Made by a program: the position numbers and the translations under genes
Shown: piece after piece, positions 1-64,000 of the stretch
Layout of the letters: each line of letters begins with the position of its first letter
Numbering within the stretch: the stretch's first letter is position 1
Notes under the pieces: model-generated
What the model saw: the letters and a program-made list of their open reading frames with translations, nothing else
Databases searched by the model: none
Told to the model about the DNA's origin: nothing
Assembly (NCBI RefSeq): GCF_016097555.1
Contig: NC_054708.1
Span: forward strand, 22,317,943 to 22,381,942
Direction of reading: 5' to 3'
Source of the DNA: Gigantopelta aegis
Lineage: Eukaryota; Mollusca; Gastropoda; Neomphalida; Peltospiridae
DNA: 64,000 nt

Positions 1-10
1 CACAAAATCT

Positions 11-226
11 GGGCGGAACATAGCGCTCGGGTAAAGCGCTCGCTTGATGTACGGTCGGTCTGGGATCGATCTCAGTCGGTGGGCCCATTGGGCTATTTCT
101 CGTTCCAGCCAGTGCACCATGACTGGTATATCAAAGGCCGTGGAATGTAGTACCCTGCCATATAACCGTAAATACAATGTGTTGAGTGCGTCGTTAAATA
201 AAAAAATTCTTTCTTTCTTTTCTTTA
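11..226 (+). repeat. SINE, head H1 with tail T1, internally deleted
   Basis: A tRNA-like head (a GTAAAGCGCTCGC stretch after a decayed A box, GGGATCGATCT B-box-like) is followed by the conserved body containing CCAGTGCACCATGACTGG. It jumps directly to the T1 tail ending in GTGCGTCGTTAAATAAA. The middle of the body (the part normally containing AAAGATCCCTTGCTGC) is missing. The T-rich end is the expected SINE 3' tail. Confidence 0.8.
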
Positions 227-544
227 CGTCCCGCACTCCTCCCCCCTCCCCCTTGTAAAAAATAAAAAATAAAATAAAAAAATGCAACAAACTTAGAACG
301 AAAAGCCGACGAAATGGCAGGAGAAAATTCCGAAGTTGTTGGAAAAAATCGCAAGACAACCACGAAGTTCAGAATAGGTGGAAGTAATCTAATCATACAC
401 GGCTTAGAGAGTCCTTTAAACGAGACTTGGGCAAGATACAAGAGTCCGTGTCAGAGATTGTTTTTAGTCTTGAAATAGACGGAGCCAGTTCTAAACGAAT
501 TGATAGAACTCACTGTGTTAGAGCTATGAATACATTAAGACTGT
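227..544. other. No gene recognised
   Basis: C-rich then A-rich sequence, followed by about 250 bp of unique-looking DNA. The open frames here are short, without recognisable motifs, and lie on both strands at once. I see nothing to annotate. Confidence 0.5.
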
Positions 545-838
545 CATGTAGCCCACTGGTAAAAAGCTGGCCTGATGCGCGGACGGTCGATCCCCGTTGG
601 TGGGCACGTTCGTCAATTTTTCGTTCCAGGCTGTGCCCCACGACTGCTATATCAAAGGCCGTAGTATGTGCTATCTTATTTGTAGGATGGTACATATAAA
701 AGATTCCTTGCTAATAATGAAAATAAATGTAGCGGGTTTCCCCTCTAAGACCATATGTCGCAGTTACCAAATGTTTGCCATTCAATAGCCGATGATTGAT
801 AAATCAAATGTGCTCTAGTGGTATTGTTCAAGAAAACT
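545..838 (+). repeat. SINE, head H1 with tail T2
   Basis: The head is decayed (CCCACTGGTAAAAAGC; GGTCGATCCCCG). The body matches the other copies (CACGACTG, ATATCAAAGGCCGTAGTATG). The tail is the T2 type with AGCCGATGATTGATAAATCA and TGCTCTAGTGGTATTGTT. T2 differs from the T1 tail of the copy at the start of the window although the bodies match, which shows exchange of 3' modules. Confidence 0.8.
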
Positions 839-1119
839 AACAAATACCATTCATTCATTCATTCATTCATTGGTTCATTCATTGAATCAGCTCAATGACA
901 GTTTAATTTTCTTGCTTCTGTCCAATTAAGGTTCAAGCACGGTGTCCTGGGACTACAACTTGTCTGTATGAGCTGTGTGTCCAAGATAGGTGTGAACGGT
1001 TAGCGCGAAAGCAGTCGGCGTATTGACCTCACACTTTTCTTCTTCTTGTTCTTCGAATGTTCAGACAGGGGCCCCAGTAGCTAGAACACATGCTTTCCAA
1101 TTACCGACAAAACTCACCA
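839..1119. other. CATT microrepeat and a short SINE-H3/T3 scrap
   Basis: A CATT tetranucleotide run lies at about 850-890. At about 910-960 the text TTCTGTCCAATTAAGG with AGCACGGTGTCCTGGG matches the complement of the T3 tail of the H3/T3 SINE family. No gene is visible. Confidence 0.55.
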
Positions 1120-1262
1120 GAGACCAGTGCCCCGCGGCTAGTATATCAAAGATCGTGGTATGTTCTGTCCTGTCTGTGGGAAGCCTACGTGTCAGAATTA
1201 CCAAATGTTTGACATCCACTAGCCGGTGACTAATAAATCAATATGCTCCAGTGGTATCGTTA

Positions 1263-1265
<3 letters not shown>
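1120..1265 (+). repeat. 5'-truncated SINE, tail T2
   Basis: Starts in the body (ATATCAAAGATCGTGGTATG) and runs through CTGTCTGTGGGA into the T2 tail (TGACATCCACTAGCCGGTGA, GCTCCAGTGGTATCGTT). The tRNA-like head is absent and a TA microsatellite follows the tail directly, a usual SINE 3' association. Confidence 0.75.
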
Positions 1266-1321
<56 letters not shown>

Positions 1322-1385
1322 TACATACATACATGCATACATACATACATACACACACATATATATATATACATACATACATACA
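1266..1385. repeat. (TA)n and (CATA)n microsatellite
   Basis: Alternating TA for about 50 bp, then CATA/CACA tetranucleotides. The apparent reading frames rich in Tyr-Ile or Tyr-Val are consequences of the repeat. Confidence 0.95.
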
Positions 1386-1506
1386 TTCGGTGCCACATGT
1401 TCGAGTCCCCGCAAAGGCATCGGACAATTTGTGAGGCCAGAAATTATTTAATTATCCCCTGCGCCAGTGCGTTAATATCTATGTTTGTAACAGTCAACCT
1501 CGACAT

Positions 1507-1596
1507 ACATACAATATAGAGATATTCATACATTCATACATCAATCAATACATACATACATACATACATCAATACATACATACATACATATATACA

Positions 1597-1658
<62 letters not shown>
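1507..1658. repeat. (CATA)n and (TA)n microsatellite
   Basis: CATA/CATT units followed by a pure TA run. It resembles the tract 240 bp upstream and may be part of the same expanding region. Confidence 0.93.
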
Positions 1659-1660
<2 letters not shown>

Positions 1661-1837
1661 TAAACTTTAACTGTTCACTGTGAGGGCCGCTGTTTGAATG
1701 TTAACCCAATGCCAATATCCCCAGCCTAAAGTCTGATTTCTTAACCACACAAAGACGGTAACCTTCCATTGTAAACTTTACCGTTTATAAGAATAAAGTC
1801 AGTGTCGCGGAAGCTTCTAAATTTAAATTCATAGAAT

Positions 1838-1920
1838 GAATGAATGAATGAATGAATGTTTAACGACACCCCAGCACGAAAAATACATCGGCTATTTGGG
1901 TGTCAAACTATGGTAATGCA
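1838..1920 (-). repeat. Fragment of a fourth SINE-like tail (T4)
   Basis: A GAATGAATG run is followed by TGTTTAACGACACCCCAGCA and ATACATCGGCTATTTGGGTG. The same text recurs at 18429-18486. It resembles the complement of the T2 tail but with CCCCAGCA in place of ACTAGAGCA, so it is probably a sister tail. Confidence 0.65.
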
Positions 1921-2147
1921 AACAAATAAAGTGATGATCAATATAAAAATTCAAAATTTAAATAAAAACAGTGTAAAGAACTGTGCAACAATACAAATAT
2001 CACAGATAGATACTGACTTTTACTCAAAATTTCAATTATATCTCGAAAAAAACGCAAGGTATTTGTGCTGTATTGGCCATTCTCAAAGAGAATGTTACAC
2101 CCCTGCACCACGGTGAGGTTACAGCACGCGCAGGGGTAGAAGGAAGC

Positions 2148-2831
2148 AATCTAATTAAAATTAGCTCCACTATTACATGTGGATCTAACAGCAGCCAGTT
2201 GGAGCTCATGTCCACCAATCAAAACCTTATTTGCAGAATCATGCCAGTGATTTGAAAATAATTTGAAAACATTCCTAATTATCCTGAGGGTACATGTTTC
2301 ATTTGAATTACGAATGCCTTGTTTAGACCAGTAGAAATAATTTTAATCAGATTGCTAACAACACTGCGTAGTCTCCAATGTCCAAGTAACATTTCATCTG
2401 TAAATAATAATTTAAATATTGACCAATCACACTTAGCCTTTTATAACGTTATTTGGGAGCATACAAATTCTAAAAATATCGGGCGAGTCTATTTTAGTGG
2501 GCCGCAGTACAGCGAAACATACCAATACGTACGGGATGGGTTATCAGTCTTCAATTTTACATAACAAATTATTTATTTAAAAAAACTAAAAACTAAATCA
2601 GTCTTCAGTTTTACATTACAAATTATTTATTTTATAAAATAAAACATGTTTTAAGGCATTCGTAATTCACACGAAACATGTCGTATACCCTCAGGATAAT
2701 TCGGAATGTTTTCAAATTATTTGTAAATCACTGGCATGATTCTGCAAGTAAGGTTTTGATTGGTGGACATGAGCTCCAACTGGCTGCTGTTAGATCCACA
2801 TGTAATAGTGGAGCTAATTTTAATTAGATTG
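2148..2831. mobile_element. Palindromic MITE with about 185-bp terminal inverted repeats
   Basis: The left arm begins CAATCTAATTAAAATTAGCT and runs to about 2325. The right arm, from about 2643 to 2831, is its reverse complement with scattered mismatches, including GGAGCTCATGTCCACCAATC and CCTCAGGATAA. The roughly 310-bp centre has a direct repeat around AAATCAGTCTTCA but no coding capacity. The long foldback structure marks a non-autonomous DNA element. I could not assign a superfamily. Confidence 0.8.
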
Positions 2832-2835
2832 AGAA

Positions 2836-3065
2836 GGAAGGAATGTTTTATTTAACAACACAGTCAACACATTTTATTTACGGTTATATGCCATTGGACA
2901 TATAGTTAAGGATCACACATATAATGAGAGAGGAAGCCCTCTGCCGTCCTACAATAGGCTACTCTTTCCGATTAGCAGCAAGGGATCTTTTATATGCAGC
3001 TACCCACACAGAGAATAGTATATACCACGGCCTTTGTTATATACCAGTTATAGAGCATAGGCTCA
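2836..3065 (-). repeat. SINE, T1 tail, head missing
   Basis: In reverse orientation: TTTTATTTAACAACACAGTC (T1), GGTTATATGCCATTGGACAT, AGCAGCAAGGGATCTTTTAT, ACCACGGCCTTTG. It stops before the tRNA-like head. It directly follows the palindromic MITE. Confidence 0.8.
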
Positions 3066-4577
3066 GATAAATAATTAGAGAATGACAATTATCGTGTGGT
3101 GAATGACTCCACAGCCTGAGTTTAATAGTGCAAGTCCAAGCACGTAAAGAATAGACGACTGCCGACATGTCTTGTAACAAAACTTGGTGGTGATGATGAA
3201 GTGTATTTTTCCACTGCGTGACGGAATTCATCAAGTATTAATTCACAGAGGAATATGGATCTCCCAGGATGCATCTTTGCAGACAGACTTGGAAGCATGT
3301 TTACAATCAACTCTGGTAATGAACATTGTGGAGAACGTGAACGAGACATCGTTTGTTAGACAGATTGAGACTTGGTCGTATCTTTGTACAAGAAACTGAA
3401 ACAGGTTCAACACACGAACGGTATTTAACTATTACTGTGATGACATGACCTCATGAATCACTGTCAGAACATTGGCCATTACCATGCAATGGCAAACGTT
3501 CAGCATATTCCGATCTAACGGTGACACCAGCCACATGCACAGCTTATAGATGTCATGTCCATTGTTTTCATGTAAATACAGGTACAAGATTGTTACTAAA
3601 AATATGTTTTAAACAATATGTATTCCATATTTTTTATTATTTATTTATTTTGGCAGTGGGGATTCTTAAAGCCTATGAAAAGAGAAAGAATATGTTCTGT
3701 GCAATTTCCCAATTCAAAATGTATAACATTTATTCCAACATGTATAATTTTATTTTTGTAGGAAATCGAGCTTTATTACAAAAATATTTCCCCATTACTT
3801 GTTCCTTTTTTTATATATTTTCTTTTCTCCAACTGCTCCGTTTCCTTTCTCTCCGTTGAATTTCTTCTCAGTTCCTTCCGATTTGGCAGCTGCACCTATC
3901 TTTTAACTGCTTTCGCTATCCACCTCTAAATCCCTTGTCTCTCCAACCGCTCTTGTTCCGTTTCCTCTTTATGTTTATAAATAATATCTCTTTTATTTTC
4001 TATCCTGAACGAGTAATGAATGACATGTCTCGGCATCAATGCAATTTCATTACAGACAAAAGATTCGGTCCGAAAATTATTTGTTTAAATCAAACATTCG
4101 CGTTAGGCCTAGTTTTAGGATAGTGTTAAACTTGAATAACCAGTTTAGAGTACCTTATATTCCTGGCTATAATGTGTGACCGAAAATATATCCAGATGTT
4201 CTCTTTCATATGGCAGCCCAAAAATAGCAATACGTTGAGAGCAATAAGGTGAATTATTTCGTTTTAGATCACAAAACAATTACGAATTTCAGCACTTTAC
4301 TCTTTTTATACTATTTTAGTTTAATATAGGATTATGTTGTTGAAACTGAAATAAACTTTGTTAATATATCTTCACAAGATTGAGCAATAACCTAGTATAA
4401 ATGTAACTAAAAATGTAATCTTTAGGATATGTTTAGCAATTAACTATTTAACACAAATCATCCAGTTCAGTTTCGTACATATGACGCGCTAATTCTTGTT
4501 TTCATTTAGCGATTACGGTTAATGTAGGTCTGTCTTCATTATAAAATGTACTAGCCAATGTAATACCACACAAAAGG
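3066..4577. other. No gene recognised; short stretch resembling the flank downstream of the GPCR
   Basis: About 1.5 kb without supported coding sequence. A frame at 3521-3859 encodes 112 residues, is Phe/Tyr/Ile-rich and shows no motif. Around 3437-3510 the text TGATGACATG, CATGAATCACTGTCA and GTTCAGCATAT parallels 36143-36225 downstream of the GPCR gene, so part of this may be an old duplicated flank or an unnamed repeat. Confidence 0.45.
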
Positions 4578-4925
4578 TAATATGCAACCAACGTAGAAAA
4601 GCTATAGCAGCTCTATTTTGTACAACTAGTAACTATTTCCTAAACGTAGAACCATTACTATCACTGTGTGATACATATGGTAGCAATATTTTAAATTATG
4701 GCTGTGACGTTTGGGGTTTTAACAAAGCAATTGGTCACAAGATCCTACATTTACAATTCTGTAAACGTAGTTTAGGCGTGAAAAGGATCACTACTAATAT
4801 GATGATCCATATTGAATTACGCAGATCGCCTTTGTGCATAAGTATGAACATTCGTATTGTTAAATATTGGATCAATTTGTTGAATACCGATAACTGTATT
4901 TTGAGTGTTATGCCACCCTATATGA
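4578..4925 (+). pseudogene. Non-LTR retrotransposon (LINE) ORF2 fragment
   Basis: The plus-strand translation contains a stretch typical of the region after the RT domain in CR1/jockey-type LINEs: ILNYGCDVWGF, then LHLQFCKRSLGVKR and IRIVKYW. Only about 115 codons remain, with no RT catalytic motif and no poly-A tail. A SINE follows at once. This is a dead fragment. The clade is inferred from the LNYG.xVWG and KxxLGVKR pattern and is uncertain. Confidence 0.75.
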
Positions 4926-4929
4926 CAAA

Positions 4930-5250
4930 AGGAAATGAAAAGAAAAGGAAATGGTTTATTTAATGACGCACTCAACACATTTTATTTACGGTTATATGGC
5001 GGCGGACATATTGTTAAGGACCACAGAGATATTGAGGGAGGAAACCCACTGTCGCCACACTATGGGCTACTCTTTTCGATTAGCAGCAAGGGATCTTTTA
5101 TATGCACCATCCCATAGACAGAATACTACATACCACGACCTTTGATGTACCAGTCGTGGTGCACTGGCTGGAGCGTGAAATAGCCCAATGGGCCCACTGA
5201 TGAGGATCGATCCCAAACCAACCGCGCACCAAGCGAGCGCTTTACCACTG
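4930..5250 (-). repeat. SINE, full length, head H1 with tail T1
   Basis: Reverse orientation, nearly complete: TTTATTTAATGACGCACTCA (T1), GTTATATGGCGGCGGACATA, GCAGCAAGGGATCTTTTATA, CCAGTCGTGGTGCACTGGCT and the head complement GGATCGATCCCAAACCAACC with AGCGAGCGCTTTACCACTG. A good reference copy for the H1/T1 subfamily. Confidence 0.88.
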
Positions 5251-5749
5251 TATATCTTACAAACATTATAATTGGGTGGGTTTTTTTCACTCACTTTTTT
5301 ATTAGTAACATATACATTTTAAAATCTGAGTCGTCCATTCGTATAAAACAAAACAAGAAAATCCAATAGGGAAATATAGCTACAAATTGTCGTATTTAGA
5401 CAATAGCATCTGATACCATGCTGTGTCAAACGCAAGCCAAAATTAGTTTCTCCGATGTTTGTTAGCCTGATTTTTAATTTATATTCGCAAATTGAGATTG
5501 GCGTTATGTAACATGTAACGTACGTATCATTTTATGAATTTAGACTTGTTTTTATGATGAAACCCTTGGTGAAACTTCTATCTGTAGACTCATTCTTCAT
5601 GTCGAAAAGTGATGATAGTCAACTATTTCGATATTATTACAGTAATTGGCGGTGATATTAAAAGCCTTCCATTGCAGAGAATGATCATAACAACTATACA
5701 GTGTTATGGCGATGACGATCAAATACATTGGGTATCACATGTACGAATA
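5251..5749. other. No gene recognised
   Basis: About 500 bp of AT-rich sequence between two reverse-strand SINEs. I see no open frame with recognisable motifs, no inverted repeats and no tandem repeats. Confidence 0.5.
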
Positions 5750-6066
5750 TTGTTTGTTTTGTTTAACGACATCACTGGAGCACATTGATTAATTAATCAT
5801 CGGCTACTGGATGTCAAACATTTGGTAATTTTGACTCGTAGTCATCAGAGGAAACCCGCTACATTTTTTTTTCTAATGCAGCAAGGGACCGTTTATATGC
5901 ACTTTTCCACAGACAGGAAAGCACATACCACGGCCTTTGACCAGTTGTGGTGCACTGGTTAGAACGAGAAAAATCCAATCAGATTAATGGATCCACTGAG
6001 ATGGTTCGATCTTGCGATGTAAGCACCTCAGGCGAGCACTCAACCGACTGAGCTAAATCCCGCCCC
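5750..6066 (-). repeat. SINE, full length, head H2 with tail T2
   Basis: Reverse orientation: TTGTTTAACGACATCACTGG, ATCATCGGCTACTGGATGTC (T2), then the body. The H2 head complement ends in GCGAGCACTCAACCGACTGA and GCTAAATCCCGCCCC. Read forward this gives a good A box (TAGCTCAGTCGGTTGAGTGC) with a GATCGAACC-type B box, i.e. a tRNA-derived pol III promoter. Confidence 0.88.
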
Positions 6067-6530
6067 CATATGTACGAATACTACAATTTCAAACTGATTA
6101 CTTCGGCTACAATTTCAAACTGATTACTTCGGCTACGTTAGTTGGGTCGCTCAAGATTATGGTAACAAAAAAAGAAACACACACTAAGAAATCCCCCCCC
6201 CCTCCCCCCCAAAAAAAAAAACAAAAAAACCCACAACTAAAAAACCCAACCCCACTCCAAAGCAAACCCCCCCCCCCCCAACAACAACGACATATAAACA
6301 TCGAAACAAACAACCCCCTTCCCCAAAACCCTCCAGACCACCTACCCCCCACAACAATAAAAAAAAAAACCCAAACTAAACAAAAACACTTGTGTATCCA
6401 GTATTTAGTGATGTTTGTGGTTTTGTTGGTGTGTATTTATGAGTATTCTTCGAGGGTGTCATGTTGGGGTACCGTTAAAAATTTTATGGTTTTATTCTGT
6501 GCTCGTTTTGGTGTATCGTTAACGATGAAG

Positions 6531-6576
<46 letters not shown>

Positions 6577-6638
6577 TAACAAGGCATAGAAAAAGCTGCA
6601 AAACGCCCTACGCGATTGCATCATCCTATTACTGTATG
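6067..6638. repeat. A/C-rich low-complexity DNA and (AAT)n
   Basis: Runs of C and A (about 6190-6400), with a doubled ATTACTTCGGCTAC segment at 6100-6136 and an (AAT)n tract at 6534-6577. The long Pro/Lys/Thr-rich frame here is compositional, not a gene. Confidence 0.8.
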
Positions 6639-6639
6639 T

Positions 6640-6852
6640 TAAATCTTATGAATATCGCATGAGAAATGAAGTTGGTAGAGCAGTGTGGTTGTAATCTATA
6701 TTCTTGGTAATAGTGGTCTTGAACTGGTACAAACAGGTGAAACGTGAACTCCTAATCGTATATGTGAAGTTTTATGAAATCAGTTTTAGAAATGAAGTCG
6801 TGAGAGCGATGACGTTGCATTTCTATTTTAGTAATAGTGACCTTAAATATAA

Positions 6853-6883
<31 letters not shown>

Positions 6884-7150
6884 TATGAAATTTCATGAAA
6901 ATGTAAGGATAAATGAAGTCGCTAGAGTGGTAACATCGCATTTTTGAAAATGACCTTGACCTTTGACTCAGAGATTCGAAACGGGAACTTGTTCAAGATG
7001 CCATATACTATGACGTTTCATGCAAATTGGTCTAGGAATGAAGTCGCTAGTGCGGTGACGTTGTATGTCAAATTTTAGTAACAGTAACAGTGACCTTGAC
7101 CTTCAACGCAGAAAGGCAAAACGCAAAATCATTCAAGATATCTTGGAATA
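6640..7150. repeat. Degenerate tandem array of about 120-130-bp units
   Basis: Four diverged units share GAAATGAAGTCG(C/T)(T/G)AGAG, GTGACGTTGCAT, TTTTAGTAA and GTGACCTTGACCTT, for example near 6665, 6790, 6910 and 7035. Units differ by many substitutions, so the array is old. A (TA)n tract interrupts it at 6847-6886. Confidence 0.65.
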
Positions 7151-7329
7151 GAAGAAAATACTTTATTACAAACTGAATAAAAATAACTACACCAATAGAT
7201 TCCGGTGTCGTTTAGTAACCGATCCTAACCATTTATCATAATAATTGTCTTTAGGTCAATCTGGGTTAGTATTATGTAATTGCAAAGATTATTCGAAACA
7301 AAACTACAAAACACAAATACTCTTCCTAG

Positions 7330-7572
7330 GCATTTCATTCATTTCATTTATATATATTTTTTGTGCTTCTATCCAATTAAGGTTGAAACACACACATCAG
7401 CTATCTGGGTGGTCTGTCCAGGACAGTGGGTTAGTGGTCAGTTGTTAGTGATACAGTGTAGTGGCTTTAGGTCTTTAAACTCGTTCTGCGTGGAAGCCTG
7501 TACCGGGATGCGAACCCAGTACCTACCAGCCTTTAGTCCGATATCCTAACCACTACACCACCTAGGGCGGTA
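7330..7572 (-). repeat. SINE, head H3 with tail T3
   Basis: Reverse orientation: CTATCCAATTAAGGTTG (T3), GTCTGTCCAGGACAGTGGGT, then the head complement GGATGCGAACCCAGTACCTA and CACCACCTAGGGCGG. Read forward, the head has a GGGTTCGCATCCC B box. The T3 end is somewhat shortened. Confidence 0.82.
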
Positions 7573-8094
7573 AAATCATTCTGCCTGCCACAACCTTTAT
7601 CACAATAACTTGTCTTCAGCCAATTAGGTGAACTTAAGGCTTCTACTAAGATAACTGAGATATTTCGCCCACAACTAGTATTACACAAAAAGCAAGGATT
7701 ACACGAAAGAAAAATGCAACACACACAAACAAAAACGCTCTTCCCAGATAAGGACAGTTCTTCAACAATCCTACAACGAGCTTAGGGCAACACCACACGA
7801 TACGAGTGCCTGGTACAAGAATGTTCACGACAATAACCGATTGTGATAAGACAACATGACGATCGGTAATAGGCTGTTCTAGTACGAAACACTCGTATAG
7901 TGTGGCGTCGCCTTTAGTATTCATAATCGCTGTAATGAATTATGCAAGCCCCATTACACGCATACATAACGACATACATATTGTGGTGAAACGCTCCCAA
8001 CAGAGAGAACGGTGCACTGCAACCATCCAGTCTCTTCAATTGTATGGTGTATCTGTGCATACCACTTGCCGCCAAATAGCCTACTCCTACTATT

Positions 8095-8096
<2 letters not shown>
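7573..8096. other. No gene recognised
   Basis: Roughly 520 bp with overlapping short frames on both strands, none with a recognisable motif. The sequence near 7850-7915 resembles, loosely, text at 11860-11990 (GCTGTTCT..TACGA..ACTCGTAT..GTGTGGCG), so it may be an old dispersed repeat. Confidence 0.4.
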
Positions 8097-8134
<38 letters not shown>

Positions 8135-8215
8135 GAAAGGGCTCTTTTATAAGCTTATTTCCAGAGACAGGACAGCACATACCAGTACTAGTCATGCATC
8201 ACTGTCTGGAGCGGA
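8097..8215 (-). repeat. SINE body fragment with an expanded (CAA)n
   Basis: An ACAACAACA run (8097-8134) leads into GGGCTCTTTTATAAGC, GACAGGACAGCACATACCAG and CTGTCTGGAGCGG, which is the reverse-oriented SINE body. Head and tail are lost. Confidence 0.7.
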
Positions 8216-8277
8216 AAAAAATAACAAGTCTACGATATACCAGTAGTGGATTATTTTAGTGTTTTAAGCTACACAAA

Positions 8278-8279
8278 CA

Positions 8280-8315
<36 letters not shown>

Positions 8316-8338
8316 CACGCACACACATATACACACAT
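8278..8338. repeat. (CGCA)n microsatellite
   Basis: About ten CGCA units followed by CACACATA repeats. Confidence 0.92.
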
Positions 8339-8394
8339 ACAATATAATACAAACCCTTCTGCCGTCCAGGATCTATGGCTCTTCTGCCCCCATT

Positions 8395-8657
8395 CGCTGA
8401 CACCAACAGTGACAATGGATCTTTTATATGCACATTTTAACATACAGAGACATTTGTTGCAGCGAAAAATAATAAATAACCCCCAAACTAAAAAAAAACA
8501 AACAAAAAACCCAAAACAACAAAAACAAAACCCAAAACAACAAACAAAAATAGATTAGGCCCCCTCCAAATCCCACACAAAATCCCCACAACCCCCCCTC
8601 CCCCCAAAAAAAATCCCCAACAACAAAACCGACAACATAAACACACACACACACACA

Positions 8658-8700
<43 letters not shown>

Positions 8701-8890
8701 AAAAAGAAGAAGAGTAAAACATAAAAAAGAAACCAAAACAAACCTAACCACATCTGAGATATACCAGTCGTGGAGCACTGTCTGGAACGAGAAAACACTA
8801 AATCGGTACACGGGGAATGTGTATATCGATCCCGTAACCCAGGGAACTTCAGGTGAACACTTTACAGCTCAGTGGAATCTCGTCCCTTTG
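8395..8890 (-). repeat. SINE split by A/C-rich and (CA)n expansion
   Basis: The left part has GGATCTTTTATATGCACATT. The right part (8745-8890) has ATACCAGTCGTGGAGCACTG, CTGGAACGAG and a decayed head ending in GCTCAGTGGAATCTCGTCCC. Between them lies about 270 bp of AAAC/CCCA-rich DNA and a (CA)n run at 8641-8698. Open frames rich in Cys-Val on the minus strand come from the repeat. Confidence 0.7.
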
Positions 8891-9774
8891 AATAATACTC
8901 CCCCCCCACCAAAAAATTAAAAAAAAAACCCAAAAAAAACCAACCCAAAAAACCCCTAAAACCAACACAAAAAACATGATTAGGTTAGCGAGGTCAGCAC
9001 TGTTTTTAGCGTCATGGCGACTAGCGGCGTGACGTCATCATAATAAGGACAACGCTCACCAAATTAGGTTAAAGGAACGCTGAACGGGGAGGGAGATTAA
9101 GAGAATCAATAAGCAGTTAAAACTCATTTTCTTATTACACACGGACCAAGACGACACGAGTCTGTCATTGAATAAATATCTAGTATTACAAAATCACAGT
9201 CTGGCGCTGGGTTTCCCAGACTAAGTGAGAGCCAAAGATGATGTTCCGTTATTTGGTTATTAAAACAAAGGACGCCTTTTTAAGAGGGAAAATGTGTATG
9301 GAATTCTGGAAACAAAACTCGTCTATATACTAGGTTTCCAAGACGAAGGAAGAGGAAGTCTCGGACCAAGATGACACTTGCGATCTGGCTGAACTGAATA
9401 TACATTACGTGAATACAAACAACCGTATTAAAGTACCTGTAGGCCAACTAGGTACCGGTCTAAGGAGGAATACAGTTTAGGGGGGGGGGGGGGGGTGGGG
9501 GCAACATAAACTTGGGGGGGGGATTATAATTATAATCTACTAGCTCAGGCGCGGATCCAGAGGGGCAACACTTTTTCTTTTCGCTTATTTTAATGACTGA
9601 ATAGGTACTCTTAAATATGTTTCATTTAGTTAGTTGTATATGACCCCCCACCACAAAACATTCTGGATCCGTGCCTGTTGGCTCTTTATGCCCTCCTCCC
9701 CATCCAAGTAGCATAGTAGACTATATTCTTTATTATGGTTTTGGATGCGTGTGGGGATGGCGGTGGTGGTGGTG

Positions 9775-9823
<49 letters not shown>

Positions 9824-10241
9824 TGTGATATTAGTGGCCTAGGGGAACCAAATACTCAATTACGTCTCTGAATACAAATTCATGGTTTTTTTAAACACTA
9901 CGTGAATATGTATAGGTAGGGATTTGAACACACAGCCTAGATTAGACCATACGTTTAAATATTGTAAACCATTATCGGAATCGATTATCTTATCGAAAGT
10001 TATACCGATACTGACAGAATTAACAGACCTGTTGTTAATTAATATTCATGATACTTGCAATTGTGACTGTAACAAAGTTTTTGATTGAAACCTGGTTGTA
10101 AGGATTTATTTTACAACTTCTTACTCAAGTTACCAATTTTGACAAATCCAGGGTTTTTAATCGTTCAACAACAACAACAACAACAACAAGAAACAGCATG
10201 TTTAAGGCTCAGTTTAAATTAAAGATCTATATATAGTGTCC

Positions 10242-10247
<6 letters not shown>
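8891..10247. other. No gene; poly-G tract and (TG)n
   Basis: Contains an A/C-rich stretch (8890-8975), a G run at 9480-9495 with a second at 9515-9522, and (TG)n at 9777-9830. The GGATCCAGAGGGGCAACACT text at about 9553 recurs partly, inverted, at 9660 (CTGGATCCGTGCC), suggesting a small decayed inverted-repeat element. No coding signal. Confidence 0.5.
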
Positions 10248-10323
<76 letters not shown>

Positions 10324-10345
10324 ATATATATGTATATATGTATAA
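10248..10345. repeat. (TA)n microsatellite
   Basis: About 70 bp of uninterrupted TA, then TGTATATA variants. Confidence 0.95.
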
Positions 10346-10837
10346 AACATACCATGCATGTTAAGAACATCCCTCGCTCAAACGTGATCATTTACGTTAT
10401 TTATATTTATTAATGAGCAGGGTTCGGTATGGCGTACGTCTGACGTAAGTGTTACGAGTGGTTTACGTTACCGGGCCCCGGTGTGTATCAACTTACATGA
10501 AGATAAACTACTAAAGTCACTGACTTAGATCAGTGTTTCAAACCTGCGAGAAAACAAACACAAGCACCATGACACAGATATATATGAAATGTAAGAATTC
10601 TATTTTCTCTGTAAATTATTTTGAAAGAAAACACACATTTCTGCTCAGTTCATTGTTAATTTTAGCTAAGAGAAAAAGCTTCTTTGACAGAAACTTTCAA
10701 TTTCAATTTGACTAAAACGAAACATCATATATATCATTCCGTTGATTTTCCGGTTATAAGCAGCCAAGAAAAAGTGTCAAGTTTGCATATATAGTTTCTG
10801 AAATGTAAGAACTTTATTGTCTTTGTAAATTAGTTCA
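10346..10837. other. No gene recognised; internal near-duplicate
   Basis: Two diverged copies of a segment around GAAATGTAAGAATTCTATTT (10585) and GAAATGTAAGAACTTTATTG (10800), each followed by CT(C/T)TGTAAATTA, and echoes of the flank text near 11480-11570 (ACTTTCA..TTTCA..TT). This looks like a dispersed or locally duplicated repeat, not a gene. Confidence 0.4.
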
Positions 10838-11106
10838 TTTCAGTTTAATTATGTTCGTGCTTATATCCAATTAAACTTCAAGCACGTTGTCCTGGGCACA
10901 CAAACCTCAGCTATCTGGGCTGTCTGTCCAGGACAGTGGGTTAGTTGTTAATTGTTAGAGGTTAGTGAGAGAAGAGGGTGTAGTGGCCTTACACCTACCT
11001 ATTGAGTCATTAAAACTCGCTCTGGGTGGGAGCCGGTATCGGGCTGCGAACCCTGTACCTACCAACCTTATGTCCGATGGCTTAACCACGACGCCACCGA
11101 GGCCGG
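10838..11106 (-). repeat. SINE, full length, head H3 with tail T3
   Basis: Reverse orientation and almost complete: CGTGCTTATATCCAATTAAA (T3), GCTGTCTGTCCAGGACAGTG, GTTAGTGAGAGAAGAGGGTG, and the head complement GGGCTGCGAACCCTGTACCT with TTAACCACGACGCCACCGAG. A good reference for this subfamily. Confidence 0.88.
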
Positions 11107-11137
11107 TGTGTAAATTATTTCAATAGAAAACAATTTA

Positions 11138-11443
11138 TTTGTTTCTTTTGTTTAATGACACCACTAGAGCATATTAATTAATGAATTATCGGCTATTGGA
11201 TGTCAAACATTTGATAATTCTGACTCGTAGTCATCAGAGGAAACCCGCTACATTTTTACTAATGCATCAAGGGATCTTTTATATGCACTTTATCACTTTA
11301 CCACGGCTTTTGACTAGTTGTAGTGCACTGGTTGGAACGAGAAAAAAAAAACAATCAGCTGAATGGATCTACCAAGGTAATTTGATCCAGCGACGGAAGC
11401 ACCTCAGGCGAGCACTCAACCGACTGAGCTAAATCCCGCCCCT
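11138..11443 (-). repeat. SINE, full length, head H2 with tail T2
   Basis: Reverse orientation: TTTTGTTTAATGACACCACT, GAATTATCGGCTATTGGATG (T2), GACTCGTAGTCATCAGAGGA, and head complement GGCGAGCACTCAACCGACTG, GCTAAATCCCGCCCC. Sister to the copy at 5750-6066. Confidence 0.88.
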
Positions 11444-12721
11444 TGATAGAAAACAGACATACATGTCCACTCGTTTCATTGCTAATTTTAACTAATCTTT
11501 CCTAAAGATAATAATGTCATTTGACGGAGACTTTCACTTTCATTTTCATTTAAAAGAAATCATCATATATCATTCAGTAATAGAGCCAAATATTACAGGC
11601 GCGTGTGCTGAAATTTTAGGAGGGGTGTGTGTGTATAAACATCGGAAAATATATTGAAAACAAAATGCTTGAGAAGGTGGTTTCGCCGTATAGAAACTTA
11701 TTTTAGACTTCAAATAAAGACAAAACCACACGAAGCAATTGCGTCATACGGAAATAGCGGACTTCATAAGGCTACCCAATACGTTTCCAGTACTCCGTAC
11801 CATAATAGCCAATTTCATATGCTATAGCAACCAATGAAATCGTAATGTTTGTCTTGTCGCAATTGGATATTCTCGTACAAGGCACGCGTAGTGTATGGCA
11901 TCACCTAGCAACCGGTAAAGTCGTAATGTTTAGCGTCACAATCGGCTATTCTCGTTGCTGTTCTCGTAAGAGGTACTCGTATCGTGTAGCGCCGCTTTAA
12001 GGCGCGTTCTGTTCTAATGTTTGGTGTTCGCGTATCGCATTAAAGCTACATTATCGCTAAGTGTACTTCTATTTTGTGTTGGGAGAGGTTGGGGATGGGG
12101 TGATAAATAACAAAACAACAACCGAACAACAACAACAACAACAACAACAACAAAATCCTCCCCAAAAAATACAACAACAAAAAGAAAGAAGTAAAAATAA
12201 AATAATTAAAAATTAAAATAATTTCACACATATATATGTGTATATTTGTATAATTAGGTCGAGAATATCCATATTGTTAATAAGGTTATGCGCTGCCTCT
12301 GAGCATAAACATTTGTTTCCTCAAGAAACACACACACACACACACACATGTATGTGTATGTGCCCCCAGCACTTTTTTTGCACCTTCCTACGCCACTGTA
12401 GCTAATATATATAAACCATTGCTGCTGCTACTTGATCAAGAAAAGAGGTGGGCACAGTCCCCCATTGCCCATGCCCCCATCCCGCTTCCTGCGCCAGTGA
12501 GCTAGTACTGTTACCGAATCATATTTTGCATTGTAAATAAATAAATAAATAAATATATATATATATAGTTACATGTAAGACATAAACAGGCTTTGTAAAT
12601 TCGGACCATTATGATTAGCTATTGGTAGCCGATGTTGGTATGATGTGGGTGTAAATCCTCTCTAATTATGCAAATGTAATATGTGGGATCGATTAATTTA
12701 TAGTTATTTATCACAAATAGA
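11444..12721. other. No gene; (CAA)n, (CA)n and AT-rich DNA
   Basis: Small repeats only: (CAA)n at 12129-12152, a CA run near 12330 and TAAA/TA repeats near 12537-12566. Frames on the minus strand at 12046-12231 are Leu/Phe-rich products of the low-complexity sequence. Confidence 0.5.
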
Positions 12722-13014
12722 AGGAATGAATGTTTTATTTAACGACGCACTCAGCACATTTTATTTACGGTTATATGGCGTCGGACATATGGTTAAGGAC
12801 CACACAGATATTGAGACAGGAAACCTGCTGTCACTACTCTTTTCGATTAGTAGCAAGGAATCTTTTATATGCACCATCACACAGACAAGATAGTACATAC
12901 CACGGCCTATGTTATATCAGTTGTGGAGCGCTGGCTGGAACGAGAACTAGCCCAGTGGGCCCACCGATGGTAATCGATCCTAGACCGATCGCGCTGAGCT
13001 ACGTCCCGCTCCTT
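12722..13014 (-). repeat. SINE, head H1 with tail T1
   Basis: Reverse orientation: GTTTTATTTAACGACGCACT, ATATGGCGTCGGACATATGG (T1), AGCAAGGAATCTTTTATATG, then the head complement TCGATCCTAGACCGATCGCG and GCTACGTCCCGCTCC. Confidence 0.85.
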
Positions 13015-13044
13015 TATCACAAATAGATGTAAAAACGGCGAAAT

Positions 13045-13206
13045 AAGACATTTGCAACTTTAAGAAAGCACCTTTAATCTGTAGTAGTTTTGCAACTTTT
13101 AGAAAGCACCTTTAATCTGTAGTAGTTTTGCAACTTTAAGAAAGCACCTTTAATCTGTAGTAGTTTTGCAACTTTTAGAAAGCACCTTTAATTTGTAGTA
13201 GTTTTT
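13045..13206. repeat. Tandem repeat, about 37-38-bp unit, four copies
   Basis: The unit contains TTTGCAACTTT(A/T)AGAAAG followed by CACCTTTAATCTGTAGTAGT. Units alternate between CTTTAAG and CTTTTAG spellings (1,2,1,2), suggesting a two-unit higher-order duplication. Confidence 0.88.
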
Positions 13207-13611
13207 AGCCCTCTCCGCAAAAAATAAATAAATCAGAAGACATTTTATGAAAAACCTAGACGATTAAAACTGACGTTAGCCTTTCTGTCGCCGTCTACAG
13301 TTGTAACCCCAAATGTATTTTATATGCAAATTGAATTACTTGATTACAGTAACGAGAGGGCAGTCTGAGCTGGGGGCTGCTGGAGAAGCTGGCAAAAGAC
13401 AGGCAGCAGTGGCGACCTCTGGTTACAGCCTTATGTGCTTCTTAGCACGAAGGGGATTAAGCAAGTAACTGTTATAGGCGTATAGTTGAAAGTATAGTCT
13501 TTACGTTTTAAAACGAAAATAAATGTATACTTTTGGCGAGAAACGGCTTTGACAGAACCCTATTTAATTTTGAGATTGAATGGAAAAATAACCGGCACTC
13601 CTTTTCCCCCG
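13207..13611. other. No gene recognised
   Basis: About 400 bp of unique-looking sequence between the tandem array and a SINE tail. No supported frame or inverted repeat. Confidence 0.45.
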
Positions 13612-13676
13612 ACGCTATATAACCGTAAATAAAATGTGTTGAGTGCGTCGTTAAATAAAACATTTCCTTTCTCCTT
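13612..13676 (+). repeat. SINE T1 tail fragment
   Basis: Contains only the 3' end: ATATAACCGTAAATAAAATG, GTGAGTGCG-type join, TCGTTAAATAAAACATTTCC. Five-prime truncated to the tail module. Confidence 0.8.
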
Positions 13677-13710
13677 TAATCCGCCACCTGCATAAACGTT
13701 TTATAAAGGT

Positions 13711-13711
<1 letters not shown>

Positions 13712-13752
<41 letters not shown>

Positions 13753-13840
13753 TGTGTGTGTGTATTTGTGTGTGTATGTGTTGTGTGTTTGTGCGTGTAT
13801 TTGTGTGTGTGTGTGTATGTGTGTTGTGTGTGTGTGTCTC
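13712..13840. repeat. (GT)n microsatellite
   Basis: A long GT run with TGTTTG and TGTATG interruptions. The Cys-Val-rich frame at 13709 is its translation. A poly-C run of about 15 follows at 13914-13928. Confidence 0.95.
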
Positions 13841-13928
13841 CTTAATATTTGGCAAGGCTTAAACTGTTTACAACAGACATTCTATTCTTCTACGCAAATA
13901 TCAATAGACCATCCCCCCCCCCCCCCCC

Positions 13929-14598
13929 TTGTTAGCCACGAGACAGTGTCACTATTTATGTTGCCAATAATACGTCACAAGCCGCCCCGATTATTTCTGT
14001 GTCAAATCCATTTTTAGCAGTCATCAGTGACCGGCGTTAAAAATGTGATTAAGTGTGAACGTGGAATTCCACTTGTGTATTTCGACGAAATGGAACGCCA
14101 CCCATTGTAATTTGAGCACTGGTCTTTGAACACCCATCTGTCGCCAAACGATAGACATAAGCCTCGGCGGTGCAATCGTTCCATTACTTATTCATAGAAA
14201 ATGGGAACTGTTATCTACCGACCACAGTTTTATTGCTGCGCCGCCAACTGCGCGAAAACATCACTCTGCCGTGCCAATGCATGCAGAGCTGAAACGGTCG
14301 GTTGAACCGATATTGCCGTAAGTGGGTCTGCTCGTGGTTGCATAGCACCAAAGCAGAAGGTTCCGGGTCAAAGTTCGAAGTCAAATATCTACGGAGTAAA
14401 AACAACTGCGGCTCTGATTGGTAGTAATATGTGACACTGATTACTACTATCTGTGCAAATACAGTCAACCTTCTTTATAACGACCAAGTTGGTGCAATAC
14501 TGTATTACTTGTCTTGCCGTTATAACAAATTTACCGTTATAACGATAGTGAAGAATTAACTCCCTTTGCTTGGCAAATGATTGTTAATTTTGTTAACC
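13929..14598. other. No gene; possible pogo-type terminal repeat scrap
   Basis: No supported gene. At 14463-14550 CAGTCAACCTTCTTTATAAC and later CGTTATAACGATAG form an imperfect inverted pair; this style of terminus is known for some pogo/Tigger-type MITEs, but the resemblance is short. Confidence 0.35.
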
Positions 14599-14968
14599 GG
14601 CCTCGGTGGTGTCGTGATTAAGCCATTGGGTATACGGCTGACAAGTACAGGGTTCGCAGCCCGGTACCGGCTCCCACCCAGAGCGAGTTTTAACGACTCG
14701 ATGGGTACGTGTAAGACCACTAACCACTAACAACTAACCCACTGTCCTGGACAGACAGCCCAGATGAGGTGTCTGCCCAGGACATCGTGCACGAACCCGA
14801 CGGGTAGATGTAAGACCACTACACCCTCTTCTCTCTTACTAACCATTAACCACTAACAACTAACCCACTGTCTTGGATAGACATCCCAGATAGATGTGGT
14901 GTGTGCCCAGGAAAGTGTGTTTGGACCTTAATTGGATATAAGCACGAAAATAAGTTGAAATGAAATAA
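14599..14968 (+). repeat. SINE H3/T3 with an internal duplication
   Basis: Begins CCGGCCTCGGTGGTGTCGTG, has the GGGTTCGCAGCCCGG B box, and ends GGATATAAGCACGAAAATAA. The segment from GGGTA(C/G).TGTAAGACCACTA to the GGACAGACAGCCCAGAT-type sequence occurs twice (about 14703-14775 and 14802-14900), making this copy about 100 bp longer than its relatives. Confidence 0.85.
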
Positions 14969-15067
14969 AAAACTTATTTTGTTGAAAATACACATGCTGT
15001 ATTATAAATATGTACTGAACTGTTATCCAGTGCCAATGAATAAATACACTTCTATTTAGTATATAGT

Positions 15068-15375
15068 TGGCGGGATTTAGCTCAGTTGGTTGAGTGCTCG
15101 CTCGAGGTGCTTGCGTCACAGGATCGAACCACCTCGGTGGATCCATTCACTTGATTGGGATTTTTCTCATTCCAAACAGTGCACCACAACTGGTCAAAAG
15201 CTGAGGTATGTGTTTTCCTGTCTGTTGGAAAGTGCATATAAAAGATCCCTTGCTGCATTAGGAAAAATGTAGCGAGTTTCCTCTGATGACTACGTGTCAG
15301 AATTACCAAATGTTTGACATCCAATAACCCATCATTAATTAATCAATGTGCTCTAGTAGTGCCGTTAAACAAAAT
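15068..15375 (+). repeat. SINE, full length, head H2 with tail T2
   Basis: Forward orientation. It starts GGCGGGATTTAGCTCAGTTG with an excellent A box, then GGATCGAACCACCTCGG. Body: GCACCACAACTGGTC, AAGTGCATATAAAAGATCCC. Tail: GACATCCAATAACCCATCAT, CAATGTGCTCTAGTAGTGCC. The clearest tRNA-like head in the window. Confidence 0.9.
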
Positions 15376-15444
15376 TATATCAAATTAAATGGCACTTTTT
15401 AATGTTACTAGAAATAGAAATTGATTTGTATCAGTATGTAATAG

Positions 15445-15681
15445 GATAACAGTGGGCTATTGGTTAGTGGTTAGTGAGAGAGAAGAGGGTGTAGTGGTCC
15501 TGGACGGAGGAGACGGCGAAGGCCGGCACCTGCGCCCACGACAGGCGTGCACTACAACAGCTGGCTCCACCTACCAATGGAGTCGTTAAACCTCGCTCTT
15601 GGTGAGAGCCGGAACCGGACTGTGAACTCTGTACATACCAGCTTTATGTCCGATGGCTTAACCACGACACCACCGAGGCCG
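15445..15681 (-). repeat. SINE H3 with an inserted GC-rich segment, tail missing
   Basis: Reverse orientation: GTGGTTAGTGAGAGAGAAGA and GGGTGTAGTGGTC, then about 65 bp of foreign GC-rich sequence (about 15500-15555), then CTCGCTCTTGGTGAGAGCCG and the head complement CCACGACACCACCGAGGCCG. Confidence 0.78.
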
Positions 15682-15901
15682 TTCATGTGTATTATAAGGA
15701 TAAATCGTCGAGAAAATACTCGATTATGTAACCGGGCCAACGGCTGTCCACAGCACCATATGGTAATTTGTTTGCATTTCTACTTAATAACTTAAGGTGA
15801 TTTTAGCTCTACGATCGCTTTGTAAAACTGGGTCCTAGAATGCCGTGAGTACCTACTGTGCTCATTATATATAATAGCCGTCACACTTTTTACTGTCATA
15901 T

Positions 15902-15904
<3 letters not shown>

Positions 15905-15961
<57 letters not shown>
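15905..15961. repeat. (TA)n microsatellite
   Basis: Pure TA run of about 57 bp. Confidence 0.95.
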
Positions 15962-15963
<2 letters not shown>

Positions 15964-17423
15964 TATACTTAAATATCGTTGTTATTTAAGATGTAATATT
16001 TACATTTAAAACAAAAATTACCGAATTCTCTTTGCAAGAAACACCCATTATGTGACATTTTAATAAATCTCCTTTAACATAAACCTTCTCTGTCATAAAC
16101 TACGCACAATAAATAGTAAATTTATTTGTCTTTTTTTGTATTTTATGGGCTGTAAGAAAAGAAAATGGTGATCAGTCGAACATCGTTACTGTAGATGTTG
16201 AGTCGGTTCTCATTTTTGACATTACGTTTGGTATCACGTGCCGTTTGAAAAATATGAAATATATCAAAGTTTAAAATTTTACCATCAATACACATCATTA
16301 TAAACTGTTTTATTATTATTGTTTTAAAAAAAAATTCAATGTTCTACATTGTACAATTTGGCCGCTAATCAACTTCAAAAAGTGGGTATTTTTAATAATT
16401 GTATTTATTTATTTTATTTATTTTTTAAAATGTTAATTTAATTTAATTTAATTTAATTTAATTTAATTTAATTTTGTTTTGTTTTGTTTTATTTTATGTT
16501 ATTATATGTTATTTTATGCTATTATATTTTATTTTATTTTGTTTTATTTTATTTTGATTTGATTTGATTTGATTTATTATAATTTTTTTTTATTAAAATC
16601 ACCCGATATATATATCTTTGAAGTAATAATATAGTCATATTTATTTTCCACTCAAAAACATTTATTATTTTCAGCTCATTCATTTTAGAACCAGAAAGTT
16701 GGAACTACTTGCAATTGCTGTCTTGAGACGCTTGGAGCAGATAAATGTTCTTTATAAAGACTTTGGCATCAACGGTTCTCTTTTGAACATCAACAATTGT
16801 CGGCCATATTTAGCTTTCAAATTACCACTCGAATACCACGGATCTTTGAAGCGGAATTGCGCTAATGGCAATACAAGTAAATAACTATAGAGAACTGCGG
16901 CAGACAATGCCAAAACGAAATCGTAATAGAGTGTTCTTCGTCATAAAAGGTTTCGCTAAAATGTTATGAAACTATTCAGTCATTAAGGTGTATTTTGGTA
17001 AAGGTTGTAACTCCTTTGGCGACAGAATCTAATGCAAAATACTGAGATAGTTATGACGAGATTGGCATTGCAATATTTATATTCTCTGGGGGATAATAAT
17101 TAAAAGAGAGACAGAAAAAAAAGATGGATCTGTTCAAAATACAAAATTGACAACAATAACAACAGCATAAAAAAGGACACAGAATAAAAAGACAAAAAAG
17201 AGACAAAAACCCCACGACTTCCCTCCTAATCACCCCCCCCAACCCCCCCCCCCCCAAAAAAAAACCCCCAAAAAAAAACCCAACCCCAAAACAACCAACC
17301 GACAACACAGAAATAAAATAACAATTAACAAACATCCAAAAAACACACACACAAAGCAAATGTTCGTTTAGAACATTTACCGTTAGTAATTGTTAGCTAT
17401 CATAGGTATCTTAAATGAAATAC
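15962..17423. other. AT-rich DNA with (AATTT)n/(ATTTT)n, no gene
   Basis: Pentanucleotide repeats AATTT at 16433-16471 pass into GTTTT, ATTTT and GATTT variants to about 16577. At 17110-17350 the sequence is A/C-rich with poly-C and poly-A runs. The 61-residue frame at 16699-16884 has no recognised motif. I do not support a gene here. Confidence 0.55.
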
Positions 17424-17722
17424 ATATTAGCCCAGTGGTAAAGCGCTCGCTTATTGTGCGGTCGGTTTGAGATCGATCCCCGTCGGAGGACCCATTGGGC
17501 TATTTCTCGTTCCAGCCAGTGCAGCACGACTGGTATACCAAAGGTCGTGGTATGTGCTATCCTGTCTGTGGGATGGTGCATGTAACAGATTCCTTGCTAC
17601 TAATGGAAACATGTAGCGGGTTTCCTTTCTAAGACTATATGTCTGAATTACCAAATGTTTGACATCCAATAGCCGATGATTAATAAATCAATGTGCTCTA
17701 GTGGTGTCGTTAAACAAAACAA
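17424..17722 (+). repeat. SINE, full length, head H1 with tail T2
   Basis: TTAGCCCAGTGGTAAAGCGC with TGAGATCGATCCCCGTCGG forms the H1 head. The body has CAGCACGACTGGTATACC. The tail is T2: CCAATAGCCGATGATTAATA, GTGCTCTAGTGGTGTCGTTA. An unambiguous example of an H1 head on a T2 tail. Confidence 0.9.
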
Positions 17723-17859
17723 ACTTCTTCATCACGTTTCTAGCAGATTCCGTGATGTTTTGAGCCTTTGATTAATCACTGAATTTACCATAAACAATTA
17801 TAGGTATACAAACTGTTTACAACTATAAGCTTAAGATGTACGCACAAAATTGATGTGTG

Positions 17860-18096
17860 ATGCTAGGTTCAAACTAATAACTGTCACGACGAAATTGGCC
17901 AACTCGCCGATCTCACGGCATCTACGACGGTCTAGTTGCTAGTCTTGGCACTCTTAATACTAAATTACCGTCGTATACTACGATCAATTAGTTGACAATC
18001 TGAGCGCAGCCGTCTATGTCGGGAGTTTGGTAAATTACATCGTTAGCGTCGAGTCGGCCAACTCCGTCCTGACCGTTGCCAGTCTAACCCTAGCAT
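17860..18096. mobile_element. 237-bp MITE with about 50-bp imperfect terminal inverted repeats
   Basis: The left tip begins ATGCTAGGTTCAAACT and passes through TTGGCCAACTCGCCGAT. The right tip read in reverse gives ATGCTAGGGTTAGACT and TTGGCCGACTCGACGCT. Inner segments also pair partly (ACGACGGTCTAGTTGCTAGT against its complement). No coding capacity. Superfamily unknown. Confidence 0.75.
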
Positions 18097-18740
18097 AACA
18101 CGTTTAACCTGATGGTCATCCTCTGTAGATTTTTCAGTATTTATTTCCCACTAGTAAACATATAACTTTAATTGTAAATGTTACGGACGTTTAGTTTAAA
18201 GTCATAACCTTTGCATTTAGCATGAAGCCGCCTTTATGCAACTATGGTAACAGGCTTTTTAAAGATGTAGTTGTATTTGAGTTTTGCAGTTGTAAAATAT
18301 GTTATATCCTACACTGCATGTATTACCGTTAATAATAATAATAATAAATAAAAGAACAAAAATGCCCCCGCCCCCAACTAAACCATTTATATGAAATAGA
18401 ATAGAATATAATATAATAGAATAGAATAGATGTTTAACGACACCCCAGCACGAAAATACATCGGCTATTGGGTGTCAAACTATGGTAAAAACTATTTATA
18501 TAGTTACTTTTTAAATGAAAGCGCATTTAGGCCGATTATTTGTTAAAGCAGCAATGTCGAATATAATGTTAACATTTAAACATTTAGAATAGATAATCAT
18601 CTTTAACTTTTATCTCGAAAAATAATACAATTTTAGCTCATAGATGTTGGATACCAGGAAGCGTCCGTGGGAAGGCGGGAGGCACTGGTTCCCCAAATCT
18701 GAAAATACCCACCCCTACCGATTTTATTAAAACTATAGTT
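18097..18740. other. No gene; short T4 SINE tail scrap at 18429-18486
   Basis: Contains an AAT run near 18330 and ATAGAATAGA repeats, then TGTTTAACGACACCCCAGCA with TACATCGGCTATTGGGTGTC, which matches 1850-1920. Otherwise unremarkable. Confidence 0.55.
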
Positions 18741-18863
18741 CAGGGGCCTAATTCACTAAACTCTCGCAACTTTGCGATATCGCAGTGCAGTGCTAAAAGA
18801 CTTGCAAAGAGGATGCTTTGTTGTCTAGAAGAGCCTAAGAGAGCTTTGTGAATTAGGCCCCTG
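18741..18863. mobile_element. 123-bp MITE, CAGGGGCCTAATTCAC termini
   Basis: Starts CAGGGGCCTAATTCACTAAA and ends TTTGTGAATTAGGCCCCTG. The termini are inverted complements for 16 bp. The CAGGG start is of the kind seen in hAT-type MITEs, but I could not find an 8-bp target duplication. Confidence 0.75.
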
Positions 18864-19168
18864 GTCGTATATAAAAAAGACCGTTTGTGTGAAACGAGCA
18901 CCGATGAATTAACATGTAGGCATATAGTGCATAAACATATAATTCATTAAAAAAACCATATTATTACGTTTTAAACCAATACCAAATCAAACTAAAACAT
19001 TTTTTTTTAAATCAGAGAGTAAATATATATAAAAATATATAGATATTAATATCGAGGTGATGACAAAATGCTAGAACAACCAAAGAGTGCAGCTTATCCT
19101 TTAATAATACTGAACTAATCGATGAGGCAATACTTGTCTGTTCTATTAATTGCCTTCATACCTGTGTT

Positions 19169-19552
19169 ACCGGCCTCGGTGGCGTCGTGGCAGGCCATCG
19201 GTCTACAGGCTGGTAAGTACTGGGTTCGGATCCCAGTCGAGGCATGGAAATTTTAATCCAGATACCGACTCCAAACCCTGAGTGAGTACTCCGCAAGGCT
19301 CAATGGGTAGGTGTAAACCACTTGCACCGACCAGTGATCTATAACTGGTTCAACAAAGGCCATGGTTTGTGCTATCCTGCCTGTGGGAAGCGCAAATAAA
19401 AGATCCCTTACTGCTAATCGGAAGAGTAGCCCATGTAATGGCGACAGCGGGTTTCCTCTCAAAATCTGTGTGGTCCTAACCATATGTCTGACGCCATATA
19501 ACCGTAAATAAAATGTGTTGAGTGCGTCGTTAAATAAAACATTTCTTTCTTT
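19169..19552 (+). repeat. Chimeric SINE, H3-like head with tail T1
   Basis: Head: TTACCGGCCTCGGTGGCGTC with GGTTCGGATCCCAGTCGAGG. A distinct mid-section (CCAAACCCTGAGTGAGTACT, CACTTGCACCGACCAGTG) follows. The end is the standard body and T1 tail: AGCAAATAAAAG-like, GTGTTGAGTGCGTCGTTAAA. The same chimera recurs at 54523-54929 (T2-like tail) and 57011-57300 (T1). Confidence 0.85.
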
Positions 19553-19684
19553 TATATATATTACTACAAATTAGGCATAGGTTAAAACTTCTTTTATAAT
19601 ACAGGTATAAAGACAACTTATGGAACAGTCAAGTCTCTATGTATTGCTTCATCGATTAGTTCGGTATCATTAAAGGGTATGCTG

Positions 19685-19690
19685 CATACT
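19685..19690. repeat. Target-site duplication CATACT, left
   Basis: CATACT directly precedes AGTAATAACAAGG here and directly follows CCTTGTTACTACT at 26535-26540. A 6-bp duplication together with AG-starting termini is the signature of Polinton/Maverick insertion. Confidence 0.85.
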
Positions 19691-19798
19691 AGTAATAACA
19701 AGGCCTTCCTGGGGCTATGACCTACTTTCCGTGACCTTGACCTTGGTGTACTTGGCAGGTGTGAGTCATAGTGGTGTGGTCTACTAGGGTGAACGCTC

Positions 19799-19906
19799 GC
19801 CCGTGTCCCTGGCCGACTTAGGTTGGTACTGATGTCCTTGGACTGGCCCTGACCGACTTAAGTTGGTACTGATGTCCTTGGACTGGTTCTGACCGATTTG
19901 TTTAGC
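19799..19906 (+). repeat. Subterminal tandem repeats in the left TIR
   Basis: Units of about 40 bp containing CTGACCGACTTAAGTTGGTA, CTGATGTCCTTGGACTGG, repeated two to three times; mirrored at about 26319-26426. Subterminal repeats of this type could bind a terminal protein or transposase, but that is inference. Confidence 0.7.
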
Positions 19907-20049
19907 ATTGATCGACTTAGAAGGCAGTGACTGGTATACCTGGGCAGGTGTGCGACCTTGGTGTAAGTCATAGCCTTGACGTACTTGGTGTGTGACTCAT
20001 CGCCTAGCCTTGTCAGGGATGGTGTAAGATCATTAATTGCTACTAATGG

Positions 20050-20150
20050 GAAAGTGCAGCGGGTTTCCTCTCTAAAACTGTCAGAAGTATGTTTCACATC
20101 CAATAGCCGATGATTAATAAATCGAGATGCTCTAGTGGTGCCGTTAACCT
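20050..20150 (+). repeat. SINE T2 tail scrap inside the left TIR
   Basis: GCAGCGGGTTTCCTCTCTAA, CACATCCAATAGCCGATGAT and ATGCTCTAGTGGTGCCGTTA match the T2 tail. The same scrap is present at the mirrored position in the right arm (about 26076-26175). Confidence 0.75.
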
Positions 20151-20481
20151 ACCACATCTAAGGACTGCCCGACGCGAGGTAGTGTATTTAATTTTAGCGC
20201 GCTGAATGATGAATGGTTATCACTGTTTACATCCGGCAAGTGATGGTATCTTGTGTTGTCAGTCTCTAAATAAAATACTCTACGGAACTTCTAGAAGTTA
20301 AGTTCTCAAAGTCTGGCAGAAAGACGAAATGATTGAAATAGGTGAAAAAAGGAATTCTCGTTCTACACTATCTGATAGCACATTCACAAGATTATTATGA
20401 ACTGACCTATTTCGTCGCTTCATCCCGCGAGCACACACACACCCACACATATATATGGTTTAAATGACAGATTTTGCTTAT

Positions 20482-20552
20482 GTCTCGGTAGCTCAGTCGT
20501 TAGCGTAGTCGACTTGAGCGTGAAAGGTACGTCGTTCGTATCTCATGTGGTA
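20482..20552 (+). ncRNA. Degenerate tRNA-like sequence in the TIR
   Basis: TCTCGGTAGCTCAGTCGTTA gives a strong pol III A box (TAGCTCAGTCG). A weak B box (CGTTCGTATCTCA) follows 40-45 nt later. I could not close an acceptor stem, so this is not a functional tRNA; it is either a decayed tRNA or a SINE head without its body. The mirrored copy is at 25674-25743 on the minus strand. Confidence 0.5.
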
Positions 20553-20579
20553 GAAGTATTTTTCTTCTATTATTATTTT

Positions 20580-20655
20580 TTAAATTAGTTTATTTATTTA
20601 TTTATTTATTTGTTTTTATTTTATTTATTTATTTATTTGTTTATTTATTTATTAT
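20580..20655. repeat. (ATTT)n microsatellite in the TIR
   Basis: TTTATTTATTTA units interrupted by GTTT. The complement lies at about 25566-25640 in the other arm. Confidence 0.9.
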
Positions 20656-20699
20656 GTTCAAGCAGAACCCAATACAAGCATCCTCTAATAACCCTGTGT

Positions 20700-20957
20700 G
20701 GACGGGACGTAGCTCAGTGTTCCGTTGATGTGCGGTAGGTCTGGGATCGATCCCCGTCGGTGGGCCCATTGGGCTATATCCAGCCAGTGCTCCACAACTG
20801 GACAACGACCGTGGTATGTGCTATCCTGCCTGCTAATCGGAAGAGTAGCCCATGTAGTGGCGACAGCGGGTTTTCTCTCAAAATCTGTGTGGTCCTTAAC
20901 CATATGTCCGTATAACCGTAAATAAAATGTGTTGAGTAAATAAAACATTTCCTTCCT
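20700..20957 (+). repeat. SINE H1/T1 inside the left TIR
   Basis: GACGGGACGTAGCTCAGTGT, GGGATCGATCCCCGTCGGTG, body with CCAGTGCTCCACAACTGG, and a shortened T1 tail. It carries several unusual deletions (for example the AAAGATCCCTTG block is missing) that are shared with the right-arm copy, so the two arms have been copied from one another since the insertion. Confidence 0.85.
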
Positions 20958-21039
20958 CGTAAAATAAAGATTAATTGAATACAAATATTTATTTTTAGTA
21001 TTTTGTTTTAGTCATAGGGAAAGAAAGACATATTTGTCT

Positions 21040-21142
21040 CGAAGAAAGGAATGTTTGTTAAGAAGAAAGGCATATGCGTTAAGGAGAAGAAAGGAATATT
21101 TGTTAAGGAGAAGAAAGGGATGTTTGTTAAGGGAAGAAAGGA

Positions 21143-21178
<36 letters not shown>
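21040..21178 (+). repeat. 23-bp tandem array and (GT)n at the inner edge of the left TIR
   Basis: Five imperfect units of GAAGAAAGGAATGTTTGTTA(AG) type, then a (GT)n run of about 30 bp. The right arm carries the complement at 24903-25075 with a longer (CA)n, the expected difference for a microsatellite. Confidence 0.85.
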
Positions 21179-21181
<3 letters not shown>

Positions 21182-21212
21182 ATCCCTAACCCATTGCTTT
21201 GAAGAAAGAACG

Positions 21213-21408
21213 ACCTTGGCACACTTGGCAGGTGTCTGGCCTTGGTGTGAGTCATGGACCGCCCTTGGCATACTTGGCAGGTGTCTGGCCTTGGTATGAG
21301 TCATGCCCTGACCTACTTAGACTAGTTCCGTTGTGCCCTTGGACTGTTCCCCAGACTATTGTCCTTGGCCTACTTACGACTGGTCTTGACCTATGTAGGC
21401 TCGTATTT
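21213..21408 (+). repeat. Spacer with a roughly 44-bp imperfect tandem repeat, unique to the left side
   Basis: Two units of CTTGGCA(C/T)ACTTGGCAGG then TGTCTGGCCTTGGT(G/A)TGAG and TCATG. The same words occur in the outer TIR (ACTTGGCAGGTGTGAGTCAT near 19750), so inner and outer repeats share a motif. This lies just upstream of the first promoter. Confidence 0.7.
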
Positions 21409-21411
21409 AGA

Positions 21412-21444
21412 TATAAAAAGGGGTGTTTTGTTAGTAGCGTCATT
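21412..21444 (+). promoter_or_regulatory. TATA box and CGTCATT initiator of the BIR gene
   Basis: TATAAAAAG at 21412-21420 and CGTCATT at 21438-21444. The A of TCA lies 30 nt after the first T of TATA, the canonical TATA-to-start distance. The predicted transcript would have a leader of about 75 nt before the ATG at 21516. Confidence 0.7.
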
Positions 21445-21515
21445 CACTTGCCGAAAGTTCTGTGAACGAGATCTATTTTTGCTTTGGAGTTTGAAGATAT
21501 TCTGGTACGAAGAAA

Positions 21516-22067
21516 ATGACATCGGGATATTCGAGCAGTGTTAGTAGCAGCAGCAGTAGCGACGAGGACGACGTCTTGGTCTGCAAATGTTCAGAAAGAC
21601 ATACGATCAAAAGAGTGACTACCAAACAAGATGAGGAGAAGAAGAGTATTCATTATACGGATCAAACGGATGCTACACGTGACATTGGGGTTGGAACTGA
21701 AGATGGCGAACTCGTGGATGAACTCACAGATCAGACGGATGCTGCCTGTGAAACAGATGCTGCCTGTGAAACAGATGCTGCCTGTGAGGAAGATTGCTAT
21801 TCGAGACGTTACGTGTTCTGTCATCGTCCCGAAATGAGACATTTCTATGCCCGGATGCTGACGTATGCTCGGTGGCCCATACAATTACGTCAAAAACCAA
21901 AAGAACTTGCCAAGGCCGGTTTCTACTACACGGGAGACCACGATGCCATCACCTGTTACTGTTGCGGACCTCGCGTCTACCGATGGAAGAAGACAGACGA
22001 CCCAGTAATGGAACATTACAGACTCTCTCCAAGATGTCCTTATGTGAACAACCTCTTCAGACATTAA
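21516..22067 (+). CDS. BIR-domain (IAP-like) protein of the Polinton
   Basis: A 183-residue protein, apparently intact. Residues 5-20 are Ser- then Asp/Glu-rich. Residues 74-92 contain three tandem TDAACE-type hexapeptides. A single BIR domain spans about 105-180: it has the WP pair at 120-121, LAKAGFYYTG at 131-140 and a complete zinc-ligand set C147, C150, H167, C174 in the exact CX2CX16HX6C spacing, with the CCG and W157 positions also kept. No RING or CARD is present, so by itself it would not be an E3 ligase. Known: BIR proteins bind caspases or IAP antagonists, and baculoviruses and other DNA viruses use them against host apoptosis; some regulate cell division instead. Inferred: this is captured cargo acting for the element. 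It is the first of three same-strand genes and has its own TATA/initiator and an AATAAA 46 nt after the stop. Confidence 0.85.
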   Translation: MTSGYSSSVSSSSSSDEDDVLVCKCSERHTIKRVTTKQDEEKKSIHYTDQTDATRDIGVGTEDGELVDELTDQTDAACETDAACETDAACEEDCYSRRYVFCHRPEMRHFYARMLTYARWPIQLRQKPKELAKAGFYYTGDHDAITCYCCGPRVYRWKKTDDPVMEHYRLSPRCPYVNNLFRH

Positions 22068-22112
22068 ATGTTTTAGACACTTGTGTGCTATGTTTTCATG
22101 TTGTATGTTGTG

Positions 22113-22118
22113 AATAAA
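22113..22118 (+). terminator. Polyadenylation signal AATAAA of the BIR gene
   Basis: AATAAA lies about 46 nt after the stop codon, followed by a T-rich stretch, consistent with mRNA 3' end formation before the next promoter. Confidence 0.65.
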
Positions 22119-22338
22119 ACCGTGAATAACAGGTTTTGCTTTCTTATTTATGTCCTGGGTCCATGAGTGTGTCTCTGGACGTGTCCCTATGGTAGTAACA
22201 CTGGTAAAGGGTAATATTTTGGTAACGATTATTTTTGGGAGCTCGCACGATGAGATTTGTGCTTGGGAGGAGGGACACTGGTCATACGTATCACACACAT
22301 TCAAACATTCCTGTACCATATCTTTATGCGTCATAAGG

Positions 22339-22374
22339 TATATAAGTAAAATAGTTTTGGAAAAACTCGTCATT
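22339..22374 (+). promoter_or_regulatory. TATA box and CGTCATT initiator of the 111-residue gene
   Basis: TATATAAG at 22339-22346 and CGTCATT at 22368-22374. The spacing from TATAAG to CGTCATT is 27 nt, matching the other two promoters of the element. The ATG at 22401 lies about 29 nt after the predicted start. Confidence 0.7.
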
Positions 22375-22400
22375 TGAGGTAGAACTTTCAGAGGAGCAAC

Positions 22401-22736
22401 ATGTCAGACCAGTACAAGATATATGTACCCGACGTGGATAAGTGGACCCGTTTCTATAAACTGCAGGCACAAGGTAAACTTCAACCTCACTTCGAAATTC
22501 AACGTGGTGGGGAAAGTCAGATCATGTACAGTGTGGATCGATGTCTAGAACTCTACGATCCCACGTGGAAAAAAGAAAAAGAGGAACAGAACAAGTCCCC
22601 GACACCCAAAGTCGTCATGGTCTCCCCAACACAACAAGTGGTAGAGCAAGCCAAAGCCGATCTGAAACGGAAACAACAACAACAACAACAAAGTGGTACG
22701 GGTTGGAAAGCCCCGAAACTGCAGAAGCATTTCTAA
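22401..22736 (+). CDS. Small Polinton protein of unknown function, 111 residues
   Basis: An intact frame beginning MSDQYKIYVPDVDKW. The N-terminal half (1-60) looks folded, with aromatic residues at regular spacing. The C-terminal half is lysine-rich: KKEKEEQNK, then VSPTQQVVEQAKADLKRK, a Gln run encoded by CAA repeats, and a basic end. The VEQAKADLKRK segment is probably helical. I do not recognise the family with confidence. The charged, DNA- or capsid-binding look is suggestive only. It has its own TATA/initiator and ends 7 nt before the next TATA box, so the three genes are packed tightly. A start at the first ATG is favoured because it follows the predicted transcription start closely. 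Confidence 0.75.
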   Translation: MSDQYKIYVPDVDKWTRFYKLQAQGKLQPHFEIQRGGESQIMYSVDRCLELYDPTWKKEKEEQNKSPTPKVVMVSPTQQVVEQAKADLKRKQQQQQQSGTGWKAPKLQKHF

Positions 22737-22742
22737 ATAAGC

Positions 22743-22777
22743 TATAAAAGGAACTATGTGGGTCAGATATCGTCATT
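22743..22777 (+). promoter_or_regulatory. TATA box and CGTCATT initiator of the ATPase gene
   Basis: TATAAAAG at 22743-22750 and CGTCATT at 22771-22777, spacing 28 nt. The ATG at 22793 lies only about 18 nt after the predicted start. The TATA box starts 7 nt after the previous stop codon. Confidence 0.7.
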
Positions 22778-22792
22778 TCATTTGGAGTCGTC

Positions 22793-23070
22793 ATGCAGAG
22801 CACATGTTCAGAATGTGGTTTCACATTCTCGAGGAGAGACGCCATGTTAAGACATTTTCAACAAAAACATGCTAAAGGTCTACCACCACCACTACCACCA
22901 CCACCACAGCAGCAGCACCACCACCACCACCACCACCACCACCACAGCAGCAGCCACCACCACCACCACCACCACCACCACCACCACCACAGCAGCAGCC
23001 ACCACCACCACCACCACCACCACCACAGCAGCAGCCACCACCACCACCACCACCACCACCACCACAGCAG

Positions 23071-23102
<32 letters not shown>

Positions 23103-24424
23103 CACAGCAGCAGCCGCCACCACCACCACCACCACCACCACCACAGCAGCAGCAGCATCCCCTAAGATTGCTACATCCCTTCACCATGATCGTGTCGGGA
23201 CCCACGTCGTGTGGAAAGACATTTTTGGTATACAAATTGTTGAGAGATGGTAAAATCCAGCCGCCTCCCCAGCGCGTCATCTGGCTCTACAAACGATGGC
23301 AACCCCTCTATGATATGATCAAAAAGGTTGCTCGAGTGAAATTTGTTCAAGGTATACCTGAGAATTTGGAAAAGGATCGTTATTTGGATCCCAGAGTCAG
23401 AAATCTCATCGTGTTGGACGACCTGATGTGTATGGCTAATAAAGACTCAAGGATCACCGACCTGTTCACAGAAGGAAGTCATCACAGAAACTTATCCGTC
23501 ATCGCTATCAACCAGAACCTGTATCACAGCAAGGACCCGACACAGAGAAGAAAACTGCCATTATCTAGCGCTGTTCAACAACCCCATCGACAAGCAGCAA
23601 GTTCTGACTTTGGCACGGCAGATGTATCCGGAAAACACTAGTCATTTCATGCATCAGTTTGAGGAAGCTACCCACAGGCCCTCCGGACATCTCTTGGTGG
23701 ACTTGAAACCGACCACACCCGAATATTGGCGTCTTCGGCCTAATGGTTTAGAGACGGGGCCGTCCGAATGGTATAAAAGCACGAGCGTAACGGCGAATGT
23801 CTCAGAAGACGTGCAACCACTGTCGAAGAAAGAGCTCTACCTGCAAATTATGCAAAGGGGCGCATTCAAGAGAAAACTACCAGGCATACCCGCCTACGAA
23901 AGTGACGACGAAGAAGAAGATGATGAGGTAGAACCCTATCTGAAAAAAGTCAAGAGGATGCAGTCTTGCGATACGTGTGGTCTAGTCTTTAAAGACGGAA
24001 GCGACTTGCAGCGACACGTGAAAACGTGCGAAAAGGGAAATGGAGAGCCGTCGCCCGACCTGGAAAACGAAGGCATTCGTCTCATGGTGGAACGTGAATT
24101 CGACATCAATCGTGACTATCTCCAAAGCAAGAGGAAACGCTACGAAGAAAAAAACATGTCCCAAGATGCCATTGAAAGGAACATGAAGACATTGCAATGG
24201 AAGTTATTTAAAGACACGTACTCTCGCTTTCTGACATATATGCATTACTTTGACAAAGGTCCCAACACCAGGAAAATTTTACAGTTTGTGAATCCAGATA
24301 AAGATGTGAGACCACAGATTCGTTCTAAATTAAATCAGTATCGTTCATGGATCGGGAATATTTGGATGAACAAGACGACGACGATACCGACGATGAGGAG
24401 GACGACGATGATGAAGAGAAATGA
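22793..24424 (+). pseudogene. Packaging-type (A32/FtsK-like) ATPase with zinc fingers, frameshifted
   Basis: N-terminus: a C2H2 finger (C5, C8, H21, H26). Residues 30-125 are low complexity, with long His runs separated by Ser triplets, then Pro/Gln. The ATPase follows: Walker A GPTSCGKT at 136-143 and Walker B LIVLDD at 205-210, with a later INQN stretch typical of A32-like ATPases. A one-base shift in an A run near 23551-23554 moves the rest to another frame (open from about 23555). That part has an acidic segment (about 23900-23935), a second finger of C2HC type at 23967-24029 and a basic/helical region. A second shift near 24340-24350 precedes a very acidic tail ending at the stop 24422-24424. 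Known: such ATPases drive genome packaging in Polintons, adintoviruses and other viruses. The two breaks make this copy non-functional, unless they are sequencing errors. Confidence 0.82.
22895..23158 (+). repeat. (CAC/CAG)n coding minisatellite in the ATPase gene
   Basis: CAC runs of eight to twelve codons separated by CAGCAGCAG, giving poly-His blocks interrupted by Ser or Gln. At least five blocks are present. Frames on the other strand rich in Trp or Gly are mirror products. Length here is likely variable between copies. Confidence 0.93.
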
Positions 24425-24869
24425 ACACTCATATTATTCGCATGTCGCCATTAAGGCCTCTCGGTGTAACCCAATGTGTGTCCATTTCATGTGTAGTTGT
24501 CACTAGAGAGACCAGTGATTGTAATTTAGAAAAAAAAAAAAAATGAAAAACCAAACCATTGCGTTTTTTTTGCGTTTTTTTACTCTATGACTAGATTTGT
24601 GATTGGATATTTCTACCGCTACTTTATAGTAGCAAGAGCTGTGTGTACAAGACAGAAAATACCACGACCTTTGATATACCAGACATAATACACTGGTTGG
24701 CTATAGCTTAATGGGCCACCGACGGGGATCGATCCTAGATCGACCACTGTATTTACCCATTTGGTAATTAAAAAGCCCTGTAAAAAGGCTTGTACTCTAG
24801 GGAAATACTTGTGTTTAAAATGCAGTTAAAAGATCATAGGTTAGGTTGGAGGGTTGAGTTGCAGTCACG
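24425..24869. other. Core-to-TIR spacer with a reverse SINE fragment
   Basis: No gene. A 13-base A run lies at 24530-24542. At about 24630-24755 ATACCACGACCTTTGATATA, TACACTGGTTGGC and GGGGATCGATCCTAGATCGA match a reverse-oriented H1 SINE body and head that has lost its tail. Confidence 0.65.
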
Positions 24870-24901
24870 CGTTCTTTCTTCAAAGCAATGGGGCTGGGGA
24901 T

Positions 24902-24960
<59 letters not shown>

Positions 24961-25145
24961 TCCTTTCTTCCCTTAACAAACATCCCTTTCTTCTCCTTAA
25001 CAAATATTCCTTTCTTCTCCTTAACGCATATGCCTTTCTTCTTAACAAACATTCCTTTCTTCGAGACAAATATGTCTTTCTTTCCCTATGACTAAAACAA
25101 AATACTAAAAATAAATATTTGTATTCAATTAATCTTTATTTTACG

Positions 25146-25526
25146 AGGAAGGAAATGTTTTATTTACTCAACACATTTTATTTACGGTTATACGGACATA
25201 TGGTTAAGGACCACACAGATATTGATTGAGGAAAGAAAGAAATGTTTTATTTAACGACGCACTAAACACATTTTATTTACGGTTATACGGACATATGGTT
25301 AAGGACCACACAGATTTTGAGAGAAAACCCGCTGTCGCCACTACATGGGCTACTCTTCCGATTAGCAGCAAGGGATCCTACACTATCCCACAGGCAGGAT
25401 AGCACATACCACGGTCGTTGTCCAGTTGTGGAGCACTGGCTGGATATAGCCCAATGGGCCCACCGACGGGGATCGATCCCAGACCTACCGCACATCAACG
25501 GAACACTGAGCTACGTCCCGTCCACA
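25146..25526 (-). repeat. SINE H1/T1 inside the right TIR, with a doubled tail
   Basis: Matches the left-arm SINE, including its private deletions, but the T1 tail occurs twice (25147-25236 and 25237-25330). The inner tail has the fuller GTTTTATTTAACGACGCACT spelling, so a second SINE tail has been added to this arm only. Confidence 0.8.
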
Positions 25527-25673
25527 CAGGGTTATTAGAGGATGCTTGTATTGGGTTCTGCTTGAACATAATAAATAAATAAACAAATAAATAAATAAAT
25601 AAAATAAAAACAAATAAATAAATAAATAAATAAACTAATTTAAAAAATAATAATAGAAAAAAAAAAAACTTCT

Positions 25674-25743
25674 ACCACATGAGATACGAACGACGTACCT
25701 TTCACGCTCAAGTCGACTACGCTAACGACTGAGCTACCGAGAC
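25674..25743 (-). ncRNA. Degenerate tRNA-like sequence, right TIR copy
   Basis: Complement of the 20482-20552 sequence (GACTGAGCTACCGAGAC on the plus strand). Confidence 0.5.
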
Positions 25744-26534
25744 ATTGGCAAAATCTGTCATTTAAACCATATATATGTGTGGGTGTGTGTGTGCTCGCGG
25801 GATGAAGCGACGAAATAGGTCAGTTCATAATAATCTTGTGAATGCGCTATCAGATAGTGTAGAACGAGAATTCCTTTTTTCACCTATTTCAATCATTTCG
25901 TCTTTCTGCCAGACTTTGAGAACTTAACTTCTAGAAGTTCCGTAGAGTATTTTATTTAGAGACTGACAACACAAGATACCATCACTTGCCGGATGTAAAC
26001 AGTGATAACCATTCATCATTCAGCGCGCTAAAATTAAATACACTACCTCGCGTCGGGCAGTCCTTATACGTGGTAGGTTAACGGCACCACTAGAGCATCT
26101 CGATTTATTAATCATCGGCTATTGGATGTGAAACATACTTCTGACAGTTTTAGAGAGGAAACCCGCTGCACTTTCCCATTAGTAGCAATTAATGATCTTA
26201 CACCATCCCTGACAAGGCTAGGCGATGAGTCACACACCAAGTACGTCAAGGCTATGACTTACACCAAGGTCGCACACCTGCCCAGGTATACCAGTCACTG
26301 CCTTCTAAGTCGATCAATGCTAAACAAATCGGTCAGAACCAGTCCAAGGACATCAGTACCAACTTAAGTCGGTCAGGGCCAGTCCAAGGACATCAGTACC
26401 AACCTAAGTCGGTCAGGGACACGGGCGAGCGTTCACCCTAGTAGACCACACCACTATGACTCACACCTGCCAAGTACACCAAGGTCAAGGTCACGGAAAG
26501 TAGGTCATGGCCCCAGGAAGGCCTTGTTACTACT

Positions 26535-26540
26535 CATACT
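26535..26540. repeat. Target-site duplication CATACT, right
   Basis: Identical to 19685-19690. Confidence 0.85.
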
Positions 26541-26574
26541 TTGTTCTAGCATTTTGTTATCACCTCGATATTAA
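26541..26574. mobile_element. Outer end of the older DNA transposon split by the Polinton
   Basis: TTGTTCTAGCATTTTGTTAT with CACCTCGATATTAA is the complement of 19046-19079. It is the tip of the right terminal repeat whose inner part lies at 19640-19690. Confidence 0.75.
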
Positions 26575-27173
26575 AAATGACATTTAATCGATATAAATGA
26601 TGGCAATTTGTTACGGGACTTTTTTTTATTTAAACAGAAATATTTTGTAAAAAAAAATGTTATGAGAGTTGGTATAGGTTTAAAAACTTAATAATAATAA
26701 TATTTTATATTAGCATTATTTATTATATAGGTATGTGTTACATCATCAGTCCCCCACCCCACCCCGCGTGGTATAGGGGTGGCAACATTCACAAGTGTTT
26801 CCTCGAGAGTGGCAAATACAGCACGTGTTTAGTATATCTCTTGGACATTTTAAGATTAGTTTTATATTATTATTATTCTTTTATTCTTATTTTATAAGCC
26901 TTTGTGATAATATCTTAAAATATGTTATCCGTTTTATGTTGATAATTCGGTGCAATATTGTTTCCTTACCACTGTTTTCACAGTCTGACCATCGCGTTTA
27001 TTTTTACTTTTTCATATACATGTACTTCATTGTGTCTCTCATAAAAATGACTCTTTTTATAGACGTCTACACTATTTTTATTAATAATTTAGGAATTTTA
27101 AATTAATGTTGATTATCATTAACCTTTGTTTGACTGGGCAGTAGTAGAATATTAATTAATTAATTAATTCAAG
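26575..27173. other. No gene recognised
   Basis: AT-rich sequence. A 103-residue frame at 26795-27106 is Phe/Ile/Tyr-rich with no motif and no nearby promoter features; I do not support it as a gene. TTAA repeats lie at 27151-27168. Confidence 0.5.
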
Positions 27174-27178
27174 TGCGT
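27174..27178. repeat. Target-site duplication TGCGT, left
   Basis: TGCGT precedes the LTR start TGTGACGG and recurs at 33018-33022 right after the LTR end CCGTGACA. Confidence 0.9.
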
Positions 27179-28354
27179 TGTGACGGTACATGCTCTTAAT
27201 TTCTTTTCGCCTTTGGCGATATTAATTGTTTTAGAGGGCCGTGTGCAGTTCCAATATGCACTTAGCACAGGTGGGCACCTTGTTACGTAATACCTTCGCG
27301 CGACCTTGCATCCCAATATGCACTTAGTCCAGATGTGGAGGCCATGTGGCCAGTAGTTACGTAATACCTCCGCTAGTGCGGTTTTTACAACCGTGATTTT
27401 GGCGACTAGGCGTCATTGAGTCTGGCGATCTAAGAGAAAGATATGCCGTCTTGGTCGCTGTGGAATATCACTTGATAGGGGGAGGACCGCCTTGTACCCC
27501 CAGGCGATATTTGGAGTTTTAAAATAAATAGCTAGGGTTTTAGAGATATCGGGGAGAAACATATTGGAAGGCGTCCAGGGGGAACGTTAGTCCGTTTGGA
27601 CTTGGTAATTATATATTTTCTGCTCTGTGTATAACCTTGATGTGATTGATGTGACTTTAAATATTTTAATACTGTATTATACCAATATTATTTAGACGGT
27701 GCTGCCGGTCATCTGACGCAGTATAATGTAGGCTCACCGTTCTGATATGTATATATAAAGCTTATCAAGTCATCCTAGAGGACCTAGGTAAACTGTAGGT
27801 TATTGTCTTTATTGTGATAGGTACCAGTATTAAGTCTGTATTACAAGGTTATTGAATGAGTAGTTAGGGTTAATTAAAAATTAACCAGTTAGGAATAGAG
27901 TTGTAATTCCTTTATTAATTAAGTTCTCCTGGAAGCGTTTCTCCATTATCAAACGTGTGTGTGTTAGCGTTTCTCAATTATCACACGTGTGGGTGTGGTG
28001 TCACGGTGAAGTGATTAGCATATTGTGTAAACTAGACACCTAGAGATTAACTAATTAAGTGATCAGTTCTGGGTTGTTATTATTTGTTGTTGTTAATTGA
28101 CTACTGCGGCAGTACATTTGTCAGCGTAGGTTAATACAGATTCCAAAGTGTATTGTGTTTTTGTTGTGTTTTCTAGTGAACTAGACGTGCTATAGTAATA
28201 TAAACTTTATATAAGATCTTATCTCTGATCATACCTAGACGAGCCAGCGGGTATAACTGCCTGTTACAGAGAGATCTAATAGATATACAGTTAGGAGAGA
28301 TATTCGGACAATCGTGTTTCATTCGGTTACGGGTATTATAGGATCCCCGTGACA
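27179..28354 (+). repeat. 5' LTR, copy 1
   Basis: 1176 bp, from TGTGACGGTACATGCTC to GGATCCCCGTGACA. Differs from the 3' LTR by scattered substitutions and by lacking its (TA)n expansion. Confidence 0.93.
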
Positions 28355-28365
28355 GGAGTGAAAAT

Positions 28366-28384
28366 TGGGGCGCTCGTCCCGGAT
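28366..28384 (+). promoter_or_regulatory. Candidate primer-binding site
   Basis: TGGGGCGCTCGTCCCGGAT begins 11 nt after the LTR end. It resembles a tRNA-Pro primer-binding sequence with one added base; copy 2 has the closer version (GTCCGGGAT). Confidence 0.55.
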
Positions 28385-28518
28385 CTGAAACGGGACACGC
28401 ATATTTAAAAAAGTATTGTTTGTAAATGGGGGCTTTATAAATTATTTTTACAAATAACTATAAGTAGCAACGTTGTTCACTAGAAAATTAATTAATAATA
28501 AGTGCGTCATATCTAAAC

Positions 28519-30006
<1,488 letters not shown>

Positions 30007-30024
<18 letters not shown>

Positions 30025-31568
30025 AACGTTTTCTTGTGTTCGAAGTTTGTGACGGGACCAGTCATTATGGGTGTTGTAAAGGACTTGCCTGTTGAAAACA
30101 TTGGAGTTTTGTTGGGTAATGATTTGACTAGTCAGTGTTGTCAGCCGAAATGTGACCAATTGTTAATTAAAGACAGCCCTTTACTAGTAGGAGAGAGTGA
30201 GGTTGATGAGATTAGATATCCTGCGTGTGTAATGACTAGGGCTATGGCCAGAAGGGTAAAACGAGACCCAGGGAATATTTGTGATTTGTCTGATACATGT
30301 GTGAGCCATGAAATTGGAGTGGATGAGGATATCAGTAAAATGGTAGATAAGTCAACTGACGAACAAAATGTGGTGGAACCTGTTGATCTCCCGCAGAGGG
30401 GAAATGAACCAGTTGTGGTTGATAGAGGGGACTTACCTTGTAATAGACAAGAGTTAGTTCTAGAGCAGGGCGCTGATCCAAATTTGTTGACAGCTCGCAC
30501 TACATTGTTAACTGAGAAAGGCTAGAAGGCTAGAAAGGCTAGAAGGCTAGAAAGCAACTGAGCCATGCTCAGAGCAAAATAAAATCAGTGTTTGATAGGA
30601 AGGCTAGGAGTCGGGAATTTAAACCAGGGAATAAGGTGCTGATGTACCTTCCCATTAAACGGGGTTCATTGCAGAACAGGTATTTCGGGCCCTATGTTGT
30701 GCACAAACGGGTTAATGAGACAGGGTATGTGATAAACACTCCTGATAGGGTTAGGAAAAGTAGGTATTGTCACATCAATTTGCTAAAAGGTTATTTTGAC
30801 AGACTGCCGATAGTTCCAGAGTTACCGGTCCAAATTGAGAGTCACTCAATTTCCTGTGATGACGTCAAGACTGCAGAGATCAAGTTGGCCAACGGCCAGA
30901 TTCTAGCAGACTTGAGGCCCCGGCGAGAAAAGTTGACTACGCTGATACAAGACAATGTTTCCATTTATCATGACCTTCCAACGGTTACCAACACCTTAAG
31001 CCAGGATGTGCGCTTGGAACCCAACGCTACACCGATTCGACAGCATGCCTATCGGAGAAAACCTGGAAAACGTGCGACACTGAAAAAGAAAGAAACGAAG
31101 TTCCAGTAGTCAGTTGAATGCGAGAAGTCATTCAACCGTCTCAAGGAGATGCGCTACTCGTCTCCCGTGATGGCAGCACCAGACTACCGAATGCCGTTCA
31201 AGCTAGCTGTGGATGCCAGTGACGTGGGAGCTGGAGCTGTGCTGTTCCAGGAAGACGAAAATGGACTGGACCATCCTGTAAGTTTCTTCTCCAAAAAGTT
31301 TGACAAACACCAGGTGAACTATTCCACTATAGAGAAGGAAGCTTTGGCCATGGTACAAGCTCTGAAGCATTTTCAGATCTACGTGAAATCGGCAGTGCAT
31401 CAAGTGGTGGTCTTTACTGACCATAATCCGCTTACTTTCATTCACAGAATGAAAGCCACCAACCAGAGAATTTTGAGATGGAGTCTTCTTCTGCAAGAAT
31501 TCCCAATTACCATTGAACATATCAAGGGCACTTCTAATGTAATCGCTGATGCCCTGTCCCGAAGTTGA
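30007..31568 (+). pseudogene. pol: pol remnant of Gypsy copy 1 (GPY/F tail, RNase H)
   Basis: Three pieces: 30007-30525 (post-protease spacer with MTRAMARR), 30588-31109 (integrase GPY/F: FGPYVVHKRVNETGYVI, CHINLLKGYF, then an RT leader ATPIRQHAYR) and 31149-31568 (RNase H with VDASDVGAGAVL, STIEKEALA, FTDHNPL, ending VIADALSRS). A stop at 31107-31109 replaces the Trp codon seen in copy 2. AAGGCTAGA repeats at 30517-30552 replace a 60-bp segment of copy 2. RT and integrase cores are missing. Confidence 0.88.
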
Positions 31569-31779
31569 ACGTTATGATAATGTGTTGACATTCTTGATTT
31601 CTGTTTTGTTTTTATATATTTTATTTGTATACCAGGGACTCAGTGTGATTACTGGTAGTCACCTTATTATTACATGTGTTATAAATGCCCGGATGCGTCG
31701 GTTAACGCACCTTTTGTTTTAATGTAGTATATTTCCCTATTCCTAGAGTAGAGGAAATATCCTTTTTGAGGTGGGGGTG

Positions 31780-32341
31780 TGTGACGGTACATGCTCTTAA
31801 TTTCTTTTCGCCTGTGGCGATATTACTTGTTTTAGAGGGCCGTGTGCAGTTCCAATATGCACTTAGCCCATGTGGGCACCTTGTTACGTAATACATTCGC
31901 GCGACCGTGCATCCCAATATGCACTTAGTGCAGGTGTGGAGGCCATGTTGCCAGTAGTTACGTAATACCTCCGCGAGAGCGGTTTTTACAACCGTGATTT
32001 TGGCGACTAGGCGTCATTGAGTCTGGCGATCTAAGAGAAAGATATGCCGTCTTGGTCTCTGTGGAATATCACTTGATAGGGGGAGAACCGCCTTGTACCC
32101 CCAGGCGATATTTGGATTTTTAAAATAAATAGCTAGGGTTTTAGAGATATCGGTGAGAAACATATTGGAAGGCGTCCAGGGGGAACGTTAGTCTATTTGG
32201 ACTTGGTAATTATATATTTTCTGCTCTGTGTATAACCTTGATGTGATTGATGTGACTTTAAATATTTTAATACTGTATTATACCAATATTATTTAGACGG
32301 TGCTGCCGGTCATCTGACGCAGTATAATGTAGGCTCACCGT

Positions 32342-32422
<81 letters not shown>

Positions 32423-33017
32423 TTATCAAGTCATCCTAGAGGACCTAGGTAAACTGTAGGTTATTGTCTTTATTGTGATAGGTACCAGTATTAAGTCTGT
32501 ATTACAAGGTTATTGAATGAGTAGTTAGGGTTAATTAAAAATTAACCAGTTAGGAATAGAGTTGTAATTCCTTTATTAATTAAGTTCCCCTGGAAACGTT
32601 TCTCCATTATCACACGTGTGTGTGTGTTAGCGTTTCTCAATTATCACACGTGTGGGTGTTGTGTCACGGTGAAGTGATTAGCATATTGTGTAAACTAGAC
32701 ACCTAGAGATTAACTAATTAAGTGATCAGTTCTGGGTTGTTATTATTTGTTGTTGTTAATTAACTACTGCGGCAGTACATTTGTCAGCGTAGGTTAATAC
32801 AGATTCCAAAGTGTATTGTGTTTTTGTTGTGTTTTCTAGTGAACTAGACGTGCTATAATAATATATACTTTATATAAGATCTTATCTCTGATCATACCTA
32901 GACGAGCCAGCGGGTATAACTGCCTGTTACACGGAGATCTAATAGATATACAGTTAGGAGAGATATTTGGACAATCGTGTTTCATTCAGTTACGGGTATT
33001 ATAGGATCCCCGTGACA
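31780..33017 (+). repeat. 3' LTR, copy 1
   Basis: 1238 bp. The extra length over the 5' LTR is a (TA)n tract at 32347-32417. A purine-rich tract (TTTTTGAGGTGGGGGTG) directly precedes it and is the likely plus-strand primer. Confidence 0.92.
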
Positions 33018-33022
33018 TGCGT
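33018..33022. repeat. Target-site duplication TGCGT, right
   Basis: Matches 27174-27178. Confidence 0.9.
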
Positions 33023-34080
33023 TGTTAAATAAAACATTTCCTACGTTCCTGATTTAATTCATTCATTCTTCGGTTCCCTTTTGACACAAACGGACTACAG
33101 TCTGTATTAATAAAATGATATATTACATTACCATATTGCAGATTTTATTACAACAATAACGAAATGACGTGTATATGCTTTATTACATCCATAAATCTTT
33201 TCTAAACAGAGAATGATGTGTTTATCCATGTGCAAAAACAAAGGGTTCTAATAATTAATGTACGCAATAACCTTTAGTGATTTGCTAGCACGATATCGAT
33301 AAGGAGGCAGACGGTATCGCCATGACAGATATAATAATCGTGCGCCTACAGATACACGTTAACACTCTAGTACTACGGTTAATAATAAATATGCAGCTAC
33401 AGTGAATCGTACGACGAGATACTTGTTGTACACTCGGTTTGAGAGGTGTCAGGATAATGTCTATCATCTATGATGGCTTAGAGCATTCACGGAATATCGG
33501 GTAAAAGTATCAGCCTGAACACTTGAGTTACTGATGGTGCATGCGGTAGTTATACGGAATGATACTATGGCTTGCGAAGATGGTGTTGGTGAAGAGAAAA
33601 AATAGACAGTTTTTTTAAACGACATTGCGCACGTGTGCACATGGCATACTTAAACAAATCCAATTAGGGACTGCTTAGATCAAAATAGTATATCTGACTT
33701 GTTGACATAAATGTGTGAAGAAAAAAAAAAGAAGAAAAAAAAAAAGGAGAAAAGGCCAAAGAGGCCAAAGATAACTAATTATTAAAGGTGTTGTGTATTC
33801 TAAAAGCTCAGGAAAACGTACAGATATATCTGCATCGATACTACTTCCATGATCGGATTTCAGCACAAGTCAGACTTTTAATAGAACTTGAAGGATTTTG
33901 GACAATTTCCAAAGAGGACAACTGATACACTGAAGACAAATTGCCATAGTTTTTGAGCGATATACACTCACATAAAGACAGTTAAAGGATGTGAATTTTG
34001 AAGCCACTATACATGTACAAATACGAACACACGTACAGCCGTTACTGCTAGCTATAAAGCACGTGGAGTTTGGTTTTACA
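33023..34080. other. Upstream region of the GPCR gene
   Basis: No other gene is visible. Segments at about 33490-33680 and 33855-33960 are conserved in the decayed paralog at 55100-55300 and 55600-55705 (for example CAGCCTGAACACTTGAGTTA and ACTGAAGACAAATTGCC), so they belong to the ancestral locus, probably promoter and 5' untranslated exon. Poly-A/GA-rich sequence lies at 33718-33752. Confidence 0.55.
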
Positions 34081-35073
34081 ATGACTATCTTGCCAGTTTC
34101 TACGGTAAACTCAGACTCAGTTTTGAATAATTCACAGACAGATGATTGTGAGCTTTTATTTCCTGAAAGTTCAATGGTGCAAGGATACGTCACATTTGGT
34201 TTGTTGTGCACAATACCGGTTCTTACCTTATTTGGAAATGCGCTGGTAATCGCATGCTACACCAAGTTCCAATTCCTGCGTACAAAGTGTCATATTTTCG
34301 TCATATCACTTGCCACTGCCGATATTTGTGTTAGTGTGTTTGTGATGCCTTTAAGACTTTACGAAGTCATTAATAATGGAGAATGGTATTTAGGACACGT
34401 CCTATGCGACGTGGTTAACATAGCTGACGTTGCCCTGAGTACAACATCAATTCTAAACCTGGCAGGCCTTGCATTCGAACGATATCTTGTAATCTGCCGC
34501 AATTTCTTTCACCGGAAGTTGAGCAGAAGAAAAATCATCTTGCTGGTCATGCTGTGTTGGTTTCTACCAGTACTGGTTTTTGTTCTGCCAATGGCATTCA
34601 AGTGGCACGTCATCGGAATAGAACATTTAATCAACTGTGCTTCAACGTCACCTTCTCGTTGCCCGTTGCTACTGAATGTGCCATATGGTATCATAGCAAC
34701 ATGTACTTCCTTCCACGTCCCTTTAATCTTCATGATCGTCTGTTACTGGAGGATACTACTGGCTGCACGAAGACACACGGAAGTCGTTCGGAACTTTTCG
34801 ACGCAAAGAAACCAACTGCAGCTTCAGCGGGAAACTAAAGCTGCAAGGACTCTTGGGATCGTAATGGGGTGTTTCTGTATCTGTTGGCTACCATTTAGCG
34901 TTATCAGCACGATTGGATCTCTCTCCAGCTACTCTGTTAATGTTCCTTCTGTAGTGTCCATTTCCATGTGGCTAGGGTACGCCAATTCGTGCATGAATCC
35001 TTTACTGTACTATGTTTTCAGTCACGATTTCAAGGTGGCCTACACAGCAATATTTCATTGTAGGTGTCGCTAG
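34081..35073 (+). CDS. Class A GPCR, biogenic-amine-like, single exon
   Basis: The frame opens at 33991 (360 codons); the Met at 34081 is a likelier start because it is followed by a short extracellular N-terminus with NNS/NSQ glycosylation sites, giving 330 residues. In 360-residue numbering: G82-N83 in TM1; LATAD with D111 in TM2; C139 and aminergic D146 (DVALSTTSILNL) in TM3; E163-R164-Y165 as the DRY variant; S/F before the TM5 proline (TSFHVP); CWLP 298-301 with F295 in TM6; WLGY 327-330 and NSCMNPLLY 332-340 in TM7. D146 with W327 and Y330 is the amine-binding signature. TM5 lacks the usual pair of adjacent serines and TM6 has FS in place of FF, so the ligand may not be a catecholamine. 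Intracellular loop 3 is short (about 35 residues). It acts at the plasma membrane through a G protein; ligand unknown. No intron within the coding region. Confidence 0.92.
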   Translation: MTILPVSTVNSDSVLNNSQTDDCELLFPESSMVQGYVTFGLLCTIPVLTLFGNALVIACYTKFQFLRTKCHIFVISLATADICVSVFVMPLRLYEVINNGEWYLGHVLCDVVNIADVALSTTSILNLAGLAFERYLVICRNFFHRKLSRRKIILLVMLCWFLPVLVFVLPMAFKWHVIGIEHLINCASTSPSRCPLLLNVPYGIIATCTSFHVPLIFMIVCYWRILLAARRHTEVVRNFSTQRNQLQLQRETKAARTLGIVMGCFCICWLPFSVISTIGSLSSYSVNVPSVVSISMWLGYANSCMNPLLYYVFSHDFKVAYTAIFHCRCR

Positions 35074-36772
35074 TCCAGAGACTAAAGGCAACCAATGGCG
35101 TAGCGAGGGGGTAGGCACGGAGGCCATGATCCCATCAAACTTTTTTTTTTACTGTTTTAAATTTGAAAAAATCATACATACATACATACATATATACATA
35201 CATAGTGTGGGTTAGCCCCTTCCCCCAATAGTGGGTTGCCCCCAAATCTGAAATTCTGGCTACGTAAATGTTAAGTCTTAATATTGTTATATAATAGTTA
35301 AAAGAAAAATATATTTGAGATCATTATGGAAATAAATATTTAGATTTTTAAAGAGCATATTGCTTTGAAGACAGTTATTTAAAATCAGCAGATAACTTTA
35401 ATTACCACACACTAGGTATATTGCAATAAAGAGATTAAATTATTTACCAACTGTTTAAGTGATCAGCTGTTAACTACGTATGTATATTCTGAAATTGGCG
35501 TGCATTATTTTGTGTAAGTCTTTGGATCTAATAAGTCTCCTTGAGGGTAGGTCTTAACATGGTTTTGTTAACTGTTTTACAATACGTGGGTCTGATATAT
35601 AAGCGTGTAAAGTGTACTAAATGTAAATCGTTATGTGTGGATTGGAAAACAATGCTAGATTAATCAGATTTTACATTCTGAGGTTCTATTGTACGTGTAA
35701 AGTTGAATCATTAAGTAAAAGTCACTGTTAGGTTAATCTGGTACTTATATCAGTATTATTTTGTATTAAGCTGATATAAAGTGTTGTGCTTTAATAACGC
35801 ATTGATGCGGAAAGTGCAATTACTATTTCCTTGCTTAGACTATGCACGATTCTTATGGAATATATGTCTAGTTTCCTTTACAAAAATTTGAACGACAAAA
35901 CCGTAATACATGGTCAGGACCGTATATCTGCACAGTGCAAAGACGAATGGGCATTTTGGCAACATAGTGGTTGATTCCATGAATCTCTGTCTAGTGCCTC
36001 GGCAGTAGGAGGACAGCCACTCCCTAGGAGATCCTTTACTGGATATTTCATCCCTCTCGAGTGCACCGCCACAAAGAGGACTGCCACTCCCAGGTTTACA
36101 GTTTACTAAATCAAATTTAGTACCGGAAAGAGATCATTAGAATAAGTATAGCTGTGATGACATGCATTCATGAATCACTGTCATAACAGTGATGATACCA
36201 GGTGTTCGCGAAAGTTTAGCATATCCTGCCCCACCGGCGGTACCCGTTATGAGTACCGTAGTACCAGTCTACCGCCACATCGGTCGTCTGGGATACATTA
36301 CTTCATCTATAGCTTCAGACAAGCGTACAATGCACTTTTAAATCTTTCAGAAAATAATTCAGTTCAAAATTCTAACCAGAAGAGAAAAAAAAGAAAAAAA
36401 AAGTTATAAGGCTTTGGCAATTTGTGGACAGGTTAGTTGTATATAAAAAAATTAGATATTTCCGAATCCCTGACGTGAACGCACAAAACGTTGAAATTGC
36501 ATTATTCACAGCTGTAGATTCCTGACAAATAATCTACAGTGAGATCAATAGGGTGACAGGTATGGATTAAGTACATGTAAAAAGTCAACTATAGTTGGCC
36601 ATAGTCGACTAACATTTTGTACAGTTTGAAATAAATTATGTTCGTCTTCAGCAAAGTACCAATCCAGAGTTCCATCCCGTAGGTGGGTATCAGATGGGTG
36701 TGTATGCTTCACGGAAAATAGTAAACTACGCAATCAAAATACAGCTATTTCAAGGTTGTAATGTTACCTTAA
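35074..36772. other. Downstream of the GPCR; no gene
   Basis: AT-rich with CATA repeats at 35175-35203. AATAAA words occur near 35331, but I cannot choose the polyadenylation site. At 36143-36225 a stretch resembles 3437-3510. Nothing else is supported. Confidence 0.5.
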
Positions 36773-37146
36773 AGGGACATTCCGACTAATGTTTCCGACT
36801 AATAAAATACTTCTACGATTAAACTTACATATTAAATATATTTTCTTGTTTCGAATATCAGTGTCTGTATATTCAATGTGTTTCTGGTCGTCTTAATATT
36901 TGTAAGAAGCCCAAACTGGATTTTGTCTACAAATAATTTCGTATGTACGAACAAAAATATGTTTAGGAAATAAAATGAAATTTACGCTAGTACAAATATT
37001 AGCACGATGAGAAACACGTTTAATATACAGCCACTAATATGTTATGCAGGAAAATATATTTGATATGTAAATACAATCGTTAAAAAGTCTCTGTTAGTCG
37101 ATAACAGCTTAAAAATTGCAGCAAACTCGGGAATGTCCCTTTAAAG
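36773..37146. mobile_element. MITE with AAAGGGACATTCC termini, copy 1
   Basis: Starts AAAGGGACATTCCGACTAAT and ends CGGGAATGTCCCTTTAA. About 75-80% similar along its length to 38684-39029 (shared: TCAATGTGTTTCTGGTCGTC, TTGTAAGAAGCCCAAACTGG, GTTAAAAAGTCTCTGTTAGT). The left terminal repeat is damaged compared with copy 2. TTAA flanks both ends, so a TTAA-targeting family is possible. Confidence 0.78.
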
Positions 37147-38117
37147 AAAATATTTTATTTACTAATGCGTTGTTTTTTGTCATAGATAACTAATGAGGTA
37201 AAGTAAATAATAAACGACTGGTGAAAACCTGAGTTTATTATTTTTGATAATTAGCTTTCGCAATTTATTTATCCAACACAAAATATTAACTCTGTCAAAA
37301 AGTTTATTCTTCAAATCTAACTTGTTTCTCTCATAAAGAAAGGCCCATAACAAATGCATCTCGTGCATCTGCTGTCAGTGTAAACGTTAATCGTGTTTCA
37401 ATCTCACTGCATTCGGAAACAGCATAGTAATATACATACTAAATACAATTGTATATCCTGTATCCATCGTGAAATACAAAAATGAAGATTGGAGAAATTT
37501 TACTTATAAGAATTTTGACGTTCTATAGCCGATGATAAGATAAAAATCAATGTGCTCTAGAGGCGTCGTTAAATAAAACAAAGTTTACTTTTTATAAGAA
37601 TTGACCAATTAATTTTAATTGGCATGTGGGCTGTATAGTTATATTACTTCTAAAGTAAGCTAGGCTTGTTTGTGGGCCTGATATCACTTCTGGTACAAAA
37701 ATTCCAGAAAAAAGCCACCAATATTTTTTTTACAGTGTGTAATGTGGAGAATATTACAGGTGTGGCAGTTAGATAACATTTATCTTACAACGCGTTGCTT
37801 CAGAAAGTGTCTATCGAACAGGGGCGAGTCGCGTACGTTTTTAAACGAATTTTAAGATAAATGGTATCTAGCGGACACAAATGTAGTATTCTGTTTGTTA
37901 CATATCCTAAAAAAAACCCACCCCAGGTTTAAACGACATTTAAACGTCTTTTTCAACTTGACTACCATTGCGCTTGTAGTCAACGTGCTCGTCACAGAGC
38001 AATCAATTTCGATCCTGCTTATTGTATTGGATATTATGAATGTGGCGATTGGGTCATCGCCGTGGAGTAACCAATCACAAGTCTCAAAAGTGATCTCCAA
38101 CGTATGTTGGTGACAAA
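37147..38117. other. No gene; T2-like SINE tail scrap at 37525-37585
   Basis: The scrap reads TATAGCCGATGATAAGATAA, ATGTGCTCTAGAGGCGTCGT. The open frames in 37850-38190 overlap on opposite strands and show no motif. Confidence 0.5.
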
Positions 38118-38352
38118 AACCGGCCTCGGTGGCGTCATGGTTAAGCCATCGAACATAAGGCTGGTAGGTACAGGGTTCGCATCCATGCACCGGCTCCCAC
38201 CCAGAGCGAGTTTCAACGACTCAATGGATAGGTGTAAGACCACTGCACCCTCTTCTCTCTCGCTAACAACCAACCCTCTGTCCTGGACAAACAGCCTAGA
38301 TAGCCGAGGTGTGTGCCTTAATTGGAAATAAGCACTAAAATAAGTTGAAATG
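38118..38352 (+). repeat. SINE, head H3 with tail T3
   Basis: AACCGGCCTCGGTGGCGTCA, TTCGCATCCATGCACCGGCT, CCCAGAGCGAGTTTCAACGA, and ATAAGCACTAAAATAAGTTG at the end. Slightly shortened before T3. Confidence 0.87.
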
Positions 38353-38683
38353 GTGACGGAAATGATCTACAACGGGTGATCTCTCACATGGGAAGTAAGA
38401 AGCGTGAGATCGTAAGCCATGGGCGTGAGAAAGTGACATTAGATACACATTCGTGAGACTCACGCCGAATGCGTAACAGTTGACAAGTATGTCGATTAAT
38501 TATGCGAAGGTCCAGCTACTGGCAGTCATAGTCGACTGACATTTTCTATATGTTCACCATCAGTTATGTAAAAGGTCATCTATACATTTTAGATGCAATT
38601 TGTGAACATTAGCAACAAAAGCTGAACTCAGATAAACCCCTGAGAAATCACATGCTTGTTTTTTTATATGTGCTTTCTTCCAA

Positions 38684-39029
38684 AGGGACATTCCTGAGTT
38701 TGCTGCATTGTAAGATATTTCCGAAAATTTCTTGTTTAGAATATCAATCTCTGTATATTCAATGTGTTCTGGTCGTCTTAATATTTGTAAGAAGCCCAAA
38801 CTGGATTTTGTCTTCAAATAATTTCGTACGTACGAAAAAATATATTTTAGGAACTAGAATGAAATTTAAACTAATAAAAATATTAGAACGATCAGAAACA
38901 CGGTTAATATACAACCAAAATATTTTATGCAGACAAATATATTTGATATGTAATTTCAATAGTTAAAAAGTCTCTGTTAGTCGATAACATCTTACAAATT
39001 GCAGCAAACTCGGGAATGTCCCTTTAAGG
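38684..39029. mobile_element. MITE with AAAGGGACATTCC termini, copy 2
   Basis: Left terminus AAAGGGACATTCCTGAGTTT with GCTGCATTGTAAGA, right terminus TCTTACAAATTGCAGCAAAC with TCGGGAATGTCCCTTT: about 36-bp inverted repeats. The interior matches copy 1, 1.5 kb upstream. No coding capacity. Confidence 0.82.
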
Positions 39030-39180
39030 GATTTTTAAAAATTGTTTATTGTCCCCAGAAACAAGCAAGGTCAAGGTTGGGGACCTTGAATCATTGATGT
39101 ACATGGTATTATTGTATATACGTAAACAATACATAATTAATGCTATGCACTCGTTTAAAATGCATTTATTAAATAATATA

Positions 39181-40782
39181 CTACTCAAAAGAATTTAAGG
39201 GTCAGACGATATTTTCGACATTATTTTCTGAATGTCAATTATATTAGCTAGACCATAATGTCACGCATGGTATTGTTCCATTTTGACGAAAGTGGGTCTA
39301 AGCAACCCATAAATGAATTAAAATCCACTGTCATTGACACTGTCGACTAGTTCTAATGGCGAAAACATGCTTACATTTGCATGTAAATTAGGGCGAAAGC
39401 GAAAGGTCTGCTAAGTGCCCATAACTTGCTTTTTCACAAAGCGCTTCATTTGCACGCTTTGCACGTGTATTCCATGTTCCCAATGCTGACTTTCCGTATA
39501 ATTGGAGCTTGCGTTCGTGTACGGTGCACACTCCAAATTCGACAATGGTACGACTTCAACTGACTATCGAAGATCGAGGAAGGGCTATTGCTTGGCTTCA
39601 GGATGGCAATACGCAAAGAAATGTTGCTCTGAGACTTGGTGTCAGTCAGAGTGTCGTTGGCCGACTGTGGCAACGGTACCAAGCAACGAATTCTGTTCGA
39701 AATCGTCCACGTTCGGGAAGACCCGAAGCACTACAAATAGAGAGGACAACTACATCACCAATATGGCTCTACGTCAACGCACAACCACTGCACGCCGATT
39801 ACGTGACAATCTGCGGACTGCCACTGGAACTCGAGTGTCTGATCAAACCATACGCAATCGTCTGAGAGCCAATAATCTACGCTGCTGTCGCCAGGCTGTT
39901 CGACCACCACTCCTACCACGTCACAGAACGGCCAGACGTCACTGGTGCACACTTCATCTGCGGTGGCAACGTGTTCAGTGGGGTCGAGTGATGTTCACTG
40001 ATTAGTCCAGGTTTAGTCTCCAGTTCAACGACGGTCAGGTTCGTGTCTACAGATGTCCTGGGGAGCGCTTCGCTGACGTTAACGTTAGACAACGTCACCG
40101 GTTCGGTGGTGGCAGCGTCATGGTGTGGGGCGGCATCTCTATCCACCACAGGACCCCTCCTCTATGTGGTGGATGGCAATCTGAATGGAATCCGCTATCT
40201 GAATGAGATTATCCGGCCGTTGGTTCTCCCAGGCCTTCAGCAGATTGGCGGCGGGGCAGTTCTGCAGGATGACAATGCCAGACCCCACCGCGCCAGGGTG
40301 GTAACGGACTTTCTCAGACAACAAGGTATCGCCAGGATGGATTGGCCAGCATATTCGCCTGACTTGGCCCCAATAGAGCACGCCTGGGACGAATTAGGCA
40401 GGAGAGTTCAGGATAACCACGCCCCTCCGGCCAACCTTCATGATCTGGGTCAACTTCTTATGGCAGAGTGGCAGGCCATTCCCCATGAGTTCATAAGACG
40501 TCTGATCAACAGCATGAGGCAACGATGTGTCGAGTGTATTCGCGCCAGGGGTGGATTCACACACTATTAAACGAATGTTCTAATGTGTAAAATCCATGTT
40601 TGACAACCTTCAACTTTGACAGCATGTCATGTGACTTTCTTGTATACAGTGACGTTTATTTGTGGGGTTTTGTAAATATGAAACAATAAATAAAAAAAAT
40701 TGGTGTAGTTTACATCATCAATCTAATACACTCTGAAACTTATTTGGTTATACATTTTTGACCCTTAAATTCTTTTGAGTAG
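39181..40782 (+). mobile_element. Tc1/mariner element (DD34E), 1602 bp
   Basis: Terminal repeats CTACTCAAAAGAATTTAAGG(GTCA) and its complement, flanked by TA on both sides (39179-39180 and 40783-40784). It carries one broken transposase gene. The length and TA target are typical for a full-size Tc1 element. Confidence 0.9.
39545..40570 (+). pseudogene. Tc1 transposase, inactivated
   Basis: N-terminal paired-like helix-turn-helix region MVRLQLTIEDRGRAIAWLQD, GVSQSVVGRLWQRY, and a GRPR-type hook (PRSGRPE). The frame shifts near 39740 into MALRQRTTTARRLRDNL. At the first catalytic motif (FTD.SRF) the Glu codon has become a stop at 40003-40005. A further shift occurs near 40150. The second Asp is in LQDDNARPHRA and the final Glu in SPDLAPIEHAWDELGRR, giving DD34E. 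Three lesions make the gene dead. The enzyme would have cut and pasted the element at TA sites. Confidence 0.9.
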
Positions 40783-40795
40783 TATATATATATAT

Positions 40796-41769
<974 letters not shown>

Positions 41770-42316
41770 AACAAAAGTTACACACACTCAAATCAATCAA
41801 TTTTATTTTATTGAAAAAGGTATTTGTTGGTATAATTCTTTGTAAAAATCTGGTACTGAAACCACAACAGTGTTGGGTCTTTCAAAAAAACAAAATGGTA
41901 AACTACAATATTTTGCACCACAATGAAGAGGTAAAATCACACCCTTCGATGAATATTTCATTTGTGATGTAGGAACAATAGACGATTTATTTAGTACTTT
42001 ATAAAAAGTTTTACTTCAAAATTGGTCCTTTAAGAAGAATGTAATTTTTGATGGAAATATTGGATTTTTGTCTAAATTGAATGTTTGGTTATTTGTATTT
42101 ATTTTATCACGTACAAAGGATTTGACAGCCGTTAATAAAGAAGTATATTCTAAAACAAAGATTGACCGTATGTTATATTTGTTTTAAAGGTATCAAAAGT
42201 TCATGTATTGTCCTTCGTATCATCTAATAAATCTTGCATAAATAATATGCCTTTTTCAATATAGTGTTTTATAAAAATATAGCTTTTTTGTCTATTAATA
42301 TTTTGATTACTCTACC
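41770..42316 (-). pseudogene. LINE ORF2 C-terminal fragment (duplicated copy)
   Basis: Same content as 44790-45334 (see that entry) but with added single-base indels that scatter the reading frame. It ends where the Gypsy LTR starts (TCTACC|TGTGACGG). Confidence 0.7.
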
Positions 42317-43770
42317 TGTGACGGTACATGCTCTTAATTTCTTTTCGCCTGTGGCGATATTAATTGTTTTTAGAAGGCTGTGTGCAGTTCATTATGCACT
42401 TAGCCTAGGTGGGTACCTTGTTACGTGATACCTCTGCGCGACGGCCGAGTGTGCAGTTTCTAATACACACCCAGCCAGGTGCGGAGGCCATGTGGCCAGT
42501 AGTTACGTAATACCTCCGCGACGACCAGGGAATCTCTAGCGAACTGGCGACATTATGTCTGACGATCTGAGAAAAACCAAATACCGCTTGGTCGCGGTGG
42601 AAATAGCACTTTGTAGGGATTCGGTTGCCGCGATGTACCCCCAGGCGATATTCGCTGTCTCTGAGAGTTTTGAATAAATAGCTAGGATTTAGATATATCG
42701 AGGAGAAACATAGGAAGGCTCCAGGGGATCGCTGTCCGTCCACTGAACGATCTATATTAGTTCAGACGGGACTTTGGTAAATATATATTTTCTGCTCTGT
42801 GTATAACCTTGATGTGATTGATGTGACTTTAAATATTTTAATACTGTATTATACCATATTATTTAGACGGTGCTGGCGGTCATCTGACGCAGTAATCTGT
42901 AGGCTCACTGTCCTAATAATTATAAAAAGCTTAACCAGTCCATCCTAGAGGACCTAGGTAAACTGTAGGTTATTGTCTTTATTGTGATAGGTACCAGTAT
43001 TAATTCGGTTATTACAAGGTTACTGAATGAGTAGTTAAGGGTTAATTAAAAATTAACCAGTTAGGAATAGAGTTGAAATTCCTTTATTTATTAAGCTCCC
43101 CTGGCAGCGTTCCTTATTATCGCACGTGTGTGTGTGTTAGCGTTTCTCAATTATCACACGTGTGGGCGTTGTGTCACGGTGAAGTGATTGGCATATTGTG
43201 TAAAATAGGACACCTAGAGATTAAACTAATTAAGTGATCAGTTCTGGGTTGTATTATTTGTTGTTGTTAATAACTACTGCGGCAGTACATTTGTCAGCGT
43301 AGGTAAGGTAATAAAGATTCCAAAGTGTATTGTGTTTTTTGTTGTGTTTTCTAGTGAACTAAACGTGCTATAACTATATATATATACTTTATATAAGATC
43401 TTATCTCTGATCATACCTAGACGAGCCAATTAGGGGTATAACCGCCCGTTACAGAGAGATCTAATAGATTTACAGTTAGGAGAGATATTTGGGACAATCG
43501 GGTTTTTCCAATTCGGTTACGGGTATTATAGGAGTAGCAAATTGGGGCGCTGTCCGGGATCTGAAAAGGGAAATGCATATTTAAAAAAAAGATTGTTTGT
43601 AAATGGGGGGCTTTATAAATTATTTTACAAAAATAGAAAGTCGTAGCAACTTTGTCACTAGAAATTAATTAATGAATAAGTGCGGATATCTACAACATGG
43701 GATAATGGAATGCTGGATAGCCTACGCTCAGTGTAGTGGAGATAAGCGAGCACGTAAGGGGGCGTGATTA
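42317..43770 (+). mobile_element. Gypsy LTR plus leader, truncated duplicate
   Basis: Begins TGTGACGGTACATGCTC after the same LINE flank as the 45335 copy. A 14-bp deletion removes the LTR end near 43531 (TATAGGAGTAG in place of GGATCC..GTGACAGGAGTAG). The leader and gag start follow and stop at 43770, where the second copy begins. It has no 3' LTR and no independent TSD, so it is not a separate insertion. Confidence 0.85.
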
Positions 43771-43900
43771 GAAACTTATTTTGGTTATACATTTTTGACC
43801 CTTAAATTTCTTTTGAGTAGTATATATAATGTATACATATGCATGTGCGTGTGCGAGTGTGTGTGTGTGTGCGTGTGTGCGTGCGTGTATGTGTGTATCT

Positions 43901-43990
<90 letters not shown>

Positions 43991-44789
43991 CTTGTTAGTA
44001 ATGTTAACATCAACATTAAACAAAAAACCAGGTTTGCATCTCATGTTGCAAACAGACTACATTCCACCACAAACGTATCTCTCTATGCTAACAATATAAA
44101 TGAGCATCTGTTAACAGAGGTCGAAATACTACCGTCCCTGTCCGTTTTTGCAGGTCAACATCACCACGGGCCAGGAAATATTTCTGCCGGTTGTCCCAAC
44201 GGACCGGCAATTATTTGGCGTTTATACTCGCATATTAAATGAATTAAAATATGTAATTACATGCAAACATTTGTAAAATATATTCCACCACAGTAATGGT
44301 TATAAACCGAGACATTTATTAGAATAATGATTCTTATGGTTATTTTGTTTTAACAAAACCCATTATTAATAAAAGGCGATCACCCTGGTCCTGCAGGCTT
44401 TGACTAGGGACGGCAAAATGTGTAGCCTGCCAACCAATTTCGACCCCTGGTTAAGTAATGTAGAATGTACGAGAAACTGTTGGTGTGTGAAACTAATGCA
44501 CGAGCCTCGTAGTGGCGAATTAGTTATTTTTAATGAATCCGCATTTTCGAGTGCATTCTTCTACTTCATTCAATATTCATTAAATTGTTAACATGACTGC
44601 CAAATTAACTACTATTATATATATTTTTTTAATGAAAAAGAAGGTTAAACTGCAAAGAAGCATATATTGTTGAACTATTAGCCATAGCTAATTATATTTA
44701 GACACGTGGATTATCAGTAAAGGTATTGGTAAAGAACCTAGCCTTGTGGGTTACATTGGTGATGGGGCGGGATTTACTACAGACGGTTG

Positions 44790-45334
44790 AGTGTGAACAA
44801 AAGTTACACACACTCAAATCAATCAATTTTATTTTATTGAAAAAGGTATTTGTTGGTATAATTCTTTGTAAAATCTGGTACTGAAACCACAACAGTGTTG
44901 GGTCTTTCAAAAAACAAAATGGTAAACTACAATATTTTGCACACAATGAAGAGGTAAAATCACACCCTTCCGCTGAATATTTCATTTGTGATGTAGGAAC
45001 AATAGACGATTTATTTAGTACTTTATAAAAAGTTTTACTTCAAAATTGGTCCTTTAAGAAGAATGTAATTTTTGATGGAAATATTGGATTTTTGTCTAAA
45101 TTGAATGTTTGGTTATTTGTATTTATTTTATCACGTACAAAGGATTTGACAGCCGTTAATAAAGAAGTATATTCTAAAACAAATTGACCGTATGTTATAT
45201 TTTGTTTTAAAGGTATCAAAAGTTCATGTATTGTCCTTCGTCATCTAATAAATCTTGCATAAATAATATGCCTTTTTCAATATAGTGTTTATAAAATATA
45301 GCTTTTTTGTCTATTAATATTTTATTACTATACC
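44790..45334 (-). pseudogene. LINE (L1/Tx1-like) ORF2 C-terminal part, left of Gypsy copy 2
   Basis: The minus-strand translation includes DPTLLWFQYQILQRIIPTNT and FFNKIKLIDLSVCNFC, the conserved region after the RT in L1/Tx1-type ORF2. Upstream of it (toward 45334) the frame has stops and shifts. It is the continuation of 51346-52660: removing the Gypsy element and one ATACC joins NIWY to the downstream residues in frame. Confidence 0.82.
45330..45334. repeat. Target-site duplication ATACC, left
   Basis: ATACC precedes the LTR and recurs at 51346-51350. Confidence 0.92.
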
Positions 45335-46546
45335 TGTGACGGTACATGCTCTTAATTTCTTTTCGCCTGTGGCGATATTAATTGTTTTAGAAGGCTGTGT
45401 GCAGTTCCATTATGCACTTAGCCTAGGTGGGTACCTTGTTACGTGATACCTCTGCGCGACGGCCGTGTGCAGTTTCTAATACACACCCAGCCAGGTGCGG
45501 AGGCCATGTGGCCAGTAGTTACGTAATACCTCCGCGCGACCATGGAATCTCTAGCGAACTGGCGACATTATGTCTGACGATCTGAGAAAACAAATACCGC
45601 TTGGTCGCGGTGGAAATAGCACTTGTAGGGATTCGGTGCCGCGATGTACCCCCAGGCGATATTCGCTGTCTCTGAGAGTTTTGAATAAATAGCTAGGATT
45701 TAGATATATCGAGGAGAAACATAGGAAGGCTCCAGGGGATCGCTGTCCGTCCACTGAACGATCTATATTAGTTCAGACGGGACTTTGGTAAATATATATT
45801 TTCTGCTCTGTGTATAACCTTGATGTGATTGATGTGACTTTAAATATTTTAATACTGTATTATACCAATATTATTTAGACGGTGCTGCCGGTCATCTGAC
45901 GCAGTAATCTGTAGGCTCACTGTCCTAAATAATTATAAAAAGCTTAACCAGTCATCCTAGAGGACCTAGGTAAACTGTAGGTTATTGTCTTTATTGTGAT
46001 AGGTACCAGTATTAATTCTGTATTACAAGGTTACTGAATGAGTAGTTAAGGGTTAATTAAAAATTAACCAGTTAGGAATAGAGTTGAAATTCCTTTATTT
46101 ATTAAGCTCCCCTGGCAGCGTTCCTTTATTATCGCACGTGTGTGTGTGTTAGCGTTTCTCAATTATCACACGTGTGGGCGTTGTGTCACGGTGAAGTGAT
46201 TGGCATATTGTGTAAACTAGACACCTAGAGATTAACTAATTAAGTGATCAGTTCTGGGTTGTTATTATTTGTTGTTGTTAATTAACTACTGCGGCAGTAC
46301 ATTTGTCAGCGTAGGTTAATACAGATTCCAAAGTGTATTGTGTTTTTGTTGTGTTTTCTAGTGAACTAAACGTGCTATAAATATATATATATACTTTATA
46401 TAAGATCTTATCTCTGATCATACCTAGACGAGCCACATTAGGGTATAACCGCCCGTTACAGAGAGATCTAATAGATATACAGTTAGGAGAGATATTTGGA
46501 CAATCGGGTTTCATTCGGTTACGGGTATTATAGGATCCCCGTGACA
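45335..46546 (+). repeat. 5' LTR, copy 2
   Basis: 1212 bp from TGTGACGGTACATGCTC to GATCCCCGTGACA. Confidence 0.93.
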
Positions 46547-46558
46547 GGAGTAGAAAAT

Positions 46559-46577
46559 TGGGGCGCTCGTCCGGGAT
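46559..46577 (+). promoter_or_regulatory. Candidate primer-binding site
   Basis: TGGGGCGCTCGTCCGGGAT, 12 nt after the LTR end. It equals the common tRNA-Pro primer-binding sequence except for one extra C after TGGGG. Confidence 0.6.
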
Positions 46578-46713
46578 CTGAAACGGGACATGCATATTTA
46601 AAAAAAAGTATTGTTTGTAAATGGGGGCTTTATAAATTATTTTTACAAATAACTAGAAGTAGCAACTTTGTTCACTAGAAAATTAATTAATAATAAGTGC
46701 GTTATATCTAAAC

Positions 46714-47029
46714 ATGGATAAGAATTTGCTGGATAGGCCTACGCTCAGTGTAGTGGAGATTAAGCGAGCACGTAAGGCCGAGTTAGTTGAAATCGCGGGT
46801 GAGCGAGAAATTGATTTAACATCAGCTAAAACCTTAGGAGATATAAGGACAATTATTATCCAGGAAGTTTTTTGGTGATAGTCCTGTTATGGAAGACAGT
46901 GAGATTGTTCCAGAGATAGAGATAAATGAGTTAAGTGTGGAACAAGAATTGGCTTTTAAAAAACTTGAGTACGAAAGAGAAGAATGTGCACTAGATAGAG
47001 AGAGAGATAGAGAAGATAGAGAGAGGGAT

Positions 47030-47070
<41 letters not shown>

Positions 47071-47167
47071 GAGAGAAAGAGAAGAGAGGGATAGAGAAGA
47101 GAGATATAGAGATAGAGAAGATAGAGAGGGATAGAGAGAGAGAGATAGAGAAAGAGAAAATAGAAAT

Positions 47168-47201
<34 letters not shown>

Positions 47202-47235
47202 TAGGGATAGAGAATTCCAGTTCGCAAAATTAAAA
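46714..47235 (+). pseudogene. gag: gag N-terminal region of copy 2, frame broken by microsatellite and one T
   Basis: Starts MDKNLLDRPTLSVVEI as in copy 1. One extra T near 46872 shifts the frame; a second frame (46889-47134) runs from MEDSEIVPEIEINEL into Arg-Glu/Asp-Arg repeats encoded by a GA/GATA microsatellite and stops there. The capsid frame opens again at 47236. In an intact relative these parts would be one gag N-terminus with a charged, RE/RD-rich coiled region. Confidence 0.8.
46999..47212 (+). repeat. GA/GATA-type coding microsatellite in gag
   Basis: About 210 bp of GAGA with GATAGAGA variants, less homogeneous than the pure GA run of copy 1. Confidence 0.9.
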
Positions 47236-49914
47236 GTGGAACATGAGTTAAAGTTGAATACTGAAGAAGTTAGACGGGAAGCCGGAAATGGTTTTAACAT
47301 GTCGGAGGCTTATAGATCAGTGCCTGTATTTGATGACCAGGAGGTAGACATGTTCTTCCAACTTTTTGAACGGGCCGCTAAGCAGCTAAATTGGCCGCAG
47401 TCTAAGTGGACATTGTTAGCCGTGTCTAAGTTTAAGGGGAAGGCTAGTGTAGCCTATAATTCAATGAGTGATGAGCGAGCAAGTCAGTACGACCTAGTTA
47501 AGGCGGCAGTGTTGAGGGCGTATGAATTACGACCTGAGGATTATCGTTTACGGTATAGCGAATTGAGAAAAACGCAGGGTCAGTCTTATAGTGAGTTTGT
47601 GGCTAAGAAGGCAGGGATGTTTGATAAATGGGTTGTTTCTCATCAGGTAGAGTCATATACCGAGTTACGGGAGTTGTTGATCTTACAGGACATTAAAAAT
47701 GGATTACCAGTTAGCTTACGTATTCATTTAGAGGATCGTGATGTCAAAAAGATAGAGGAGGCAGGCATAGTGGCAGATGATTACGTGTTAATACACAAAG
47801 CTCAGGCAGTACAGGGTAGCTCTATACAACAGGGTGATAAGAAGAAATTTCAGCCAGGTTTTTCCCGGGAAGGTAACTATCGGGGAGAGTCATCTAGTTG
47901 GTCAGCTAGTCAGACAAGGAATGCACCTGGTGGGCAAAGTAAGGATAGGCCTGCATTATCAGCCAATGCACAAACTTTTCGTCCACATTGTAGTTACTGT
48001 AAAAAGGATAACCACCTTGTCGGGGACTGTTTTAAAAGGAAACGCGATAATGCGCAAGTGGTCGGTTTAGTGAGGTCAGCTCCGTTAGCGAGAGAGTTAA
48101 TGGTTAGTCCCATGGCAGAGAAGGTAAACCCGTATGTGTCCACTGGTATGGTTTGTGATGTGAAACAAGAATTGAGTCCTAAGGCAATATCAATCTATCG
48201 AGATACAGGCTGTAGTCAGTCGCTGATCACGTCGGAGTGTTTAGCTGGTATTAAGAATTCAGATACAGGACGTAGTTTGGCTTTAACCTCAGTTACTGGA
48301 GAAAATATGGTAGTCCGGTTACATAACGTTTTCTTGTGTTCGAAGTTTGTGACGGGACCAGTCATTATGGGTGTTGTGACGGATTTGCCTGTTGAAAACA
48401 TAGGAGTTTTGTTGGGTAATGATTTGACTAGTCAGTGTTGTCAGCCGAAATGTGACCAATTGTTAAATAAAGACAGCCCTTTTCCAATAGAAGAGAGTGA
48501 GGTTGATGAGATTAGATATCCTGCGTATGTAATGACTAGGGCTATGGCCAGTAGGTTAACACGATACCCAGAGGATATTTGTGATTTGTCTGATACGTGT
48601 GTGAGCCATGAAATTCGAGTGGATGAGGTTATCAGTAAAATGGTATATAATTCAACTGAGGAATTAAATGTGGTGGAACCTGTTGATCTCCCGCAGAGGG
48701 CAATTGAACCAGTTGTGTTTGATAGAGGGGATTTACCTTGTAATAGACCAGAGTTAATTCTAGAGCAGGGGGCTGATCCAAAATTGTTGGCAGCTCGCAC
48801 TACATTGTTAACAGAGGGTGAGATGGAGGATCAGATGTCAGGTTATGATATGAACAAGGGAGTATTAATGAATAAGAGAGTGTTTGATAGGAAGGCTAGA
48901 AAACAACTGAGCCATGCTCAGAGCAAAATAAAATCAGTGTTTGATAGGAAGGCTAAGAGTCGGGAATTTAAACCAGGGGATAAAGTGCTGCTGTACCTTC
49001 CCATTAAACGGGGTTCATTACAGAACAGGTATTTCGGTCCCTATGTTGTGCACAAACGGGTTAATGAGACAGGGTATGTGATAAACACTCCTGATAGGGT
49101 TAGGAAAAGTAGGTATTGTCACATCAATTTGCTAAAAGGTTATTTTGACAGACTGCCGATAGTTCCATTGTTGCCTGTCCAAATTGAGAGTCACTCAACT
49201 TCCTGTGATGACGTCAAGACTGCAGAGATCAAATTAACCAACAGCCAGATTCTAGCAGACTTGAGCCCCCAGCGAGCAAAGCTGTCTACATTGATACAAG
49301 ACAATGTTTCCATTTGTCATGATCTTCCAACGGTTACCAACACCGTAAGCCAGGATGTGCGCTTGGAACCCAACGCTACACCGATTCGACAGCATGCCTA
49401 TCGGAGAAAACCTGGGAAACGTGCGCCACTGAAAAGGAAGGAAACGGAGTTCCAGTGGTCAGATGAATGCGAGAAGTCATTCAGCCGTCTCAAGCAGATG
49501 CTCTCCTCGTCTCCCGTGATGGCAGCACCAGACTACCGAATGCCTTTCAAGCTAGCTGTGGATGCCAGTGACGTGGGAGCTGGAGCTGTGCTGTTCCAGG
49601 AAGACGAAAATGGACTGGACCATCCTGTAAGTTTCTTCTCCAAAAAGTTTGACAAACACCAGGTGAACTATTCCACTATAGAGAAGGAAGCTTTGGCCAT
49701 GGTACAAGCTCTGAAGCATTTTCAGATCTACGTGAAATCGGCAGTGCATCAAGTGGTGGTCTTTACTGATCATAATCCGCTTACCTTCATTCACAGAATG
49801 AAAGCCACCAACCAGAGAGTTTTGAGATGGAGTCTTCTGCAGGAATACCCAATTACCATTGAACATATCAAGGGCACATCCAATGTAATCGCTGATGCCC
49901 TGTCCCGAAGTTGA
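47236..49914 (+). CDS. gag-pol: Gag-Pol of the non-autonomous Gmr1-like element, 892 residues
   Basis: One open frame. Residues 1-200: SCAN-like capsid (FQLFERAAKQLNW, LRYSELRKTQ, LLILQDIKNGLPVSL). CCHC knuckle with first Cys at 252 (CSYCKKDNHLVGDC). Protease DTG at 323-325. After a spacer with MTRAMA, an integrase GPY/F module (GPY at 601-603, ending CHINLLKGYF). An RT leader (LPTV, then ATPIRQHAYR near 715) is followed at once by the connection and RNase H domain with D776, E818 and D845, ending ADALSRS. The RT palm (no YxDD) and the integrase HHCC/DDE core are absent. A usual Gypsy pol has more than 1000 residues. The order capsid-protease-integrase-RT-RNase H is that of the Gmr1 clade. 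It probably supplies or mimics structural protein but must rely on a helper for reverse transcription and integration. Confidence 0.9.
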   Translation: MEHELKLNTEEVRREAGNGFNMSEAYRSVPVFDDQEVDMFFQLFERAAKQLNWPQSKWTLLAVSKFKGKASVAYNSMSDERASQYDLVKAAVLRAYELRPEDYRLRYSELRKTQGQSYSEFVAKKAGMFDKWVVSHQVESYTELRELLILQDIKNGLPVSLRIHLEDRDVKKIEEAGIVADDYVLIHKAQAVQGSSIQQGDKKKFQPGFSREGNYRGESSSWSASQTRNAPGGQSKDRPALSANAQTFRPHCSYCKKDNHLVGDCFKRKRDNAQVVGLVRSAPLARELMVSPMAEKVNPYVSTGMVCDVKQELSPKAISIYRDTGCSQSLITSECLAGIKNSDTGRSLALTSVTGENMVVRLHNVFLCSKFVTGPVIMGVVTDLPVENIGVLLGNDLTSQCCQPKCDQLLNKDSPFPIEESEVDEIRYPAYVMTRAMASRLTRYPEDICDLSDTCVSHEIRVDEVISKMVYNSTEELNVVEPVDLPQRAIEPVVFDRGDLPCNRPELILEQGADPKLLAARTTLLTEGEMEDQMSGYDMNKGVLMNKRVFDRKARKQLSHAQSKIKSVFDRKAKSREFKPGDKVLLYLPIKRGSLQNRYFGPYVVHKRVNETGYVINTPDRVRKSRYCHINLLKGYFDRLPIVPLLPVQIESHSTSCDDVKTAEIKLTNSQILADLSPQRAKLSTLIQDNVSICHDLPTVTNTVSQDVRLEPNATPIRQHAYRRKPGKRAPLKRKETEFQWSDECEKSFSRLKQMLSSSPVMAAPDYRMPFKLAVDASDVGAGAVLFQEDENGLDHPVSFFSKKFDKHQVNYSTIEKEALAMVQALKHFQIYVKSAVHQVVVFTDHNPLTFIHRMKATNQRVLRWSLLQEYPITIEHIKGTSNVIADALSRS

Positions 49915-50134
49915 ACATTATGATAATGTGTTGACATTTTTGATTTCTGTTTTGTTTATATATTTTTTATTTGTATACCAGGGACTCAGAGACTCAGTGT
50001 GATTACTGGTAGTCACCTTATTATTACATGTGTTATAAATGCCCGTATGCGCCGGTTAACGCACCTTTTTGTTTTAATGTAGTATATTTCCCTATTCCTA
50101 GAGTAGAGGAAATATCCTTTTTGAGGTGGGGGTG

Positions 50135-51345
50135 TGTGACGGTACATGCTCTTAATTTCTTTTCGCCTGTGGCGATATTAATTGTTTTAGAAGGCCGTGT
50201 GCAGTTCCATTATGCACTTAGCCCAGGTGGGTACCTTGTTACGTGATACCTCTGCGCGACGGCCGTGTGCAGTTTCTAATACACACCCAGCCAGGTGCGG
50301 AGGCCATGTGGCCAGTAGTTACGTAATACCTCCGCGCGACCATGGAATCTCTAGCGAACTGGCGACATTAAGTCTGACGATCTGAGAAAAAAAATACCGC
50401 TTGGTCGCGGAGGAAATAGCACTTGTAGGGATTCGGTGCCGCGATGTACCCCCAGGCGATATTCGCTGTCTCTGAGAGTTTTGAATAAATAGCTAGGATT
50501 TAGATATATCGAGGAGAAACATAGGAAGGCTCCAGGGGATCGCTGTCCGTCCACTGAACGATCTATATTAGTTCAGACGGGACTTTGGTAAATATATATT
50601 TTCTGCTCTGTGTATAACCTTGATGTGATTGATGTGACTTTAAATATTTTAATACTGTATTATACCAATATTATTTAGACGGTGCTGCCGGTCATCTGAC
50701 GCAGTAATCTGTAGGCTCACTGTCCTAAATAATTATAAAAAGCTTAACCAGTCATCCTAGAGGACCTAGGTAAACTGTAGGTTATTGTCTTTATTGTGAT
50801 AGGTACCAGTATTAATTCTGTATTACAAGGTTACTGAATGAGTAGTTAAGGGTTAATTAAAAATTAACCAGTTAGGAATAGAGTTGAAATTCCTTTATTT
50901 ATTAAGCTCCCCTGGCAGCGTTCCTTTATTATCGCACGTGTGTGTGTGTTAGCTTTTCTCAATTATCACACGTGTGGGCGTTGTGTCACGGTGAAGTGAT
51001 TGGCATATTGTGTAAACTAGACACCTAGAGATTAACTAATTAAGTGATCAGTTCTGGGTTGTTATTATTTGTTGTTGTTAATTAACTACTGCGGCAGTAC
51101 ATTTGTCAGCGTAGGTTAATACAGATTCCAAAGTGTATTGTGTTTTTGTTGTGTTTTCTAGTGAACTAAACGTGCTATAAAAATATATATAACTTTATAT
51201 AAGATCTTATCTCTGATCATACCTAGACGAGCCACATTAGGGTATAACCGCCCGTTACAGAGAGATCTAATAGATATACAGTTAGGAGAGATATTTGGAC
51301 AATCGGGTTTCATTCGGTTACGGGTATTATAGGATCCCCGTGACA
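50135..51345 (+). repeat. 3' LTR, copy 2
   Basis: 1211 bp, TGTGACGG...CCGTGACA; followed by ATACC. Confidence 0.93.
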
Positions 51346-52660
51346 ATACCAAATATTGGAACTTAACAAATCATCATTATTAAAGCCGAGTTTATGTTGA
51401 AGTATTAGCCAGCTATTTAATACATTTTTCCAAAACACTTTATTTATGTTCCTTTTCTTAATTTGAATAAAATTATCCCCATATATTATTAATTGTTTAG
51501 TTGTTAAGCCTGTCACAGACTGAAAGAGAGTTGTCCAATTGGAATGTGATAGAATTAATCTTCTTATCCAAGGCAATTTCAGTGCTGTTGTAAAAGTTAT
51601 AACGTCTAACATTTTAATTCCCCCAATCTCGTAATTTTGCACTAAAACTTCACGTTTATTTTTATCTGGTTTATTTTGCCATATAAAATTGAAGATGATT
51701 TTATTTATTTATTTTAGTGATTTCAATGATTGATTTGGTATCGAAATTAATAAATGTGTTGTTTTGGAAATAATTACAGATTTTACAACAGCAATTCTGC
51801 CCATAACTGTAAGTTTTCTCGTTAACCACTGTTTTGTCGTATTTTTCATTTCAATTATTTTTGGTTCAATATTTTTCAAAATTATTTCGTCCAAGCTAAG
51901 CGAATATTTTACACCTAATAAATAGTAAAGTGTTCTTCGCCTCATTGTAGCTTCCATTTTGCTAAATGAAAAACCTCCTTTGAAATTATTTTACTTCCTA
52001 TCCATATAATTTGAGACTTAGAATAGTTTATTTTCAAGCCAGAAACATCTGCATATATATGAAATATTCTTAATGTACTTACCAGAGATGTAGGTGATCC
52101 ATCTAAAATAAAGTTTGTATCATCTGCTTATTGAGATATAATATAAAATTCCCAATCTATGTTTAGACCTTTAACATCTTTAGAGTTTCTAATTAGCATT
52201 GCTAATATTTCGGACATATTATGAAGATATAAGGGCACATCCTCTTTCTAGATTAAAACTCTGTGCTAAAAACGAATTTTGTAATATTCTCGACACTGAG
52301 TTATTATAAAACGTTTTTTTATCCAATTTTTAATAGAAGATTTAAAGTTAGAGATAGCTAAAGATTGTTCAATAAAACGCCAGGAGACTGAATCAGAAGC
52401 TTTCTCAAAATCCACTGATACTAACATCCCTGATATTTTATGGTATTCAGTGTATTGCATTATATCATATAAACCTGCCTTTAATAAAACCAGATTGATA
52501 TTTTGCTATAATTTTATCCAATACTTTTTCAATCTATTCGCAATGCACCCAGAAGCAATTTTTTATATACAATTTGGAAGAGTAACAGGTCGCCAATTAA
52601 AAAACCCAGAAACTGCTTTGGTTTATTGGCTTTTGGTATGCAGGTAATGATTCCTAATTT
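51346..52660 (-). pseudogene. LINE (L1/Tx1-like) reverse transcriptase, right of Gypsy copy 2
   Basis: Minus-strand pieces: GMLVSVDFEKASDSVSWRFI (RT motif with DFEKA.DSV), a catalytic ADDTNFILDG with the preceding Tyr codon turned to a stop (about 52109-52132), SGLKINYSKSQIIWIG, then KQWLTRKLTVMGRIAVVKS and IGGIKMLDVITFTTALKLPW. Frameshifts and stops are many. The motifs in this order match L1/Tx1-type ORF2. The 5' half and endonuclease are not seen. The 3' part continues at 45334-44790 beyond the Gypsy insertion. Confidence 0.87.
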
Positions 52661-53464
52661 TTGGGTACTAGACATTTCTTTTATAGTGTGGCTATAGTTA
52701 CTAGAGCTAATTATCGTATTTTGTGTATTGATATGTTTGTTTTCTATGCCTGTTTGTGTTGTTTAGCAAATCAAAACTTACACCTGTTTAAAAAATAGTT
52801 CTGCCTAAAGGTAGTACTAAACCAAATAACTTCCAGCTGGGTCAAAGTTCGAGGTGCACCCAACTTTTGATAGAGAAGTGAACACCACAAGTCCTGTGAT
52901 TGGTTATAAATGTGAGTGTGTTGGTTGTAACAAATAATAGTTTCATCTGGGTAAAAAAAATATGCAATTTTATTTCATCTAGTACCAATGTGTCAAGTAG
53001 CCTTGTGCTTGAAACATGTATGGGGTACCTGTAAAAAAAAGTACTTGAATTTTGTGCGGAACCAGGGTAGTCATAGACGCTACCCGTTATCTCAGAAACA
53101 AGCAGCTTGACCCCCAATTTTTTCTGATTCACTTTAAGTGTGAGGGGTGGTAGTATTTATATCCGTGGCGTTTATGTTGATTGATACGCTGCAGGTAGGA
53201 GTTTTAGCCACATATGTTACTATTGTCGTCTATGGAATTTGATTTGGTAGTGTACACCCTATATTGCTAGTAGGTTTCGTTATCGAGCTTAAACAATGTA
53301 TAATGTGCATATTTTGATGAGTTTGCATTTATACAATCCTCCTGTAAACCATCATGCCACATACATGTATTATTATAGTTTGTGTTGTTCTCGTATGTGT
53401 CGTAACAGCAATGGTGATCAGTGAAGCGTTTTGACGATGGTGATGATGATAATAATTAAGGGTG
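52661..53464. other. No gene recognised
   Basis: AT-rich DNA. The reverse frame at 52842-53132 (96 residues) has no recognisable motif. Confidence 0.45.
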
Positions 53465-53508
53465 ATAAATGATGGCAGTGGTGATGATGATGATGATGGT
53501 GGTGGTGG

Positions 53509-53579
<71 letters not shown>

Positions 53580-53620
53580 GGAGGAGGAGGAGGAGGAGGA
53601 GGAGGAAGAAGAAGAATGTT
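53465..53620. repeat. (GAT)n and (GAG)n microsatellite
   Basis: GATGAT runs at 53480-53577, then GAGGAG and GAAGAA. The acidic/Met/Arg-rich frame is its translation. Dispersed GATG words continue to about 53740. Confidence 0.95.
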
Positions 53621-54522
53621 GACGCCGACGATGATGGTGATTGGGGAATGGTAAATGGTGACGATAAATAGAATAGTGATGATGATGATGTTGATGCTGA
53701 TGGTGCTACTGTTTCTGCTGCTGATGGTGGTGGTGGTTATAGTAAATGATAATGGTGAACTGTGAAATCTGTTAAATAGTAAAAAATATATTGAGATTCT
53801 AGTATTTACTTTATTTTATTTTATAATCATCTGTGATATATTTGAATGTTGATTTCAATATAAGTTATATGTAATACGATTGACGTACAAATGTGTATGT
53901 GTATTGGGGTTTTTTTTTGGGTTTTTTTTTGGGGGGGGGGGGGGGGATCTATGTATGTAATTAAATATATATAGGGAATGACTCTTGAATTGGCGTTTTG
54001 TTTCTTTATGATACTGACCGTGACAACGTATTACCGTAAAAAAACAACCTCCCTTTATATTAAATATTTACTTTTAGATCGACAGCATAAACATACAATG
54101 AAGACAAACAAATGCAATATGTGTTCATTTTAGATAATGTAACGTGCGTTTAATCTGATCAATTCATTATTGTAGCCACATGTTAAAGCTGTCATTTCGA
54201 GTATAACGTTAATATTTACACATTTAGAACAGATAATCATATTTGGGGAGGGGGGGGGGGGGGGGGGGGGTTGACGTATAATGATTCAATTTTAGCTGTT
54301 CTGTGTTACACTTGTTGACTTGTCAGTTGCCTATACAGCAGTTGAAAGTAAATAGCGAGATGATGAAAACCAAACCCGATATATAGATTGCATTAGTAAC
54401 AGTTTGTATACGATGGCTATTACATAGCAATAACATAATCAATATGATTAAGATTAGCTCCACTGGTTAATAACTTTTCATAATGACGTACGTGTTTGTA
54501 CGCGTAGCTAAAGAAGAAAAAG
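53621..54522. other. No gene; poly-T/poly-G tracts
   Basis: T and G homopolymers at 53911-53947 and a G run at 54246-54271. Between them AT-rich unique DNA; some words near 54180-54240 (AACGTTAATATTTACACATT, AGATAATCAT) match 18563-18600, pointing to an unnamed dispersed repeat. Confidence 0.5.
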
Positions 54523-54929
54523 TAAAGTTTGTTTTATTTAACGACGCCACTAGAGCACATTGAATTTTTTAATCTTATCATCGGCTATTGGACGTCAAAC
54601 ATATGGTCATTCTGACACTGATTTTTAGAGGAAACCCGCTGTCGCCACATAGGCTACTCTTTTACGACAGGCAGCAAGGGATCTTTTATTTGTGCTTCCC
54701 ATAGGCAGGATGGCACAAACCATGGCCTTTGTTGAACCAGTTATGGATCACTGGTCGGTGCAAGTGGTTTACACCTACCCATTGAGCCTTGCGGAGCACT
54801 CACTCAGGGTTTGGAGTCGGTATCTGGATTAAAAATCCCATGCCTCGACTGCGATCCGAACCTAGTACCTACCAGCCTTGTAGACCGATGGCCTAACCAC
54901 GACGACCTAACCACGACGCCACCGAGGCC
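54523..54929 (-). repeat. Chimeric SINE, H3-like head, T2-like tail
   Basis: Reverse orientation: GTTTTATTTAACGACGCCAC, ATCATCGGCTATTGGACGTC (T2), body, then TTGAACCAGTTATGGATCAC, CCTTGCGGAGCACTCACTCA and the head complement GACGCCACCGAGGCCA. A short GACCTAACCACGAC duplication lies within the head. Confidence 0.85.
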
Positions 54930-55099
54930 AGTCGTAGCTTTAAGAATGAATTCTGCCGGGTATTCGCTGTTTGATCCTGCTATCGTGACAGTGTAGCAGC
55001 TAGTATCGATATCAAGCACATGATAATAATTGCCAGATTACAAGCAGTAAAACCATGGTTAAAAATTAATTTGCAAAGTGTAGTGTAGCACAACGACAG

Positions 55100-55290
55100 C
55101 TCCATTTGAGGTTCAGTGGCTTTGCGCACTGGATACAAACATCAGCCTAAACATGTGAGTTGCTATTGGTGACAGGAAAACCCCAACATATTTCCTTTTA
55201 ATAACATTGTGCAGGTAGCATATGGCGTACGTAAACAAATCTAAGCCGCGAACAATTAGATACAAAAAATATGAATCTCAGATAAGAAGA
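55100..55290 (+). pseudogene. 5' flank of a decayed GPCR paralog
   Basis: CATCAGCCTAAACATGTGAG, TAACATTGTGCAGG and GCGTACGTAAACAAATCTAA align in order with 33490-33665 upstream of the intact GPCR. It is interrupted right after by a SINE. Confidence 0.6.
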
Positions 55291-55590
55291 AGTTTGTTTT
55301 GTTTAACGACACCACAAAAGCACATTGATTTATTAATCATCGGCTATTGGATGTCAAACATTTTGTAATTTTGACATAGTCATAGAGAGGAAAGCCGCTG
55401 CCTTTTTTTCCATTAGTAGCAAGGGATCGTTTATATGCACCATCCAACAGACAGAATAGCACATACCACGGACTTTGATATACCAGTCGTCGTGCACTGG
55501 CTGGAACGAGAAATACCCCAATGGGCCCACCGACGGGGATCAATAAAACCAACCGCGCAGCAAGCGAGCGCTTTACCACGGAATATCTGA
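55291..55590 (-). repeat. SINE, head H1 with tail T2
   Basis: Reverse orientation: TTTGTTTAACGACACCACAA, ATCATCGGCTATTGGATGTC, CCAGTCGTCGTGCACTGGCT, GCAAGCGAGCGCTTTACCAC. It lies inside the decayed GPCR locus. Confidence 0.87.
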
Positions 55591-55839
55591 TAAACACAAA
55601 AAAAAACAATTCCAACAGAAATTGGATCTTTTAAAATAATTTTCGCACAGGAACAATTCATATACTGAAGACAAGTTACTAAAATCTGTTTCCGATACAT
55701 ACAGAAACATATTATGTATCAAGGCAGTCAAAATATGTGAAATATGTACTGTTGCGGGTCTGCTAGGGTACGCCAATTGGTGCATGAATCCTTTACTATA
55801 CTATGTTTTCAGTCAAGATTTCAAGGTGACCTACATATA

Positions 55840-55985
55840 GAATACTAAACGAGCGTGCATGTCACACCATTTTTATGAAATGAGTGAACAGGTTTGCTAT
55901 CTTACGATCGAAAGCGAGTCAGATACCAACACTGTTTACGACTTTCATAAAAATGGTATGACAGGCAAACTAGTTTAGTATTTTA
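55840..55985. mobile_element. Small foldback MITE inside the GPCR remnant
   Basis: TAGAATACTAAACGAGCGTG...CACCATTTTTATGAAA and its complement TTTCATAAAAATGGTATGAC...TAGTATTTTA form about 43-bp arms around a 60-bp centre. Confidence 0.7.
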
Positions 55986-56778
55986 CTTATTACAAACCAA
56001 ATGCAACCAATCCGCAACGCAGAAGTCAGCAGATGTCGAGACCTACTACATGTTATTGGTCTACGATTTGGGTCAGCAAGTGATCTACGTCACGCTCACG
56101 TCACACCGATATTACACTAGTTAGATATTGAGTGATTGTTATGACATGAGCAATATCTTACACTGGTGTGTAATAAATGACATTATCTCGCCTTTATGTA
56201 AAATTCTTTAATCCCATTGGTTGTTTGCCGTTGGACAAATCCCTTATCCCCCTGTGGGCGGAGCCAAATTCTCTTATACCCCGTCTGTAATTTCCAACAG
56301 TTTCCAGCCGCCCCAGTTAATGCTAAAGCAATAATTAGATTATAAATAACATTGATAATCAACCAAGTATACATAATTAATTTTATTTTTACTATAAAAT
56401 ACACTATTTCAATACTTTTAAAAGCTGCAATGTTGAACTCGGCCACCTAATTACGGTCGTGGTGTTAATGTATTAATGCGCGATTAGCAACAGTTGTTGT
56501 TGTTTTGTTTTTTTAATATTTTTATTTTTTTACTACATACATTTCTAATAAAAAAAAAGTGTTTTTTATTTTTGTTATTAATATCTGTTTCAGACAATTT
56601 CGTATTACAAACATTTGAAGTTAAAAACTCGTTTATCGACGAACTATTTTTCGTCACTGGCAAGTGGTTTCGTTCGCGTCCGCGTGGTACGGCTCCGTTA
56701 ATAAATTGTTAACAATTATTTTCTGGCGTTATTTTGATTATTTGGCTATATGGTTTAACATGTCGGCAAGATAAATTC
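55986..56778. other. Rest of the insertion in the GPCR remnant; no gene
   Basis: AT-rich sequence with no supported frame. It may be part of the same non-autonomous element as the flanking foldback and hairpin, but I could not find a matching left terminus. Confidence 0.4.
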
Positions 56779-56918
56779 GTTGTAGAAGCATCTCTCGGGG
56801 TATATGGCTTTTTATGTACCCTCTGTGTGCTCTTTTACCCCCTCGCCTTCGGCTTGGGGTAAAAGAACACACAGAGGGTACATAAAAAGCCATATACCCC
56901 TCGTGATGCTTCTACAAC
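56779..56918. repeat. Long near-perfect hairpin, about 60-bp arms
   Basis: The left arm GTTGTAGAAGCATC through GGGGTATATGGCTTTTTATG and TACCCTCTGTGTG pairs with the right arm, with a 15-nt loop around CTCGCCTTCGGCTTG. Only a few mismatches occur (CTCTCGGGG against CCCCTCGTG). The loop itself contains a CCTTCGG mini-stem. Confidence 0.9.
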
Positions 56919-57010
56919 TTATAATATTTCATTGTAGACATAACAAGCCAAAGACTAAGATAAAAAGGAAATGTTCTTAAAACTCTATATTATACTTAAA
57001 TAAAAGAAAG

Positions 57011-57305
57011 AAAGAAATGTTTTATTTAACGACGCACTCAACACATTTTATTTACGGTTATATGGCGTCAGACATATGGTTAAGGACCACACAGATTTTG
57101 AGAGGAAACTCGCTGTCGCCACTACATGGGCTACTCTTCCGATTAGCAGCAAGGGATCTTTTATTTGCGCTTCCCACAGGCAGGATAGCACAAACCATGG
57201 CCTTTGTTGAACCAGTTATGGATCACTGGTCGGTGCAAGTGGTTTACACTTACCCATTGAGCCTTGCGGAGCACTCACTCAGGGTTTGGAGTCGGTATTT
57301 GGGTG
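57011..57305 (-). repeat. Chimeric SINE, tail T1, head truncated
   Basis: Reverse orientation: GTTTTATTTAACGACGCACT (T1), ATATGGCGTCAGACATATGG, body, TTGAACCAGTTATGGATCAC and CACTCAGGGTTTGGAGTCGG. The tRNA-like head is missing. Confidence 0.85.
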
Positions 57306-57831
57306 GACCGGACTCAGCACAATACACTTTTTCTGGCTATTTATTTGTTAGAATAGATCTTCAGATAAACAACTGAGTGCTCGAGTCACGTCCAGCCCTC
57401 CCCTTATTGATATTAATATGTAGGGGCGAGCTAGAGGAAACTCTATGTAATGTTTTGGCAATCGTCGACAACCAAATGCAAGCTAATATGTCTAAAATAA
57501 AATGTTTTTCCTAAATCTGTAGACACAGAGCTTTAGTTTGATTATCTTCGAGTCCAGTCATTACATTAAACTCGCATGCTGTTAACCCGTACCAACGTGT
57601 CACGTGGGCACACAGTTATGCGTCACCACAAGAAAATACAGAACAGGGGTCATGTTCCCGAAGCTGTCGGTCGTTATGGCCTAGCGACGTCGTAAAAGTA
57701 CAGTAACGACACCATAACGATACGTTGAGCGACAGTTAGTCGAACGTGCAGTTACAGTATCGTTATACTGTCGAAGGAAGCATGTCGTAACATGGGTAAT
57801 CCCTGTGTCGTTTGGTACATAGGTGCGAAAT

Positions 57832-58153
57832 AGAAAGAAATGTTTTATTTAACGACGCACTGAACACATTGTATTTACAGTTATATGGCGTCAGACATAT
57901 GGTTAAGGACCACACAGATATTGAGAGGAAACCCGTTGTCGCCACTTCATAGGCTACTCTTTTCGATTAGCAGCAAGGGATCTTTTATATGCACCATCCC
58001 ACAGACAGGGTAGTACATACCACGGCCTTTGATATACCAGTCGTGGTGCACTGACTGGAGCGAGAAACAACCCAATGGGCCCACTGACGAGGATCGATCC
58101 CACACCGACCGCGCATCGAGCGAGCGCTGTACCACCAGGCTACGTCCAGTCCC
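57832..58153 (-). repeat. SINE, full length, head H1 with tail T1
   Basis: Reverse orientation: ATGTTTTATTTAACGACGCA, ATATGGCGTCAGACATATGG, AGCAGCAAGGGATCTTTTAT, CCAGTCGTGGTGCACTGACT, GGATCGATCCCACACCGACC, GGCTACGTCCAGTCCCC. Confidence 0.9.
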
Positions 58154-58448
58154 CTAGGTGCGAAATAGATACCATCTAACGAATGTTAGAAATTAAATTT
58201 TATATGATCTATTATATTATGTTCAGTTTTTATCGTACTTCAAGTCCGCTTTTAGTGGCTAGATTAAACATGATAAAAATCGTACTGCGTACATGTTTAC
58301 AGAACATAACATAGGCCTATATATTTACTTCAGTAGATATTTCGTCAAAACTGCACATGGCAAGATTGGGCATCGATTACTAAAAATGAAGAACAAAAGC
58401 GTAGAAACATTTAAATGAAGACAGGGGGTGGGGGCTGTATTGTAGTCA

Positions 58449-58602
58449 TGATTCCGGTAGAAGAGAAAGTCATAGCATTGATTCCGGTAGAAGAGAAAGT
58501 CATAGCATTGATTCCGGTAGAAGAGAAAGTCATAGCATTGATTCCGGTACAAGAGAAAGTCATAGCATTGATTCCGGTAGAAGAGAAAGTCATAGCATTG
58601 CT
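58449..58602. repeat. 30-bp minisatellite, five copies
   Basis: Unit ATTCCGGTAGAAGAGAAAGT plus CATAGCATTG. Copies are identical apart from one GTACAAG for GTAGAAG. Being a multiple of three, it stays open in frame on the plus strand as IPVEEKVIAL repeats (58415-58699) and on the other strand as YRNQCYDFLF repeats. Confidence 0.93.
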
Positions 58603-58679
58603 TGGTGAGACCGCGATAGAAGGTATATCTATTGGAATTGATACGTCGACGTCTAAGCAAGTATCTACATTTTCAACAT

Positions 58680-59143
58680 CTACAAGACCAGCAATTTAAA
58701 GAAATCTTCTTTTGTGTTTCTCATTTCAGCATCCGTGTAAGGGAATTTTACATGCTCGTTCTGCAATTTGGTGACAATAGACTTTGAAACTGCGTGTATG
58801 CACCTAGACACGAAGTACCGGTTAATACCATGCACATCACCTCTTATTGCCTGAAAACTTCCTGTAGCATTATAACGTAGGGTTGCTACAATTTTTATAA
58901 ACACCAGTAACGCACCACTTCTGCGCGTCTGTCTTTCGAGATTCACTTGCAATGTATTCATAGATACAATATTCCTCTCCTATCCATTCTATATCTGTCT
59001 TGTAATTCAATGTTATCCATGTAATCAAGAGGATGTTTTCTATCCCTGAAGACTCTTGGCACCGCCTGTCTTCTTCTAAAAAGGCCATTCCGTAGCATTA
59101 CAATATCGCAGTTGTCAATTTGCAGGATGTCGAATGTTGACAC
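58680..59143 (-). pseudogene. PIF/Harbinger transposase fragment
   Basis: Minus strand, two frames joined near 58960. The first (59143-58958) gives RNGLFRRRQAVPRVF and RKHPLDYMDNIELQDRYRM. The second (58961-58680) gives LQVNLERQTRRSGALLVFIK, VATLRYNATGSFQAIRGD, VHGINRYFVSRCIHAV and VKFPYTDAEMR. This matches the N-terminal half of HARBI1-type transposases (QRQTxRSxAL, LRFxATGSFQ, GISxxTVSR). The DDE catalytic half is absent. It would have acted with a Myb-like partner, not seen here. Confidence 0.85.
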
Positions 59144-59349
59144 CGAATCGTACGCTTAAAACAATATTCCGTGTTTTTCATGCTCATCTACGACAAACAT
59201 TTTACTTTACGACACTCTTAACAACAGGGTAGGAGCTGTTGTTAATATAACGATATCGCTAGTAACTGACACCCGGAACGACACTTTCTGGCACATCAAC
59301 TTTTCTTCCACGACGGCTTAACGATGTCGTTATGTACAACGATAGCTTC

Positions 59350-59354
59350 GGGAA
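59350..59354. repeat. Target-site duplication GGGAA, left
   Basis: GGGAA flanks the solo LTR here and at 60697-60701. Confidence 0.9.
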
Positions 59355-60696
59355 TGTCACGGGGATTCTATAATTCCCGTAACCGAATAAAACACGATTA
59401 TCAAAATGTCTCTCCTACTTGTATATCTATTAGATCTCTCTGTAACAGGCTGTTAAACCTAGTATGGCTCGTCTCTAGGTATGATCAGAGATACGATCTT
59501 ATATAAAGTATATATAATATAGCACGTTAGTTCTCTAGAAAACACAACAAAAACACAATACACTTTGGAATCTGTATTCATCTACGCTGACAAATGTACA
59601 GCCGTAGTAGTCAATTAATAACAACAATAATAACAACCCAGAACTGATCACTTAATTAGTTAATCTCTGGGGGTCTAGTTACACAATATGCGAATCACTT
59701 CACCGTTACACCACACCCACACGTGTGATAATTGAGAAACGCTTCTAGGAGAAGTTAATTAATAAAGGAATTACAACACCATTCCTAACTGGTTAATTTA
59801 TAATTAACCCTTACTACTCGTTCAGTAACGTGTGATAATTTAGAACGCTTCTTGGGGAACTTAATTAATAAAGGAATTACAACACCATTCCTAACTGGTT
59901 AATTTATAATTAACCCTTACTACTCGTTCAGTAACGTGTGATAATTTAGAACGCTTCTTGGGGAACTTAATTAATAAAGGAATTACAGCTCTATTCCTAA
60001 CGGGTTTAATTTTTAATTAACCCTAAACTACTCTTTCAGTAATCTTGTAACACAGAATTAATACTTATCACAATAAAGACAATAACCTACAGTGTACCCA
60101 GGGTCTTCTAGGATGACTGGCTAAGCTTTATATTACCAAATACTCATATAATGTTAGAACAAGAAGTCTACGATTTACTTCGTCAGATGACCGAAGACAC
60201 TGTCTAAAGAATATTGGTATAATATAGTATTAAAATATTTAAGTCACATCAATCACATCAAGGTTATACACAGAGCAGAAATGATATTTACCAAAGTCCA
60301 AACGGACTAACGTTCCTCCGGAGCCTTCCTAATCGTTCTCCTAGATCTCTCTAAATTCTAGCTATTTATTCCAAAATCAGACTTGGCCTGAGGGAACAAA
60401 AGCGGCACCTCACGTATCATCTCATAGTCTACCTCGGTATATTTCTCTCTGATCGTCAGACTACTGACGCCATCGTCGCCAAAACGCGGTTGTAAAACCC
60501 GCACTCGCAGAGGTATTACGTAACTACTCGCCACATGGCCTCCACAGCGGGGCTAAGTGCATATTGGAAAGCCAGATCGCGCAAAGTATTACGTAACAAG
60601 TTGTCCACCTGGGCTACGGGCAATAACCTGCACACGGCACCCTAACACAATTAAAATCGCCACAGGCGAAACAAATTAAGAGCATGTACCGTGACA
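59355..60696 (-). repeat. Solo Gypsy LTR, reverse orientation, with internal triplication
   Basis: From TGTCACGGGGATTCTATAAT to AGCATGTACCGTGACA. At 1342 bp it is longer than the others because a 106-bp unit (starting TTAATTAATAAAGGAATTAC) occurs three times from 59755, 59861 and 59967. Perfect 5-bp TSD. Diverged from the other copies. Confidence 0.9.
59721..60050. repeat. 106-bp tandem triplication within the LTR
   Basis: Copies one and two are identical over most of their length (ACAACACCATTCCTAACTGG, CTCGTTCAGTAACGTGTGAT); the third changes to CAGCTCTATTCCTAACGGG, the ancestral LTR spelling. Confidence 0.9.
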
Positions 60697-60701
60697 GGGA
60701 A

Positions 60702-60967
60702 CATAGCCCCAGGTTCGTTTCGCATAAGGGCGTCGGGTTTCTTCATGTAGCGTTGGTACTGGTTAACAACATGTAAGTTTAATGTCATGACTGGACTCGA
60801 GAATAGCCAAATTACATAAGTGTATTTTAGACACAGTAGCTTGCGACCATGTGAGTGTCGACTATTGCCAAAGCACTACATAGAGTTTCCTCTAGCCTTC
60901 CTAACCTTCCCCTATATATCAATATCAATAAGGGGAAGGCTGGAGGTGACTGGAGCTATTGAGTGGT
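60702..60967. other. Right terminal repeat of the Harbinger-type element
   Basis: Inverted match to 57384-57640. The last dozen bases (GAGCTATTGAGTGGT) adjoin the next solo LTR. Confidence 0.7.
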
Positions 60968-62103
60968 TGTGACGGAACATGCTCTTAAATTCTTTTCGCC
61001 TGTGACGATATTAATTGTTTTAGAGGGCCGTGTGCAGTCCCAATATGCACTTAAGACCAGATAGGCTTTGTTACGCAATACCTCCGCGCGACCGTACCTT
61101 CTAATACACACCCAGACCAGGTGCGGAGGCCATGTGGCCAGTAGTTACGTAATACCTCCGCGAGTGCGGTTTTTACGACCGTGATTCTAGCGAACTGGCG
61201 ACGACCAGTCTAGGCTTGTAAGAAAAAATACCGCTTGGTCGCTGTGGAAATATATACATCATAAGATTCGGTTCCGCGTACTGTCTCCGGACCAGTCTGG
61301 GATTTTATAATAAATAGCTAGGGTTTTAGAGATATCAGGGAGAAACATAGGAAGGCTCCTAGGGAACGTTGTCCGTCCGGACTGGTAAATATTTTATTTC
61401 TGCTCTGTTGTATAACCTTGATGTGATTGATGTGACTTTAAATATTTTAATACTGTATTATACCAATATTATTTAGACGGTGTTTCCGGTAATCTGACGA
61501 AGTAAACTGTAGGATTCATTGTTCTAAAAATTATTAAAGCTTAGCCAGTCATCCTAAGAGGACCTAGGTAAACTGTATGTTATTGTCTTTATTGTGATAG
61601 GTACCAGTATTAATTCTGTATTACAAGGTTACTGAATGAGTAGTCAATGGTTAATTAAAAATTAACCAAGTTAGGAATAGAGTTGTAATTCCTTTATTAA
61701 TTAATTCCCCTGGAAGGGTTTCTCAATTATCACACGTGTGGGTGTTGTGTCACGGTGAAGTGATTAGAATATTGTGTAAACTAGACACCTAGAGATTAAC
61801 TAATTAAGTGATCAGTTCTGGGTTGTTATTATTTGTTGTTGTTAATTAACTACTGCGGCAGTAAATTTGTCAGCGTAGTATTAATACAGATTCCAAAGTG
61901 TATTGTGTTTTGTTGTGTCTTCTAGTGAACTAAACGTGCTATATTATATACTTTATATAAGATCTTATCTCTGATCATACCTAGACGAGCCACTAGGGTT
62001 TTAAACTGCCCGATACAGAGAGATCTAATAGACATACAGTTAGGAGCGATATTTGGATAATCGTGTTTTATTCAGTTACGGGTATTATAGGATCCCCGTG
62101 ACA
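60968..62103 (+). repeat. Solo Gypsy LTR, forward
   Basis: 1136 bp, TGTGACGGAACATGCTC to GATCCCCGTGACA, flanked by GTGGT at 60963-60967 and 62104-62108. No internal sequence: product of LTR-LTR recombination. Confidence 0.92.
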
Positions 62104-62378
62104 GTGGTCTACTTTATTGGAAACCTTGCAAACAAAACGGTATGACCATATATTACATGTATACTTGCTCTCTTTTAAAACGTAGGTTCTAATGATTCGG
62201 AGTATTTGGGATTTCCCAACAATAACTTCACCTATTGATTTGTTGATGTTTCCAGTCTGGCAGATAGAAGTGCACACAAAATATTATCAAGGTTTTGTTA
62301 CATTTAGCTTCAAGAATCTTATATATATTCTTCTAAATTAACCAAAAGCACATGGCCCGTTTGCATATAAAAACACAT
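62104..62378. other. Spacer between solo LTRs
   Basis: 275 bp with no recognised feature. Confidence 0.5.
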
Positions 62379-63493
62379 TGTGACGGAACATGCTCTTATC
62401 TTTTCGCCTGTGGCGATGTTAATTGTTTTAGAGGGCCGTGTGCGGCTGGGTTACGTAATACCCCCGCGCGACGGTGGTCGAGCTGTTCCTAATACACACT
62501 TAGACCAGATGTGGAGGCCATGTGGCCAGTAGTTACGTAATACCTCCGCGAGTTCTGTTTTACGACCTTGTATTCCTAGCGGAATGGCGACAGCTAGTCT
62601 GACCATCTAGAAAATATTCCGTCTTGGTCGCTGTGGAAATATCACATGATAGGGGGAGTACCGCGATGTGCCCCCAGGCGATATTCGGCTTTGTAATAAA
62701 TAGCTAGGATTTTAGATTTCTCGGGGAAAAACATATTGGAAGGCTTTCGGGGAACGTGTCCGTTTGGACTGGTAAATATATATTTCTGCTCTGTTGTATA
62801 ACCTTGATGTGATTGATGTGACTTTAAATATTTTAATACTGTATTATACCAATATTATTTAGACAGTGCTTTCCGGTAATCTGACGAAGTAAATTGTAGG
62901 CTTCACTGTTCTAAAATTATTAAAGCTTAACCAGTCATCCTAGAGGACCTAGGTAAACTGTAGGTTATTGTCTTTATTGTGATAGGTACCAGTATTAATT
63001 CTGTATTACAAGGTTACTGAATGAGTAGTTAAGGGTTAATTAAAAATTAACCAGATAGGAACAGAGTTGTAATTCCTTTATTAATTAAGTTCCCCTGGCA
63101 GCGTTTCTCAGTTATCACACGTGTGTGTGTTGTATCACGGTGAAGTGATTAGAATATTGTGTCAACTAGACACCTAGTGATTAACTAATTAAGTGATTAG
63201 TTCTGGGTTGTTATTATTATTGTTGTTGTTAATTAATTAACTGCGGCAAATATATTTGTCAGCATAAGGTTAATACAGATTCCAAAGTGTATTGTGTGTT
63301 GTTGTGTTTTCTAGTGAACTAAACGTGCTATATATATAAATATTTATGTAAGATCGTATCTCTGATACCTAGAGCCGAGCCACTCGGGTATTGGACTGCC
63401 CGATACAGAGAGATCTAATAGATATACAGTTAGGAGAGATATTTGGATAATCGTGTTTTATTCAGTTACGGGTATTATAGGATCCCCGTGACA
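62379..63493 (+). repeat. Solo Gypsy LTR, forward
   Basis: 1115 bp, TGTGACGGAACATGCTC to GATCCCCGTGACA, flanked by CACAT at 62374-62378 and 63494-63498. It has a private deletion in the first 150 bp (GTGTGCGGCTGGGTTACG). Confidence 0.92.
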
Positions 63494-63498
63494 CACAT

Positions 63499-63838
63499 AA
63501 AAAATATGCATATGCATGATTGTATGTATGATAGTGAGTGAAAGAATAAGGTCGATCGTTTTTTTATGGAAGAAAAAAGAAGAAGAAGAAGAAGAAGAAA
63601 TATTACTACATGCAAACGTTGGATCACACATGCAGATACAATACAGCTTCAGCGGGAGAAGACAACTTGGTGGTAATGCAGTGGTGGTGTCACCAGTTAG
63701 CTCTACCATACAGACGCTTCGGTGTGCAGAGAGAATATCAACGGACATAATGTCAGTGGTCAATATGTCAACGGACAAAATGTCAATGGACAAAATGTCA
63801 ATCATTAATGTGGTATCTCGGTCAAAATATCAACCTAT
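63499..63838. other. No gene; GAA run and a short 16-bp repeat
   Basis: AAGAAG repeats at 63575-63600 and, at 63738-63800, four imperfect units of the type TGTCAA(C/T)GGACAAAA. No supported gene. Confidence 0.6.
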
Positions 63839-63847
63839 CTCTCACTC

Positions 63848-63992
<145 letters not shown>

Positions 63993-64000
63993 CAGGGAGA

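What the first reader, a model, noticed from the sequence alone, without database searches (positions are those of the whole stretch)
19691..26534. A 6.8-kb Polinton derivative with BIR, small unknown and ATPase genes only
The 6-bp CATACT duplication, AG-starting ends and 1.5-kb inverted repeats are seen directly and match Polinton insertion. Yet the element is less than half the usual size and its core is three neatly packed genes, with no polymerase, integrase, protease or capsid. The packing (7 nt between a stop and the next TATA box) does not look like random deletion. It may be a satellite-like Polinton lineage that keeps an anti-apoptotic cargo and packaging functions and borrows the rest.
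Basis: partly seen in the sequence, partly recalled or inferred. Interest (0 to 1): 0.87.

Follow-up and report, generated by a model that had tools for sequence, protein, structure and literature searches.

The report
Truncated snail Polinton carrying anti-apoptosis gene
This is a shortened copy of a virus-like jumping gene (a Polinton), probably in a snail, that lacks the usual copying, insertion and shell genes but keeps an anti-cell-death gene, a small unknown gene and a damaged DNA-packing gene, and relatives of these three genes occur in the same order in a deep-sea vent snail.

Summary
The element at 19691-26534 (6844 bp) is real: CATACT duplication, AG-starting ends, inverted repeats of 1522 and 1665 nt with 12 substitutions in 1522 aligned sites, and three plus-strand genes. 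Gene 1 is a single-BIR (IAP) protein with all zinc ligands. Gene 2 is a small conserved protein without a known fold. Gene 3 is a relative of FtsK/A32-type packaging ATPases, but here a frame change breaks it and its tail is out of frame too. No polymerase, integrase, protease or capsid match was found in 26 of 33 core ORFs of 60 aa or more. Two Gigantopelta aegis gene models give the context. One reads collinearly across BIR, small gene and ATPase, so the block is older than this copy. The other joins the same BIR family to an integrase-like/chromodomain protein. I favour a non-autonomous, internally deleted Polinton derivative, moved in trans, from a lineage with a resident BIR gene. A distinct short satellite lineage remains open: all 20 requests to search the host genome failed. 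Host repeats without a single difference between the two arms show that the arms were homogenised after those insertions.

The parts
19685..19690 (+). left target-site duplication CATACT
26535..26540 (+). right target-site duplication CATACT
19691..21212 (+). left terminal inverted repeat, starts AGTAATAACAAGG
   Evidence: 12 substitutions in 1522 aligned positions against the right arm
24870..26534 (-). right terminal inverted repeat, starts AGTAGTAACAAGG on the minus strand
20016..20147 (.). host repeat inside left arm, also in right arm; 0 of 132 positions differ between arms
20471..20660 (.). block with TTTA-rich tail, also at 25563-25754 in right arm (4 of 190 positions differ); tRNA likeness read by eye, no other copy in the window
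20686..20980 (.). host SINE-type copy inside left arm; right arm has it at 25123-25537 with a 95-nt duplication; 0 of 295 aligned positions differ
21208..21305 (.). two 49-nt copies of a motif (ACTTGGCAGGTGT) that also lies in the outer part of the TIRs
21412..21417 (+). TATA-like box upstream of BIR gene
   Evidence: chance level
21516..22067 (+). single-BIR protein, 183 aa, CX2CX16HX6C intact, no RING match
22339..22344 (+). TATA-like box upstream of small gene
   Evidence: chance level
22401..22736 (+). small conserved protein, 111 aa, function unknown
22743..22748 (+). TATA-like box upstream of ATPase gene, 6 nt after the small gene's stop
   Evidence: chance level
22793..23641 (+). ATPase gene, first frame: C2H2-like finger, 60-residue His/Ser tract, P-loop; homology ends at about 23551
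23553..24506 (+). ATPase gene, second frame: rest of ATPase domain, second C2H2 finger, C-terminal region; homology ends at about 24359

Best explanation
A non-autonomous, internally deleted Polinton/Maverick. It descends from a gastropod Polinton lineage in which an IAP-type BIR gene is a long-standing resident beside a small gene and the packaging ATPase. Shown: element boundaries, gene content, the broken ATPase, a multi-copy BIR family, the ancestral order BIR-small-ATPase, and homogenised arms. Inferred: the polymerase and integrase of full Polintons act in trans on the AG-ended inverted repeats to copy and insert the element; the BIR protein delays caspase-driven death of the cell while element DNA is copied; the ATPase, where intact, pumps DNA into borrowed capsids. 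The arms were kept alike by copying one from the other (gene conversion, or replication through annealed ends), because host repeats inside them are identical in both.
For: TSD, AG ends and TIRs. ATPase: relative P0004 exceeds Pfam's cut-off for Pox_A32; a low-confidence model of P0004 has 38 viral fold matches at E<=0.001, among them Drosophila-associated adintovirus 3 FtsK-like protein, adenovirus IVa2 and A32-like packaging ATPases, though with low TM-scores. Contig L001, from a mussel-symbiont MAG, has the same ATPase (53% identity) head-to-head with weak DNA_pol_B_2 matches. G. aegis model P0010 matches window 21834-22046, 22557-22673 and 23994-24134 in order on one strand. G. aegis model P0021 joins the BIR to a transposase-like region (phrog_956, E 0.003) and a chromodomain (Pfam 4.6e-7). 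10 of 12 BIR relatives at E<=1e-8 are G. aegis proteins. No polymerase, integrase, protease or capsid match in 35 of the element's 79 ORFs of 45 aa or more given to Pfam, 26 of the 33 core ORFs of 60 aa or more included.
Against: No full-length donor with the same TIRs was seen, so the deletion and its breakpoints are inferred. The 363 nt between the ATPase reading frame and the right TIR hold no recognisable gene remnant, only a SINE fragment. P0010 and P0021 are automatic gene models; distances between their exons are unknown. The integrase label of P0021 rests on one weak family match, a chromodomain and recalled features. The polymerase label of L001 rests on two matches below Pfam's cut-off (E 0.078, 0.097) and one of its pieces showed no polymerase in PDB.
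Confidence: 0.65

Rival explanations
1. A distinct short Polinton lineage (satellite): the three-gene layout with long TIRs is the unit that multiplies, borrowing polymerase, integrase and capsid from full Polintons.
For: Same gene order in a diverged Gigantopelta copy; arms carrying host repeats were copied or converted after those insertions; no remnant of a deleted gene seen in the core.
Against: No second short element was seen; the ATPase is broken here; P0021 links the BIR family to an integrase-like protein, as in a full element; the TATA boxes behind the packing argument are at chance level.
Confidence: 0.18
2. A full Polinton inserted here and lost its middle in place, after insertion; the short form never moved.
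For: Broken ATPase; no short sister copy known.
Against: Arms differ by under 1%, so the last homogenisation is recent, and the core shows no remnant of other genes. Neither excludes it.
Confidence: 0.1
3. Two-part arrangement: one element type carries BIR-small-ATPase, another carries BIR plus integrase (and perhaps polymerase), and the two complement each other.
For: P0010 (BIR-small-ATPase) and P0021 (BIR-integrase-like) have different BIR sequences, 62% identical over shared columns.
Against: Both gene models fit a single long element too; exon distances unknown.
Confidence: 0.05
4. Assembly artefact (misjoined inverted repeats or indel errors).
For: Long near-identical inverted repeats are hard to assemble; the frame change lies in an A-rich stretch.
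Against: Matching TSD on both sides and a gene order shared with another gene model.
Confidence: 0.02

Closest known systems
Polinton/Maverick transposons (polintoviruses)
   Same: 6-bp TSD, AG ends, long TIRs (end features recalled from Kapitonov and Jurka 2006, not held); FtsK/A32-type packaging ATPase relative
   Different: 6.8 kb, against 15-20 kb (PMC4028283, passages) or 10-15 kb (PMC6035795, passages); no pPolB, integrase, protease or capsid match; ATPase broken
Adintoviruses
   Same: ATPase fold match to Drosophila-associated adintovirus 3 FtsK-like protein, from a low-confidence model
   Different: no polymerase, integrase or capsid match here
Virophages
   Same: the idea of borrowing functions from a larger partner
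   Different: virophages keep capsid proteins, packaging ATPase and protease of their own (PMC11071308, passages); no capsid match here
Ginger2 transposons
   Same: 6-bp target sequence, integrases that group with those of Polintons (PMC2836005, passages)
   Different: Ginger2 ends are TGTNR and the target RTATAY; here AGTARTAAC and CATACT; no transposase match
Molluscan IAP gene families
   Same: BIR domain with zinc ligands; IAP listed among gene families expanded in G. aegis (PMC7895826, section 8 read)
   Different: single BIR, no RING match, carried between the TIRs of a mobile element

Membership tests
Polinton/Maverick | 6-bp TSD, AG ends, long TIRs | tested here: met
   the definition itself is recalled (source not held)
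Polinton/Maverick | size 15-20 kb (10-15 kb in another source) | tested here: not met
   6844 bp; sizes from passages of PMC4028283 and PMC6035795
Polinton/Maverick | protein-primed family B polymerase | tested here: not met
   no Pfam match in the ORFs tested; of six L001 minus-strand pieces, five find nothing in the window and one matches only the ATPase's C2H2 finger over 21 residues, E 0.004
Polinton/Maverick | RVE-type integrase | tested here: not met
   no Pfam match in the ORFs tested; only the BIR part of P0021 matches the window; an integrase-like protein sits beside the same BIR family in G. aegis
Polinton/Maverick | cysteine protease, major and minor capsid proteins | tested here: not met
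   no Pfam match in the ORFs tested; divergent capsid proteins can escape Pfam, but outside the three genes the longest core ORFs are 172 aa (antisense to BIR) and frames of the His tract
Polinton/Maverick | FtsK-like packaging ATPase | tested here: inconclusive
   homologous by relatives but frame-broken in this copy
Satellite lineage of Polintons | several copies with the same short layout and same TIRs | not tested
   The genome search did not answer in 20 tries; the TIR-end pattern gave 0 in viral contigs, where host copies are not expected
IAP (BIR) proteins | BIR domain with CX2CX16HX6C | tested here: met
IAP, Type II BIR able to bind IAP-binding motifs | E76/Q76, H77, W80/H80, C84 (PMC8917759, passages) | tested here: inconclusive
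   window has E-H-Y-R-L-S-P-R-C: E76 and H77 as in Type II, L80 and S81 as in Type I-like (positions placed by eye)

The most novel reading that the evidence does not exclude
A satellite-like Polinton lineage in gastropods whose multiplying unit is long homogenised TIRs plus BIR, small gene and packaging ATPase, which borrows polymerase, integrase and capsid from full Polintons and spreads IAP genes through the genome, feeding the IAP expansion reported for Gigantopelta.
Probability: 0.17. Interest if true: 0.78.

Novelty: new variant of a known kind. Interest (0 to 1): 0.52.

Why it matters
The BIR gene looks like a stable resident of a Polinton lineage rather than a chance capture: 11 related G. 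aegis proteins sit on sequences of 8 different lengths, and in one of them (P0010) the same neighbours follow it. The G. aegis genome paper lists IAP among expanded immunity-related families beside transposable elements (PMC7895826, section 8 read) and has 0 occurrences of Polinton or Maverick. Part of that expansion may therefore be copies of virus-like elements rather than host immune genes; this is inference, but directly testable. The element also gives a case for asking whether satellite-like, trans-mobilised Polintons exist.

Tried and rejected
Searched viral contigs with the ATPase alignment (62 pattern matches, 0 confirmed), the small-protein alignment (153 pattern matches, 0 confirmed), P0021 (no pattern match) and the TIR end (0). 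Genome contigs gave one locus, L001, out of 23 pattern matches; it lies in a mussel-symbiont MAG and is probably mussel DNA. tblastn of P0004 in phages: no match. Rfam on the window: 0. The small-protein model (mean pLDDT 69.1) had 0 of 836 fold matches at E<=0.001, so I claim no function for it. The ATPase model is poor (mean pLDDT 46.0) and its viral fold matches have TM-scores (query length) of 0.18-0.33 in the top 38; they are support only. The ATPase alignment against PDB found zinc-finger proteins and no packaging ATPase among the matches. NCBIfam gave one match below cut-off. Ginger2 was rejected on the ends. A programmed frameshift in the ATPase was considered: 3 of 3 relatives that span the site (P0002, P0003, P0004) read through it in one frame, so I do not favour it. 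TATA boxes as a sign of design: 114 of 500 shuffles (single-base shuffles) reach the observed 5; for this I lowered the satellite reading from 0.20 to 0.18 and the novel case from 0.18 to 0.17, and raised the in-place deletion from 0.08 to 0.10.

Pfam was run on 35 of the 79 stop-to-stop ORFs of 45 aa or more in the element (count). Of the 33 core ORFs of 60 aa or more, 26 were run; the seven left out are five frames over the His/Pro/Gln tract and two in the CA-rich start of the right TIR.

Literature: Polinton or Maverick with IAP was searched (1 paper; 0; 1, listing only; 0; 4; two of them listing only). Passages read in PMC8905726 and PMC9679248 do not join the two topics. The oyster IAP paper PMC8917759 (passages) names retroposition and has 0 occurrences of Polinton or Maverick. 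Short or non-autonomous Polintons were sought; of those lists I read passages of PMC11071308, PMC6431247, PMC4028283, PMC6035795, PMC2836005 and PMC2871265, and found no matching element there. The rest of these lists I saw as listings only.
Full report
What is there. The element spans 19691-26534, 6844 bp. It is flanked by CATACT at 19685-19690 and 26535-26540, begins AGTAATAACAAGG, and on the other strand begins AGTAGTAACAAGG. The inverted repeats run 19691-21212 and 24870-26534; they differ at 12 of 1522 aligned positions, and the right arm is longer by five indels, the largest 95 nt. The similarity ends where the element ends: 60 nt beyond the TSDs the flanks are 30% identical. The 6-bp match lies exactly at the repeat boundaries; CATACT occurs six times on the plus strand of the 64-kb window, these two included, so chance is unlikely.

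Genes. The core holds three plus-strand genes with ATGs at 21516, 22401 and 22793. TATA-like boxes lie upstream at 21412, 22339 and 22743, but two more lie inside genes, and 114 of 500 single-base shuffles of the core contain as many as the five seen; the boxes alone prove little. The BIR protein (183 aa) matches Pfam BIR at 7.4e-22 and has the full CX2CX16HX6C pattern. Its best solved relatives are NAIP and cIAP BIR domains. By the residue rules quoted in PMC8917759 (passages) it mixes Type II (E76, H77) and Type I-like (L80, S81) positions, so binding of IAP-binding motifs cannot be read from sequence. The small protein (111 aa) has no Pfam match, six relatives and no significant fold match.

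The ATPase is broken. Relatives P0002-P0004 share a P-loop, RWQPLYD, LDDLM and FTEGSHHRN stretches and a C2H2 finger after the ATPase domain; the two that reach the N-terminus (P0003, P0004) also have a C2H2 finger there, while P0002 starts at the P-loop. In the window, P0002 matches 23186-23551 in one frame and 23553-24359 in the next, with neighbouring residues of P0002 on either side. The acidic tail seen in P0001 is not in the open frame after about 24359. A sequencing error cannot be excluded. P0004 exceeds Pfam's cut-off for Pox_A32; the window's own first piece matches Adeno_IVa2 just under its cut-off (20 against 21 bits). A low-confidence model of P0004 (mean pLDDT 46.0) has 38 viral fold matches at E<=0.001, many of them packaging ATPases, among them an adintovirus FtsK-like protein and adenovirus IVa2, all with low TM-scores for the query. 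A profile search of PDB sequences found zinc fingers and no packaging ATPase.

What is missing. Of 79 stop-to-stop ORFs of 45 aa or more in the element, 35 were given to Pfam; of the 33 in the core of 60 aa or more, 26. None matches a polymerase, integrase, protease or capsid protein; the only weak extra match is DUF4680 at E 0.032, below cut-off. By tblastn at E<=0.01, of six L001 minus-strand pieces five find nothing in the window and one matches only the ATPase's first C2H2 finger (21 residues, E 0.004); of P0021 only the BIR part matches. Short or very divergent remnants could be missed.

Relatives. With P0010 these 11 G. aegis proteins lie on sequences of 8 different lengths. The window's BIR falls among them: P0016 is 76% identical and P0022 90% (over 40 residues), more than many G. 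aegis copies share with each other. In the tree the window groups with P0016, P0011 and P0017 with support 92/92, below the starred level. The host is thus probably Gigantopelta or a near relative; this is inference.

Gene order. P0010, a G. aegis model, matches the window in three blocks in order on one strand: 21834-22046 (BIR, 54%), 22557-22673 (small gene, 77%) and 23994-24134 (ATPase C-terminal region, 79%). The order BIR-small-ATPase is therefore older than this copy. P0021, another G. aegis model, joins the BIR (66% over 87 residues) to a region with a weak transposase match (phrog_956, E 0.003) and a chromodomain (Pfam 4.6e-7). I read it as the C-terminal half of a Polinton integrase. 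It lacks a GPY/F motif by eye, which PMC2836005 calls a hallmark of Gypsy and ERV integrases (passages), but the reading is partly recalled. L001, from a mussel-symbiont MAG, has the ATPase facing minus-strand pieces with two DNA_pol_B_2 matches below cut-off (E 0.078 and 0.097); a PDB search with one piece showed no polymerase. Together they suggest that the three genes come from a Polinton-type element that elsewhere has an integrase and perhaps a polymerase.

Inverted repeats. Each arm carries host repeats: one at 20016-20147 and a SINE-type copy at 20686-20980, both with relatives elsewhere in the window at about 70-88% identity. Between the arms these blocks differ at 0 of 132 and 0 of 295 aligned positions. 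Such insertions are unlikely to have hit both arms at the same place independently, so one arm was copied from the other afterwards. Gene conversion in the chromosome and replication of linear DNA through annealed ends both explain this, and I cannot separate them. A third block, 20471-20660, looks tRNA-derived by eye but has no other copy in the window.

How it probably works. Shown: ends, TSD, genes, broken ATPase, arm homogenisation, shared gene order. Inferred: full Polintons supply polymerase and integrase in trans; the BIR protein delays death of the cell; an intact ATPase would pack DNA into borrowed capsids. As the sequence stands this copy's own ATPase would not be made whole, so it is best seen as a passenger.

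Not decided. Whether several short copies exist is the central question and stays open: 20 identical requests to search the host genome did not complete. I give 0.65 to a trans-mobilised deletion derivative of a BIR-carrying Polinton lineage, 0.18 to a short satellite lineage and 0.10 to deletion in place. By defining features it fails as an autonomous Polinton (size, polymerase, integrase, protease, capsid), so I call it a derivative and not a member.

Noticed in passing
28803-31568 and 47170-49914: Two copies of a Gypsy-type LTR derivative with the order SCAN-like, integrase C-terminal SH3-like (below Pfam cut-off) and RNase H, without a reverse-transcriptase core match in the pieces tested; the second copy is one 914-aa ORF, so a shortened form may have multiplied.
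   Followed up: partly
33976-35073: Rhodopsin-family GPCR in one open frame (Pfam 7tm_1 2.2e-55).
   Followed up: no
39425-40570: Tc1-type transposase remains in separate frames: helix-turn-helix matches below cut-off and a DDE_3 match.
   Followed up: no
L001:1140-5256: Polinton-like contig (ATPase, itself not in one frame, facing polymerase-like pieces) inside a published symbiont MAG, probably contamination from the mussel.
   Followed up: partly
P0022 (G. aegis gene model): A gene model named piezo-type channel begins with about 40 residues of this BIR, probably an annotation fusion or an element inserted near the gene.
   Followed up: no
21885-22403 (-): 172-aa stop-free antisense frame over the BIR gene, no Pfam match.
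   Followed up: partly
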